A stretch of 64,000 nucleotides of DNA from assembly GCA_021030905.1 (NCBI GenBank), contig JAGFMI010000004.1, forward strand, positions 1,984,001 through 2,048,000, given 5' to 3'. Positions 1 to 64,000 of this stretch are shown here, piece after piece. The stretch comes from Pyrenula massariospora. Taxonomy: Eukaryota > Ascomycota > Eurotiomycetes > Pyrenulales > Pyrenulaceae. How positions within the stretch are numbered: position 1 is the first letter of the stretch; every line of letters starts with the position of its first letter. Under the pieces are notes generated by a model, which was not told the origin of the DNA, ran no database searches, and saw only the letters and a program-made list of their open reading frames with translations. The position numbers and the translations under genes were made by a program.

Positions 1-1040
1 TCAGGGTCTTCTTGAGACGTGTCTCGCCAGCTGAAGATCTCTTTCTGCCTGAACTCCGCGTTGTCGTCGAAGTTGAGCTTGGCGTCCATGGCTAAGACCT
101 GGTGATCGCTCGTTTCGCTCAACGGGTTGATCTCAATCTGGGTAGCATCCTTTTCCATGAAGACCTTGTACAGATTCTGGATTGTGGTTTTCGCATCTTC
201 GACACACTGTTCACTGAAGCCAAGTTTTTGTGCAATGCCTCTTGCGATTTCGTCTGTGACACCAACATTGATGTCAATGATTTCAGTATTAATGGCATCT
301 GGAGTCTCTTTTGCGACAGTTTCAATGTCCATACCACCTTGAGAAGAAGCAACAATCACGGGTGATTGCGATTGGCGATCCATTAGGATGGCAAGGTAGA
401 ATTCCCTGCGAGCAAACTTGCGCTCGCAGATATAGACTGAATCGCAGATCCGTCCCCGAGCGCCAGTCTGCTTCGTGATAAGCTTGTGGCCGATCATCTG
501 TGAGGCGAACATCTTGGCTTCTGTCGGTCTGTAGGATCATCAGCTCATCCCTTCAAAACACGGGTAACACGTACGAGTAAATCACTCTAACGCCGCCTTT
601 CAAGCCGTTGTCAAAGGTCCCTTTCCCTCGTCCGCCGGCAAGGACCTGAGCCTTGATCACCATATCATCACCTCCTGAATGCCCTAGTCAATGTTGAACT
701 AGAAGGCAAGAATGCATGGTCAGTACCTATTTTCTTCGCGATTGCCTCCGCCTCGTCTGCAGACTTGGCGACCTCGCCATTGGGTACTCCAACTCCATAC
801 TACCATGTGTGAGCAATAAATTTCCTCGCTGGAGACCTCGGCCCGTACCGATTTGAGAAGTCTTGCAGATAAATACTCGTGGATCGAGAGATTCCGTTTC
901 TGCTGCGCGAGCCAAGAGCTCCGAACAGGTGAACCCTACCCTCTACATTAGTCGTGCCTGAGATAGAGTGGGCCCAGTGAGCATACCTGTGCAGCCTTTA
1001 TTGCTGAGGCAATAGGTCTGCCTCTAGCAAACTTAAACAT
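1..1040 (-). CDS. LSC2: Succinate-CoA ligase beta subunit, mitochondrial (5' part)
   Basis: Beta subunit of succinyl-CoA ligase, the TCA-cycle enzyme that makes ATP (or GTP) from succinyl-CoA in the mitochondrial matrix. Five exons can be joined in phase: 1040-987, 902-849, 799-727, 674-575 and 528 to the window edge. The start [18 protein letters not shown] is a basic, Ser/Ala-rich mitochondrial presequence. [20 protein letters not shown] is the conserved mature N-terminus. The ATP-grasp part follows with [19 protein letters not shown], and the last visible exon has INPLSET, then [20 protein letters not shown], which carries the metal-binding region of the family. The C-terminal CoA/phosphate-binding part lies beyond base 1. 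Introns are 46-84 nt with GTATGC, GTACGG, GTACTG and GTACGT donors. It is divergent from the next gene, with a shared upstream region of about 215 bp. No damage is seen; the gene is partial only because of the window edge. Confidence 0.95.
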
Positions 1041-1256
1041 TTTGGGCGGTGCGTCTCCAGGGAGGTTTGGCTGAGGTTCTTGAAAGGACGGAGTTGGAGA
1101 TAGCTTCGAGGTTGGAGCTTGTTGCCGAAGCGCGGGAACTTCCGGAGCGCCTGCTGCGCTTGTGACACTCCGCAATCGGATTGCCCATAGCAATCAATCA
1201 CTTTCACGGCAGCACGTACGACAACATACACCCAGAATTACAAAATCTCAATTAAG

Positions 1257-1980
1257 ATGCCAAAAGCTTCAGAACCGTCCGAGGCGGATGTTATCTTCAA
1301 TCGAGCTTCCTTAGCGCTTGCAAAGTCTCAACGCCTTATTGAATCCTGGTTACCTCCAAAGACTGAGGAGGACTATAAAACTGAAGAACAACTGGAGGCG
1401 GAAGAACGAGAGATCTTCACTGTAGTTCCTGAGAGGTATCCTTCACAATCTTTATTACAAAATGTTACGCGCGTTGTCTTAGAATTAATATTTTATCTGC
1501 AAACTGAGTATATGCTAATTCAGCTATCTTTCGCGTAGGCTTGGCCTTGGAGCTCCAGTGCCTAAAGATGGCGAGACCTTCTCAGACAAACCGAAAGTAA
1601 CTGATGATAAGTTGAAGAAACAGTTATTGGGGAAGAATTTCAAGAAGCTAGATCCACAACACCGACAGGATGGTTTAAGACCCGGGGTAGGGGGCAATCA
1701 CACACGGTCTAAAGCACGACCAAAGCCAACCCAAACGGCCGCTGTAAACACAGGTAGCAGTGACGAAGATGGTGATGAAGAAGGGAGATCCTCTCTGGGA
1801 AGGAAAAAAAGGATTGCTGCAGTGCATCAAGCCAGTCGAAGTGACGACGCTGATGCCCGTACATCTCCAAGAGTCTTTGACGATTCTGCCAAGGGACTGA
1901 AGAAGCGGCAAGGTAACTATCTGGACGAGGTCTTGTTAGAGCGTTCCAGAAAGCGAAATAAACGAAAGGTTGCTTCCTGA
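1257..1980 (+). CDS. DUF3245-like nuclear protein
   Basis: Small, highly charged fungal protein of unknown function, 206 residues. Two exons, 1257-1435 and 1539-1980; the 103-nt intron has donor GTATCC and acceptor CGTAG, and the split codon AG|G gives Arg. The N-terminal half has NRASLALAKSQRLIESWLPP and an acidic helix (EEQLEAEEREIF). The middle has LGLGAPVP and KKQLLGKNFKKLD. The end is Lys/Arg rich (LLERSRKRNKRKVAS), which looks like a nuclear or nucleolar signal. The ESWLPP motif and length fit the DUF3245 family from memory; no biochemical role is known to me. The start is the first ATG after the divergent promoter shared with the succinyl-CoA ligase gene. Confidence 0.8.
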
Positions 1981-2018
1981 AGAAACTTACCTAGGATGTG
2001 TGAGTTATATAGGGGGCT

Positions 2019-4031
2019 TCACATATCTTCATTATTCTCCTTCATTCCGTCTTCTCTTTCCTGCTTAATACGCATTTTCTCTCTTTCCATGACTTTCTCC
2101 ATAGGTTTTAGGCGCTTGAGATCTCTATTGAGCTCATCATGATGAGGCCCTCGCTTTTTGGTAGGTGGCGGTACTTCCTTGGGTCGAGGCATTTCGTGAG
2201 TTGGTGAGAGCGGCGTATTCCGCTGCTGTTTCTCCTTATATCTTCGCTGGTCGATAGCCGTCTTGCTTGCTTGTTGTCTCGTCCTTCCTGTGCCAAAGCA
2301 GTATACGCAGCACCTCTTTCCTTGCATAGTTTTTCCTGTCGCCATGCAGTATTTGCAATCTTCCACCTCCGTCGTTGGAGCGGCCATGTTAGATGGCCTG
2401 CGACCCATGCGCTTCGACTGCCCGCTTGCGTCTGTTGGTTGAAAGAGCAACCTGCTTGTTTCGTCCATTTCAAAGCTGTTGCGCATTGCAATCGCATTGT
2501 CACCATGTCTGGCCCAATGTTGCGTTCTCATATGTTCAAAGAACATCACGTCAGAGATAGTTGACAGAGAGCTATTCTCCCTACTTCTTTCAAAATAGTC
2601 TCTAAGAAATTGTGGGCTCTCTCCAAGGCCGCCTGTTGTCAATTCTATCCTTGGATTACCGAGAACGAGATCAAGTGCAAATGCCTTGATGCTCTGGAGC
2701 TCATCTGGCGTGAAATTTGGCTGCTGACAATACAGTTGCTTGAGGAGATTTGTTGACCATGTCCGCTTTGCTTTCAGATATTTGCCAGTGATGGCGTCTA
2801 AGACTGCATTTTTCAGGCTTGGTGACTGCAGGCTAATGCTCAGAAGCAGAAGTTTGAAAAGACGTTCTTCTGGGACTCTAATATTTGGAGAATTCCCAAC
2901 GAGGAACAGATCGGTGTAGAGCCAATTGAGGAAAAGGTCGAATGTCCCAGGCTCAACTTCGGGAAGCAAGACATCATTGTTGTCAACAAAACGTTGGCCA
3001 TTCACCGTTGTCGGTGCCTCCTGCAGGAGGCGACAGGCGAGCACGCTCTCTTCAGCTAAAGGAATGAAGGGGACTTGGTAAGTCATTTTTCCGGGCCCAA
3101 TTTTGACTTGCACGACTGGTGCGCTGTGCTTGCCTGTGCTGAGACCGTATAGGGCATCTTCTATATCAGCGTCTTTTTGCTGCTGGATGTTTGTATGCGC
3201 GTCAGGGTCTGGAATTCGAGCTGCCAAGAAGTCCAATTGCTGTCTATATTTTCTTTGACAGCGCTGCCACTCGGCAAGAAAGGTGGATCCAGTGGGCGTC
3301 GGATCTGGGGTGGCTTGGACACCCACCCGCCCAGTGGCTGCCGCTTTAGAGTCTTCCCAAGTCCAACTAATTCGGTGATCTTCACTGTCCGACCTCGCGA
3401 GTTGACTTCCCTCCACTTCTTCTTCAGTGGAATTATTAGAGCATTCAGCTTCCCCATCTGAGGAAGCAGACTGGCTGTCGTCGGTGGACACTTCGTCGGA
3501 GTTGTCTTCGTCAGAACTCCCGTTGCTATTATCCGCTGTGTAGCCCCCAAGGCTCGAAACACATGGAAGCTCAGATAGTTTGGCATCAAGCTCGTCCCTG
3601 ATCCCCAGGTCCTCTCTGGTCTGGCCGATATTCTTGTCAGAAGACTTTAGTTTGCTGGCATCTTCAGGCTTTCCAGGAGCGCCAGCACCATCAGCAATCT
3701 CATCCCTGACTTCGGGTATACTGCTCTGTGTGTCTCTAGCAGCGTCTTGTTGACCGATTTCTGGGGTATCCCGATAGTGGTCGCCAGCTATCTCTACTAC
3801 TGTGTTGAGCGAGGGACTCCACTCGAGCTTCAGAGGTGGAGTTTTGAGCTCGGTCAAATCGACTCTTCCGTGGTGGTGCTGAGAATTAACCGAGGCCATG
3901 AAGAGATCGTTCGAAGCAGAAAAGGGTTGAAAGTCAGAAGAAGGTCTGAGAAACGACTGACGGGCGCTGGCATGCGATTCAATAGACTGGTATTGGCAGG
4001 TCGTAGCTTGGCCCTGTGAATTGCAAACCAT
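2019..4031 (-). CDS. BTB/POZ-type protein with C-terminal CxxC pair
   Basis: Single-exon protein of 670 residues from the first in-frame ATG at 4031 (Kozak-like CGGAATGG). The frame is open a little further upstream to 4100 but without an ATG, so a small 5' exon is possible. The N-terminal half is Ser/Asp/Glu-rich and probably disordered. Around residues 300-430 is a BTB-like fold: VQVKIGPG, a hydrophobic core, then LPEVEPGTFDLFLNWLYTDL, the usual BTB 'potential becomes a fraction of a bound surface' pattern, followed by LPEERLFKLLLLSISLQSP-type helices. Near residue 560-580 there is CKYCMATGK and then CCVYCFGTGR, two CxxC knuckles that may bind zinc. A basic stretch (PTKKRGP, RDLKRLKP) may be nuclear. 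Fungal BTB proteins of this kind are often adaptors or transcription-related; the actual role is unknown. Confidence 0.75.
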   Translation of the reverse strand: MVCNSQGQATTCQYQSIESHASARQSFLRPSSDFQPFSASNDLFMASVNSQHHHGRVDLTELKTPPLKLEWSPSLNTVVEIAGDHYRDTPEIGQQDAARDTQSSIPEVRDEIADGAGAPGKPEDASKLKSSDKNIGQTREDLGIRDELDAKLSELPCVSSLGGYTADNSNGSSDEDNSDEVSTDDSQSASSDGEAECSNNSTEEEVEGSQLARSDSEDHRISWTWEDSKAAATGRVGVQATPDPTPTGSTFLAEWQRCQRKYRQQLDFLAARIPDPDAHTNIQQQKDADIEDALYGLSTGKHSAPVVQVKIGPGKMTYQVPFIPLAEESVLACRLLQEAPTTVNGQRFVDNNDVLLPEVEPGTFDLFLNWLYTDLFLVGNSPNIRVPEERLFKLLLLSISLQSPSLKNAVLDAITGKYLKAKRTWSTNLLKQLYCQQPNFTPDELQSIKAFALDLVLGNPRIELTTGGLGESPQFLRDYFERSRENSSLSTISDVMFFEHMRTQHWARHGDNAIAMRNSFEMDETSRLLFQPTDASGQSKRMGRRPSNMAAPTTEVEDCKYCMATGKTMQGKRCCVYCFGTGRTRQQASKTAIDQRRYKEKQQRNTPLSPTHEMPRPKEVPPPTKKRGPHHDELNRDLKRLKPMEKVMEREKMRIKQEREDGMKENNEDM

Positions 4032-4470
4032 TCCGTGCTCGGTATGGACGGAATCTCTATGATGCGATGGTAGTGATTGCTTTGGGGAATCTGATATCAA
4101 TGGTGGAAGAGTTGTGAAATTGAGATAGTTATGATCGTATTGGAGACGATAGTATAAGTGTAGATGTATGATAGTGTATAGATGAAATGTAGTAAGGTAT
4201 AAGTAGTAAAAAAATATCTAAAGAGATGAGCCCCCCTGAAAAATAGTGCCAAGGCTTGCGCCGTTTATGAGCGGAGCGGAATGGCCCATGCGCAGAAGCC
4301 AGGCATTCTTAGTGGTGATTCATTCACTGCCACTATGTAGCAAAATCCCTTTAGAGTGCACTTATGGCGAAAGACATACCCTCGAGCTTTGCCCGGGAGA
4401 ATGATGTCATCTCGTGAAAATACTAGAAGGTGGTAATTTGAGCAGCAATCAGTTCGTATTGAAACACACC
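4032..4470. other. Intergenic, promoter side of BTB gene
   Basis: About 440 bp between two minus-strand genes. The part next to the BTB gene is T/A-rich with many GTATAG/GTATGAT-like steps, fitting a promoter and 5' leader. No ORF, repeat or RNA gene was recognised. Confidence 0.5.
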
Positions 4471-5139
4471 TTAAAAGAACTTTATCGAGGCGAACGCCAC
4501 GAAAATACTAATAACAAAGACGAAGTGTGCAACGAGCAGAGCAAAACAGAACGTTGTACGTGTAATATCAGATCGGCTAGAGGCTAGTGTCACATTTGCT
4601 TCGCTACACGCTTCTACCAAGCTACAGGCTTTTTGCAGCACGTCACGGTCATTCTGAAAAGTGAGCTTTTCCATCGCCTCTTCAGTAGTGAAAAAGTCTG
4701 CTCTGAACTCTTCTTCGCCTTTCATTGTTCCTGAATGGTTCCTTTTCAGCATTGCAAGATACCACCAGATAATCTTGATATTGGACTTTTCGTCTATCTC
4801 CCGGACTGTGACCATGAACGGTTCAGTAAGACCATCGAAAGTCCGAGCCTTGTCCGGGAGATCGGCAGCCCCATGCTTTGGCGGAGCACGGGTGAGCATC
4901 CTTACAGGCATAAGATGGCAGGCATATCCAGTCTCCTCCCGAGTTTCTCTAAGAGCTGCATCATGTCGGGACTCGCCACAATTGCGTCTCCCTTTAGCAA
5001 GGAGCCATTCATTCCTAGCAAGGTAGTGGATCAAGCAAACTTTGCGGTGGTTTCGTGAAAAGTCGAAAACGACTGCGCCGCAACTCTCCACGAAATCTTC
5101 AGAGGCGTACTGTCTTGTGACAAATTTGGAAGACGCCAT
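4471..5139 (-). CDS. Nudix hydrolase with hydrophobic C-terminal tail
   Basis: Single-exon protein of 222 residues. Nudix hydrolases cleave nucleoside diphosphates linked to another group. The Nudix box is complete: G-x5-E-x7-RE-x-x-EE-x-G is met by GRRNCGESRHDAALRETREE followed by TGY (about residues 50-72). The N-terminal SCGAVVFDF and WLLAKGR are the usual beta strands. The fungal version resembles diadenosine/diphosphoinositol polyphosphate hydrolases of the APS1/Aps type. After the domain (about residue 180) the protein runs ACSEANVTLASSRSDITR and ends in a hydrophobic stretch (TTFCFALLVAHFVFVISIF and on to IKFF), which looks like a tail anchor. No convincing splice donor was found before this tail, but read-through of an unrecognised intron cannot be excluded. 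Confidence 0.85.
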   Translation of the reverse strand: MASSKFVTRQYASEDFVESCGAVVFDFSRNHRKVCLIHYLARNEWLLAKGRRNCGESRHDAALRETREETGYACHLMPVRMLTRAPPKHGAADLPDKARTFDGLTEPFMVTVREIDEKSNIKIIWWYLAMLKRNHSGTMKGEEEFRADFFTTEEAMEKLTFQNDRDVLQKACSLVEACSEANVTLASSRSDITRTTFCFALLVAHFVFVISIFVAFASIKFF

Positions 5140-5801
5140 GAATGCGGCCTAATCTGGGTAGTGTCAGACGGAAATTTTGTTCAGACGATAGGAGGCCGGT
5201 GGACGCCATAATATCATGCGGTTGAAAGAAAGGTGGTCAGAGCTCGTGCCAAGGGCAAGAGATTGCGAAGGTTTTGCTCGGGCCGGCGGCTCCGAATTTT
5301 CCGCTAAGCTTCTCGCCGTTCGTTTCGCTTCACTCCTACATCCATCAAAATTTCTCCCTGGACTCTTATCCATCTTGTGTCTGCGGCACGGCAGACAAGG
5401 AATCACCCTTTAAGCCTAATCTGTTTTCAAGACTCGAGATACCATACTCAACCAAGCACCAGCCTCACAGAGTATCCCGATCTGCTCCAGGATTGCATCA
5501 ACAATCTCTGCGCATCTGCCCCAGGAATGCAGGTACCAGATTGTACCTGGCGCTCGCCTGGCGTAACCATACAAGCCTCGGCCCCATGCTTAGTTCGAGC
5601 GGTTACTGGTCTGGTGATCTCCTTCGGTTCGCGCTTTAGTCGATTGATCGCACAGCATATTGCCCGCAATCATGGCTTTCCAGTGATGGGCACTCATTTG
5701 CCCGTAAAACAATTTCCTTGGATCAAGAATATGCAATCAAAATTTGCTGCATCTGCCAGACTTATGCCCGAGACGGCCCCGCCGTGCCGACGCAGGTCAT
5801 A

Positions 5802-5807
5802 TTAGCC
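5802..5807 (-). promoter_or_regulatory. GGCTAA core, possible XlnR/Xyr1 site
   Basis: TTAGCC on the plus strand reads GGCTAA on the minus strand, about 200 bp upstream of the CBM1-GH3 start codon. GGCTAA is the core recognised by the cellulase/xylanase activators XlnR/Xyr1 in Aspergillus and Trichoderma. A six-base match alone is weak; the gene context is what makes it plausible. Confidence 0.3.
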
Positions 5808-5823
5808 TTTGCCTTTGCCTTTG
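5806..5823 (+). repeat. Three CCTTTG units
   Basis: Three perfect CCTTTG hexamers in tandem, then CAGCG, inside a pyrimidine-rich stretch 180-200 bp before the beta-glucosidase start. It is probably part of the promoter's CT-rich tract. Confidence 0.7.
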
Positions 5824-6005
5824 CAGCGTCTCCAAAGACTCCCACTGCTCTATGGTGGCACAGGCCCTCTTCGTTTCGCTGTTTGTGATCTTTAAATTCC
5901 TAATTCGCGTTCTTCATGTGTTTCACATAATTGCTAGTTTCTATTAATTCAAGTTCGCTCTCTATCAAAATCAGGTCCAATCCTTTTTAAGAGTGTTATT
6001 CACGT

Positions 6006-8712
6006 ATGTTGTTCCAGACGTCGGCAGCATTGCTGCTACTTCCGCTGGGATCCTGGGCACAACAAAGCGCCTATGGACAGTGCGGTGGCCAGGGATGGAC
6101 CGGCAGCACTACTTGTGTATCAGGGTAAAGTCCAACGGTGAACATGTATGTCGCAGGGCGCTTTAGCTTACAAGAAATATCTTTCGCAGGTACTATTGTA
6201 GCGTGATTAATTCTTACTACAGCCAATGTGTACCTGGTTCGGCGTCGACCACTTCGTCACGAGCAACAACCTCGACCTCTGTGGTAACAAGTTCTCGATC
6301 GACATCAGGCACAACCACAACCAAAGCTTCTTCTAGCACTGCATCTTCTAGTGCACCGTCTACCTCCGCCTCAGGCGGAGATGGCGCCTGGGCTTCGGCA
6401 TATTCAAAGGCTCGAACCGCTTTGGCAAAGTTGTCCAACCAAGACAAAGTTAATATAGTTACCGGCATTGGTTGGTCTAAAGGACCTTGTGTTGGAAATA
6501 CGGCCGCTGTCTCTTCGATTGGGTATCCTGAGTTATGCCTTCAGGATGGGCCATTAGGCGTTCGTTATCCTTCAGGAGTCACCGCTTTTCCAGCTGGAGT
6601 GCAAGCCGCCTCCACCTGGGATATCAATTTGATCAATCAAAGAGGCGCAGCATTAGGCGCCGAAGCTAAAGCCCTGGGTGTTCATGTTCAGCTCGGTCCC
6701 GTTGCAGGGCCGCTTGGGAAGATTCCAAATGGGGGCCGAGGCTGGGAAGGATTTTCTGTTGATCCGTACGTATCAGCCGCCAAATCTCTTGGAACAGACC
6801 TATTGATCAAGGAGATAGGTATCTTACAGGCGTTTCGATGGCACAAACGATATCAGGAATGCAAGCTTCGGGTGTGCAAGCGTGCGCAAAGCATTACATT
6901 GGCAACGAGCAAGAGCTAAATCGCGATACAATGAGCTCGAATATTGATGATAGAACCTTGCATGAGCTTTATTTATGGCCTTTTGCGGAAGCTGTGAAAG
7001 CGAATGTAGCCTCGGTCATGTGCAGCTACAACAAACTCAACTCGACTTGGGCTTGCGAGAACGACCGCGTCCTGAATCAGGTATTAAAGAATGAGCTCGA
7101 CTTCCAAGGTTACGTTATGACAGATTGGAATGCTCAACATAGTGGTGCTGCAGCTGCGAACGCTGGTCTTGACATGTCAATGTGAGTTGTCCACTCGCCC
7201 TTCACTATGGTGATCACTGACCATCCTAGGCCTGGGACGGACTTTAATGGCGGCAGCATTTACTGGGGACCTAGCCTTCTTAGCCTTGTCAGCAGTGGAC
7301 AGGTCCCGCAATCACGACTGGACAATATGGTTACTAGAATACTTGCTTCATGGTATTTCTTGGGTCAAGACTCTGGCTACCCGGCGGTCAGTTTCAATTC
7401 CTGGAATGGGCAGAGTGGACCCGATGTGCAGGGAAACCATAAGACGGTAGCTAGAGCGATTGCGCGAGATGGTGAGAGACTATATGTGGCTCACTCAAAC
7501 ACATCTAATATGAGGTGCTAGGTATCGTCCTGCTTAAGAACGCAAACAATGCACTTCCGCTCAAGAAGCCGGCAAGCCTTGCCATTATCGGTCAAGACGC
7601 AATCGTGAATCCCTCTGGTGCAAATGCTTGCACTGATCGTGGGTGCGATACCGGGACTCTTGCCATGGGTTGGGGATCTGGAACAGCGCAATTTCCATAC
7701 CTAGTAGCTCCCCTCGACGCCATTAAGACACAAGCCTCTGCAGACGGCACTAACGTAGTCACATCTACAACTGACAGCACTAGTGCAGGTGCTTCGGCTG
7801 CAGCTGCAGCTGCAACGGCAGTCGTCTTCATCAATTCAGACTCTGGTGAGGGATACATTACGGTTGAAGGGAATGCCGGGGACAGAAACAATTTGGATCC
7901 ATGGCATTCTGGAAACGACCTTGTGAAGGCAGTAGCAGCCACTAATAAGCCGACGATAGTCGTCATCCACAGTGTCGGTCCAGTCATACTAGAAAGCATC
8001 CTTGCCAATACAAATGTTGTTGCCGTTGTCTGGGCTGGCATACCAGGGCAGGAGTCAGGTAGTGGATTGGTGGATGTTTTGTACGGTTCAGCAGCTCCTT
8101 CCGGCAAGCTTCCATATACGATTGCTAAGTCAGCCTCCGACTACGGTACCAGCGTCAAGAGCGGCGACGATAGTTTCCCGGAAGGTGAGCCTTGTACTTC
8201 ATCGTGGGTTGAAGGAAAGCGCTGACTTCTTAGGTCTGTTCATCGATTATCGCCACTTTGACCAATCAAACATCGCTCCTCGCTATGAATTTGGTTATGG
8301 CCTGTCGTACACAAACTTCACTTATAGTGGTTTATCGATTGCGCCATCTGGCGTTCCAGCACCTGGAACGACCAAAGCTCCAGGTGGAGATCCTACGTTA
8401 TATGCCACCGTAGCGACGATCACAGCTAAGGTCGCAAATGCTGGGTCGGTTTCAGGGGCTGAGGTTGCTCAGCTTTACATCTCGCTTCCCAGCTCCGCGC
8501 CCTCTACACCACCACGGCAATTAAGGGGGTTCGTCAAGACGAATGTCTTGGCGGCAGGCGCTAGTCAGACTGTGACTTTCATAGTGCGTAGAAAAGATGT
8601 CAGCTATTGGGATGCTGGACGGCAGATTTGGGTCACTCCAACGGGATCGTTTGCGGTCAACGTCGGGGCTAGCTCGAGAGACTTAAGGTTGCAAGGGACA
8701 TTGACTCTTTGA
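6006..8712 (+). CDS. Secreted beta-glucosidase, GH3 with N-terminal CBM1
   Basis: Extracellular enzyme that releases glucose from cellobiose and short beta-glucans. Six exons join in phase: 6006-6124, 6190-6765, 6819-7181, 7230-7471, 7522-8184, 8234-8712; 813 residues. Signal peptide [18 protein letters not shown] is followed at once by a fungal cellulose-binding module CBM1 ([18 protein letters not shown], then [16 protein letters not shown]; intron 1 splits it), then a Ser/Thr linker of about 60 residues. The GH3 N-domain has [29 protein letters not shown] and the nucleophile Asp334 in [12 protein letters not shown]. The GH3 C-domain has [17 protein letters not shown], and the fibronectin-III-like end has [15 protein letters not shown] and ends [13 protein letters not shown]1 at the N-terminus of a GH3 enzyme is less common than the CBM-free BGL1 form and suggests action on insoluble cellulose. 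No damage is seen. Confidence 0.95.
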
Positions 8713-9193
8713 AAGCTCATGGAATGATAGGCTTGAAGGCTGAACGAGCATACAAACTTATTTAGACGCAAACTCCTTTTGATTACGCATTAAGGACACA
8801 ATATGAAATACATATGGCTTTGGTAGCATGCCTAAGCGACTTCTTCATTGTAGCAAGCATTGCCAATTTTCAACATCTTTACGGGTTATCTTTCGCATTC
8901 GACTTGTTTGTTGCTTCTAGACTTAATCTCAATAGCTAGTCTCGGCTTGCTACTCATAGTGTCCTCTAATCTCCCGCCTAAAGTAATAAAAACCTTGGTG
9001 GAAGTGGACTCATGCGACTCTCCGCCCACAGCAGCGGGCTTGGCAACGCTATTCCTTTTCGGTTCAGAGAAAATCAAAGGGTCAATCTCCACAGGGTCAT
9101 GTAGTGCATATCACAAATTTCATTTCGTCTACTGATTTACGGAAAGAAAGTGCAATCAATGTAGTGAAATTTAAATCCTCGTAGGTTCCTTTG
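8713..9193. other. Intergenic, no gene seen
   Basis: About 480 bp between two co-directed genes; terminator of the beta-glucosidase and promoter of the Bre2 gene. A 91-codon open frame at 8860-9135 shows no coding character or motif. Confidence 0.5.
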
Positions 9194-10816
9194 ATGGAGC
9201 GTCCGCAGCGTCAGCGCAAACCAACGTCGAAAGTAAAAGGGGAAAATGACACCGACGAGCTTCAAGCGGAAGCTCCACTGGCTCCGCCGAGGTACAATCT
9301 TCCCGCCTCTGATGCGTGGCAATACCTCGCTACGCCGGAGGCAGTGCGAACTCATGCTTTGACGAAGTCGAATAAGATCACTGGAGAGGTACATGACTTT
9401 TACAAATTTGGAGCAAATCAGTGAGCCCTATCTCCGCTTTGTGAGACGCGCAAAAAACTAATATATTCCAGCGTTGATAACAAGCTTGGCTTTAGATGGA
9501 CCAGGGCAATCCGAGATGCCACTACTGGCTTTTTCAAGGACACGGATGCTCCTCCGTATTACGCGCGTCTCAGTGATGAAGACCACTACAGTTGTCGAAC
9601 CGAGTCGCCTCTGTTATTCACTAAGGATATGCTAAGCTTCACTCAGAATGGCCAGCTGAATGTTGGTGCTAAGGCCAACGTTTGCGCCCGCGAAGGATCG
9701 TACTACATGGAAGTCAAACTTCTCTCCCACTCATTAGTCAAAGGCGAGACTACAGACCGTGCCTTGGCGCAGCTTGACAACATCAACGGAAACAGTCTGA
9801 CAGAATGCTTCCGTGGCTCCTCTCGAATAGGCTTTGCTCGACGGGAGCATGCAAATGGTCTGCCGCCAGGAGCTGACAACTACAGCTACGGTCTGAAAAC
9901 TCTCGGCGGCCCAGCCAAACAATACGGCGACGTCGTGTTTGGGAGCGACCTCTACCAAATTGACGGCCGTCCCCTTCCCCACGTCAACACCGGCGACGTA
10001 ATCGGCCTCCTCATCACCCTTCCATCGCTCGAACTTCAACAAAAAGTCATGGACGGAACCTACATCGTCCCCGAAACCGCACCAAATACCGCGAAAAAGA
10101 AATCCAAACCCAAAAAATCCAAAGACAAACACCCACCGCCACCTCAAGACGACCAAGTACCCCAAGATTCCCTCGCCGCCCCCCCTTCAAACACCATCCC
10201 AACCAAAGTACCCACCGCCCCTTCCACCACCGACACAATCCGCTTCCGCTACCCTGTCCCCAGCGGCACGCAAACCAACTTCGCCCTGCACGAATCCGTC
10301 GACTACGCCGTGCAAGAAGACCTCCGCAGCGGCATCTACACCAACTCTAAACTCCGCAGCCGCGACCCCACCAACAACAACATCTTGACTGCCCACCCCT
10401 CCACCACCCGCCCGGACCACCCGGTCCCCTGCTTCCGCACCCTCCCTAACTCCAGCATCGAGCTCTGGGTCAACGGCGAGCCCGTCGGCACCATGTGGCG
10501 CGACCTGCTCGCCTTCCTCCCGCCCGCCTCCTTCCTCGAGGAGCCCAACAGCGTCGTCAACGTCGCGGGGACGGGCAAGCGCGCCAAGAAGAAGGACAAG
10601 GTCTTCGCGGACGATGGGAGTTTGGGGTACTATCCGTGCATTGCGAACTATGGGGGCGGGGCGACGGAGTGTAGGTTTGAGGACTTTTGGTATGGAATTC
10701 CGGCGGAGAGGCCGGAGGCGAGGGCGTTTGGGGAGCTGTATAATAGGCAGGCGGTAGAGGATGTGGTGGCGACGGTGGTGGATGAGATTGGATGGGAGGT
10801 GGGTGAGGTGGAGTAG
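9194..10816 (+). CDS. BRE2: COMPASS subunit Bre2/Ash2-like, SPRY domain
   Basis: Subunit of the Set1/COMPASS histone H3-K4 methyltransferase complex in the nucleus. Two exons, 9194-9420 and 9472-10816, 523 residues; the 51-nt intron has donor GTGAGC and branch CTAAT. Ash2-type SPRY features in order: EGSYYMEVKLLSHS, SSRIGFARREHANG, GADNYSYGLKTLGG, NTGDVIGLLITLPS, then, after a long Lys/Pro-rich insert (about residues 285-345), a second SPRY half with IELWVNGEPVGTMW, and the family's ending ADDGSLGYYPCIANYGGGA with FEDFWYGIPAE. The insert between the SPRY halves is typical of fungal Bre2. Base composition is strongly C-rich on the sense strand between about 9990 and 10560 and turns G-rich to the stop (see findings). 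Confidence 0.9.
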
Positions 10817-11760
10817 GGATTTCTTGGGGAAGAGTGGTGGGATGCGGTGCTCTGGACGGCCTTGGCAGGTTTCATGCAAGTCCCTTACCAAGAGATCTCA
10901 GTATTCGGCCTTGGTGACACCTTTTCGGATTATGGTGGTGGAACATAGACAGGAAGTACCGATGAAGCTCGCGACGGTTAGAGTTTTATTCAGATGGTCA
11001 CCGAAGGAATAGGTTCTAAGGCTCTTGTCCGCGTGCTGGATAGAGTAGGCAATCTCCATGGTACAAATCAGTATCTTCAAAAGGCCCTTCAATCCCTTTC
11101 CACCACCGCTCCACATCGAACACAACCTCACATAAGCCTATCCATGTTCAACTAACCTCACTTCCATGCAGCCGTGACCCTCATCAAGTGAAGTCCTCCC
11201 CCCCCCCCTCCTGATCCTTCAGAAATACCCGCTTCCACGGGCTCCTCCTCCACCCCTTTTCCCCGCGGTCCTCCACCTAACGCCCTCAACCGATCTACCA
11301 ACCACCAGAAAACTCCCTACAGCACATCCCACGTATTCCACCGCACTTCCAAGATCCCGAACGGACCCTCCTCCCTTCTCCCGACGAAGGCCGGCGGAAA
11401 CGTAAGCAAACCCCAGCCAACCTGCCTAAGGGAGGTTTGTGCCCCGCGATTGGCTCGACATCCAGTTTTGCCCTCTCTGGAACGGTCAAAGTCTCGGTTG
11501 GGCGAGTGGGGATGCTCTTCAGTTTCAACTGCGGTGTGGTTTGGGTTGGTTGTGTAAGGGATCTTCATGGCGGAAAGCTTCGGTGCGTGAAGGGCAGTGC
11601 CGTGCGTGGTGCGAGGTGCGGCCGCGGTTTTGGGGGGCTGCGGTGAGTCTCACTATCGTATTCGATATTTATTTGGTGCTGCTCTGTGCCATGATTCCAT
11701 GGAGCAAACGTTGTTTGAAAAAGTCCTGGGAAACCCGATGAAGAAAGGTATCCAAGCCCT
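10817..11760. other. Intergenic with C-rich then G-rich blocks
   Basis: About 940 bp between the convergent Bre2 and HET genes. From about 11190 the plus strand is C-rich (including a run of ten C), and from about 11430 to 11640 it is G-rich. This mirrors the composition switch seen inside several genes of the window, but no coherent protein could be read on either strand. It may be a decayed gene end or a non-coding transcript. Confidence 0.5.
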
Positions 11761-13785
11761 TCAAACAATGCAGAACACGTCCGCTTCATCTTCCTTCCAG
11801 TTCACAGCCTCACCATACATCATTCCGTCAACGAAGCAATCTCCCACCACCGTATACTTTCCGTTGTAGGTCGGTCGGAGGATTATCGGCACGTTTGAGC
11901 CGTGTAGTATGTAGACACCGTCACCTGGTTCTGTCGTGTGTGGACATAAGGCAAATGGATACTTGTCCAGCGAGACGATACAACGAGCCCACATGACAAC
12001 CATCGAATCAATGAGCTCTCGAAGCCATTTATCAAGTTGGGTTGGCTGAGAAGACGTGTCGGAAAGTTTACCCCAGTCAAAGTGAATGTACTCCTGATTG
12101 GTGAGTTGATTGAGCATTGAATTAATCGCCGTTTTATTCCAATTGAAGAAACCTAAGCTTTTGCCTTGCTGGGCTCCTTTAGCTTCTTTGTGAATGTTTC
12201 CGGCTCGTCCGCCTGTGTTACCTTCCTCAGTACGCATACCTTCACCATTACCCTTTTCTCCGTCGTCCTCCTTATTGAAAAATTTCCCCAGGCGATTATA
12301 ATCACAGCATACAGTACGCACGATACTGACGCGGACATGGTCAACATGTGTTTCCCCGCGATCCACAGCTGATCTCAGAATGGACGGCATTATGACCTCT
12401 CGAAATTCTCCAGCCATGTCCTGGAGACTGGAATCTGCACCAAAATTCTCCGGCTTGTTGTAAATGGTGCCGGTAACCTCGGCCACAAGTTTACCTAACA
12501 CTAATAACTCTCGCTCGCTCGCGTTCTGGACGGCAACATACTCTCTCTCAAGTGAAGCAGAGAAATCACTGTAGTACTCGAGGCCATAGGGGTCTGTACC
12601 GTCAGTCCAATCTGGACACCACGAAGGTAGTCCTGCGACCGACCCTTTACCTTTGAGCGTGTGAACGTGCTTCAAAATGTCTAAGGAGTCAGCTGTCAAG
12701 TATCTCGCAACCTTTATGAAAAGCTCAGCGGGTGATTGAGTGTAATCTACCTGCAGGCTTGGCTGATTTTTGGAAGTTAGGTCGACGTCCAGGTTAGCAA
12801 AGATTCTGTCTCGAGGATTAGTACATTCGTAGTAAGACCGTGAATCGCTAAGTAGCTCCAGCAACGAAATATTCTGTCTCTTTATGCGCATTCGTCGGTA
12901 ATGCTCAATGTTCTTTATCGCAGTTTCTCCAGATATGGACGAACTGAAATATCCTAGTAACGTTATCGTCAAGGTGAAAGATCCCCACTTCGCCTGATGA
13001 GGGCCGCAGTGGATGACGAGGTTTTCCGAGATGACGGCTTCCTGGAACGTCCACAGCCGGGTAAACCATTTTCTTCGAAGAATCTTAACAAACGCTTCCC
13101 AGCCTGGATGGTTGTAGTGCAAAGTTTGTTCGCCAAACTCAAGGACATTATCACTGCGGGTCTGGTAATATATTCGAAGCCTTTCTCCCTGCATGTCTCG
13201 TTGGGCGAGATCAGGCAACCCTTGTTCGATTATATCAACGAGTTCAAAAAAGTCCCTTGTACCCTCATCCTCATCGCCTAACCAGATGACACATTCGTCA
13301 GCCCGGGCAAAGATCTGCGCCATCAGCGAAACTTGCTGACTCCGTTCTTCTAAATTCTCCTGATCAATGCAGATCTGATCCATCCATAGATATTTTCGGG
13401 GATAAGCGATACCAATCGTAGAGAGCGCTCGCCATGCGTTTTCAGTGGTTTTCAGGACGCCTTTGCGTCCAAGTCCATCTAAATTGATAGTATGAGTCTT
13501 CTCGTCACTACCCCAGGCGTAGGATATCGCGTGGAAGCGGAGGTCAGGATCGTTGAGCGCGCGTTCTTCTATGGAGAACGTTAGGGTTCTTTCGGCAGCC
13601 GCGTCAGTAGTTGTGACCGGACTGTAGAGGCGTTTGATCACCCGGATGGACCTAAAGGAGCTAATAGGCGAAAACAGGAAAGTATCTTCTGCATTAGTTG
13701 TGCCCGCTTTGCTAATAGTGGGAATGCGATTCTTGTCCTGTCTGCGGAGCTTGCGGCGCAGGCGAGTGAGACTTAGACGAGCCAT
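11761..13785 (-). CDS. HET-domain (heterokaryon incompatibility) protein
   Basis: Single-exon protein of 674 residues with a HET domain (about residues 60-220), the N-terminal effector or signalling module of fungal non-self recognition proteins. Signature blocks: DLRFHAISYAWGSDEKTHTI, ALSTIGIAYPRKYLWMDQIC with IDQENLEERSQQVSLM, and ARADECVIWLGDEDEGT. The rest has SLLELLSDSRSYYECTNPRD RIFANLD-like spacing, the usual marker that follows a HET domain, and a C-terminal GDCFVDGMMYGEAVN typical of the family. There is no NACHT or repeat domain, so it is a HET-only protein whose partner and trigger are unknown. It reads through without breaks. An insert rich in Gly/Glu/Lys (about residues 545-580) looks disordered. 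HET families are large and vary among isolates. Confidence 0.92.
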   Translation of the reverse strand: MARLSLTRLRRKLRRQDKNRIPTISKAGTTNAEDTFLFSPISSFRSIRVIKRLYSPVTTTDAAAERTLTFSIEERALNDPDLRFHAISYAWGSDEKTHTINLDGLGRKGVLKTTENAWRALSTIGIAYPRKYLWMDQICIDQENLEERSQQVSLMAQIFARADECVIWLGDEDEGTRDFFELVDIIEQGLPDLAQRDMQGERLRIYYQTRSDNVLEFGEQTLHYNHPGWEAFVKILRRKWFTRLWTFQEAVISENLVIHCGPHQAKWGSFTLTITLLGYFSSSISGETAIKNIEHYRRMRIKRQNISLLELLSDSRSYYECTNPRDRIFANLDVDLTSKNQPSLQVDYTQSPAELFIKVARYLTADSLDILKHVHTLKGKGSVAGLPSWCPDWTDGTDPYGLEYYSDFSASLEREYVAVQNASERELLVLGKLVAEVTGTIYNKPENFGADSSLQDMAGEFREVIMPSILRSAVDRGETHVDHVRVSIVRTVCCDYNRLGKFFNKEDDGEKGNGEGMRTEEGNTGGRAGNIHKEAKGAQQGKSLGFFNWNKTAINSMLNQLTNQEYIHFDWGKLSDTSSQPTQLDKWLRELIDSMVVMWARCIVSLDKYPFALCPHTTEPGDGVYILHGSNVPIILRPTYNGKYTVVGDCFVDGMMYGEAVNWKEDEADVFCIV

Positions 13786-15511
13786 ATTCTCGATAGCGAA
13801 TCTCTAGCAAAGAATTTTGTGATAGATCGACTCCCCTCAAAGACATCGGCATGTAGATTGGCAGGCACCGGTAGCTCGTGGCGCACAAAGCTCAGCCTCG
13901 TCAACTTGACGCCCAGTTCCTTCACGGGTTTAGCCGTTTAGGAGGTTTCTGTGTAACGCCATCAAACAGTTCCAAATCTCCCGCGTCAAGGAAGCTGATT
14001 TCACAAGGTTTTCACAACCCAGAAGTAACCGCAACGTCCTCTGCTCACAACACAGATTTCAAAAGCTGTATTCAGCCTTTGAAAATATCGATCCGGATAT
14101 TTCGAATTTTCGAGACGCGATTAGAGCCATGGTTCCACAAACTCGGCTTCTCTGTCCTACATGGTGTGCCTGGTTGATGCAAAATAGTCAAAAGCGTCAA
14201 ACGAGCATCTGCACTGTGGCTTCACTGCGGTCTTCTAAGGGTTTCCCCGCTGGCGTGCACGCCCCCAAACCGTGCACAGATGCAATACCTCGTTAGTGGT
14301 AACCTTGTCGTCACATTTTCTCCACGGATAAGAGATTGTCGGTATCCTAATTAAGGAGTAAGGGCCTATCGAGAGTTGCAACTCTAACGATACAGGTATC
14401 AAACTATTTAAATCGTTGTATTAAACGTTTGCGGCGACGAGGCCGCGCTGCGGGACCACTCACTCCATCCTCTACTGGCACATATAACAAACACTGATCT
14501 AATGCTCATATAGGCATGTACGTGTAACCTATAAACGGATAAAATATTACCCGTAAAGGAAAGTACCGGAAGAAAGCTACGACTTGTTCGGTGCTGAACC
14601 ATGTTCTTATGATAGGTGGTGGAATAGATCTAGCTCAAATTTAGAGTAAGAAGAGTAAGGTAGAGATGACGCACCTACCATCGACCATTTCTACCCACGC
14701 GAACGTTTCACAATGTTCGTTAAACAAATGAAAACTCCAATCCTTCTCACAAAGCCAAACCGTATTCCGGCTTGGCCACCAAGGAATACTACCTCCTCCT
14801 CTTCTTTCTGTTCCCGTTTCCTCATTTTCCCGCCACATCCAAGTAAATCCCCTCAAACAGTGGCCAAGAGATATCTCTCCAAGGTCAGCCCCTTTCCTCC
14901 CTCAAAAATGAGGGCTTCGATTGACTGTCATTGTCATTTTCATCAGGTGCCAATGGAAAATGCTACCTGTTGGGGGTCCAATCTATATTCATGAATGGTT
15001 TCTAGCTCTAGAAAGTGAGATGCCGCTACCATCCTCCGTCCTTCTCTTTCCAAACAAGTCATTACCGCATATCACGAGGAAATTTTCATCGTAAAATCAA
15101 TTGCCCAGCCCTCTTCGTCCATAAGATCCTCCGCCGGACCAAGTACAACCGGACCGGCACAGATCCGGACAAGCTCCGGATCCGCTGCTAGGGATCCCAT
15201 CCCCAGACATAAAAATAGTGTTGGAGAGGTTCGACGAAGGTCGGATCGACCCATAGGCTTCTATGGGGATAATGTGCGAATCGTAGCGTTGAGCAGAATT
15301 TTATTTGTCCTATGAGTAACTACAGTTGACTGTGTCGCGGATGTTTGCCGAGAGCCTGACGAGTGTGCCACCTATGGGGTCTTCCCTCTAATTGCAGTCA
15401 CTGAACCTGCGGTGTTCCCCCGATGATGATCTGTCCTTCACTCCGGAGGTTTCTTGCTTGCTTTTCTTGATACCTATTTGCTGTATGCTATGATATCTTT
15501 CTTAACAAGCC
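13786..15511. other. Long intergenic stretch without recognised gene
   Basis: About 1.7 kb upstream of both the HET gene (minus) and the next plus-strand gene. A 99-codon frame at 13878-14177 and others on both strands show no motif and no coding bias. At 15128-15190 CCGG occurs several times close together, partly as inverted pairs. Otherwise nothing was recognised. Confidence 0.5.
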
Positions 15512-16808
15512 ATGTATAAATTTATAACTGGGCTGCTTCTTTTATTCACGCCGCTGGCGGCTTGTCAAGAACCCTTATTTCACTGGATTGACGACTCATG
15601 CCGACGCCCGGATGGTCATTTTGAGAAGGCTCTCGACGAAGCTCATGGTTGGGCATTTAAAGCAGCTGAGCGATTGGGAGATCCAGAAGATGCGTTGTCA
15701 AGACATTATTTTCAGCTCGTTTTCTCGCCGTTGGATCATCCTAGAGACCAACACATACTCGAAAGAGTGCGAAGTAAGAGTTGCCCAATTTTAAGCGTAA
15801 AAGTGTGTTAAACTTATGGTGTATGCAGATGTTCTGATTCAGATATATTCGTCCATCGAAATACCGGTTAGAAATCGAGCCCACAATCGGTTCTATTGTG
15901 ACAACGATCCTATGGATCCATATCCAGAAAACAACACTAGATGGCAACTGGACTTGGACCCTCCAACGGCACCTCCGGGCTACGAGCCTCAAAGACAACG
16001 GTTCTTTCCTAGGAGTTCTGACAGATACCGTCAATTTCAGCATTGGCGTGACAGGATCAATGGACTGTGAGGAAAGAACCCTGCTAAGAGTATCACCTCT
16101 GAGACTTTTGTCTCGCTAGATTAATGGGAGGGCATCTTAATTGCCACAGTGCCTTCACCTTAGCTGTCACGTATGACCTTTATGAACCGGCGATCGGGGA
16201 AGCCAAGGACAGAACTACAACTTCGGTCAGCTATCGAGTCCTGATACCAGAAGAAAGTACTGACGGTAGTGGCTTTCACACTAGCTGTGCGAGCTCCAGA
16301 TTGAACGAGGCTTGCCCAATCTTGGTACTCTATCTGACAGAAGGGATCTGACTAATTTTATTCGGAGGCAAAATTTTGAGATTGTAACGAGCTTTGTGCT
16401 TTTGGTGGAGGTGAGTTCATCTTTTACTGCCATGTTTCGTATAATAACAGTGCTGTTAGACGCTTCACCAAGTTCCATTTCGATGTACGTTGAGTTTCAT
16501 GTAATGGGGACTACTTATTCACTTAAAGCTCCATCTCTGTCATTGAAAATTAATATAACGGGTATATAGACCGGGAATCTCCAGAATGTCGAGATCGGGT
16601 TCGTCCCTGGTCTCAAGTTATAACCAACGTGCGCCGCTTTGATTCGACTTGCCCTATCAATTACGCACTCTTTGGCATGCTCATTGGTCTTGCCGAGCGA
16701 GGTTGGCGATTGAGCTGGGATGTAAATAAAGCATTGAGCGGTCACCTTGAGAAGGATCCGACCTTGATTCTCGGTATCAATTACTCATCTGACGAAGAGC
16801 TTGGATAG
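15512..16808 (+). CDS. Secreted zincin-like protein with degenerate active site
   Basis: Predicted secreted protein of 331 residues from six exons that keep phase throughout: 15512-15773, 15829-16066, 16120-16225, 16285-16410, 16460-16484, 16570-16808. Signal peptide MYKFITGLLLLFTPLAACQ, then HWIDDSCRR, HNRFYCDNDP, TTTS joined to LCELQIERGLPNLGTL, and a hydrophobic helix EIVTSFVLLVE that leads into TLHQVPFR. The Cys positions and helix order match the secreted HExxH protease at 53.4-55.6 kb, where the same place reads HELMH; here it is VETLH, so the first zinc-binding His is Val. Both genes have a phase-0 intron right after this Glu and then a tiny exon (25 nt here, 22 nt there) ending in phase 1. 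It is probably a non-catalytic or altered relative. The exon model is mine; the 25-nt exon is the weakest part. Confidence 0.6.
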
Positions 16809-17628
16809 GATGGAAACGTCAGGAAATACTCGTCAGACACTCAACGGGTATCAACTTTCATAGAGCGGCGTATTAGAGAGTTGATGCATATCGTCTATTG
16901 AGCACCGCGTACAGAATTTCGTGCAAATGCCGGAACAAACCGGAGGGTCTCCGTGCAGGAGGCTGGTAGCAAACAAAGAGTTTAGCGATACCAAAGGGCT
17001 CAAAAATATCGTATCTGTGCCAATCAATGAAACGAAGTTCGGTTACATTTGGCAGCAGCACCCAAATGATGTGGTAGTGGCGCGGAAGTCTCCCAATTTC
17101 CGGTCCCCGGCTTCGGATCCTCCGGAAAGGGTTGTTTCAGGGTACAAAGATCGGTAGAGCGTTTAGCCCCAGCAACAGTCGATCTTGCGAAGGAATGGAA
17201 ATTCTCTTCTTCAAAGAGCATGCATGTGTGAAAGTCGATATATTTACCCTTCTCATAGAAATATCCGGCAATAGAAATCTGTATGACAGAAATTGTGGTC
17301 GCGCTGTCTAACATCCTGTGGCTTCAGGCGGATATCGGCCACCTCCGCCACGATGCATTCAGCCACAGACGGTCTATTTATTTCTCCCATCTGATCTCCG
17401 CGACTCAAATTTTTAAGGTAAATGTCAATTATTTTGTATCATCGAGAGAGATCACTCTAATTGTGAATCGAAGAGCGATCGCAGTGAAGACAAGGATCAT
17501 TGACATTTGTAGCTCCCCTTTCAAAGTCAGTCATTCAAAGATGGCATATCCAAGTGCTTGAATCTCTCGTCTACTGATAACCCTTGTGATTTTCCATCCT
17601 CGATATTCAAATTCTAAAATTATTGACC
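16809..17628. other. Intergenic, no gene seen
   Basis: About 820 bp between two plus-strand genes. Short frames on both strands (up to 96 codons) lack motifs. It presumably holds the terminator of the zincin-like gene and the promoter of guanine deaminase. Confidence 0.5.
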
Positions 17629-19226
17629 ATGTCCACAACGTCGGATAAGCGAAAGCTCTTCATTGGCAGATTCATCCACACCCCGTCGGCGGACGAGTTA
17701 TCTATCAACCAGGGTGCCATTTTGGTGGATCAGCACGGAACCATCAGCAAGATCATCTGGGGCAAATCATTAAGTGAGCATGATGCGAAACTATCGACAG
17801 GAACAGGCGAAGAGAATGTCGAGGTAGTTGAGTGTAATGAGGGAGGGTTTTTCTTTCCAGGTTTTATCGGTACGTTAGAATTTATCGATTGCTTTCATGA
17901 TTCAGGAACCTTCGTTTTATTGAGCTTGTATCTCTTTCCATCCAATTCTAATCAGAACTCTATCGTCCAACATTGCTTCTTTCTTTCTCAAACCCACCCC
18001 CCTTCCCTCTCCAAGACTAACCCAACCATCCCTCCTCCCCAGACACGCACATCCACGCCCCCCAATACCCCAACTGCGGCATCTTCGGCACCAGCACCCT
18101 CCTCTCCTGGCTCACCACCTACACCTTCCCCCTCGAATCCTCCCTCCACAACCCCGCCTCCCCCTTCTACACCACCCACCCCACCTCCCTCCCCATCGAC
18201 CCCCTCGCCCGCGCCAAGCAAGTCTACACCCGCGTCATCTCCCGCACCCTCGCCGCCGGCACCACGCTCGCCGCCTACTACGCCACCCTCTCCGTCCCCG
18301 CCACCACCCTCCTCGCCGACCTCTGCCTCGCCGCCGGCCAGCGCGCCCTCGTCGGCCGCGTCTGCATGGACGAACCCCGCACCTGCCCCGCGTACTACCG
18401 CGACGCCGGCCCCTCCGACACCCTCGCCAAGACGCACGCCGTTATCCGGCATTGCCGACACATCGACCCCCGCGGCGAGGTCGTGGCGCCCATCGTCACG
18501 CCGCGCTTCGCGCCGAGCTGCCAGCGAGAAACGCTGGGCCGGTTGGGCGGGCTGGTGCGCGGGGACGCGGAGGGGTTGCGGGTGCAGACGCACATCTCGG
18601 AGAACCTGGACGAGGTGGCGCTGGTGCGGGAGATGTTTGACGGGATGGACTACGCGCAAGTCTACGACCGGTTTGGGCTGCTGGGGAGCAGGACGATACT
18701 GGCGCATGCGGTGCATTTGAGCGATGACGAGATAAGGTTGGTGAGGGAGCGGGGGAGCGCGGTGAGTCATTGTCCGGCGAGCAATACGAGTCTTGGGAGT
18801 GGGTATTGTCCGGTGAGGAAGTTGAGGGAGGAGGGGGTGGAGGTGGGGTTGGGGACGGATGTTAGCGGCGGGTTTAGTGTGAGTGTGCTTGAGGCGGTGA
18901 GGCAGTGTTGTCTTGTTAGTCGGATGGTAGGGTTTAATCACGGGGGAGGGGAGGAGGGGAGGAGGTGGAATGTTGGGATTACGGAGGGACTGTATCTTGC
19001 GACAGTGGGGGGAGCGAGAGTTGTGCGTATGGAGGGAGTGAAAGGGGGATTTGAAGTGGGCGCCAAATGGGACGCGCAGGAGATCATGTTTGATGATAGA
19101 GGTAAGGTTGATATTTTTGGGTGGGAGATATGGGAGGAGAGAGTAGCGAAATGGGTGTGGAATGGGGATGAGAGGAATGTTCGAAGGGTTTGGGTGAATG
19201 GGAGACTAGTGCATGAGAGTCACTAG
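17629..19226 (+). CDS. Guanine deaminase
   Basis: Cytosolic amidohydrolase of purine salvage: guanine to xanthine plus ammonia. Two exons, 17629-17869 and 18043-19226, 474 residues; donor GTACGT, acceptor CCCCAG after a pyrimidine-rich tract. Family motifs: GGFFFPGFIDTHIHAPQYPN with the metal-binding HxH (built across the splice, G|AC gives Asp), CGIFG, RALVGRVCMDE, VQTHISENLDEV, TILAHAVHLSDDEI, SAVSHCPASNTSLGSG and GLGTDVSGG with the last metal Asp. Length is normal for the fungal enzyme. The open frame that runs from exon 1 through the intron to about 18720 is in the wrong frame and Pro/Ser-rich because exon 2 is extremely C-rich to about 18460; it then turns G-rich to the stop. The start is ATG at 17629. 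Confidence 0.95.
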
Positions 19227-19490
19227 TCGGGAATAGAGCATCCTATATAGATGGATATAGACATGTTTGGACCGGGAAATTAGGTAGGAAAGAAGCGCTG
19301 CTGGTCTTATTCACAAGTTTGTACTGTACTAACGTACCGCAACTGCACAAGTAGCCAATTTAGATCGCAACGAGTCTCTCCTTGTCTAAATTCATCCATC
19401 ATAACCTATCTAGCTCAAGTGTTACACTAACATTTAGCAACCCACGCACACCCATTGTCATGGTCGGTTTTGACGTGCGCGTGTCAGCGT

Positions 19491-20284
19491 CTACTGCGTC
19501 GTTGTGTGGGGATGCCATCCAGTGTAATGCTTGCGGAATGAATGCCCTACAACTCGCTTCGTAATCGAGCCATCCTCTTCCGGTCCTCGCTCCTCATCTT
19601 GGCTTTCACCTTTCTCCATCTCATCCCCTTCCACCCCCCTCTTCCCTTGCTTCTTCTTCCCAAGATTCGCATTAGGATAATCTCCCGAGCCACCAGGTGG
19701 CAGTCCACCGGAAGGAATCACATTACACGTGAGAGTATCTGACTTCGTGTTATACGGCCCCTTAACTCGAGACAACCCGGGATACTCGATGTTGTTAAGC
19801 TCACAATCTTTCTTCGGCCCCGGTATGCAGCCCTTGAGAGTAAGCTTGCAGACTATGCCCTGGATAGGGTGTTAACTTAGACATCAGGAAGAGAGAAAGA
19901 CCAAAGAGAAGAAAGACATACAACATCGGGCCCGATGGACCCAATATCCCCCTTGAGAACACGTGCAGGTTGGTCGTCCGAATGGTCGTTCTTTCCGGTG
20001 AAAGTTATGTGTGCGCATTTTCCCGAATACCCGTGTTGGCTACAAGCGTAAACCCCCAGAGTCCAAGGTCCGCCGTCGCGTTTTTGATGGTGATCGTCCT
20101 TGACGGCTGGATGTGGGTGGTAAAAGTCATAGCTATCGTCAGGAAGGTTGGGAGGGGAATTGGGCAGAGGCGTGCCAGTGGCGTCACCTTCATCGGAGTG
20201 GGATACCTGCAGAATAGACGTCCCCGTGATAGGGAAGGAGAGTAGCAGGATCAGGGAGGCGCGGGAAAATGAGAGGAAATGCAT
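19491..20284 (-). CDS. Secreted Cys-containing protein with Lys-Arg processing sites
   Basis: Predicted secreted protein of 243 residues, two exons 20284-19922 and 19859-19491 (62-nt intron, GTATGT...CCAG, phase 0). Signal peptide MHFLSFSRASLILLLSFPITG. The mature part has six Cys: VYACSQHGYSGKCAH, IVCKLTLKGCIPGPKKDCEL and DTLTCNVIPSGG. Lys-Arg pairs follow acidic/His-rich or basic linkers at DDHHQKR|DGGPW, KKQGKR|GVEGDE and GSITKR|VVGHSF, which are candidate kexin (Kex2) cleavage sites that would release a Cys-containing core of roughly 100 residues and shorter tail peptides. No known family was recognised. It could be a small secreted protein of the effector or peptide-precursor kind; the role is unknown. 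Confidence 0.7.
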
Positions 20285-20459
20285 CCCTAGGTTTATTTTC
20301 TAGAGCTACCAGAAGTTCAATGCGCATTTGACTCGAAGAACGTAGATTGTATGATAGCTTTGGATGTCTTCGGAAGCAGTAGCGACATCTCGAACAAAGA
20401 GGGCCAGGTCACAAAGGCGGTTCTTTCGCGGAAGAGACAATATTAACAACAATAGTAGA

Positions 20460-22586
20460 CTACCAGCCAAGCTCTGCTTTGTGAGCCGTGCCAAGCGATT
20501 GACCTCGCAGACGCTTGACTGTTGGGGAATTGTCAATTGCATCAGGTCCTGGATTTTCGGATTGACACTCCATGAAACCGATGATCTCTTCCAATAGTGC
20601 TACTGTCTCTTCAGGACTAGCGATCCAGGCTGTTGTACAAGCTTGGCGAGCCTTTGTTTCCCTTGTCAGATACCAACATTATGAACAAGGTCTGAAGATC
20701 CTACCTTGAAATCATTTCCGCCGCCACTAAGAAACTGGTCCCCAACATGCAGAGTCCTTGAGCCTTTGATTCCTCCAAAATACTGCTGTAAAACTTGGAC
20801 GCCAAGACTCTTATCACCCACGTCAACGAAACAGTCATTGCCGCCGTTGAATGCGCAAAATGGTAAAGGATTGGCATCTATGGTCGTAGATGATTGTGAT
20901 TTGTCTGAATTTTGGTTCTGGTTCATCACAATGTGGCTGCCATGAGTGGCTTCGCAAATTTGTTGGACCACTAGCACCGTTTCTTCAAGTTGCTCCCTAG
21001 TAAGCTTCTTCCCCTGCTGCGGGTAGATGCCGACGGCACGTTCTTTCCGAAGGATTTGGGCAGGTAGTTGAAGTGTATCAATGCAATGCTGAAAAGCCTT
21101 TTCTGCAGTATCAAGAAGACCTTGGATAGCTGTTTCTGACCAGTTACGCATGGAGGGTAGGATCCAGTCCCGACTGGTTAGGATTGTCAGTGCATTGCCA
21201 TCAGGATTAGAAAAGTGTCGGACAGGGTAACAGCTTACCGCCTAACGTAGCGAAGTCTATGTGGGCTGTTGATATCAAAGCTGAAAAGAAAATTGCTCTC
21301 TCCTCCCATTACTACTAGGTTGTTCTTTTGTGTAAGAGTAAGTGTGTTCGACTCTGCTATGGCGTCTAATAGTCCAGAAAGTCGTCCATGATATTTGCTA
21401 GGGTCTGTGTAGCCCGCAGCAGTGACAATGCCAATCTTGATACCAAGAGCTAGAAGATGAAGCAAATGTGGCAGCACGGGAGATGAGGGTACGAGGCTTC
21501 CACCGTCATCATAAAGAGTAACGTCACCATCAAACGTGATCAAATCAATGTTTTTCTGAGGAGTTCCGCTTGGTGGACACACGAGGGACAGCACCTGAGC
21601 AGTGTTCAGGATTAAGCGGACGTCATTGAAAGACGGCGGAACGAACCGACGGGAGGAGATAGCTCGCAATGAATCCTGGTATCGAAAAGCAGACTCTAGT
21701 GCTAACGGGGTGAAGAATGTTCCGATAGTAGGCACAAGCATTCGAAGCTTGGAGCGTGCTGGCTGAACCACAGCTTGGTGGGCGACTGCGAACGTAAGCG
21801 GTCATCTTTGTGGGACTCGACAAACCTTCTAACGCTCAAAAGGAGAGAAATGCACCTCAAGAAAAGCTTGGGGGCTTTATCACGGTGAAGAGCTATGTTC
21901 AAGATATGGGAAGAGATGTTTCCCTTTCAAGTACAACTTCCAGCGAATACAAGAAGGAATTACTAAGGATAGAACGTACTATGATCATTGACGAGACCCT
22001 CGACGTCTCGCATTACTTCTGCCATTCGCTCATGACCCGTCTTCGCCATGATAGCCAAGTCATGGTTGGGACCATCATAGGCGGCAGACGGTTGAGAATT
22101 GAGCACGAAAGGAACAGCAAGTAGCCCCTAATCATAGGTACCAGGACAGTCAGCGGGGGCCGCCTGATTGCAGTGAGGGCAAGGCTACGGTCAACACCTG
22201 CAAGCACGAAAGAGCAAGCAACGTAATTTGAAGGGGGGGGGGGGTGGAAATGTTTGAGCTCTCCTTCGACACGCTTCGAAGTAGCTCCCTGATAGCGTAT
22301 AGCGTAGTCAAGGCGAATGATGATGGCCAAGCAAGGCATCCACGCGAACAGACGGGTTTTGAGCGTACCTTTATCCATTCAATCAGCTGGTCTCTTCGAT
22401 GAGTCTGAGAGGCCAATCATGTAAGTGGCTATTCAGCCTCGCTCCATCCCGCATGAGGGGAGCGTATTGTGTAGCCAGTTTCCACGAACCTTGAGCGCAT
22501 CTAAAGACCAGTAAGCTCCGAAACGGGCGTAAATCCGTGGCTTTTCACCGGGATCACGTACATTCGACGCGGTATCGAGTCGTCAT
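20460..22586 (-). CDS. ISN1: IMP-specific 5'-nucleotidase
   Basis: Dephosphorylates IMP to inosine in the purine pathway; fungal ISN1 family of 475 residues. Seven exons in phase: 22586-22562, 22500-22490 (11 nt), 22404-22369, 22127-21980, 21785-21239, 21173-20705, 20651-20460. The spliced N-terminus MTTRYRVEYALK, THRRDQLIEWIK, GLLAVPFVLNSQPSAAYDG matches the conserved start of the family, so the tiny exons are real. The body has KLRMLVPTIGTFFTPLALES, the HAD-like phosphatase motif LITFDGDVTLYDDGG, VMGGESNFLF, then CAFNGGNDCFVDVGDKSLGV and LHVGDQFLSGGGNDFK, ARQACTTAWIASPEETV. An 11-residue reading of the 5' region as one frame fails, which hides the first 250 codons from simple ORF calling. 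One intron (22128-22368) contains an 11-nt G run on the plus strand. Confidence 0.93.
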
Positions 22587-23686
22587 TCTTCACCAGCCGC
22601 GCAAGAGTTCCTTTGACTTAGTCAGAGGCTCTTTGTAGACTCACAAGCTGCCAGTCAGCGACGGACGATACGCGGTTGACCATTGGGACCCTTGGCCGTT
22701 CATCAGAGGGAGCCAAAGCTGCCACACCGCCCTCCGATCCCGACACGGTCCAAATTCAGAGGGACTTTTATTTACCTCTTTCACGCCTCGTTAGCGGCGA
22801 ATCTGAGAGCGACTTGAAGTGTCATCCGTCCTAAATCGGGCTGCTTCTACGCGGTACGCTCGAGTAAGGTTAAGACGGAGGCAGTTACTACGTACCGTGG
22901 AGGCGGGGAAGCTGTGAACAATGGGCCCAAAACTGGACCGTCTCCGAAGCGACAACTGTTGCCTGATACTAGCATCAACTTAGTCAATCGGTTCTTACTT
23001 TGTCAGAAAGATCCACCATGGCGTGTGCACGCCGGTCCGCGTTTCTCGGAAAAAGCTTAGGCATCCTACATACCTAGTATTGTGGAGGTCGTTCAGCCTC
23101 TAAGAGTTTAGCAGCCCAATCCAGCCAAGCGCACATCGGCGTCATCTATCTTAGGATCGAACGACAAAGAAACCACGTCTGCCTATTCGCGTCCACATCA
23201 AGCATCAATGGCAACCGACGTGGTGTCACAGGCGGTCAATTGCCTGTAGGTACTTCTCACTCGGCCAATTGTAACGTGACGAGGAGTCTATCACCTGGCT
23301 TGCCGATCTCAAGCCTCGTAATCCTACCCAACATCTGGTTCGTGACCTTTGGTGACTCATTCCGAGAAAACCACCCTTGGCATGTCCTTATCAGCCGTCG
23401 GAAATTGCCTGCGTTGCTTCGAAAGGCGTAACACTCGTGCGCACTTTCCTGTGAGCACCGCTGAGCGATCGTTTCTAAGCGACCTTGTTGGGGGCGCTTC
23501 CGCAAAGGAACTGGATCTAGGGATAATGCTGGGTCATCATACGGGTTGTACAACGTCAAACCCGGTCAGACACACTGTCTTAGAATCTAGCCTATATAAT
23601 ATAGCATCCTTCCCCTTCATAATGTGTCTCACATCGATTTGTGCTATCCGGCTTTTCTGCTCGGTAAGGCCTTACGCTTCCCATTG
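22587..23686. other. Divergent intergenic region with TATA-like element
   Basis: About 1.1 kb between ISN1 (minus) and the next plus-strand gene. No recognised gene; frames of 60-110 codons lack motifs. A TATATAATATAG element lies near 23592-23603, about 90 bp upstream of the next start codon. Confidence 0.5.
23592..23603 (+). promoter_or_regulatory. TATA-like element
   Basis: CTATATAATATAG-type sequence about 90 bp upstream of the ATG at 23687. Position and sequence fit a TATA box of the following membrane-protein gene; there is no direct evidence of use. Confidence 0.35.
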
Positions 23687-24661
23687 ATGAACGATTTCAC
23701 TTCGCCGATCCGCGTAGGGGGGAAATTGATGGATCAGAGCTGGACGTCTCTTCACGGCGGACCCTCTGTCACAAGCACTGCCAGTGAAAGCAGCTCCTTG
23801 CCCGCATATGCGCCTGGCGACACCGTTCCCTCATTCCCAGAAGAATACGAGAAACAAGTCAACCTAGAACTTCAGAGAGAATTCCCTGCGGAACACCAGG
23901 ACGAGGCCCTCGGTCAGGCTGACGAGCCTTTCGTATCCCCCGAGCATGCATCTCCAGGCGTCGCCTCAGAGTCAACCCTCAGGCGTGGCCTCCAGATCCC
24001 GACCAAGTCCCGTACGATTACTTCTGGCTTTCCATATGTCGAAGCCTTGGCCGATGCAAACGTTGGCGAAAAGGAATGGTCAGCCTTCACGTCGGAGATC
24101 ACGCGTGTTGCGCGCATGAGGTCAGATCAGTGGACTACAACAATAGGAAAGGGCCTAGGTACGTTGGCCGTGGGTGGTCTCATCGTCGGGGTCGTAGGGC
24201 TCATCCCAGCTGCTATGGTGACACGTCTCGTGCGAAAACGGACCGAAAGCGAGAACGTCCACAATGCTCGCAGAGAGGGTGCAGAGCTCCAGCTTCTCAT
24301 CGAGCACTGGAATGAGACCTACTTTCGACCTCGGGGCATTCTGGTGCGGATCGATCTGCCTGGCGAGTCAGAAGACCTGGACGAGATGGACGTTTCAACC
24401 AGTAAAAGCTACCAGAGAGCCAGAATAGCCCAAAAAACGGGGCAATCACCAGGCGACATTGGTGTACAAGACGAGACGCGTGTTAGAGACAAAGCTGCTC
24501 GTCGAGGGCGCATCGTCATTCTTCCTCTCGCAATATTGGGTGGAGCCACGCCAGATCAGCATCGAGCCAGTGTGCAGTCGGACAGAGTCAGCAAGGAGAG
24601 GTCGGAATATGAGGCCAAGATTGGTATGCAGGATTTTTATCCCAATGAGCCCAAACCGTGA
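23687..24661 (+). CDS. Fungal single-pass membrane protein, unknown
   Basis: Single-exon protein of 324 residues counted from the first in-frame ATG (MNDFTSPIRVGG); a second ATG 14 codons on (MDQSWTS) is an alternative start. The N-terminal 120 residues are Ser/Pro/Glu-rich and probably disordered. Then WSAFTSEITRVARMRSDQW is followed by a glycine-rich membrane segment (about residues 165-187, TLAVGGLIVGVVGLIPAAMV) and a strongly basic helix (TRLVRKRTESENVHNARREG), with a conserved-looking block LIEHWNETYFRPRGILVRID beyond it. This arrangement places the Arg-rich side in the cytosol. I do not recognise a named family; I have the impression of a fungus-specific one. Confidence 0.7.
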   Translation: MNDFTSPIRVGGKLMDQSWTSLHGGPSVTSTASESSSLPAYAPGDTVPSFPEEYEKQVNLELQREFPAEHQDEALGQADEPFVSPEHASPGVASESTLRRGLQIPTKSRTITSGFPYVEALADANVGEKEWSAFTSEITRVARMRSDQWTTTIGKGLGTLAVGGLIVGVVGLIPAAMVTRLVRKRTESENVHNARREGAELQLLIEHWNETYFRPRGILVRIDLPGESEDLDEMDVSTSKSYQRARIAQKTGQSPGDIGVQDETRVRDKAARRGRIVILPLAILGGATPDQHRASVQSDRVSKERSEYEAKIGMQDFYPNEPKP

Positions 24662-25069
24662 AGCTGGAGATTTTCTGTCTTTTCCTTGTAAATATGTCGG
24701 GAGCTTGTAAGGCCCAGAAGAGTTTTCTGAAGTCGTAGAACAATATGAGACAATGACCAGAAGGTGTTCGTCAGGATTTCGACTGCCTGTCTGCCTGCGT
24801 GCTTTGTGAGAAGGGAGAGAGTTGCAACTCAGGTACTGCGGTAAAACTTGAGCGGAATGTAATCCGCCCTTTCTGCAGCCTAGCCGGCTAAACATCGGCA
24901 AACGGTCGATCTCCCAGTCGTGCCAGCCAAAGGCCGTTGCTTAAGCACGTTTTGGTGCAAACCTCTCTCCAAAGTCTATACCGAACTCGCAGGAGACACA
25001 TCATGACATGATTGCCATGCTCGCTCGGCAGCACGCTAGACCAGTCGACAGCTGGCCTCGCGCCCCGCA
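24662..25069. other. Intergenic, no gene seen
   Basis: About 410 bp between co-directed genes; short frames only. Probably the NTE1 promoter. Confidence 0.5.
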
Positions 25070-28000
25070 ATGGAAGGCTCTGCCCCTCCTCCGTCCTTCT
25101 CAGAGAGCTTGGAACTTGTGTCTACCAATCTGAGCTCGGCTGTCAACCATGCCGCTACTTCTATGTCTTCACAGACAGCGACGATACTTCGTCCTTCCAG
25201 CGATGGATCGCAAACATCACTGATATCCCAGGCTGCCCATCTTTTTGTCGCCATTCTCACCGTCATTCCTGGAGTCCTTTTCTGGCTTATAACCTTCGTG
25301 ACTATCACACTCCCAACATGGATGTTCACTGTATTTTCCATGTCCCTCACATTCACCATGAATATGACGACGCTGTAAGTTCCTATTAAAATCCAGAGAT
25401 TCTGTGAACTGACGACCGGCTAAAAGGCTCCTAATTGTCCTCGTGGTCGTTTCGACCGTAAGCTGGGTCGTCCGCTACAGATACCTAAACATGTACACCC
25501 GTCTACCATCAGAACCACAGAGGAAAGAGGCCCAGATCGACCTTTTCCCTGATAGCCACGAGGGCGATTCGAAGCCTGGGCTCACCAATTATCTCGATGA
25601 ATTCCTTAGCGCTATCAAGGTTTTTGGATATTTGGAGCGGCCTGTCTTTCACGAGCTTACTCGAACAATGCAAACTAGGAAGCTTATTGCCGGTGAAATA
25701 TTGCAACTAGAAGAGGAGAAGGGATTCTGTCTTGTGGTCGATGGCTTGGTACAGATCTTTGTAAAGTCGCTGCGGGATACTCAGGGGTTGCAAGAGGAAA
25801 ATCCAAGCGGGTCTGCGAGCCCTTACGGCGAGGATGACGATCGTCATAGTGGAGGCAGGCAAGGATATCAACTTCTTACTGAAGTCAAGAATGGGGCTTC
25901 TATGTCGTCCCTCTTCTCGATATTGTCGCTTTTTACCGAAGATGTGAAACTCCGCTTCGATGACGACTTTGACCACAGCTCCTCTACACCTGCCATGGCT
26001 AACAGCTATACCCCGGACTCACTTATAGAAAGCCCTCCTGAATTTCCAACTACCCCACTCAAGCCCTCGGTCCAAGAGAGACGGATAGAAAGCTTATCTG
26101 CAGAACGCGACAAAGAACGTCTGGCGCAGGTACCACCGTTGAGTTTGGATCCTTCCTTCGCCGCGAGATCAAGGCGTGGCAGCCGCCGTTCGACAGTGAA
26201 GCCAAAAGCTGGCAAATCGGCGCATCCTGATATAGTGGCGCGAGCCATGGTTGACACAACAATTGCCGTCATACCAGCTGCTGCATTTCGTCGCCTGACA
26301 AGAGTGTATCCTCGTGCCACAGCACACATAGTGCAAGTCATACTGACAAGACTTCAGCGCGTCACTTTGTCCACTGCTCATCAGTATTTGGGGTTGACGA
26401 CTGAAGTTCTGCATATGGAAAAGCTTATGAATAGGTTCACGAGCTATGATCTGCCAAACTATCTGCATGGTGCCGTCCTAGAGAGATTGAAAGACAAATT
26501 TCGTAAGGAAAGAGACCGTCTGGGTCACGAAGAAGTCACCAAAGGCATCGCTCTGCATAATCCTGGAATTTCGTACCGGCGACGGTCTAGCAGTTCAATG
26601 AGGAAGGATGCGGCTTTAGCAGCTCGTCTGGCAGCGTCTAAGAAAGCTTCCTTGGCCATGACGCCAGTCCTGGATGCTGCTGACACGACTAACCCTTCGA
26701 TCAATGTATCGACCGAGAGTCAACCGCAGAATGGCAGCCCTCGCGATATCCTATCAAGTATACAAGTGGCAAGACAAGGTGGTCATGCAAGATCCATGAG
26801 TCGAGGTACCAGCTGGAACCAGACTTTCGATGCTGCAGATTTCCCTCGGTCTGATACAAATAGCCCATTAGGAAAAAGTGAGCAGCCACCTTTCCGACCA
26901 TCCTCACAGCATGGTCCCATTCAGCGGCAGGAGTCTCTTGATGAGGACGCCATGTTCCGCGAGTCAGTTCTTGACAGTATGATTAAGGCTCTTGGGCTGA
27001 CAAACAATCCACGCGACGCCTTGTCGCGAGGACTTGCGTCTGTTGAACAATCTCCACGCCTTGTCTCGTATGATTCCGCGAAGCAAACTGCAGTCTTCAG
27101 CAACGCTTTTGGCTTCATTGATCCCTATGATGTTTCGGCCAACGGAGATTCAGAATCTGCGCTTTCGGCTTCTGGATCAAGTATAAATGGAGTGGCTTAC
27201 GGTCGCGACCTAGTCGAAGAGATGTTAGGTGACATCGAGATTGTGTTCTTCCCCAAAGATTCTATACTTGTTGAGCAAGGTGAGCGGAATCCCGGTGTCT
27301 ACTACGTTATTGATGGGTTCCTTGACGTGAGCGTGACTACGGATGAGAAGGAAGAGGGAAGTGGTATCCTACAAAGCGTTGGCCATCAACAGCAATCTCA
27401 ACAGCTTGATGATTTGTACTCGCCGCTGCCGATGGCCGGCCGAAGGTCCTCGAAAACGTCCTCCTCTCGAGGTCTCCCCAAAGTGCGCAGGAGACAGGGG
27501 AGGAGGTCGCTATTTCTAATTAAGCCTGGTGGTATAGCTGGCTATGTCGGCACGGTGTCGTCTGCTCGCTCATTTACAGACGTGACAGCGAAGACTGATG
27601 TATATGTCGGTTTTCTTCCTCGTGTATCTCTAGAGAGAATTTCTGAGAAATACCCAATCGTTCTCCTTACAATGGCGAAAAGGTTAACGAGTCTCCTGCC
27701 ACGCTTACTTTTGCACATTGACTTCGCTTTAGAGTGGGTCCAAGTCAACGCTGGTCAAGTCATTCACCACCAAGGTGACGAAAGTGACGCGATCTATATC
27801 GTCCTTAATGGCCGTTTGAGAGCTGTCCTCGAGAGTGGAAATGGAAGCATGAGAGTCATTGGCGAATATGGTCAAGGCGAGAGTATTGGAGAGCTAGAAG
27901 TCATGACTGAGTCGTCCCGGCCTTCCACGCTTCATGCCATTCGGGACGCGGAACTGGCTAAATTACCACGCTCCCTCTTCAACAGCTTGGCTCAAGAACA

Positions 28001-29753
28001 CCCTGGAATCACGATCCAGATATCAAAACTTATTGCGCAACGGATGCGCGCCTTGATCGATGACCCACTCCTAGAAAAAGGCACAGAGCGCGTTAACAAA
28101 AATCTCAATGCGACAGTGAACCTTCGAACTGTTGCCGTCTTACCCGTGACTGCTGGCGTGCCAGTTGTAGAGTTTGGCAACCGGCTTTTATCTGCTCTAA
28201 GCCAGATTGGAGTCGCTAATGGAGTGACGTCTCTCAACCAAAGCGCAATTCTGAACCATCTAGGAAGACATGCATTTAGCAGGATGGGGAAGCTTAAGCT
28301 CGCTCAGTATCTTGCCGATCTTGAAGAGAAGTACGGCATGGTGTTATATATTGCTGACACGAACGTAAACGCGCCTTGGACCCAAACATGTATCTCACAA
28401 GCTGATTGCATTCTCCTGGTGGGTCTTGCCGAGGGTTCACCCAGCATAGGCGAGTATGAGCGGTTCTTGCTGGGAATGAAGACTACAGCTCGCAAGGAAC
28501 TTGTCCTGCTACACGTCGAGCGATATTCGTCTCCTGGTCTGACTAGGAAATGGCTTCGGAACCGTATGTGGATCAACGGCGGTCATCATCACATCCAAAT
28601 GGCCTTCCGCACAGCAGCAGAAGCTACACCTCACGCGCAGACGCGTCGCTTTGGCTCTGCCATCAAACAACGCGTCCAAGTTCTTCAAGCAGAAATTCAG
28701 AAGTACACTTCCCGTCGTGTGCGACAGACGCCACTCTACCTTCCTGACACTCCTTTCAAAGGAGACTTCCACCGACTCGCTCGCCGCCTCTGTGGAAAAT
28801 CCATCGGACTTGTCCTCGGTGGCGGCGGCGCACGTGGCATAGCTCAAATAGGAGTTATTCGCGCGCTTGAAGAGGCCGGAATACCCATCGACATCGTGGG
28901 CGGTACCTCCATCGGGGCATTCATCGGCGCACTGTACGCCCGCGACGCAGACGTCGTGCCGATGTACGGCCGCGCGAAGAAATTCGCCGGCCGGATGGGC
29001 AGCATGTGGCGGTTTGCGCTCGATCTCACCTACCCCTCCGCCTCGTACACGACCGGCCACGAGTTCAACCGCGGCATCTTCAAAACCTTCAACGACTCCC
29101 AGATCGAAGACTTCTGGCTCGAGTTCTACTGCAACACGACCAACATCAGCAAATCCCGCGCCGAGATCCACAGCTCGGGCTACGTCTGGCGCTACGTCCG
29201 CGCCAGCATGTCGCTCGCCGGGCTGATCCCCCCGCTCTGCGACGAGGGCAGCATGCTCCTGGACGGCGGCTACATCGACAATCTCACCGTCGCACATATG
29301 AAATCGCTCGGCGCGGACGTCGTCTTCGCGGTCGACGTCGGCAGCCTGGACGACGACGTCCCGCAGGGCTTCGGCGACTCGCTCTCCGGCTTCTGGTCCG
29401 TGCTGAACCGCTGGAACCCCTTCTCCTCGTACCCCAATCCGCCCACGCTCTCGGAGATCCAGGCGCGGCTCGCGTACGTGAGCTCGGTGGATGCGCTGGA
29501 GCGCGCTAAGACGACGCCGGGTTGCGTGTATATGCGGCCGCCGATCGATGCGTATGGGACGCTGGACTTTGCGAGGTTTGAGGAAATCTACCAGGTCGGG
29601 CATGACTATGGGGTGGAGTTTTTGGGGAAGATGAGGGAGGAGGGGAGGTTGAAGGGGGTGATTGGGGTTAGTGGCGGAGAGGCGGAGTGGGAGGAGAGTG
29701 AAGAGGGGAGGGGGTTGCGGAGGATGATGGCGCCGAGGAGGGCGAGTATTTAG
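25070..29753 (+). CDS. NTE1: Lysophospholipase NTE1 (neuropathy target esterase homologue)
   Basis: ER-membrane serine esterase that deacylates phosphatidylcholine to glycerophosphocholine. Two exons, 25070-25374 and 25427-29753, 1543 residues; the 52-nt intron (GTAAGT...AAAAG) splits a Leu codon inside the second membrane segment. N-terminal membrane segments about residues 50-85 and 100-115. Three cyclic-nucleotide-binding-like domains are scattered over residues 150-1000 (for example [25 protein letters not shown] and [20 protein letters not shown] regions). The patatin domain has [20 protein letters not shown], the nucleophile Ser1263 in GGTSIGAF and Asp1381 in LLDGGYIDN, so both catalytic residues are present. 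Length is as usual for fungi. The 3' exon is C-rich from about 28800 to 29450 and then G-rich, producing a long antisense frame that is not a gene. Confidence 0.96.
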
Positions 29754-30920
29754 ATTCCGACAGTGGATACCGCCTTGGCTGGATCTACGGTGCATTTCGT
29801 GGCGTTTTTGGGAGGTACCGTGATTGAGAAGCGTTGATGTGGCATTTAGCTGGCGTTGTTGATGATATGCGGGCGGTCTTGTTAATTTTGTCGCCTGGTC
29901 TCGTGCGAAGACTAGGCAGTGACTTTGGAGGCTACCAAGAGGTGGACTGCGTATCCACTGTACTATACATACATACCTACCGAGCGAAGCCATGCAAATG
30001 CAAATGCAAGACCCCATCCAAATCCCTATTCCCGCATCCTCTTCGCCTGTGGCGACCCGGCGCCTTCACTCCGTTCTGTTCGACGGTCATACTTTCATAC
30101 TGGAAACCAGTTACACTCATCCATCTACAGGTCTGCTCGGGAGAACACGCAGGCCATTCTAAGGGTTTGATATAAACTTGCGCAAACCGATGAGAATTGT
30201 TCTGGAGTGCGAATCTCGCTCCTTTCTACTAGTATCTAAACAGCCTCGATACACGCCATATCTGCATCGCGCTTCACCAGATCCACCAACTAACAAGATA
30301 CCTACCCTCGGCTACGGCAGAGCGAATGTTCCCACCGCCCGTGCAGAGCAGACGACATTCCACCCGCGCACGGTATGGTGATCCAGACTTTGATGACCAC
30401 TTCCCCCGGGACACGGGGTGAGCCTGGGAGAAAACACCCAGTATCACCGCATCAGCGCATCGCCGCTTTTGGTGCCGGATAGGAAACGCCTGACGTCTAA
30501 GTTAGGTAGCTGGCGCAGTGTGTTCTGGTGGCGTTTTGCTGCGCAGTTGGCATGTCTGTCGGGTGCGTGGGCGGCGGCCCGGTGTGGTGGTTGCGATGGT
30601 AGGACGGTGGACGGTGGAGCTCGTTAGAGGTGAGGATGAATCGGTGGGTGAGTGGGTAGAGGAGATGAGTCGGTGGTCGAAAAAAAAAATGACTTGGATG
30701 GTTGTTGGACGACTTCCCATTGTTCAAGGCCAGACATTTGTCTTTTCGGGGGGTGGTGGTGGGAGGCTCGACGCTTGTAAGACGACCGCCGGCGGGCCAA
30801 GGTGTAGCAGGAAGGATTCACGGGAGGTCGGCATCTTCTGCATCTTTTCGTCGAGGTTGTCCCCGTCATCGATTGAGTCCTGTGGATGAGTATATTGTTC
30901 GTAATTCACAAATATAACAC
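29754..30920. other. Intergenic between convergent genes, G-rich block
   Basis: About 1.17 kb. It holds an A/T-poor 30300-30420 part rich in C and a 30500-30780 part rich in G, again a C-then-G order on the plus strand, with a nine-A run near 30680. Several frames of 60-120 codons are products of this composition. No gene was recognised. Confidence 0.5.
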
Positions 30921-32629
30921 TCAATCCAGCGTCAGAACGTCCCTGAACTTCGCGCTTCTCACCACCCGGGCACTCTTCGTCTCAGGCACCTTCGGTCTCA
31001 CCGCGTACTTCCTATGCAGATCCACAATCTCCTGCTCGGCATCCTTGACAAACCCCGGCATCCCGTTCGTGGTAACCGTATCCAGCTGCCGGAACTCAAA
31101 CAGCGGCGCCGCGCGCTGCGTGTCGAGCAGGTATTCCATCTTGCCCTTCAGCCCGCCGATGGATTTGTCGATGATCTCGTCGATCCAGGAGAGCTTGTCC
31201 GGGACGGCGCCTTCTTGGATGCTCTCGAGCCATTCGGCGACCGTGCAGCGGCGTTTCTTGCCAGACGAGGAGACCTCGAAGGCGAGGCGGTTGAGGGCGC
31301 CGTTGGGTTGCGGGGAGGTGGGGTCTTTGGCTGTGCAGAAGAATACGTCGAGGCTGGTGGGGGGAGGTTGTTAGTTGGGGGGTTGATGAAGGGATATTGG
31401 GGAGATCCGTCAAGGTCGTAAGGAGCCTAGGTGTATGTTTGGTCGGGGATGGGAGGACATGTCTTCTGGAGACCAGTTCTTGCGGGTGGGAATAAGAGTG
31501 CGAGGATTAGGATAGAAAGAGAAACATATGAAAACCAATTGCGTCAAACTCCACAAAACATTTGGATATTGGCAGGTCAGGCCGACGACGTTGATTGACT
31601 TACCGCACTTGATCACCATCATGCCGCCAGCAGGCTACCATTTTCACAACATCGTACAAACGCCCTGGAATCCTGTCTCTGACCTGCTCGTAAAGCGCAG
31701 CAAAGCCGGTTCGGGGCATGATTGAGATGAGCATCTTGGGACTTTGGTCGTCGTGAAACCTACGAGCCCCTTTGATGTAAGATATGACCAAGGAAAAAAA
31801 GCCTAACACATCTTCGGTGACCATATCCGGCGTGATGCCATTCGGGTTCGTGCTGAAAAACTCCTTCGTTACGTGAATCATAAATTTTACATTGTGCTTC
31901 CGTCTTGTGTCTGCGAGCGGGACTAATTTCGAGTCCACTGGTGGATCAGACACTGCGATAGAAAACAGTTCGTTGATGGCTTCTAAAGGCATTGGTGCGG
32001 TCAATTGGGGTGACCACGTTGCGTCGGAGCCCAGGGGTGTCTTTGGAGCTGCAATTGTCCATGAGTTACAGGGACTATCCTCAACCTCGACTTGCTTATC
32101 ATCCATCTCGCTTGACGGGTTCCAGGAGATCTGTATAGTTCAAGACATTCAGCATAGGTGACTGGCAGGTATTGACTTCATCGCATCTCACAATGTCATT
32201 CTTCACTGCCGTCGCCGCATCAACGGCCATAGACGTGCCTAGTTCGATATTGACGCCATCTAGGATGTATTCTGGAAAGAGGACGCCGCCTCGTAATTCA
32301 GAGGTGTCCACCGTCAGCTTCCAATTCTCACCTTCCGCCCAATCACCCCCTACTCGTTTATTCATGCTCTTGCCTTTCGAGACGTAGGTTTTGGCTTTAT
32401 CACATTCTTCCTTTGATAGCTTGATAGACCTGGTCTCGAATTCCACGCCTAAACCAGCTGAAGGCCATTCTGGAGCGTCAAACCAGCATTCTGACCCGTC
32501 GTTTATCGAGTCTGGGTAATCATCATCGGTTGAGTCCGTTGGGTCGGCTCGAACAAGATTCCAAACCGATAACAAGAGTGGGAGTAGTAACGCGGTTGCT
32601 CGCCGAGGAGACTGGCCAAAAAAGTACAT
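30921..32629 (-). CDS. Secreted protein of unknown family, three parts
   Basis: Signal peptide (TALLLPLLLSVWNLVRA) and three consecutive coding parts read as one gene: 32629 to about 32150, about 32105-31604, and 31353-30921. The last intron is clear (donor GTAAGT at 31603, acceptor CCACCAG, the split codon CG|C gives Arg, then LDVFFC). The first junction is not: the first frame ends NYTDLLEPVKRDG and the second, one base forward, begins before DSPCNSWTIAAP. A 52- or 67-nt intron starting GTCTTG would restore phase, but its donor is poor. Domains seen: ECWFDAPEWPSAGLGVEFET, GENWKLTVDTSELRGGV, LISIMPRTGFAALYEQV, and APLFEFRQLDTVTTNGMPGF with a basic end. I cannot name the family with certainty. 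The 3' exon shows the C-to-G composition switch. Confidence 0.6.
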
Positions 32630-33552
32630 GGTAAGGCTTTAGTCTTGATGAGCTCCATTGATGAGCGAGTTTCGCCGCAAGAGGCGTGAAAGCTTCTGAC
32701 ATATGGCAATTGACGTCGGTGGCACAGCATCATATGGACAGTGGCAACAGCGTTGGGGATGTTCGTTAGCCAGGGATCTGGAGGCTCTGAGATGATATTG
32801 CTGGTACCAGCAAGGCAGAAAGGGCGTCGTTCTAGATAAACCAACCAAGGCGATCCTAAATCTCTCGCATAAGGCAGTTGGTGCAAGGTTCATTGATTAC
32901 GAATGACATAGTAGTAGGCAATGAACATCGCAGCCGTTGGCGTTACACGAATATGCAGATTCAGAACGCGGGTTCAAAGTAATAAGAATAGAACATTATT
33001 TGAAGATAACCCGAATAATACTTGCTATGTTACCATACCTGCCGTTGAGAGAACGTGAATGCAACTTTTGAAGTCTGTCAGCATCCACACATGGACATTT
33101 GCATATTACGATCTCGGTTGCTATACCGAACCTAGAAACCGGTGCGAGGTTGTGATCTTTAGGTAAGGAAATGGGGCGACGAACGAAAGGCAACATCTTG
33201 GCAGCAAAGGTGCGTTGGTTGTCTCGGCCCGATACAAGGCTCTGACGAGGTGAGGGCGTAAGGCTAATCAGCACAGTACGTACACACTCCGGCTCGAAAT
33301 AGATCTATACAAGAGTATGAACAGCATCTGCCTTACCTACCGAGCAATGTACGTCTCCCTGGACGATTAAGTGTAACAGTGGAAGATCGCTGCCGACTCA
33401 GAAGAGAAACTCATATAGGTCCTTTGAGTAACAGCAAGCCGTTAGGCTGAATATTTAGGTTCAAAGCGTAGTTTCAGGAACTGAGCACAGCCATGGCATC
33501 ACAGGCGATAAAACCCGCCCCTCTAATTTTCTTTTGGCGGGATCATGTCAAA
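32630..33552. other. Intergenic, no gene seen
   Basis: About 920 bp between two minus-strand genes: terminator of bystin and promoter of the secreted protein. Minus-strand frames at 32503-32893 and 32996-33274 show no motif. Confidence 0.5.
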
Positions 33553-35097
33553 TTATCTGGCGTCCATCATGGTATCATCTCCATCCAGGCCAACATCATC
33601 GCCTTCTAAACCTTCTTTTGGAACACCTCTTCCCCGTCCCGCTAGTAACTCTCTCCTTACCTCTGGTCCAATGTCTCTATGGCCCCTGACCAACAGGAGA
33701 TCTAACAGAGCTTCCCTCTGATCTTCTGTGATGTCATCCTTGTACCGCTGCGCGAAAACGAGAAGGCCCTGATGCCATATGACCGGGAGTCTGAGGCCAT
33801 CCTTCTCGCTTTTCGTCCCGGACATTGACACATCTATGTCTTCGGCATCTACTACTGGATTCGAGTTTCGAAATCTCAAGAAATGAAACACAAGCGCATC
33901 GACGGCCCGGTATGGCAGCGCATACTTTTTTTCTAGCAGCGTCCGAATGAACATGTTCGCTGCGCCAGCAGACTCTGTATTCATACTACTCTGTTCGGCA
34001 GCGATCTCGCAGAGACGGAGAAGCGCAGCAGCGGAATGGAGGACAGGTATGGAGATCTTAGCTAGGACGGAAGAGATGATGTGCGCCTCACGGAGGGTGC
34101 AGGTGCCAGACTGAACGAGCGGAAAGAGAAACCCCTTGAAGAAGGCTGATGGCTTGTAAAGAGATTTCTTGAGCGCATTGTAAAGGTGCACGTTAAGCTT
34201 CTTACGCTCGTAGATGTCTTCACGGACACGGTCGAGGAGGACAGCTTGGAGGAAGTGTTGAACTGTGGCTGGATTGGAGGAGACGAAGATGCGAGTTGCG
34301 GCGAAGATGGCGTGAGGTGTCCAAGAGTCGGGTTGGGTTATTTCAAGGAGTGTGGGCCAGTCAGGTAGGGTCGGGAGTACTTTGAAAGGTTTGGGCAAAG
34401 GTCCGGATTTGTACCGGGAGAGGATCTGGCCAATCTTTGTGAAGACTTCGGCGACCTTGGCGGGTATCTCGACAGCATCCGGTGGTCGCTCGACTTCATG
34501 TTTTGGGGTTTGGCCGTTGACTTGTGCCGCTTGGAGAGCTTCCTTTTCGGCAATACGGGCAAGGATAAGTTCTGTAAGGTTTGTGGGTTGATCTTCTGTC
34601 TCGTTTCTGTCTGATCCTGGATCTGATCTACTGAGAGCATCGTGCCCGGATATTGAAGGGTCAAAAGAAACCCCTGCATCACCTTGCGGCAAGAACTTAT
34701 TGTAGATCGCCATGTCGACTGGATCAACGTCCTCTTCTTCCACATCCTCTTCCGGCAGCCATTCCTCCTCATCCTGCCATTGTGTCTCATCTTCGAGATT
34801 TGCCTGGGGGCCGTCTTGGTCTGGCGCGAACTCTCTAGACGAAAAGTCGAAAGCTGTGCTGGCTTTCGGTATCGCATTCTTCTGTTTCTGCAGAGAGGCG
34901 TCTTCGTCTGCTAAATCTTGCGCTAGATGCAGAATCTTTCGAGATGACGCTGCGTCCACGTAACCATCGCCGGTTTCTCCATCTCGTGATTTTCGCTTGC
35001 CTGTAGATTTTGTGCGAAGGTGACCAATCGACGCAATGTCTTCTGCGAGAGGCTTATGGCGCCGCTCTGTTATTGTGGCCGTTGCGGTCTTTGGCAT
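33553..35097 (-). CDS. ENP1: Bystin, small-subunit ribosome biogenesis factor
   Basis: Bystin/Enp1, needed for 20S pre-rRNA processing and 40S assembly and export; nucleolar. Single exon, 514 residues, close to family length. The N-terminal third is charged and disordered (QDEEEWLPEEDVEEEDVDPV). The conserved bystin domain (about residues 215-500) has AEVFTKIGQILSRYKSGPLP, KPFKVLPTLPDWPTLLEITQ, FAATRIFVSSNPATVQHFLQ, VHLYNALKKSLYKPSAFFKG, FLFPLVQSGTCTLREAHIIS, ALPYRAVDALVFHFLRF and LPVIWHQGLLVFAQRYKDDI. The start MPKTATATITERRHKPL is a good ATG just downstream of a divergent promoter shared with the splicing factor gene. Confidence 0.96.
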   Translation of the reverse strand: MPKTATATITERRHKPLAEDIASIGHLRTKSTGKRKSRDGETGDGYVDAASSRKILHLAQDLADEDASLQKQKNAIPKASTAFDFSSREFAPDQDGPQANLEDETQWQDEEEWLPEEDVEEEDVDPVDMAIYNKFLPQGDAGVSFDPSISGHDALSRSDPGSDRNETEDQPTNLTELILARIAEKEALQAAQVNGQTPKHEVERPPDAVEIPAKVAEVFTKIGQILSRYKSGPLPKPFKVLPTLPDWPTLLEITQPDSWTPHAIFAATRIFVSSNPATVQHFLQAVLLDRVREDIYERKKLNVHLYNALKKSLYKPSAFFKGFLFPLVQSGTCTLREAHIISSVLAKISIPVLHSAAALLRLCEIAAEQSSMNTESAGAANMFIRTLLEKKYALPYRAVDALVFHFLRFRNSNPVVDAEDIDVSMSGTKSEKDGLRLPVIWHQGLLVFAQRYKDDITEDQREALLDLLLVRGHRDIGPEVRRELLAGRGRGVPKEGLEGDDVGLDGDDTMMDAR

Positions 35098-35577
35098 CTC
35101 GCAAGGTTTAGATGATGCGGACAGATTCTAAGTAGCAGACTATTCAACAGATTGAGTCTCTTCTCGGCTCAATGATTGCAGTCATTACAGGAATAATGTT
35201 TACAAGTGGGGGGATATTTTCCCCGAGGGGCACCCGGCAAAAGTTTCCTACATTTTGGCCAGCACCTTCCAGCACACCTCACAGCATAAGGTACCTGAAC
35301 AACACGCCTACGGCCTTGAATTTCGCTACTGACACTAACAGATAATTTCTTCCGTACTTCAACTACGCTTGCGAGCATTTGAAAATTCTAGAAATCGGTC
35401 GTATCATTTACGCCTTCGGGAAAGCAACGCTCTGTTGCCACCGTTCTCTAATTCATTACCAATCCCACGATTCTTCCTTGTAAACACTTGTGCCAGAGAC
35501 TACTATCTGGCGACCTTGACACTCCGCTCCTCAAACGCTATCCTCACTCGTCCACGTCTTTATCCTTCGACGATTCG
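35098..35577. promoter_or_regulatory. Divergent promoter region bystin / ECM2
   Basis: About 480 bp between the two divergent start codons. It contains no recognised gene. Both genes act in RNA maturation (ribosome assembly, splicing), so a shared promoter would be sensible, but this is inference. Confidence 0.5.
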
Positions 35578-36720
35578 ATGCCTCCGCAGATTAAACAAGA
35601 TCTAAACCGATCAGGATGGGAGACTACCGATTTCCCTTCAACATGCGAGAATTGCCTTCCCGATAACCCCTACGTTCAGATGTTGAAGGAAGACTACGGA
35701 GCAGAATGCAAAATTTGCACCAGACCATTCACAGTCTTCCGGTGGAAAGCAGATCGAACAGCCCGGACTAAACGAACCAACATCTGTCTGACATGCGCGA
35801 GGCTTAAAAATTGCTGTCAATGTTGCATGCTAGATCTTAGCTTTGGGCTGCCTATTGTCGTCCGTGACGCCGCGCTGAAGATGGTCCGACAAGGCCCTGA
35901 AAGTGCCATAAATCGTGAATACTTCGCCCAGAATAACGAGCGCGCCATCGAAGAGGGTAGCCTCGATAGCATCGAAGGCTACGACAAGACCGACGAAAAA
36001 GCAAGAGACCTCCTCCGTCGGCTCGCCAACTCAGAACCCTACTACAAGAAACAACGCCGCCTCGAAGCAAGCGGTGAAGACGCAGAAAGCTCCACTACCA
36101 CCCAACCTCAATCCAAACCCCCCTCCTACGGGCCCATCCGATCACAAGACGCCCGCCGCAGCGACAACAGCACCCCGACTCCGCGGAGAAACAACCCAAA
36201 CGCCACCCGCCGCCCTTTCCCTTCAGCCGCGCAACTCCCACCCCAGCCTTCGGACTGGCTCCCCCCAGCCGACCCCAACATAACCTCCCTCTTCATCACC
36301 GGCGTCGAAGACGACCTCCCCGAGCACGCCCTCCGCAACTTCTTCACCCCCTTCGGCACCATCCGCTCTCTCATCTGCTCCCACCGCGCACACTGCGCCT
36401 TCATCAACTACGCCGACCGTGAGTCCGCGGAGAAAGCGGCCGCCCAGTGCGAAGGCAAGGCGGTCATACAGGGCTGCCCGCTCAGGGTGCGGTGGGGCAA
36501 GCCAAAGGCGCTGGACAGTCTGGATCGGGAGGAGAGGATGGGCATGGCGAGGGAGGGGAGGGAGACGATGAGGGCGGTCAAGGCGGCAGGAGGGGGGGCG
36601 GGGCAGAAGGCGATTGAGGGTCAAGGGGTTGGTGAAGGGGAGGCGGAGGGGAATACCTATCATGTGGCGGCGCCGCCGGGGAAAGGAGATGTGCAGTACG
36701 CGAGTTTGGCGGGAGACTGA
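35578..36720 (+). CDS. ECM2: Pre-mRNA-splicing factor ECM2/SLT11 (Cwf5, RBM22 type)
   Basis: Spliceosome component binding U2/U6 snRNA and the intron at the catalytic centre. Single exon, 380 residues from MPPQIKQDLNRSGWE. The N-terminal zinc-finger region is complete: FPSTCENCLPDNPYVQM, GAECKICTRPFTVFRW, TNICLTCARLKNCCQCCMLD and LSFGLPIVVRDAAL. A Pro/Thr/Gln-rich linker follows (about residues 190-235). The C-terminal RRM has SLFITGVEDDLPEHALRNFF (RNP2) and HRAHCAFINYADRESAEKAA (RNP1), then LRVRWGKPKALDSL and a Gly/Glu-rich tail. Sense-strand composition is C-rich at 35990-36420 and turns G-rich at about 36440, inside the RRM. Confidence 0.95.
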   Translation: MPPQIKQDLNRSGWETTDFPSTCENCLPDNPYVQMLKEDYGAECKICTRPFTVFRWKADRTARTKRTNICLTCARLKNCCQCCMLDLSFGLPIVVRDAALKMVRQGPESAINREYFAQNNERAIEEGSLDSIEGYDKTDEKARDLLRRLANSEPYYKKQRRLEASGEDAESSTTTQPQSKPPSYGPIRSQDARRSDNSTPTPRRNNPNATRRPFPSAAQLPPQPSDWLPPADPNITSLFITGVEDDLPEHALRNFFTPFGTIRSLICSHRAHCAFINYADRESAEKAAAQCEGKAVIQGCPLRVRWGKPKALDSLDREERMGMAREGRETMRAVKAAGGGAGQKAIEGQGVGEGEAEGNTYHVAAPPGKGDVQYASLAGD

Positions 36721-37406
36721 ATTTGATGAATGCCTTTCTATTAGGGTTTCCATTGATTTGATTGAATTTAAAAAAGGATGTTCCCACCGGTCGAGGGACT
36801 CGGTAGCACGGCGTTGGCAGGGAAAACCGCAGGGGGAGAATCACCAGACAGGATAGTCCTCATGTCTTACTTGACACCAGGGTTTCCAGGACAATGGGAT
36901 AACGCAAGAAGACAGGAGGACTGTGTCCTTGGTTTGTTAGATAAGTTTAACATTAGGTTTTGCATGAGAATAGGAGATGGAGGACTCTCTCCTTGTTTCT
37001 GAGATAAATTTGACTCCAGAATTTTTCAGGAGAATAGAAACAGGTAGAAGATTCTATCTTTTTGTCTTCAATAACTTTAATTTCAGGGTTTTCAGATGAA
37101 GAGGGGAAGGCACAGAATCTTATCTTTATTCCTTCAATAGATTTAACTCCAGGGTTTCCAGGAGAAGGCAGAAGGCCATATCCTGGTTTCTTAGAAAAGA
37201 TTGCCGACCTACAATATTTACAATCACGACACGGTGCATGTAATTAGAATACCAAGGCAGTCACAGTAAATCACAGAGTAGTAAATATGGACAGTAGAAA
37301 GAATCTTCAATTCCACTCTCAGGAAAAAGTCTAGAATACACGAGGCGGAGTATTGCTCTCGCTCCTCAGAATCGGCGAGCTAGTCAACTGCCTCAGATTC
37401 TCCAGC
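36721..37406. other. Convergent 3' intergenic region with minisatellite
   Basis: About 690 bp between the ECM2 stop and the end of the longer HacA reading frame. The central part is a degenerate tandem repeat (listed separately); the rest is unremarkable. Confidence 0.6.
36870..37200. repeat. Degenerate minisatellite, five units of 59-76 bp
   Basis: Five consecutive units, each opening with a version of TTTAACTCCAGGGTTTCCAG and followed by GAGAA, a purine-rich centre and a pyrimidine-rich TCTT...TTTCTT...ATAGA end. Approximate units: 36870-36945, 36946-37008, 37009-37075, 37076-37141, 37142-37200. Copies differ at roughly a third of positions, so the array is old. It lies in the 3' flank shared by ECM2 and HacA. 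Confidence 0.75.
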
Positions 37407-39011
37407 TCAGCCCGGAACTCGCCGGCCGAGCCCAGACTCAGTACTCCACGCCACCGTCCCATGCTTGCCACCATCTGCTGCCAAACCGCCCAAGCTCGCT
37501 TGCAGAAGTGCGACCCACTCCCGGTGCTCGCTGGCGCTCTCAACATCATCCATGTCAAAATCTGAATCTGAATCTTCTGTCGCTGTCCCCTGAAAAGAAT
37601 TTTGATGCATTGCTTTTGATTGCTGGATCGAGTGCTCCAGGTCCACCGCGCCGATGGCGCAGAGGGAACGGTGGATGGTGTACGCCATCGTCATGAGGGA
37701 AGCCCACTCGGACGCCAGCGACGGGTCGGTCGCAGGGTCGAATCCTTCGCTAACCAAGCGTCGCGAGGCCCGACCGGCGGCTACCTTGAGAAGGTGCGCT
37801 GATTTCGGGCTCCACGACGCCAGCTTGCGGAGGAGTCTCCCGCGGAAAACCGAGGTCGAAGGAGGGGTTGTTGTGGAGTGGGGACGCGATGACGAGGCCG
37901 TCGGGGGAGTCATCGTGGAGGTAGGAGTTGTAATCAAAGACAGCATCAAGGTGGTTATCTTGTCGAGGGCACTCGGCGAGAAGTTGATTAATTGAGTCTC
38001 GGCCCTGGAGAACATTGCCGAGATCCGCGAGATCGTTCTCGTGGAGACTCTCCAGGTTAAAGCCATCAACATCGTTTGGAAACAGAAGAGGATCGACCGA
38101 AGGGAGTTGGTGGTCATGTCCGTCGGCCTCGCTAACCGGCCCGACGCTTCCAGTGGACACTGCTGGTCATAGGTCGAAAACACTGCTGCTGAGTGTTGTG
38201 ACCCACTGGAAAGGTCGAGGAGGCTAGGTGAGGTCGTAGTCGCCTTGGCGTCAGGACGGCGCAGGCTATCGACTTTAGGTAGGGAGACGTTGTGAGAGCC
38301 GCCCAGGGAGCGATGTTGCTCAACCTGAGTGGTCGCACTGTTTCGCGAACCGTGGATCGAAAGTAAGCGGTCGGCGTGACTGATGTTGAGGGAAGGCGCT
38401 AGAGTAGAGTTGGACATGGCCGATGCGGATCGTGACATGGATGAGTAAGTAGGAGGAGTGGCGAGATAGGAGCCATGGACGGAGTAATCCTCTGTGAAAT
38501 CACTCCCGTCTGCTTCGCTCTTGAGCGTAAGATCAGGACTGGGGAAATGTTCGGAAGTTGGGGTAAGGAGAGATGGCAGGGAGGACGGCATGGCAGAGGG
38601 CATTGCTACAGGAGCGCTGCCGCCCTGGAGATGACGGAGACGTTCTTCGAGATGGCGAATGTATTCTTTCTGTTCTTCATTTTCTCTTCTCAGTTCGGCG
38701 GCTTCGGCCTTTTGCTTCTCTCGAGACTTGGCAGCGGAGTGACGGTTGCGCTCAATTCGTTCAATATTGCGTTGTTGTCTCTCTTGGTCAGTCTTGGCTC
38801 GCTTTCGCGGTCCAAGCGTCCTGGGGATGTCTGGTATCTCCTGTCCCCAAGACTTCCTCTTCTTCTTCTTGTCTTTCGGGAGAGAGAGGGTGGCCGTAGC
38901 ATCTGACGTAACACTGGCAGGAGGACTCATAGCGGAGATTGAGGGGGTTTCAGAGGCACACCGGTCGAGCTGACTAGCAGCGACGTACCCAGGGGGCGGT
39001 GAGGCGTTCAT
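37407..39011 (-). CDS. hacA: bZIP factor HacA/HAC1 of the unfolded protein response
   Basis: Transcription factor that raises ER chaperone and secretion capacity. The basic region and zipper are at about residues 50-130: KKKKRKSWGQEIPDIPRTLG, RKRAKTDQERQQRNIERIER, NRHSAAKSREKQKAEAAELR, then leucine-spaced heptads. Unspliced, the frame is 534 residues, 39011-37407. A second frame begins at 38160 or before and ends at 37750; its protein (DGFNLESLHENDLADLG region) looks like the real C-terminus. The frame offset equals removal of 26 (or 20) nt, as expected for Ire1 splicing. Spliced, the protein would be about 411 residues, shorter than the unspliced one, as reported for Aspergillus HacA. Ser/Thr/Pro-rich activation regions follow the zipper. 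A short upstream ORF precedes the start. The start is ATG in AAAGATGAACG. Confidence 0.92.
   Translation of the reverse strand: MNASPPPGYVAASQLDRCASETPSISAMSPPASVTSDATATLSLPKDKKKKRKSWGQEIPDIPRTLGPRKRAKTDQERQQRNIERIERNRHSAAKSREKQKAEAAELRRENEEQKEYIRHLEERLRHLQGGSAPVAMPSAMPSSLPSLLTPTSEHFPSPDLTLKSEADGSDFTEDYSVHGSYLATPPTYSSMSRSASAMSNSTLAPSLNISHADRLLSIHGSRNSATTQVEQHRSLGGSHNVSLPKVDSLRRPDAKATTTSPSLLDLSSGSQHSAAVFSTYDQQCPLEASGRLARPTDMTTNSLRSILFCFQTMLMALTWRVSTRTISRISAMFSRAETQLINFSPSALDKITTLMLSLITTPTSTMTPPTASSSRPHSTTTPPSTSVFRGRLLRKLASWSPKSAHLLKVAAGRASRRLVSEGFDPATDPSLASEWASLMTMAYTIHRSLCAIGAVDLEHSIQQSKAMHQNSFQGTATEDSDSDFDMDDVESASEHREWVALLQASLGGLAADGGKHGTVAWSTESGLGRRVPG
38163..38188 (-). other. Predicted Ire1 (non-spliceosomal) intron of hacA
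   Basis: On the sense strand ACACT-CAGCAGC-AGTGT forms a 5-bp stem with a 7-nt loop, and 26 nt later GAC-CAGCAGT-GTC forms a 3-bp stem with a 7-nt loop. Both loops fit CNG|CNGN, the Ire1 consensus, with cuts after the third base. Removal of 26 nt changes the frame from that of the bZIP to the one ending at 37750 and gives TCA-GCA-GTG. Cutting after the second CAG of the first loop would give 20 nt, the size known for Aspergillus and Trichoderma, and the same frame. There are no GT...AG borders. Confidence 0.75.
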
Positions 39012-39066
39012 CTTTGCGATGTCTACCAGGTTCTATGACTGGCGTGAGAGCGAGTATTTCCCCTGG

Positions 39067-39114
39067 TCACGAAAATGGTATTTTGGGGTGCAAAATAGTA
39101 TGCTGATTGAACAT
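39067..39114 (-). CDS. Short upstream ORF in the hacA leader
   Basis: ATG at 39114 opens a 15-codon frame (MFNQHTILHPKIPFS) that stops at 39067, 55 nt before the hacA start codon. In Trichoderma and Aspergillus the hac1/hacA leader carries an upstream ORF that lowers translation and is removed from the mRNA under ER stress by 5' truncation. Whether this one is in the transcript depends on the start site, which cannot be seen here. Confidence 0.5.
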   Translation of the reverse strand: MFNQHTILHPKIPFS

Positions 39115-40648
39115 GTCGAGGTGGAGGGGTTCTCGACTGTTTGTGTGTGGTCGCCGAACGGGACACGGTGTCCTTTGTCTAGTTAAAGCAAGGACGCCTC
39201 ACAGGCAGCAGAATAAAGTGATCAGGTAACTGTCTGACTAAGAAAACATGTGACCAGAAGAAGGCTCGAAGCAGCAAGGTCGAGGGATGAGGACTGGGTG
39301 TCTTTAGGGGATCGTGAGCGTAGTGTTGGTGGACGGGGAAGGGGGGATTTATAGAAGTATGTGTCCTTTTCTCAGCCCTTGCGGCGGGACGACTAACGTT
39401 CGTTCGCGACACCCCCTGGCTTCGTGGATCACCCCCTTCCGTTTCTTGGCCCTCCTCCGGCCCCGCTGCAGCCATCCTCCAGTGCCACAAATCGACTTGG
39501 ACGGCGATGCTGCTATCCTGGTCACCTTCCTCTGACTGTCATTTGGTGTCAGCGGAGTGCATGATGAACTTCCCATCTGGGCATCCTCCGCTGGCAAGGC
39601 GTCCGTATTCCCAGTTTAGCCGACGCGAGACGCTCGCTCAGGTCAGCTGCGCCTCTCGGATCGAACGTGGGACGCCCCTCGGAAGAACGAGCTTTGGCCT
39701 ATTTCTCCCTTCCACGCTCCACCGAGCCGAAAAAGCCACCCCTGAACTTTTCTTGCGCAATCCGTCTGCTCAAAATTCTCCTTGAATGAGAATTGCGAGA
39801 GCGAACTCTAAGGCCTCCACCCCTTCCCCTTGTCCCCCACCGCGTTTCATCTGCGAGCACTCTGATTTTTTGTTGCACTTTCCGCCCGAAGATCTCTCCG
39901 CCAATCTGTTTGATCTTGACTCAAAGCCCACTCTCTTTATGACACGGAGAATGACGATCACTCATCAATTCGACATTCTAGATGAAGGAAACTACGCGCG
40001 GCAGCGGCGCTCTGCAACCACGGCTCAGGGACTCGACTATCGAGGACCACCAACCAACACCAATAGCTACCACGGCGCTGATTATGAATAGTTCGCGTTT
40101 CCTAAATTTTTTTAATTTTCTGTCTAATTGTGTGCCGTGTTGCGACGGCGGGATATCCTCTATTAGAATGTCCGGCTGCGCTATGTGAAGTCGGCGAGGG
40201 CAAGAAATGCATGGCCCACCCTTTGCCAAAATAGACTGCCTTCCGCAAGGCTGAGAGGGCTTACAGTAATAAGCGGCGCGGCTGCCCATTTCTTGACGTG
40301 ATCCGCCGCTGGGTGCTCTATGTCATGCCTGTCAGCCCCAGGATTTCCCGCCTAGAACAATCACGTTGGAGTTTGGGGGCCGCACTGTTGCTCAAAGGCC
40401 GTGCGACAAGAATAGATATACCAACGCTTCCTTTGCGTCTTGTTTCATGTTGGCTCCGCTGCAGCAACACTTCTGTGGCCGAGTATATCCAAGTTGGTCG
40501 CTGCCGACTGTAGTCGTGTATAACATATTCATGTTCACCAACGCTCGATCCGCCCCTTCCCCAGGCCACTCGATGAAGCATCGGAGAATTGAGCTATGGC
40601 GATGTCCCTAGATTACAAGGGGGGGCGATCTGAGAAGCCTTGTGTATC
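39115..40648. other. Intergenic, hacA promoter and leader
   Basis: About 1.5 kb between hacA and Dr1, both on the minus strand. hacA leaders are long in other fungi, so the part up to about 39600 may be transcribed. A 101-codon plus-strand frame at 39786-40091 and a 103-codon minus-strand frame at 39179-39490 have no recognised motif. Confidence 0.5.
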
Positions 40649-41198
40649 CTATCCCGAACCATCTTCCGGTCCTGCATTGTACTTTTCTTTGGCCGAGGCG
40701 AACATTTCCTGTTGCATTTTCACAAGCTCGGCTTCGCTCATGCCGCTGAGGTCGATCTTGTTCTGTTTCTTCTCACGTGTCTAGCAAGTTTTCGTCAGCA
40801 TGAACCCCTACATAGGACGACAAACCCACCTTTTGTTGGTCTTTAAACTCCTCTGCTACTGAGAGAACATCTCTGACGTAGTCTCCGAAGCCAAGATCTG
40901 TCAGCGCTTTTTCAATGTGCTCGACTGCAATGGTCTTCTTCTGCTCCTTCTCTGATATCTCGTTCGCCTCGGATGAAATGAGTGTAATGAACTCGACGCA
41001 GCATTCGATTAGTAAATCTCGAGCGTCCTTCGTAAAGGTCTGCCCGGAAGAGGCGGGCAATATCTCGGAGACGATTTTTTGAACGGTAGCTAAAACACCG
41101 TCAGATTTAGATTTTCGTATTCGAGTATCTTAGAATTACATACCCTTTGGTAACGAGAGGTCGTCGTTGCCTTTTTTCATGATTAGCAATTCGTCCAT
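40649..41198 (-). CDS. NCB2: Dr1/NC2-beta histone-fold transcription repressor
   Basis: Beta subunit of negative cofactor 2, which binds TBP on promoters and blocks TFIIA/TFIIB. Three exons, 41198-41144, 41089-40830 and 40780-40649, 148 residues, phase intact. N-terminus MDELLIMKKGNDDLSLPKAT, then the histone fold VQKIVSEILPASSGQTFTKD, ARDLLIECCVEFITLISSEA, NEISEKEQKKTIAVEHIEKA and LTDLGFGDYVRDVLSV, all strongly conserved. The C-terminal helix TREKKQNKIDLSGMSEAELV with KMQQEMFASAKEKYNAG is the fungal Ncb2 tail. The last intron has donor GTGGGT and acceptor GCTAG. Confidence 0.95.
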
Positions 41199-42683
41199 AG
41201 CTGATGGGTTGCATTTCGAGCATACCACCAAATTCCTTGTCAGACATCTTCACACGATCTCAACATCACTCAGCACCATGTGGTGGGAGGATAGACCTTC
41301 ACGAATGTCTAGTATAGAAGGTCACAAACGAAAAGTGAGGGAAGAATAAATCGCGGTTCTTTGATAAGTAGGTACCTAGTGGTGGCTACGCGCTGAGCAA
41401 CAGCCTTGGCATCTGAGCGGCCCAAGCGCATAGGTGAAGAATTTCTACGGTCGACATCCACCAAGCCAAACTAAATTTTGTGCTATGATTTGCTTCAGAT
41501 ATTGTTTCGCGATTTGCGGCCATGTCTGGTAAAGACCTACCGTGGCTAAAAAGCTTACGCTAGTCTACATTTCTAATTAATCTTGAGCTCTGCTCTATTT
41601 CACCAAAGCTGCGAGCTGCGAGTTTTTCTAGCGGGCAGAGAAAAATTTACAGGAACCATCAAAGACGGATATGCCGATATCTAATATGCTGTTAACACCT
41701 CAGAGTCCCTTACCGTTCGATATGTCATAATATTCTACTCTAGGCCTTGTGTCGTGCATCCTAAGCCTCCACCAACACCTCTCTTTTCGGGTAAGGCCTC
41801 CGGTCACATTTCTCACGATTCCTCTTCTTTACCATGATGAACTTTAGTGTCGCCCCTATCATATAAGCATTTGCTATGGTGATTTACCTGTCCTAGCCAA
41901 ACGGACTTTCTGATCTTATCGACATTCTCAAAACCGACCCGCTAAGACTTCAGCTAGAGTCTGGCTAATTGTGACATAAAGCAGGTCAACGTCAACATTG
42001 CTGAAACCATTCACATCATCCTCGTCGCCTCAGTCAGTCGAGGCATGGTATCAGAAGCCATGGCCCATCCAACTGTTAGCCAGGAGGGCGCCAATGCTGA
42101 CAATCGAATGCGCCTCGACTTCTGATACCTACGTTCGAGGTGTTCTAAGGTATACAGGCCCCTAGATTCATGTTCACTTCTTTCCATGATGAGCAACATA
42201 TGTACTATCAAATTCGGACATGCAATGACGAAGCATTATATTTGGTTCGATTACCTGAATTGAAGTCATGCAAAATATTTGGCGCAATCCCAATAAACAA
42301 CAGCTTACATTTTTTAGCAGATCTAGGCCAATTCCTTCCTTTATCCTTCTACCGACTATGTTCATTCCACTGTGGTGATTGAGGCGACTAAGATGGGAAG
42401 ACTCTTGAAAGTCGACAACAACCGCAGAAACAAACAATAGAATGTGCTCCTTGTTCTATTCAGGTAAGTCCTGCGCATCCTTAGTTCCACTACCATACGT
42501 GATGTAAACCTACACTCCATGCTAAGTATAAAGGCCGGCGGTCTAATGCTTAAAAAATGTATTCACTTTTCATCTTTCGACTGATCGTTGTTTATTTCGC
42601 TGTCTTCATAGCATCCCTTCGCCTGCTTCATCACTGACCTCGCCCACGGGTATACTTAAAGGCTCCACCCACCATGATGCACA
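41199..42683. other. Long A/T-richer intergenic stretch, no gene seen
   Basis: About 1.5 kb upstream of Dr1 and downstream of the dehydrogenase. All frames are short (under 90 codons) with no motifs on either strand. Nothing recognised. Confidence 0.5.
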
Positions 42684-43597
42684 TCAGTCCTGGAAATCTT
42701 TCAATGACTCATTATTCCAGCTGGGGTGTATCAGCAACTGCAATTGAAGACATGGCTTGTGCTATACCTACGTAATGAAGTTCCCACTTAATTCTCTTGG
42801 GGCTCCCAATGCAAGTTTGGCAATGACGTGACCTGGTTGTTCAGGCCGTAATAGCTGTCCGTTTCTGAGCAAATTAACCGTGGATTCTATCTCGTCTTTG
42901 GACATTTTGTCGTGGTAGTCTTCTCTAAGCTCTCTTTGCATCTCTGTGTCGACCCTGCCAGGACGGATTGCAATTGTTGTGATGTCGGGCTCCTCTACCT
43001 GCAAAGTTTGCGCCAGGAGATTCATTGCTGCTTTGGAAGTTCCGTATGCGCCCCACAAATTGGTGCCTCTTGATGCTGCTCCGGAAGAGACGAATATGAT
43101 TCTCCCTTGCGATTTTCGAAGCAAAGGAATTGCAGCTTTCACCTTCGTCTGTTAGCAATGCTTTCAGATCCAGCAATAGAATCAAGAGAGCCGTACGGAC
43201 GCAACAGCGCTAAAGAGGTTAACGTCAAAAGCTTTTCGAAATTCGTCCACATCGACATCCGCAATGCGGGAAACAGGCTGAATGGTGCCTTGATTGACCA
43301 CAAGACTGTCCAACTTTCCAAAGTTTTTGAAGGCAAGATCGACGGCTCGTTGGGCCAGAGAAAAGTCGCACACGTCGCCTGCAAGTACGGCTACTTGCTT
43401 GGGGTACTTGGATTGAAGGTCCTCCAAAGCTGCTTTTGTTCGGCTAACGACAACAGTATTGTGTCCGGCTTGGAGCAGGAATTGAGCAATCGCTAGTCCA
43501 ATACCTATAAGGTGAAATTTTCTCAGCAAAGTTACAGAATTTTTAGTTTCGACTTGCCTCTTGAGGCACCTGTGACGATGATGGTTTGCAAAGACAT
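42684..43597 (-). CDS. Short-chain dehydrogenase/reductase, YIR035C/benzil-reductase-like
   Basis: NAD(P)-dependent oxidoreductase of the classical SDR fold, 253 residues. Four exons: 43597-43558, 43504-43197, 43148-42772, 42720-42684. Cofactor motif TGASRGIGLAIA is completed across intron 1, which has a GC donor (AG|GCAAGT) instead of GT. Then LAGDVCDFS, LVVNQGTIQPVSRIADVDVD, FVSSGAASRGTNLWGAYGTS with the catalytic Ser and the YxxxK pair, and PGRVDTEMQ. The last exon, GC-short and found by phase, gives WNNESLKDFQD, matching the usual W-N-D-x-x-L end of this subgroup. The substrate is unknown. It is divergent from the FAD oxidoreductase, 272 bp away. Confidence 0.9.
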
Positions 43598-43869
43598 GCC
43601 TCATCCGCACGCCTTCTATTTCTTCGGTATTCTCTATGTCTAATGCTCTTTAAGAGAAAAATCATAAGACTCTTATCGAATTTGTTAAATTGTTGTGACA
43701 ATCTCCAAAGCGATCGCGTACCTGAAAATCTGCCCCACTTGCATCAAGCGGGGCTTTTACTTCCGTTCCTAAGGTACCTTACCACCCCACCACATTCTTT
43801 CACATGATATAAACCATCCATCTGCATTTACTCCTCCATGTCAGGCCCTAATTCTTTGCACCCTTCTAA

Positions 43870-45177
43870 ATGGGAACCGTAATCCTCGGCGGCGGCATCA
43901 TAGGCACCGCCACCGCATACTACCTTTCCCACTCGCCATCCCACAACCCCAAGGAAAATCCAATCCACATCATAGAATCCTCAGGAGAACCGTTCGCCGG
44001 TGCATCTGGCTACGCCGCAGGATTCCTAGCCAGAGACTGGTTTTCCCCCGCCCTAGCCTCCCTGGGCGCACTCTCGTTCGACCTGCACAAAAAGCTCGCT
44101 GACCAGCACGATGGCAGAAGGAGATGGGGATATAGTCCCTCTACGGCGCTGAGTCTTGCTGTCAATGCTGGAGTTGGTGTTGGGAAAGGCGAGCGGGGCG
44201 AGGACTGGCTGAGGGACGGGACAAGCAGAGCGGAATTTGCTCCTGACGAAAGCAGCGAGAAGGAAGTCCTAAATGAGGACGGTAGTCCCCGGTGGTTCAC
44301 GGAGCAGCCAGGTGGCAGTCTAGACGTGATTAGCGAGCCAGGTACGGCTGCCCAGCTCGATCCGAAACACCTCTGTCTCTTCCTGCTGGATGAATGCAAG
44401 AAGAAAGGCGTCAGCCTGCACACAAACTCCACCGCCACATCCCTCTCCCACGATCCCTCCGGCCACATCTCTGGCCTAACTATCTCCCCCGTCTCCCCAT
44501 CATCCGCTCCCCAGCACCTCCCAGCAACAACCCTCCTCCTCGCCGCCGGCCCCTGGACCCCCCATGTCTTCCACACCCTCTTCCCGCACTCCCCCTTCCA
44601 CCCCCTCCCCATCACCCCCCTCTCCGGCCACAGCCTCGTCCTCCGCTCCCCGCGCCTCCACTCCTCCCCCAAAAAAACCTGCCACGCCGTCTTCGCCGCC
44701 CCCAACCCCGCGGCTGGCATCTCCTTCTCCCCCGAGCTGTTCTCCCGCAGCGGTCTCGGCCACGATGGCACGGCCGAGATATACCTCGCAGGCCTGAACG
44801 ACGCGGACCTGCCGCTGCCGGGGCGCGCCGACGAGGCGGACGCGCAGACTGCGTCGATCGAGGAGCTGAAAAGGGTGGCGGTTCAGTTCCTTGGGAAAGC
44901 GGGTGCGGAGATTGGTGTGAATGCGGATGATCTGGAGGTGACGAGGGAGGCGGTGTGTTTCCGGCCAGTGACGGGGAGCGGAAGGCCGATTGTGACACAG
45001 ATTCACGGGGAGAAGCTTGGTCTTGGAGGAGGGGGAAGCGGGTTGGAGGGAGGCGTGTATGTGGCGGCGGGGCACGGGCCGTGGGGGATCAGCTTAAGTC
45101 TAGGTACGGGGCTGTGTGTGGCGGAGATGATGAGGGGGAAGGAGACAAGCGCTGATGTTGCCGGGTTGGGGATCTGA
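43870..45177 (+). CDS. FAD-dependent oxidoreductase, TDA3-like
   Basis: Single-exon flavoprotein of the D-amino-acid oxidase/glycine-oxidase fold, 435 residues. The N-terminal dinucleotide-binding motif is GTVILGGGIIGTATAYYL. SGEPFAGASGYAAGFLARDW, then FDLHKKLADQHDGRRRWGYS, is characteristic of the yeast Tda3 group, proteins linked to late-endosome-to-Golgi traffic. The middle has GTAAQLDPKHLCLFLLDECK, LLLAAGPWTPHVFHTLFP, and the end VYVAAGHGPWGISLSLGTGL, which caps the FAD. Sense composition turns from C-rich (44400-44770) to G-rich (44820-45177). Confidence 0.85.
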   Translation: MGTVILGGGIIGTATAYYLSHSPSHNPKENPIHIIESSGEPFAGASGYAAGFLARDWFSPALASLGALSFDLHKKLADQHDGRRRWGYSPSTALSLAVNAGVGVGKGERGEDWLRDGTSRAEFAPDESSEKEVLNEDGSPRWFTEQPGGSLDVISEPGTAAQLDPKHLCLFLLDECKKKGVSLHTNSTATSLSHDPSGHISGLTISPVSPSSAPQHLPATTLLLAAGPWTPHVFHTLFPHSPFHPLPITPLSGHSLVLRSPRLHSSPKKTCHAVFAAPNPAAGISFSPELFSRSGLGHDGTAEIYLAGLNDADLPLPGRADEADAQTASIEELKRVAVQFLGKAGAEIGVNADDLEVTREAVCFRPVTGSGRPIVTQIHGEKLGLGGGGSGLEGGVYVAAGHGPWGISLSLGTGLCVAEMMRGKETSADVAGLGI

Positions 45178-45573
45178 GGGGCCTGGGTTGGGGAGTCGTT
45201 GTAAAGGTTTTGGCGATCTGTGGTGAGCTTGCTGGACGTCGAAGAGGCGCTATGTTGCTGATCTTGGGAAAGAAAGGGCGGCGGCGGGGCCACTCAAGAT
45301 TTGGCAACGGAGCATGATTGATATCATGATGAATGTGCGGTTGTACATATCCCCTTGAGCGTGCTGAACGGCTATTCTCCTGCGGTAGGTTGTCGAGATT
45401 CCGGCAGGCGTGGGTAAAGCCTCCGAGTATTGAGTTCTTGAAAGTGGCCATCAATTGTTCTCTTGTCCTGGAGCATATGCAATCTCTATGATGTTTTCTC
45501 CTCGGCAGCCCTTGGAGTGTTGTACGGGTCCTGAGAAGCGAGTCGAGAAGAGCGTAGAACGGAGACTTAGGTG
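45178..45573. other. Convergent intergenic region
   Basis: About 400 bp between the stop codons of the FAD oxidoreductase and MZM1. Only antisense or chance frames; terminators of both genes are expected here. Confidence 0.5.
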
Positions 45574-46037
45574 CTATGAGCATGCATTTTCAATTTTGGC
45601 CTTCTGTCCATTGGGCATTTTCACTGTATCATTGTCCCCACGCTCAATATCGTCGTGGATTCTTAGACCTGTTCTCACCACTAATTAAATACAGTGCCTC
45701 TGTTCGGAAAGCCAGTCACACTCACGTAGTTTGTTTGTGTCCTCGTCATCTGCCCGTTCCCCTTGCACAATATTATGTCGCAACATCTTCGCTACATCTT
45801 CCGCATGCTGTATACCAGCAATAGCCTCGGAAGAGGCTGGCTCTAGCGAGCGGGACTTATCGAACCTATCTCGTGCTGTGGTACGAGAGGCATGAAGAAT
45901 AGCGTAATCACCTATAAATGAAGATTGGTGCTTGGTTATCATGACTGAAATGACATTAGAGTACCATGTCTCTCACACATACCTTGAAAGGCGATTCTGG
46001 TAGAGCGCAAGAGATGCCTGTACGCAGCTAGAGCCAT
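45574..46037 (-). CDS. MZM1: Complex III assembly factor MZM1, LYR family
   Basis: Mitochondrial matrix LYR protein that stabilises the Rieske protein before insertion into complex III. Three exons, 46037-45983, 45911-45726 and 45668-45574, 111 residues. MALAAYRHLLRSTRIAFQ carries the LYR-type motif as AYR. Then GDYAILHASRTTARDRFDKS, IQHAEDVAKMLRHNIVQGER and LRIHDDIERGDNDTVKM, all as in fungal Mzm1. Both introns are phase-1 with good borders (GTATGT...TATAG, GTGAGT...ACAG). No single frame covers it, so it is easily missed. Confidence 0.92.
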
Positions 46038-46479
46038 GAGATCCCGAAGTCATCGGCGACTTCCGCAGTCCAATGACGTTATTTTAACCTGGACTGAGGA
46101 GAAAATTGAAACAGACTTCAATGTTAAGTCTCATGTACGAGGACTCTTATTTCTGAATCTGGTACGCTGCTCCAAACACAGATCAAAAATTGTTGCTACA
46201 AGCTTGGAGGAGCTCGCTATGGGCGGCTATACCTCGGTCCGAAGGTCCTTTGGACTACCTCGACTAATCCCATTTAAGCGAACCGCGCATCCAACCAATC
46301 GGGGAATGAGCATGACCTTGAAGGAACAAAAATAAATTTTTGGATATCGCGCTTGGAAGTCCAAGCCTCGCAGCGACCTTACAGCAAGACAAGGCAAAAG
46401 CGCAATCCAGCCACAGTCTCCTCCGTACTAGTGACTGAAGGCTCGAGTTCAACACACATCCCTACATTACCCGAAAATC
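46038..46479. promoter_or_regulatory. Divergent promoter region MZM1 / ZUO1
   Basis: About 440 bp between two divergent start codons. No gene seen. Confidence 0.5.
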
Positions 46480-47887
46480 ATGGGCACGCTCACTATGGCC
46501 TCGGCGGGCCCTGGGCTTAGCCTACCACCCGCTGGACCGGACGCGGGAGATAAGTCTTTCTTTAAAGTAGTAGGCAAATTGTCGTCTAGCACCGATCGTC
46601 AAATCGAGCCTTATGGTCCTCACTTCTTGGCTTACGCTCGACGGGTATGTTCACATTAGTACAGCTTCAGTCACCTGCTGACACATTATCAAGAAACGCC
46701 ATAATCGCACATTCTCTGAGGATGAACGCATACAGGCGCAAGAAAAGGCCAAGAAAATTGAAGATGACGACCCGGGGGAGATCAGCGAGCCAGAGGATGC
46801 TGTCACCCTCTCCCGCGACGCAAAGGACTGGAAGGGTCAGGATCATTACAAGGTCCTTGGATTGTCGAAGTACCGCTATAAGGCTACAGACGAGCAGATA
46901 AAGAAGGCGCACAGGAAAAAGGTTCTGCGTCATCACCCAGATAAGAAGGCTGCCGCTGGGCAGTCAGACGAGAATGATTCGTTCTTCAAATGTATTCAAA
47001 GAGCCAACGAGATCCTGCTCGACCCTGTCAAACGACGACAGTTCGATAGTGTGGATGAGGAAGCGAACGAGGACCCTCCAACGAAGAAAGAACTACAAAA
47101 GGGAAATTTTTATAAATTATGGAAACCAGTCTTCGAAAGTGAAGCGCGTTTCAGCAATCAACACCCAGTTCCTCAGATCGGTAGCGATAAGAGCACGGAG
47201 GAGGAGGTCAAAGAGTTTTACGATTTCTGGTACGGCTTCGATAGTTGGCGGACCTTTGAATATCTTGATGAAGACGTTCCCGATGATAACGAGAACCGTG
47301 ATCACAAGCGCCACATGGAGAAAAAGAATGCCAATGCTCGTCGGAAGCGCAAGACCGAGGACACGGCACGGCTGAGAAAGTTAGTAGACGATTGCTTGGC
47401 TTCTGATGAACGCATCAAGAGATTCAGACAAGCAAACAGTGCTAATCGTAATAAGAAGAAGCTCGAGAAGGAAGCAGCAGCGAAGAAAATCGAAGAAGAG
47501 AGGCAAAAAGCAAAGGTAGAGGAAGAGCGGTTGAAGAAAGAAGCCGAGGAAGCGGCCAAAAATGAGCGCGCTGAGGGCAAGAAAGCAAAAGAGGCTGCAA
47601 AGAATGCAGTGAAAAAGAATAGGCGCGTCTTGAAGAGCAGTGTCAAGGACGTCGACTATTTCGCCGAAGCAGGTGATGCAAGTGCCGCTCAGGTAGACCA
47701 AATTCTCTCAGATGTAGAGCTGATCATGGGGAAGATTGACCCGGACGAACTTGCCAAATTGGTTAGTAAGCTAAACATTGCAGGTAAGGATGGCGGAAAA
47801 GTGAAAGAGGCATATCAAGAAGAGACGTCGCGCTTGGTTGGATCCGGCAAAATCAAGAACTCCGAGCTCAAATTCCTCAAGCCATAA
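46480..47887 (+). CDS. ZUO1: Zuotin, ribosome-associated J-protein
   Basis: Hsp40 partner of Ssz1/Ssb in the ribosome-associated complex; folds nascent chains. Two exons, 46480-46644 and 46694-47887, 452 residues. N-terminus MGTLTMASAGPGLSLPPAG, then EPYGPHFLAYARRKRHNRTF across the intron. J domain about residues 105-180: DHYKVLGLSKYRYKATDEQI, KKAHRKKVLRHHPDKKAAAG with the essential HPD, FFKCIQRANEILLDPVKRRQ. The zuotin homology part follows: NFYKLWKPVFESEARFSNQH, EFYDFWYGFDSWRTFEYLDE, then a long Lys/Glu-rich rRNA-binding helix. The C-terminal four-helix part has LSDVELIMGKIDPDELAKLV. Confidence 0.96.
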
Positions 47888-48225
47888 ATCTTTTGAATGC
47901 GTCAGGAGGGCCTGCTTTGGGGGCACTATTATCTTTGAATTTTGGGTTTCAAGACGCTTCACCATCTAGAATTTGTGGTACTTACAAAGTTACAAAGACT
48001 ATAAATCTAAAATCTCAAACGGCGACCATTTTGCATACTATACGTAGAATATCTGTATTGTTCCTTATTAGATAAGACGTTCGGACCTCGACGCTAGAAA
48101 TACATCTTTGGATTGGGAACAACTATCTAACAAGTCGCAGAGACGTAAAGGCACAGAGCACAATCATCATCATTACATGTTGCCCTCCATCAACTCCGGT
48201 ATTGTGTTAGAAAACAAAGTATAGC
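47888..48225. other. Intergenic, no gene seen
   Basis: About 340 bp downstream of ZUO1. A/T-rich 3' flank. Confidence 0.5.
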
Positions 48226-48504
48226 TCATCTGAAAACCGCCGCAAGAATACCCAGACCCAGCAACACCCTACCAGCGAAGCCAAGGTCCGCCGAAGACGC
48301 TTTGTACCCCACTCCACCAGCCGATCCACCATTCACACATCCACTATTACCCGCTCCAACTCCTCTCTCCTTCCCACTTGCACTATTGCTGCCGTCACCG
48401 ACAAAGTTTCCATCTTGCTGTGTCCCTCCAGGGTTTGCATTGTTGGTGCCATTTTGACATTTCGAAAGTCGCGAGCCCTCAAATGCACCTTTGTTTATCT
48501 CCAA
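48226..48504 (-). CDS. Possible GPI-protein 3' end or small Gly/Ser-rich protein
   Basis: 92-codon frame. KCQNGTNNANPGGTQQDGNF, then Gly/Ser/Asn-rich sequence (GVGAGNSGCVNGGSAGG) and a C-terminal hydrophobic tail GFAGRVLLGLGILAAVFR, as in the pre-propeptide of GPI-anchored cell-wall proteins. There is no signal peptide at its ATG, so if real it is the last exon of a longer minus-strand gene; an acceptor (AATCAG) sits just upstream, giving DLKSRLEINKG. I could not find the preceding exons between 48540 and 49500. Confidence 0.35.
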   Translation of the reverse strand: MEINKGAFEGSRLSKCQNGTNNANPGGTQQDGNFVGDGSNSASGKERGVGAGNSGCVNGGSAGGVGYKASSADLGFAGRVLLGLGILAAVFR

Positions 48505-49558
48505 GCGAGACTTTAGGTCCTGATTGTCGACAGATCGCGCTATCGAATACCTCGGCGGAGTTTTAACACATTTGAGGTCACATTTTCTTCCAAAATTTTA
48601 TATGAAACAAAGAGAAATCACTGCTATCTTAGCTCCTAGGAGTGGTAAAGGAATAGAGATCGTATAATTGATCGCGAATACAAAGCAATGGCTAAGCTTG
48701 TCATACACGAGTGAGGCCGCATGACGTTTAGGTGATTCTGGAAGCACTTTGCGTTGATGATCTTGCCCCATCAGGATTTCTGGAAAACAATATTCACTAT
48801 GAAGAAAGAAAACGCACAAGTAGGAGGCGTACGGCGATTACTGAATAAAACTAGAACTTTTACACTGACGCAAGGGTAGCACAGGTCAAGCATCCCTCAA
48901 AAATACCATCCTCCACAGTAGACATCAAGGCCGTTTTGAAATGTCAAATGCACCCTGTCACTCACGTTGTGGAACAAAGATACAAAGTGCCAAAGAAGTC
49001 CTGTTTGGATTGATCGCACTTCTATGATTTGTCATCCGCACGATTCCACGCGCTATCATAAGCCTTGGCTTGGACATGTTCCCGGTTGAGCAATCATGCG
49101 GCTGAGAGGCGTTTTGTTTCGCTAATTTATCCCCCGAGCCGACCACCGGAATGATCTTGCATTTGAAACCTAGCCTTCCAGTCCTAGAGCCACTATCTCC
49201 CATCAGCATATGAAGAAATGACCCGACCTCCCATTCTCCCATCGGCCAATGATGCTCTGTGCCGCGTCGGAGAGAAGGGCAATAGATGGAGTTGAGACGC
49301 CATGCACAACCCCAGAAGAGGCCGAGCTAAGCAAGAAGGGAAGGCCCATAAGCGGCTACATGCTAAGGCAGACTGTGGGATATCACCGTACGCTGTAATG
49401 AGGCTGTGCATGCTGGATGAGAGGCAAGCTAAATCACTCACTGCGTCTGTCCACTTATTACTGTTTATTACGCCCACGCCGGGCAAGGAGAGTCCAGCAA
49501 ATGTTTCCCTCGCTACTTCTGTCCGCATACCACTCCTCTCGTGGCCAAAGAGCTCACC
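48505..49558. other. Region without a firm gene
   Basis: About 1.05 kb. Frames of 70-110 codons on the minus strand (for example 48958-49242 and 49193-49528) lack coherent motifs; part of it may be upstream exons of the GPI-like fragment. It also holds the promoter of the next plus-strand gene. Confidence 0.5.
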
Positions 49559-50532
49559 ATGGCAAATATGACCCCCATGCAGGCTCTGCCCCTAGCATCC
49601 CCTGCGCAACAAACACCCTTTTCACTCCATGACTTTATATCCACATCATCGCTCCAAGAGATACCCAAACCCACCACCAAACCTCTCCTCGCGGCCGAGC
49701 CTATATCAAACCTCTTCCGCCGCCAAGGGAACATCGACACCTGCGGCTTCTTCTCTGGTCTGTCCCTGATCTTCCCCTCTCACCCCCTCCCCCAAGGGGA
49801 CGCCTACAAGAAAAAATCCTCCTGGCTGACAAGAACACAGACGAGCCCATAACCTGCTCCCCCGGCCACGTCTGCGCAACCAACGCCCTCAGCAGCGTCG
49901 CCGGCTGCTGCGTCGCCACCGCCGTCGACGACTGCATCATCCCTACCACCTGCTTCAACAGCGCATCCGTCGCGCCCATGTGCGACGAGAATTGTCGCGC
50001 CAACCGGTACAATCTCAAGTGGTATGCGCCTTCTTTCCCTTTTCATCTTATTCATCCGTCCACGGGCCCGGATTGATGGGATGTTTCATGGGCTAGCACC
50101 AACGCAGCATACCCCTACTGCTTCCTGAAGATCTGGGACTTCTTCCCGCAGTCTACCGAATATGATTGTAGGACGATCAATTCGTACATCACGATCATGC
50201 CGAACACGGTGTCCCCGACGGCCGGGCAGATGGTGGTGTCGGCGCCGGTGAGTGCAACTTCCTCGGCGAGTAGTGATGTGGGGACTTCAAGCGTGACTAT
50301 CTCAAGCGGCGGTGGCTCTGCTTCAAGCAGCGCTTCGTCTGGTGGCGGACTCAACACCTCAGACAAGATTGGGATAGGCGTCGGTGTGGGCTCAGCATGT
50401 CTTGCAATAATAGAAATAGCAACTCAGATTTACTTTGGGCGCAAAGGGAGGGGTCCTTTCGCGAAGCGTCTTAAGACTCAGCAGTCAAACTTTTCAGATA
50501 TGGCTCAGAGACACACGGTAAGCGGAGTCTAG
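49559..50532 (+). CDS. Cys-rich single-pass membrane protein
   Basis: Predicted cell-surface protein of 271 residues, three exons 49559-49757, 49841-50021, 50097-50532 (donors GTCTGT and GTATGC, acceptors ACACAG and GCTAG; phases agree). The ectodomain has NIDTCGFFSGDEPITCSPGH, VCATNALSSVAGCCVATAVD, DCIIPTTCFNS and CTNAAYPYCFLKIWDFFPQS, a Cys pattern common in fungal wall-sensor-like proteins, then a Ser/Gly-rich stalk, one membrane segment (IGIGVGVGSACLAIIEIATQ) and a short basic cytosolic tail. The N-terminus (MANMTPMQALPLASPAQQ) is not a good signal peptide, so a further 5' exon or another start is possible. Function unknown. Confidence 0.7.
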
Positions 50533-51113
50533 AGGGAGAGTAATATTGAAATTAGACAGTTCTATCGGACTAAATTGTCATAAGTAGTATGTATAAACAC
50601 ATTAGCTTGTTACAATTCATTAAACAGGTAAAAAGTTTTAAAGAATGATCAAAGCAGCGCAGGGCACATGGAAGGTAGAAAAGCTTAACGGGCATTTTGG
50701 TTGTCTTCTTCTCGCCGCGCCAAGCTTTCAAGACGTTGGATTAGGATGGCCGAGGTTCCTTAAATCGGGTTTAAGATTGTTCGAGGTTGTAAGATCCCTG
50801 AGGATTTTGCGTGATAAATATCAATGACTGCCTTACAGCAGAACATTCTTGTCTAATTGATATTCTGTACTTGATCTGTGAATGAGTGGCCGGTCGATCG
50901 GAGTTCTGTGTGGAATTTTTGGCCCGTCAAGTGTCTGCCTTGTGACTTGGTCATTCCTAAACCGTTAAAGCATTATTGTCCCGCTCGGCCTTGCTTTCTA
51001 CTATTGCCATAAAAGCTGATGCCTTCTCTTTTATCGATACTACCCTCTTGATGATAAGCCAGTCATGTCTTGAGACGACCTTCTAGGTTGAGGTAGCTAA
51101 AATCTTGTTGTGT
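50533..51113. other. Intergenic, no gene seen
   Basis: About 580 bp between co-directed genes; A/T-rich. Confidence 0.5.
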
Positions 51114-52539
51114 ATGGATTACGTCAAAGGCTTCCCTTTCTGCCCCTTCATCATGCCGAGATGTCGTTCATTGGTTACCTTGATCTCATTCATAGTATGG
51201 AATTCTCTGGCTGCGCAGGAAGTGCTTTTTCTGCAACAGCCTCTCATTCCCGTTGAAGGGGATGCACGTGATGGGTCAGAGGCTTGGATATCGAAACATT
51301 CTAATCATGAAAAGATCCACCAATTTGTACGATATCGTCTGAACATTCTTGAATACTTGTCTAACTTTAAGCTAGGAATTAAGACATATCGTCTCCCATG
51401 GTATCGCCGAGGATGATCAGACGTTCAACCGATATGATATTGATGACGGGTTCCTCCGTAGTGAGGACGGTCTATCCCAGTCTCCTTTTGATCAACCATT
51501 ATTTCAGATCAGCTCTTCAGAGACAAAGATTGAGCACCTCAAAGATCGCTCCACTTCTCACATCCACGACCTCCTCTCTGCCGCACGCTACTACGGTTCC
51601 TCCATCCGCTCTCCTCCCTCGCTCTGGACCACCTCCTTAACCCCAGCCCCTAACGTCACCGACCGTACCACCGTCTGGTCTCTGGCCAAGATGACATCCG
51701 ACGCCTACACCCCCGATCCCCCCCGCCGCGACCTCTTCAACGGCACGCACGACTTCAACCAATCCCTCTCCTTCGGCTGGTCCACCGCCGGCTTCCGCGG
51801 CCACGTCTACGCCGACACCACCAACACCACCGTCATCATCGCCGTCAAAGGCACCGAGCTCTTCTTCCACAACACCTCCACCGAAGACAAGATCAACGAC
51901 AACCTCCTCTTCGCCTGCTGCTGCGGCCAGCAGGGCCACTACCTCTACAAGCAAGTCTGCGCCTGCGCCACCGCCACCTACACCTGCAATTCCACCTGCC
52001 TTTACTCCGCCCTCACGCACCCCTCCCGCTACTACGCCGCCGCCCTCGCCGTCTACGCCAACATCTCCGCCCTCTACCCCCACGCCACGCTCTGGCTCAC
52101 CGGCCACTCCCTCGGCGGCGCCCTCGCCTCCCTCCTCGGCCTCGCCGTCGGCGCCCCCACCGTCACCTTCGAGTCCCCGCCCCAAGCCCTCGCCGCCTCC
52201 CGCCTCGGCCTCCCCCTGCCCCCGGGTGCCCGCACCCACGCATCCCGCCGCCACACGGCCGCCGCGCATTTCGGGAATACGGCGGATCCGATCTTCATGG
52301 GCGCGTGCAACGGGGCGCTGAGCCTGTGCACGCTGGCCGGGTTTGCGATGGAGTCGCAGTGCCACGCGGGGGGGCGGTGCGTGTATGATACGGTCCGGGA
52401 CAAGGGGTGGAGGGCGTGGGTGGGGCATCATCGGATTGATGATTTGATTGGGAATGTGATTGAGGTCTATGATGAGGTGCCCGGGTGTGCGGTAGATCGG
52501 GAGTGTGGGGAGTGTTTTAATTGGTATTTTAGGGATTAG
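51114..52539 (+). CDS. ATG15: Autophagy-related lipase ATG15
   Basis: Vacuolar phospholipase that breaks down autophagic and Cvt body membranes. Two exons, 51114-51326 and 51376-52539, 458 residues (445 from the second ATG at 51153). The junction gives HQFELRHIVSHG, where the family has KLRHIFHHG; donor GTACGA, branch CTAAC, acceptor GCTAG. The N-terminal signal anchor is SLVTLISFIVWNSLAA. Then AGFRGHVYADTTNTTVIIAV with KGTE, CCCGQQGHY, and the lipase box WLTGHSLGGALASLLGLAVG (GxSxG). VTFESPPQALAASRLGLPLP, HFGNTADPIFMGACNGALSL and GFAMESQCHAG are the usual ATG15 blocks. The C-terminus is short (ends CGECFNWYFRD), without the long Ser-rich tail of some fungi. C-rich sense strand to about 52250, then G-rich. 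Confidence 0.92.
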
Positions 52540-53354
52540 GATGGTTGAGTGGGGGTTCGAGTTGGATGTATAGGGTTTTGTACGGAGTTTTGTTTGGCTT
52601 GAAGGGTGAAGATGGTTATCGTGGATAAGCTCGCTGCGCCTTCTCGCCAGTCAAGAATTCTTTGGAGGTAGTAGCTTGCTCCTAAAATACCCTTTATAAC
52701 CCATCTACTGCGTAAGATACCCGTACGCATACAACCGCATTTCCTTCTGCACTCTCACACCACAAGAAACACCCGTTCCAGCAAGGATGAGCCTAGGACT
52801 AGCGTCTACGCACAACGGCAGTGGGGATCATCGTCACTAGCGCACCGATGTGCAACCGGGCATATAATTTCAATCAGGGCGCGTCGAAAAGATACAGGTA
52901 CTGTGCTCAATGGGGAGTAGTATGGTGGCAGCCATGAGGTGGAGAGTTGCGACGGGAATAACGGCAGCGGCGGGAGAGGCGGGTGTAGGTGAGTTGTTGT
53001 GGATAGAGGGGGTTATAGGTGAACTGTGTGGATGGAGGGGTGTGTACATAAGCTGTGTGAATCGAGGTAGATGTGGATGAGCTGCATGGATAGAGGGGTG
53101 CGTAGATGAGCTGTGTGGATGAAGATAGATGTCAATAAATTATGTGAATAAAGATAAATATTAATGAGTGGTGTGGAGAAAGATAGGTGTAGATAAACTG
53201 TGTAGGTAGAGGTAGATGTAGATAAGCTAATTGGACAGGGGCTGGTATAGATTAGCTTTGTGGGTAGAGTTGGCTTATCTGAACAGCCAGCAAAACAAAG
53301 AAGCAATCAAGAACTAAACAGCGTCCTATACCTCCAGTCCAACCCCCTTCCCAC
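52540..53354. other. Convergent intergenic region with minisatellite
   Basis: About 815 bp between ATG15 and the secreted protease gene. The right half is a 29-bp tandem repeat (listed separately). The left half contains nothing recognised. Confidence 0.6.
52985..53278. repeat. 29-bp minisatellite, ten degenerate copies
   Basis: Ten tandem copies, the first two 30-31 bp and the rest 29 bp, near consensus GATGAGCTGTGTGGATAGAG followed by GTAGATGTA. Copies differ at 20-40 percent of positions. It lies in the 3' flank between two convergent genes. A 97-codon minus-strand frame over it is a by-product of the repeat. Confidence 0.85.
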
Positions 53355-55558
53355 TTAACCCCCCTGCACGCCCCCCGGCAACCCAGGAATCTTCTTCCCA
53401 CCCCCAAACTTCCACTTGCTCGTCAACCCCTTCCACCCGCCCCCCAGCGCCCTCTGGAACTCCTTGAAGCTCGGCTGGTTCACCCGTTCCACCTCGTCCT
53501 TGTAGAGCTGTCGCGCCTCGGCGGGGCCGTCGGGGGGCTTCATGGTCTTTCTGTCGAGGATGCCGAAGTGCCAGTATGATGGCCTTTTGGGTGGAGTGGT
53601 TAGTTGTGGGGGTGGGGTGTGGGATAGGGGAGGGGGGGAGGGGACGGACCAGGTGATGTGGAGTCTGGATGAGGCAGGTTTGGTGAGGTCGTCGGCTTCC
53701 ATTTGGAGGGTTATGCCTGCGGTGGGGTGGGATGGGGTTAGATCGGTAACGAAATGAAGAAAAGGGGGTTGTTGCGAGGCTCTAAAGGGGAAAGGCAAGC
53801 GAGGCTGCTTTGAAAAAGGTAACATACCCTTGACGAGCAACTCGTTGTTGACCGCGGTTAAGAAGGAGCCGCCGGGGCCGAATTTTATTCGCCTCGCCTG
53901 TGAGGCCTCGAAGCTGTAGTCGTAGTCGTCGTCGGTGATCTGGTGCTCTGCCATGATGCAGGGCTTGTCGATCTTGTCCCAGCCCGGGAGGTATTTGCGT
54001 TTGGATGGGTCGGTGACTGGATGGGGACGGGGTTAGAACAGAAGTCGGATCTTCTTAGAGACTCCAGGGGTGATGGGTCGAGGTGGGTGCTTGCTTACTG
54101 TCGCCAAAGACGTGCATTAACTATCCATCGATATTGTTAGCAAGAGATAACACGCTATAGTAGCTGAAGAGACTCACTTCATGGACAATCGTGAACTCAG
54201 GGCTCTGAATACCGTTCAACGTGTTGTACCCCGGATACGAATTGAACCCCTGCGAAATGACATCCTGAGAAGATCTTAGATCTCCACCTTCCCCAAGACC
54301 CAACGCCGAAGACAACGAAGTCGTGCTGTACTGAAGAATGCCATCCAGCCATCCCGGACAGAGAATCATGCGCGCCTGCTTGGCCGCGTTGAGCTGGCCC
54401 TGGTGGACTTCCGCCGCGATGCCTTGAACGTGGCCCATGATGGTCTTTGTGCGATCACAGAGCTTCTCTGGGTGCATGGATGAGCCATATGCTTCGTAGT
54501 CATTCATTATGTACAGCGGACAGTCTTTCCCATCGTCTGTTTTGGACTTTATAGTGCTGTCGTAGACGCCTTTGTCGTCGGAACCGAGGTGATCTGTTCC
54601 GCAGTAGACATTAACGGTCCATTCAGAATTTGACGCTCCAACATTCTGGACTTTCTGTAGTAGATCTACATGCGGATAAGTGTTCGTGAAAAGTGCTTAG
54701 GGAAACTGTGATGGCATACCGATAGTGGACTGAAGCTCTGCTTTCGAATATCGATCCTTGAGGATGGCCTTGTACATAAGATCGGCAAATTTTTCCATTG
54801 GAGTCTGTTTCAAGTGTCCGAGAACGACTGGGCATATCAATTTCAATAACGAAAGCATGGCTTTTCAGAGAGAGTTTTGCTTACACCCCGTCACGGCTAT
54901 CGCATCCACGAAAAGCTTTTCGAGGGTAGTCTTGTACTTAGGATGGCAACTGAAATGGGAAATTGAATCACATGAGAAAATACTGATGAGTGTGATCGTG
55001 TTACCTACCTTTTGGTATCTACACCGAGCTTTGGTCGTACATCGCCGAGTAAGGGAACGACGTCATCCTCAGCAACTGTGAAGACAAGGAAAAGGGCTAT
55101 TGTTGACCAAAGAAGAAAACTAGAATTGCGCATCATTGAAAATTGTCTGCAAACGTTTCGTAAAAGCTATAGTAAGAGAGCAAAGAGGGCACGTTGATGC
55201 AGCGAGGGAAATGCGAAGAACTCGGCAGAGAAAGTGAGACAGCTTGGGAGAGCAAGTCTCAATAGGATGACTTACACATGCTGCCACCACCAAAAGGGCC
55301 TGTTTGTCCTACGGTTCCGGATGGATCAGGCTGAACACCAGTCAAAAGATCCTTTGAAGGTTTGTTGTTGTCCTTTTTCGTCATGTGTGGCAAATGAACG
55401 GCGTCTCTCACCAACTGCAAGGGCTCGGGAAATACCGCTGCGGTTGGTCTGGCCAGTTCTGAAAGCGCGTTCAAATTTGAAATCCGCGCACTTCCTTCAA
55501 GTACACTCTTCCCAGAGCAGTAGCCAATCCAGGACTTGAAACGACAAATGGTGTTCAT
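53355..55558 (-). CDS. Secreted HExxH zinc-protease-like protein
   Basis: Well-supported exons, all in phase: 55075-55009, 54949-54885, 54827-54720, 54665-54178, 54120-54099 (22 nt), 54016-53828, 53716-53650, 53583-53355. Core sequence: DTKSCHPKYKTTLEKLFVDA, VLGHLKQTPMEKFADLMYKA, WTVNVYCGTDHLGS, ARMILCPGWLDGIL, SPEFTIVHE joined to LMHVFGD, which forms the zinc motif HELMH. Then DPSKRKYLPGWDKIDKP and a C-terminal LHITWPSYWHFGILDRK. The 5' end is uncertain. Model A: an exon 55558-55276 (MNTICRFKSWIGYCSG ... GPFGGGSM), phase correct, no signal peptide, 505 residues. Model B: start at 55137 with a signal peptide (MMRNSSFLLWSTIALFLVF), one base out of frame with the rest. Probably an asp- or met-zincin; the third ligand is not identified. 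Confidence 0.72.
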
Positions 55559-55766
55559 TACCAAAAGCTGCAATAGGACATTCCTTGTTGTTGGTGTGGG
55601 TTGGTAGGTGTGGTTATCCAACCAGCCCCATGACTAGCACTAGAACATTCCCGAGCAAGTGATCGATATCAAGGGTACTTCTATCGAAAAGTGAGTCGCG
55701 AAAATAGTCTCACACTTTGCATGGTTCTCGATGTCTCTAGTAGAATGAACTCAAGTTCAATTTGCC

Positions 55767-56273
55767 ATGCAGCATCGTGTTTTCCTAGTGTTGCTCATAA
55801 TAGCAGGCGCCTTACCAGCCTTCTTAGCCGCCTCCTCCCCTAACCCCCACAACGTCCGGCCCAATCCCCGCTCGACCCGGCCCCTACGCCCACGCTCTTC
55901 CTCCGCTCCCACCTGCTCTAAAAGCCTAATAGACTGCGACGACATCTTCTGCGCCGGCGACAAAGAGAAAGGCCTCTGCTCCTCAGACGGACCCTTCAGC
56001 AACAGAAAGTGTGCCGACATCGGCGCCGGCGAGCTCGTCCGCGACTTCTTCACCCTGGTAGCTCAAACCCTCGAGTCCATTGACTTGATCGACGAGAATG
56101 ACAAATCATTCGCCGACGTATCTTTAGATTACGGTGCAAAGCCAAAGGGTCCAGATTACGATAAGCAGCATGTGCTGAGTAGCAGCACGACTACGACGAC
56201 GAGTTCGCCGCCTGTGACAAGCTCTATGCCGCCAGCAAATGCTCCTAGCGGGCCAGTGTGCGACGACAATTGA
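55767..56273 (+). CDS. Small secreted Cys-rich protein
   Basis: Single-exon protein of 168 residues. Signal peptide MQHRVFLVLLIIAGALPAFL, a Pro/Arg-rich propeptide-like part ending RPLRPRSSSAPT, then a compact Cys region CSKSLIDCDDIFCAGDKEKG, LCSSDGPFSNRKC, an acidic helix ELVRDFFTLVAQTLESIDLI, and a Ser/Thr/Pro tail ending in GPVCDDN. Eight-odd Cys and the size are those of fungal small secreted proteins. No family recognised. It is divergent from the HExxH protease gene with about 200-600 bp between starts, depending on that gene's model. Confidence 0.7.
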   Translation: MQHRVFLVLLIIAGALPAFLAASSPNPHNVRPNPRSTRPLRPRSSSAPTCSKSLIDCDDIFCAGDKEKGLCSSDGPFSNRKCADIGAGELVRDFFTLVAQTLESIDLIDENDKSFADVSLDYGAKPKGPDYDKQHVLSSSTTTTTSSPPVTSSMPPANAPSGPVCDDN

Positions 56274-56589
56274 ATGCTTGGGTCGATTGTAATGTGATTA
56301 GGCTTTTCTAGCTATGTATAGTACCTGTATATCGCTATGTGCAAGGCGTCTTTTCCAACACCGAGCCGTAATGTCCATCTCTGCTTTTAGACAATCTTGA
56401 AAACTTTTTTGCTTGAATGACAATGCTCTGCTGGATATTCATGTGACAAAAGGCACATACCTCGCTCTTTCTGTCATGCCTCTCTGCAGCAACATCAAAT
56501 CATACCAGGCCATACCATATCATCGTATCCTCTAGAATCATAACACCTTCGTTACCTCCTCCACCTGCATTAGTTCTCTTCACCTCACC
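56274..56589. other. Convergent intergenic region
   Basis: About 315 bp between the stops of the Cys-rich gene and trehalase. Nothing recognised. Confidence 0.5.
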
Positions 56590-59500
56590 TCATTTTAGAA
56601 ACCTCAAATATCTTCCCACTAGACCGCTAGCCCTCGTCTGCTTCATGTTCCCCCCATCCAGAGCATGTCTACTCCGAACATGACTTCCTTGTACTGCGCC
56701 TCGTGGCGGAACCTTCATGTTTTGTCCTTCCTCGCCGAGGACAGCCCACTCGGCCACAGTGGCTCCAGTGCCGTTGAGCGGATCTTCACTTCCTTGGTTG
56801 CCGACGATACTCAATGTCGCATACTCCGCTGCCAACACCGGCTTGTCCAACACATGTTTGGTCGTATTACTCGAGTAGGGCACCAATGAGCTCTCTTCCG
56901 ACGCATCGTACGGCACTGAGATTGCCACATCCTTCACAGAACTCACAAGCATACCATGGGTCGTCTCCAACCCCGATGAAGCCCCGTTACTCGAGTTGTG
57001 GAAGGTCACGGTAAAGCTCAGCGGCGGATTCTGCGCCCAGTCGAAGTAAAATCCGGTGACTTTCTCTCCGACAGGAAGTGGTACTGTAATTGAAGCAGTC
57101 TCATTCGCAAGAGATGGCTGCCATTTTGTGCTCGCTGCGCCATCGACAGCAGCGATAGGAAATTGTCCAGGCTCGTATTTGTTCGGTGAAGTGACGGATT
57201 TGCATTGGACCAAATTACCAGCGACAGTGTTGATTGAGCTGTATTGGCGGTTGAGAAGAGTTATAGTGCCATTTGGGGGTAGAGAATGGTTTGAAGTGTT
57301 GCCTGCACCATTTCCGACGAGAACTTGGATCGGATGGGTGGCGTAGGTCATATTTGCTTCGCTGAATGGCGTCGGAAGACGAGTTAGGGTGGTATGAGTA
57401 TAGTTCGAGAAAGCGCTAATTGGCCAACCTTGCCAATAGAAGTTTCGGTATTTCAACTGGGGGACTTGAGGCGGTAGAGAAGGGTCGACGTGGAGATAAC
57501 TGTCGGGAACCAGGCGGAGACCAAGATACCCGAAAAGGACTACCTGGTAGGCACCTCCATGTCCAGTTAGAAAGGGGTATGCCGGATGAGTGCCACCGTT
57601 AGTGGTATAATCGTCCAGCAATTGCTCGGAGAATTGGAACCAAGGCGCTCTTGCATATGGGCTCGTCGAATACTGTTGATAGGTGTACGCTGAGCATCCA
57701 GATGGAGAGACTTGGTTGGCATCAATGGCGAAGATAGCGTAAGTCATACCTGGGCCATTGAACGACTGTTTAGCTGCGTAATAGTCGAGATCACTAAGAG
57801 CATCTTCTTGTGTGTATCCTGCATCAAAGCGTAGAGGAAAGGTTTTGAGGACCACGTCAGCTTGCTTGACTGCGATACTGCCATTCATGCCTGAGTACTC
57901 CAATGAGATGGCTGCGTCGGGATTTCGATCAATGACAACGTTCCTGGCTTGCTCGTTCCAGGTGTCATTCACCTTCATGCCGATTTGTTCTCGGAACATG
58001 TTCGCGGTCCGCAGAGTATCGGCAATGAGTGGCATTGTAAAACCTCCATTGTCCACCTGATTTGCATATTCATCAGGGTCTGTCATGTTAGTCAACGCAT
58101 ACTTTGAGCCATTCTTCGTCATCACCTGCGAATAGAAATGCGCAATAGAATTGTAGATGGGGAACAGCTCGTTTTGGAAGAATCTCATGTCACCTGAAGC
58201 CACATAGTAGTTGACAAACTCCTGCGCGATATCTCCATTGATGTGGTATTCGTAATCGAAACAAGGCCCAGTGCCCGTGCAGTTTCCAAATCGACCACTT
58301 GTCCATGAGAACACAGCAGCATTGTCGGTGAACATGGTATCATTCTTCGAAGATTGGTAGGCAGTCTTGACATTCGCTTTCGCTTGAGTATACCTTGCCA
58401 CTCGATACTTGGCGATACCTTGCGCCGCCTGGGGAAAGGCCGCGACCAGACCTGGCTGCATCCAAATCTCAGCATCCCAAAAGATCAGACCAGCATAGGA
58501 ATCAGACGCCAAACCGCCAACAGCTATACTGTGCTCGTTGACGGGGGCGTTATTGACAGCTGCGATGGCATTTTCACCAACAGTGTTCTGTAAAAGTGAG
58601 TAAGGATTCGTCACCGCGGTTATTGCTTGCTCGATGATGAAATCATCATCTGGCAAAGTGCCGTTCTCCGGAAACGTATAGTCGTCGATAGAACCATCAG
58701 AGAAGATCTCGGACCATTCCCTGGTATGGCTGCCTAGGGAGTCGTTATATCCAGCCCCAAGAGCCGCTAGAGTCGCCTCTCTAGCGGTATTCTTAGGATC
58801 CGCAAAAGCATCCGTTGAGGCAATGCCAACATACTTGGAGAAGATATTGGGTTTTTCTGCTACCAATGTGACGTCAGAGCCATGCACAACAGAAGAAACG
58901 TTTTTTCCAAAGTATGGGCGAGCATCCATCATGTAGGGCTTCAACGACCCTTGCGAAGAATCCATGGTCGTGTAAACGTATCCTTGTACGTCGCTGATCC
59001 CTCGTGGGCTCACCGCGGAGTAAATGAGGCCATCGTCAATTCCTTTATCCACAAAATCAGTCCGCACCGCCGAATCTCCATTGAGTACATTTACTACGGT
59101 GACGTTCTTATCGACCGAGGCTGTTACAGTCAGTTGCACAAAAGCTTGGTTGACGTAAAGCTTATGAGCAAACATCTGGTAGGCAACATCGAATGACACA
59201 GTCTCGTCTGGCGTCCATGTGAAGGCCCAATTCATAAGTCCTTGCTTCATATCCAGCGTTGAGGTGAAGCCAGAGATGGTTGAGCTGTCGGTCGAAGCAT
59301 CTAAAAATTTGTCGCCTCCAAGGTCGAGCACGATTCCACCCCAATGAGGCACGCCGCTGATGACGCTCTCTCCGCCGTACTGATTTAACCACGCGTAATT
59401 GGTTCCGTTGGTCTCTGGCTGCGAGTCGAAGAATCCCCCGACAGTTGCAAAAGTCTGTCTCAATTGGAAAAGAGGCCATCCGTTAATGTTGTCTCCGTCC

Positions 59501-59781
59501 ACCGGTGTGTCAATCTCAAAAAAGGGTCCCAACGCAGCAACATTGATTCCAATATAGCCATTTGCCACAGCCATGCGTGACTGATAATGACCTTGGTCTA
59601 AGCTTGTCGTGGAGAGTTGCCATTTTGCTTGGTTCCAGGTGACATTTTCAAAGCGTGTATTGTATAGCTTGTCACCTTCGGCTTGTTGCCGCTTGACAAT
59701 TGCCTCTACAACATGCTCGTCTAGGGCTAGGGAAGGCTGCAAGGCAATCGCCAGGCACGTGAAGAGAGGCAAGCATCTCAT
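56590..59781 (-). CDS. Acid trehalase, GH65
   Basis: Secreted or vacuolar acid trehalase (ATH1/TreA type) that hydrolyses trehalose to glucose. Single exon, 1063 residues from ATG at 59781. Signal peptide MRCLPLFTCLAIALQPSLAL. N-domain: YNTRFENVTWNQAKWQLSTT, QSRMAVANGYIGINVAALGP, FFEIDTPVDGDNINGWPLFQ. Catalytic barrel: GLIFWDAEIWMQPGLVAAFP, and NMTDPDEYANQVDNGGFTMP with the general acid Glu. Then QLLDDYTTNGGTHPAYPFLT and GHGGAYQVVLFGYLGLR. The C-terminal part ends ASGLVGRYLRFLK after a carbohydrate-binding-like beta region. More than fifteen N-glycosylation sequons. Complete and of normal length. Confidence 0.96.
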   Translation of the reverse strand: MRCLPLFTCLAIALQPSLALDEHVVEAIVKRQQAEGDKLYNTRFENVTWNQAKWQLSTTSLDQGHYQSRMAVANGYIGINVAALGPFFEIDTPVDGDNINGWPLFQLRQTFATVGGFFDSQPETNGTNYAWLNQYGGESVISGVPHWGGIVLDLGGDKFLDASTDSSTISGFTSTLDMKQGLMNWAFTWTPDETVSFDVAYQMFAHKLYVNQAFVQLTVTASVDKNVTVVNVLNGDSAVRTDFVDKGIDDGLIYSAVSPRGISDVQGYVYTTMDSSQGSLKPYMMDARPYFGKNVSSVVHGSDVTLVAEKPNIFSKYVGIASTDAFADPKNTAREATLAALGAGYNDSLGSHTREWSEIFSDGSIDDYTFPENGTLPDDDFIIEQAITAVTNPYSLLQNTVGENAIAAVNNAPVNEHSIAVGGLASDSYAGLIFWDAEIWMQPGLVAAFPQAAQGIAKYRVARYTQAKANVKTAYQSSKNDTMFTDNAAVFSWTSGRFGNCTGTGPCFDYEYHINGDIAQEFVNYYVASGDMRFFQNELFPIYNSIAHFYSQVMTKNGSKYALTNMTDPDEYANQVDNGGFTMPLIADTLRTANMFREQIGMKVNDTWNEQARNVVIDRNPDAAISLEYSGMNGSIAVKQADVVLKTFPLRFDAGYTQEDALSDLDYYAAKQSFNGPGMTYAIFAIDANQVSPSGCSAYTYQQYSTSPYARAPWFQFSEQLLDDYTTNGGTHPAYPFLTGHGGAYQVVLFGYLGLRLVPDSYLHVDPSLPPQVPQLKYRNFYWQGWPISAFSNYTHTTLTRLPTPFSEANMTYATHPIQVLVGNGAGNTSNHSLPPNGTITLLNRQYSSINTVAGNLVQCKSVTSPNKYEPGQFPIAAVDGAASTKWQPSLANETASITVPLPVGEKVTGFYFDWAQNPPLSFTVTFHNSSNGASSGLETTHGMLVSSVKDVAISVPYDASEESSLVPYSSNTTKHVLDKPVLAAEYATLSIVGNQGSEDPLNGTGATVAEWAVLGEEGQNMKVPPRGAVQGSHVRSRHALDGGNMKQTRASGLVGRYLRFLK

Positions 59782-61027
59782 CACGCCGAGTTGAGCTGAT
59801 CGATACGGCGAACAGATGAACTTGGAAAGAATTTTGAACGATTGACGGAACGCAGCAATTCAGAAGTCGATTACGCAGGATAGTTGCAATAAATCCTGGC
59901 TGGATCACGATTAACAGCTATCGTATTGACCAGTGAACAGTTCAGCAAGCACAGAAGATATGTGCAGGAGGAAAAGAGGTTCCAACACTGGGAGCGCGTT
60001 TAAAAGCTTGGTGGTGCAGACGATGCAGGTTCGGCCAGAAACGGTCAATCACCACTTCCACTTGAGGAAGCTACAGAGTGAAGAAGGATGCTCATGCAGA
60101 GAAGGTACGAGGTGAAGTAATGCCTCAGTGAAAAGCATGGGTGAAGTAATGCCTCAGTGAAAAGCATAGGTGACATTGAGTCACAAGACTGGGAAATGAC
60201 TGATATGAAAGCGTAGCACTTTCACAAGGTATGTATCCTGTACAAGCGTAGTGTTCCCGCTGTCGGCGCAATTTCCAAGTGAAATCGAGCACATCACCTT
60301 TCGTAGCTTCTTCAAGCTTCTCCACTACGCTCGCGTTGAAAGCTGGTCAAATGAATGCGGCTCGCCGCCCACGTCATTCTACACGAACGATTGTTAACAT
60401 TCCTGAGCCCATCACCTTTTTAGGCGCGCCTAGCCGAATCTGCGGGGGAGATCCTCGGGAGTCGCACTCTGGGTTGGGTAACGGCTGCCGGCTGACGGGC
60501 GCCGGAGGGTGAGCCTCGAGGCAAGGCCGTGGCTGATTGTCCGGGCGGGGGCACCGCACCACACCAAAAACAATCGGCCACGATCTGTCACCCTGCCTCG
60601 CCTGCCAACCCTAAGCTCGACCCCGCGCTTTTCCGTCTCCCCCACTTCTCCAATCCCCCCCCCGGCTTGTCTGCTGGATACGAATGATGCGGTCGGCGGC
60701 ACGGCTGGGTTCGAAATCGACAGCAAACGTCGGCATTTGAGTGGCCATCTTTTCACCCCAAAATACAATCCTGGTTCTGGATGCAGGAACGATGCAGGTC
60801 GGCGAGTGACGAACCAAGAGTCTTTAGAGGAACTAGTTCCTCGTTCCCAATGGTGTGCAACTTCTTCCATGGCCATTGATGACCTTCAGCAACGGCGATC
60901 AGAACGTTTGTCTGTGCGGTAAATCTGAGAACAATGGAGTTTGAAACGAGACAAACGCGAAGGGGACGAAAGTAACACTCACCTCGTAACAAACATTAGC
61001 TGTCAGATGTCTGATCCCTCAAGGCGC
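59782..61027. other. Intergenic with duplication and GC-rich block
   Basis: About 1.25 kb, the upstream flank of trehalase and the downstream flank of NSE1 (both minus). It holds a 29-bp direct duplication near 60111 and, at 60420-60690, a GC-rich part whose plus strand is G-rich then C-rich. A GGGTTCGAAATC at 60709 looks like a tRNA B box but no tRNA folds around it. No gene recognised. Confidence 0.5.
60111..60168. repeat. Recent 29-bp tandem duplication
   Basis: GGTGAAGTAATGCCTCAGTG plus AAAAGCATG occurs twice head to tail (60111-60139, 60140-60168) with a single difference at the last base, and the next five bases start a third copy. The near identity means a recent slip or duplication. 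About 330 bp upstream of the trehalase start. Confidence 0.9.
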
Positions 61028-62059
61028 TCATTCTCCTACTGCCCCGCTCCTTCTCTTGCCTTGTAAATACTTGTCTGAAGTCGTGATGGCTTTTTCCCCT
61101 ACGTAATTCTTTCCCGTCCACCCGGACTTACAAATAGGGCATTGCTGAGATCGCTGTGACCGGAAGAAGCTTTGCGTACAAATGTCGTGCAACCGGCATG
61201 GGCATTCTCGTTCCTGGCATCGCTGACCCTGTAAGTGAGCTCCGTCAGCCACCGTAAATCAGTAGCTCCCTTACCAACACTCACAACCGTGATTATCTCT
61301 TTGCACGCATAGCAAAACTTGATCTTGTCAGCTCTGCCATCGTCTTCATCCTCGTCATTATACGTCTGCACGAGCCAGCTGCGCAACTCCATCAGACCTC
61401 TTGAGCTCAGGCTTAAAAAGCCCTTCTCGCTCTTTTCAAGCCAACCTTCTTCTACCAGTCGAGCCAGGACCTTCTCTGCATCTCGAATGGTCAATCCTGC
61501 GCCGTTGCTGCTCCCATTCGCTAGATTGCTCTCTCTCCGCTGACTTTCGGTGGGCTTGGCGCATTGATTGACTGCATCCATGCCTTTGATACACATTGCC
61601 TCGGTCCTCCTCGTGTTTTGGGTCTCGAACATAACGTCTAGTACTCGCTTGACAAATGCAATTTCATCAGGCGTAAAGGTTGTAGCAAGCTGAGTGAGAG
61701 CGTCGGAGGTGGTATTGATGAGTGCATATATGCGCTCTCGAGTCCGTTGATGATAGGTGCTTTGAATTTCGTAGTCGAGTGGGGACAGCATCGAATTCGC
61801 TGCGGCAATGTAGGATTCGAGATCAGCTAGCGTCACATCTTCTGGGAGCGTTTCTTTCTGTTCTTTAGAGAGTCAGTATGAGCATTCACACAGAATAACG
61901 CGTAAATATCGCGTTGGTAACGTTGACCAGGCTTCACGAACCATGAATCGTAAATATTGCTGCAAGTATTGGCTTTGCTTCTTCGAATGTGAGCGTGCCA
62001 TGGGAAAAGAATGCTTGCACGAACGCCCGGTTGCTGTCGTTGAATTCTGAGTCGTCCAT
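61028..62059 (-). CDS. NSE1: SMC5-SMC6 complex subunit NSE1, RING-like
   Basis: RING-type ubiquitin ligase subunit of the SMC5/6 DNA-repair complex. Three exons, 62059-61942, 61853-61285 and 61228-61028, 295 residues. MDDSEFNDSNRAFVQAFFSH, then FTIHETLPEDVTLADLESYI. The winged-helix part has LTIRDAEKVLARLVEEGWLE and LSSRGLMELRSWLVQTYND. The RING-like end has FCYACKEIITVGQRCQEREC, PCRLHDICTQSFF, QQCPICKSGW. The first intron could end at either of two close AG; the one after GAAAG keeps phase. Both others are standard. Confidence 0.93.
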
Positions 62060-62772
62060 TGTTTTCTACAGAGACCTACAATGCTCCGTGAAAATGAAGT
62101 CTGACTTCAAGCTCTACCAACGGAGCGATCGGACTCTGGAAGGGTTATAAGTCGTGTTGGAGCAACATCGCCGAAATTTAACCGCTCCGCTGCTCGCCTC
62201 TTCTCGAGGTCTGAACATGCGCGTCTGTCACGCCCTAACGGGCTCTGTACGGTACTTAAGGCTTTGTCTGAAAGCAATCAGATTGTGTTGCAGGAAATCT
62301 CGTTGTTGAAACAAAGGCTACAATTTTGAATTTGTCCTCGTTTTTCCAAACCTTCACGCAGAGTAACGCAAAGCATGATCATCAAGCGGTTTTCGTGCAT
62401 CTTATTGTTTCACTATCTCTGAAACCGTTACATTTTTACAGGTTCGTAGGGAAGAGACTTAACTGATGAAAATTTCGAATTCAGCTCGCGACAGGTGCGT
62501 CCCTCGACGTAGAGAGGCACGTTAATGATTCTTATTGATCCCTTCGAATTTTTTTGGTAAATAAGGGTATGCTTTATAATAAATTACACTTCTCACTTGC
62601 ACTTAATGGTGGCGAGCTGTTGTAAATGTATATTAAATGTTGGTGGCGCATCAGTATCTACTGTGATTTATTACCCTGATAACCGAAGTACAGCGGGTCA
62701 TGATGCCATTTCTTTTCTTCATCTTACATACAGTCATAAGCCAGCTTGCATGCGTTATTCTACTCGTCAAAG
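62060..62772. other. Intergenic, no gene seen
   Basis: About 710 bp upstream of NSE1 and downstream of the CHORD gene. A 150-codon plus-strand frame at 62597-63049 overlaps the CHORD gene antisense and has no motif. Confidence 0.5.
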
Positions 62773-63862
62773 CTATGAAGCTCTTCCAGGTCTTCCTACC
62801 TGTATGATCTCTCCCGTCCTTGCATCGTCGCTGCGTAACACCGGCCAGCTCGCCCCGTCGGTCTTCACAAAATTCAATTCCAGCTTCGTCCCTAGAATCT
62901 TGAATGTTGATGCCTCTTGGTCGATTGGACCGTACAGGGGTACGCTTGCCACAAAGCGCTTATTGTCAGCTGTGGGAAGGTCGAGGTCAAGGGTCGTCGG
63001 GGTGGAGAAGTTGACTTTGGCCTTAGTTTTGTCGATCTTTTTGAGGTAAAAGGATGCGATGACCGTAGTTGGGGTTTGGTAAAAATCAGATCTCGAGCCT
63101 TCATCAGCAAATACTCATATCTTAGAAATTTCCATTGTACCTACCGAACGGTCTCAAGTTTCTCTTCACCCTTCGGCCGTCCCTTCCCAACAAAAAGATG
63201 TCTCTTCTTCGTTTTGCACCCCTCAATCTTCAAGAACTCGTCAAATTCCAAAACCCGCCTCTTGCAGCATGTCCATCCTTTACTGCCTTCGTGGAATACA
63301 GGCTGCCCAGGATGATGGACACACTGTTCCTCGTCCCTCGAGATCGAGCTGTCGTACGTCCCCTGACAGCCCCGTCTCCTGCATGAAGCAGCTCTTGGGA
63401 TTGTAAACGAAGGATCATCGGATTCGGATTCTGGAGGTGCCGGAGAAGGTACGGGAGAAGGGGCTTTGACCGGCAGCGCAGCGCGGGACGATGGATCTGA
63501 AAGTAGTCCACTGTTAGGAGTGACGGAGATAGGTTTTGGAGCCGCTGGTTGAGGGATGTTTTCTTTTTGTGTCTGTTGCGGCGCAGGGGGAGGGGCGGGG
63601 GTATCGTCGACGGTCGAGTGTTTGCCCGTTGTGCATGGTGGAATCTCAAGAAACTCGTCGAAGGTCAAGACACGAGGTTTGCAGCATTTCCAGCCTGCGT
63701 GTGTGCTCCAATTAATTTTCGTTTCTGCCAAATATGGCGGGCGGAGGAAAGCTTACCTTTCTGCCCCTCATGAAATTCTGGTGGGCCAGGATGGTAGACA
63801 CAAGGCTCATCTGGATCAGTGAAGACTTTACCGCAGCCTTTGTGAACGCATTTCTGCGCCAT
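62773..63862 (-). CDS. CHORD-CS domain protein (CHORDC1/Rar1-like)
   Basis: Hsp90 co-chaperone with two zinc-binding CHORD domains and a CS domain. Three exons, 63862-63757, 63694-63145 and 63091-62773, 324 residues. CHORD1: MAQKCVHKGCGKVFTDPDEP, CVYHPGPPEFHEGQKGWKCC, KPRVLTFDEFLEIPPCTTGK. A Pro-rich linker follows, then CHORD2: CRRRGCQGTYDSSISRDEEQ, CVHHPGQPVFHEGSKGWTCC, KRRVLEFDEFLKIEGCKTKK. The CS domain (about residues 220-315) has SDFYQTPTTVIASFYLKKID, FVASVPLYGPIDQEASTFKI and LGTKLELNFVKTDGASWPVL, ending IIQVGRPGRAS. In plants and animals such proteins pair with Sgt1 and Hsp90 to hold NLR receptors; in fungi the client is unknown. The upstream 140 bp to the window end is its promoter. 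Confidence 0.94.
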
Positions 63863-64000
63863 TTGAACAATTGTGGGGATCGCAATCGTACTTGAACGGG
63901 AGTTTCGCTTTTTTGGCAGTTGGACGAGGCGGTAAGGCTGATCAAGAAGCTCCGGAGCTGTCGTGCTTGGCAGGGTCTCGAAGCCCCCGCCCCTACCACA

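Follow-up and report, generated by a model that had tools for sequence, protein, structure and literature searches.

The window analysed here, a stretch of 64,000 nucleotides from Pyrenula massariospora, carries on its minus strand an open reading frame of 534 amino acids (37407..39011, ATG at 39011), which we assign with good confidence to hacA and which, read without splicing, gives the protein HacA-u. Its neighbours in the window encode an Slt11-type splicing factor, bystin/Enp1, an NTE-type phospholipase, zuotin, a GH65 protein and a HET-domain protein. Against PDB entry 6rxt the bystin neighbour scored 505 bits, and against 5wlc 294 bits; we take these to be Chaetomium and S. cerevisiae structures, respectively, which points to a filamentous ascomycete as the source. 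The HET-domain (heterokaryon incompatibility) gene lies at 11761-13785 on the minus strand. Between hacA and the Slt11-type gene there is a degenerate repeat (36871-37166, spacing ~64-76 nt, TRF period 64) with four copies of a 24-nt core, which match the reference copy at 67-100%; no hairpin is common to these copies, a small CUCC/GGAG hairpin being found in two of the four and absent from the other two. Upstream of the main start, and assumed to be present in the transcript, are a minus-strand ORF of 15 codons (39070..39114) and a second one of 3 codons at 39249 on the same strand. For filamentous fungi, it has been proposed that upstream ORFs repress the HAC1 mRNA in its unspliced form (PMC8071499).

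A bZIP basic-region signature is located at 38759 and is the sole match in a six-frame translation of the whole window (127,996 residues). The Pfam models bZIP_2 (17 bits, cut-off 22.3) and bZIP_1 (13.4 bits, cut-off 27.6) both match the ORF below their cut-offs, indicating that the bZIP is divergent. AlphaFold modelling without an alignment predicted with high confidence that residues 68-129 of HacA-u form one helix, with pLDDT values of 82-95 over the block of residues 71-130 in an otherwise poor model (mean 45.6), and the KKRKSWGQ...PRKRAKT stretch of the predicted protein presumably resembles that of known HacA. When the PDB was searched with the protein encoded by the 5' exon, no hit had E < 0.3 and no fungal HacA was retrieved; an NCBIfam search gave nothing close to its cut-offs, and one scan of viral contigs yielded no relatives of hacA.

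An earlier note on this DNA had claimed that the bZIP frame is linked by a short excision to the frame ending at 37750. Indeed, removal of 26 nt joins the bZIP ORF to the frame that terminates at TAG 37752-37750, providing a predicted spliced protein, HacA-i, of 411 amino acids. The proposed 5' exon (38189..39011) thus holds the start codon, the basic region and the zipper up to the putative 5' Ire1 cut, and the HacA-i 3' exon covers 37750..38162, both on the minus strand. To compare the frames, a codon score was trained on seven ORFs of the window that have Pfam support; these gave 0.183 in frame (sd 0.08, 46 chunks) and -0.059 and -0.077 off frame. Across the whole 5' exon the bZIP frame scores highest (0.13 vs -0.03 and 0.01), with the frames weakly separated and almost level over ~38400-38200. 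For the spliced C-terminus (37750..38162) the score is 0.264, reached by none of 2000 dinucleotide shuffles (null 0.007, sd 0.047), and the best-scoring frame is in order the bZIP frame, the spliced frame to 37750 and the bZIP frame again to 37407.

The point of the frame switch holds the two 7-nt CNGCNGN loops, flanked by the complementary arms ACACT/AGTGT and GAC/GTC, that the earlier note had described. In the 5' splice-site hairpin (38179..38197, minus strand) the loop CAG↓CAGC (38191-38185; the arrow marks the putative cut) is closed by a stem that extends to 6 bp, AACACU/AGUGUU (38197-38192 with 38184-38179), with pair probabilities of 0.79-0.95. The 3' splice-site hairpin (38156..38168, minus strand) presents the loop CAG↓CAGU (38165-38159) on a 3-bp stem, GAC/GUC (38168-38166 with 38158-38156), whose pair probability is only ~0.3, as it is in competition with a longer form of the exon-exon stem. 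The minimum-energy fold lacks this 3' stem, a point against an Ire1 intron, and forcing both hairpins together costs 0.5 kcal/mol. Of 200 shuffles of the 74-nt region, three fold at least as well as the native sequence and 197 less well; in the 201-nt context ten of 200 shuffles fold equally well, so the fold is less remarkable there. A chance test was performed for two loops 15-60 nt apart with both stems of at least 3 bp, one of at least 5 bp and G-U pairs allowed, these stem thresholds having been picked after the site was seen. Of 5000 shuffles of the gene made by each method, one of the dinucleotide shuffles and 91 of the synonymous-codon shuffles contained a qualifying pair. Over the whole window, both strands included, two pairs qualified against a shuffle mean of 0.11 (n = 200, of which 20 held at least one). 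The second stem-closed CNGCNGN pair, at 52285/52264 on the minus strand, has its loops 21 nt apart and lies antisense to a lipase ORF; it is probably due to chance, and the twin loops alone are therefore no proof of an intron.

A scan of 3 kb with the Rfam covariance model RF04247 (Hac1/XBP1 intron) gave a full-length match at 38216..38143 on the minus strand with 40.7 bits and an E value of 9.8e-6, 0.3 bits short of the gathering score of 41; the alignment puts the two loops in the register that removes 26 nt, at the highest posterior mark. No Rfam family reached its gathering score anywhere in the window, and the other two Rfam matches were rejected as chance (E values of 6.4 and 7.6). The matched region includes a 9-bp outer stem between the exons (38211-38203 with 38156-38148, minus strand), which, in keeping the exon ends together, recalls the 'RNA zipper' reportedly described for XBP1. 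The presence of an Ire1-type intron in hacA, as claimed in the earlier note, is therefore supported by a model that found both place and register independently, though just under its gathering score. The opposing explanation, in which there is no Ire1 intron and the change of frame stems from faulty sequencing, gene decay or a conventional intron, could draw on the similar, probably chance, loop pair elsewhere in the window and on two weak, overlapping conventional-intron candidates upstream of the Ire1 site, found by a motif scan of 39400-37000 (38350-38224 and 38338-38224). Against it, a search for conventional introns that would link the spliced frame to the tail in the right phase gave 0 candidates under the rule used. 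Together with the RF04247 match at the switch point and coding-like scores on either side of it in the two frames, this makes such an explanation very improbable.

We consider it most likely, with a probability of about 0.85, that this is the hacA/HAC1 gene of a filamentous ascomycete, encoding the regulator of its unfolded protein response, and that it holds a spliceosome-independent 26-nt Ire1 intron at 38188..38163. The hacA mRNA would then carry this intron into the cytoplasm, where, under ER stress, the Ire1 RNase would cleave each 7-nt loop behind its third base (CAG↓CAGC, CAG↓CAGU). With the exons kept together by the outer stem, the 26 nt would drop out and the exons would be sealed by a tRNA ligase, switching the frame from the 534-residue HacA-u to the 411-residue HacA-i. 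The exon ligase is RTCB in animals and of the Trl1 type in fungi.

The length of the excised piece was analysed separately, as removal of 26, 23 or 20 nt leads to the same frame with products of 411, 412 and 413 amino acids, respectively. Cuts after 38189 and 38163, the third base of each loop, would excise 38188..38163, corresponding to 26 nt. The claim in the earlier note that 26 nt is the best geometry gained support from the covariance register, the CNGCNGN sites and the energy of the 5' hairpin: only three CNGCNGN sites are present in 38260-38100, their pairs permit 26 or 23 nt and never 20, and the 5' hairpin folds at -3.5 kcal/mol in the 26-nt register compared with -0.8 kcal/mol, and a different shape, in the 23-nt alternative. 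The 20-nt alternative raised in that note does keep the frame, and 20 nt is the length reported for Aspergillus species, T. reesei and V. dahliae (PMC11508391, PMC2606855); however, no CNGCNGN pair at the site is 20 nt apart for it to use, and its 5' cut would read CAG↓TGTT, making this length barely credible. A register of 23 nt, overlooked in the earlier note, keeps the frame but has an unpaired 5' loop, and is the more serious rival of the two. Here the 5' cut would fall one CAG later, at the second CNGCNGN site (38188) and at the equivalent position in the 9-nt direct repeat CAGCAGTGT, whose copies at 38188-38180 and 38165-38157 are spaced by 23 nt. In Aspergillus, likewise, the excised length is that of the repeat spacing. 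The hacA intron borders there are reported as ambiguous because of a CTGCAG repeat (PMC11508391, PMC2606855), and 23 nt is the cDNA-confirmed length reported for N. crassa (PMC4488935). Against this, G38189 lies opposite G38181, leaving the 23-nt 5' loop unclosed, and the covariance model takes the 26-nt register with top posterior marks. Excision of 23 nt is thus unlikely, and 26 nt is our best reading, with 23 nt as the rival to exclude, because the 23-nt 5' loop is flanked by G/G and its fold is weaker and differently shaped. Junction calls at this site need care, given that the border repeats permit several lengths in one frame, and the 9-nt direct repeat can yield a false 23-nt junction through enzyme template switching.

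HacA of A. brassicicola was reportedly treated by Joubert in 2011. A range of 20-26 nt is given for filamentous ascomycetes in PMC8071499, and we infer from the species list of that paper that A. brassicicola supplies the value of 26; no further fungal case of 26 nt was met in the literature searched for fungal 26-nt introns. The contrast drawn in the earlier note with a usual fungal length of 20 nt is not supported and makes 26 nt look rarer than it is, as the published fungal lengths vary (20 nt, 23 nt and a range of 20-26 nt). Elsewhere, lengths of 26 nt in mammals, 23 nt in C. elegans and 19 nt in C. albicans (PMC2606855), and of 56 nt in C. neoformans and 19-29 nt in some other orthologues (PMC3154848), are reported. 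Since 26 nt is within the reported 20-26 nt range, the intron is not exceptional, and we regard it as a well-supported but ordinary fungal Hac1/XBP1-type Ire1 intron, most likely of 26 nt. It adds a case of this length from a fungal HacA that is divergent. As in hacA/HAC1 of filamentous ascomycetes, the intron is short, has CNG↓CNGN loops and repeats at its borders and shifts the frame to a shorter protein. Unlike in those genes, the borders read CAG↓CAG instead of CTG↓CAG, and the length is at the top of their range; a conventional intron in the bZIP region, reported for Aspergillus and V. dahliae (PMC11508391, PMC8071499), was not found here. The resemblance to metazoan XBP1 lies in the 26 nt shared with mammals and in the loop rule and outer exon stem common in the Rfam model, whereas the protein belongs to a different lineage. 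Yeast HAC1 likewise holds its cut sites in hairpins at both borders, although its introns are long (252 nt reported in S. cerevisiae and 626 nt in C. parapsilosis) compared with 26 nt here. The S. cerevisiae intron is reported to pair with the 5' UTR and block translation, which would not be expected from a piece of 26 nt.

The tail read only in the unspliced frame (37410..37748, minus strand, 113 codons) also has a coding-like codon score of 0.200, reached by none of 2000 dinucleotide shuffles (null 0.018, sd 0.053), and its two other frames score -0.053 and 0.021. Among the open runs of 100 codons or more that do not belong to the training frames, 3 of 148 reach 0.2, the top one being the spliced hacA frame. 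A synonymous-only codon preference failed to separate the frames of the tail (0.040 vs 0.007 and 0.024; training ORFs 0.040, sd 0.064, vs about -0.013 off frame), so the signal in the tail comes from the full codon score, amino-acid composition included. No Pfam match and no confident AlphaFold fold were obtained for the tail. The hydrophobic patch SILFCFQTMLMALTW, in the unspliced frame just past the intron, was considered as an XBP1u-like membrane-targeting region and rejected: the unspliced frame stays open in 2688 of 4000 synonymous shuffles of the spliced frame, and the hydropathy of the patch is equalled in 1370 of these 2688. With the patch at chance level and thus no evidence of the membrane-targeting segment of XBP1u, only the tail beyond 37750 is unusual.

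Combined with the lack of a connecting conventional intron, the codon score of the tail gives a hint that it is translated from unspliced mRNA. It is conceivable, at somewhat less than even odds, that the gene provides two functional proteins, with the tail (37748-37410) under selection as protein and HacA-u having a role of its own instead of being just a precursor; the 26-nt piece would then switch the cell between two proteins. Arguments for such a role have been made for vertebrate XBP1u, and one has been proposed in A. fumigatus on the basis of the phenotypes reported (PMC7580959). Unspliced and spliced products of 526 and 417 amino acids are reported in V. dahliae (PMC8071499), of 438 and 345 in A. 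flavus, with predicted helices in the unspliced part (PMC11508391), and of 433 and 342 in A. fumigatus (PMC2606855). Counting against the two-protein reading, V. dahliae Hac1-u was reported as undetected by immunoblot and the unspliced form as dispensable there (PMC8071499). The chance-level hydropathy of the patch after the intron also speaks against it. The coding-like tail offers a sequence-level argument for a translated and selected fungal HacA-u, a question raised in PMC7580959.
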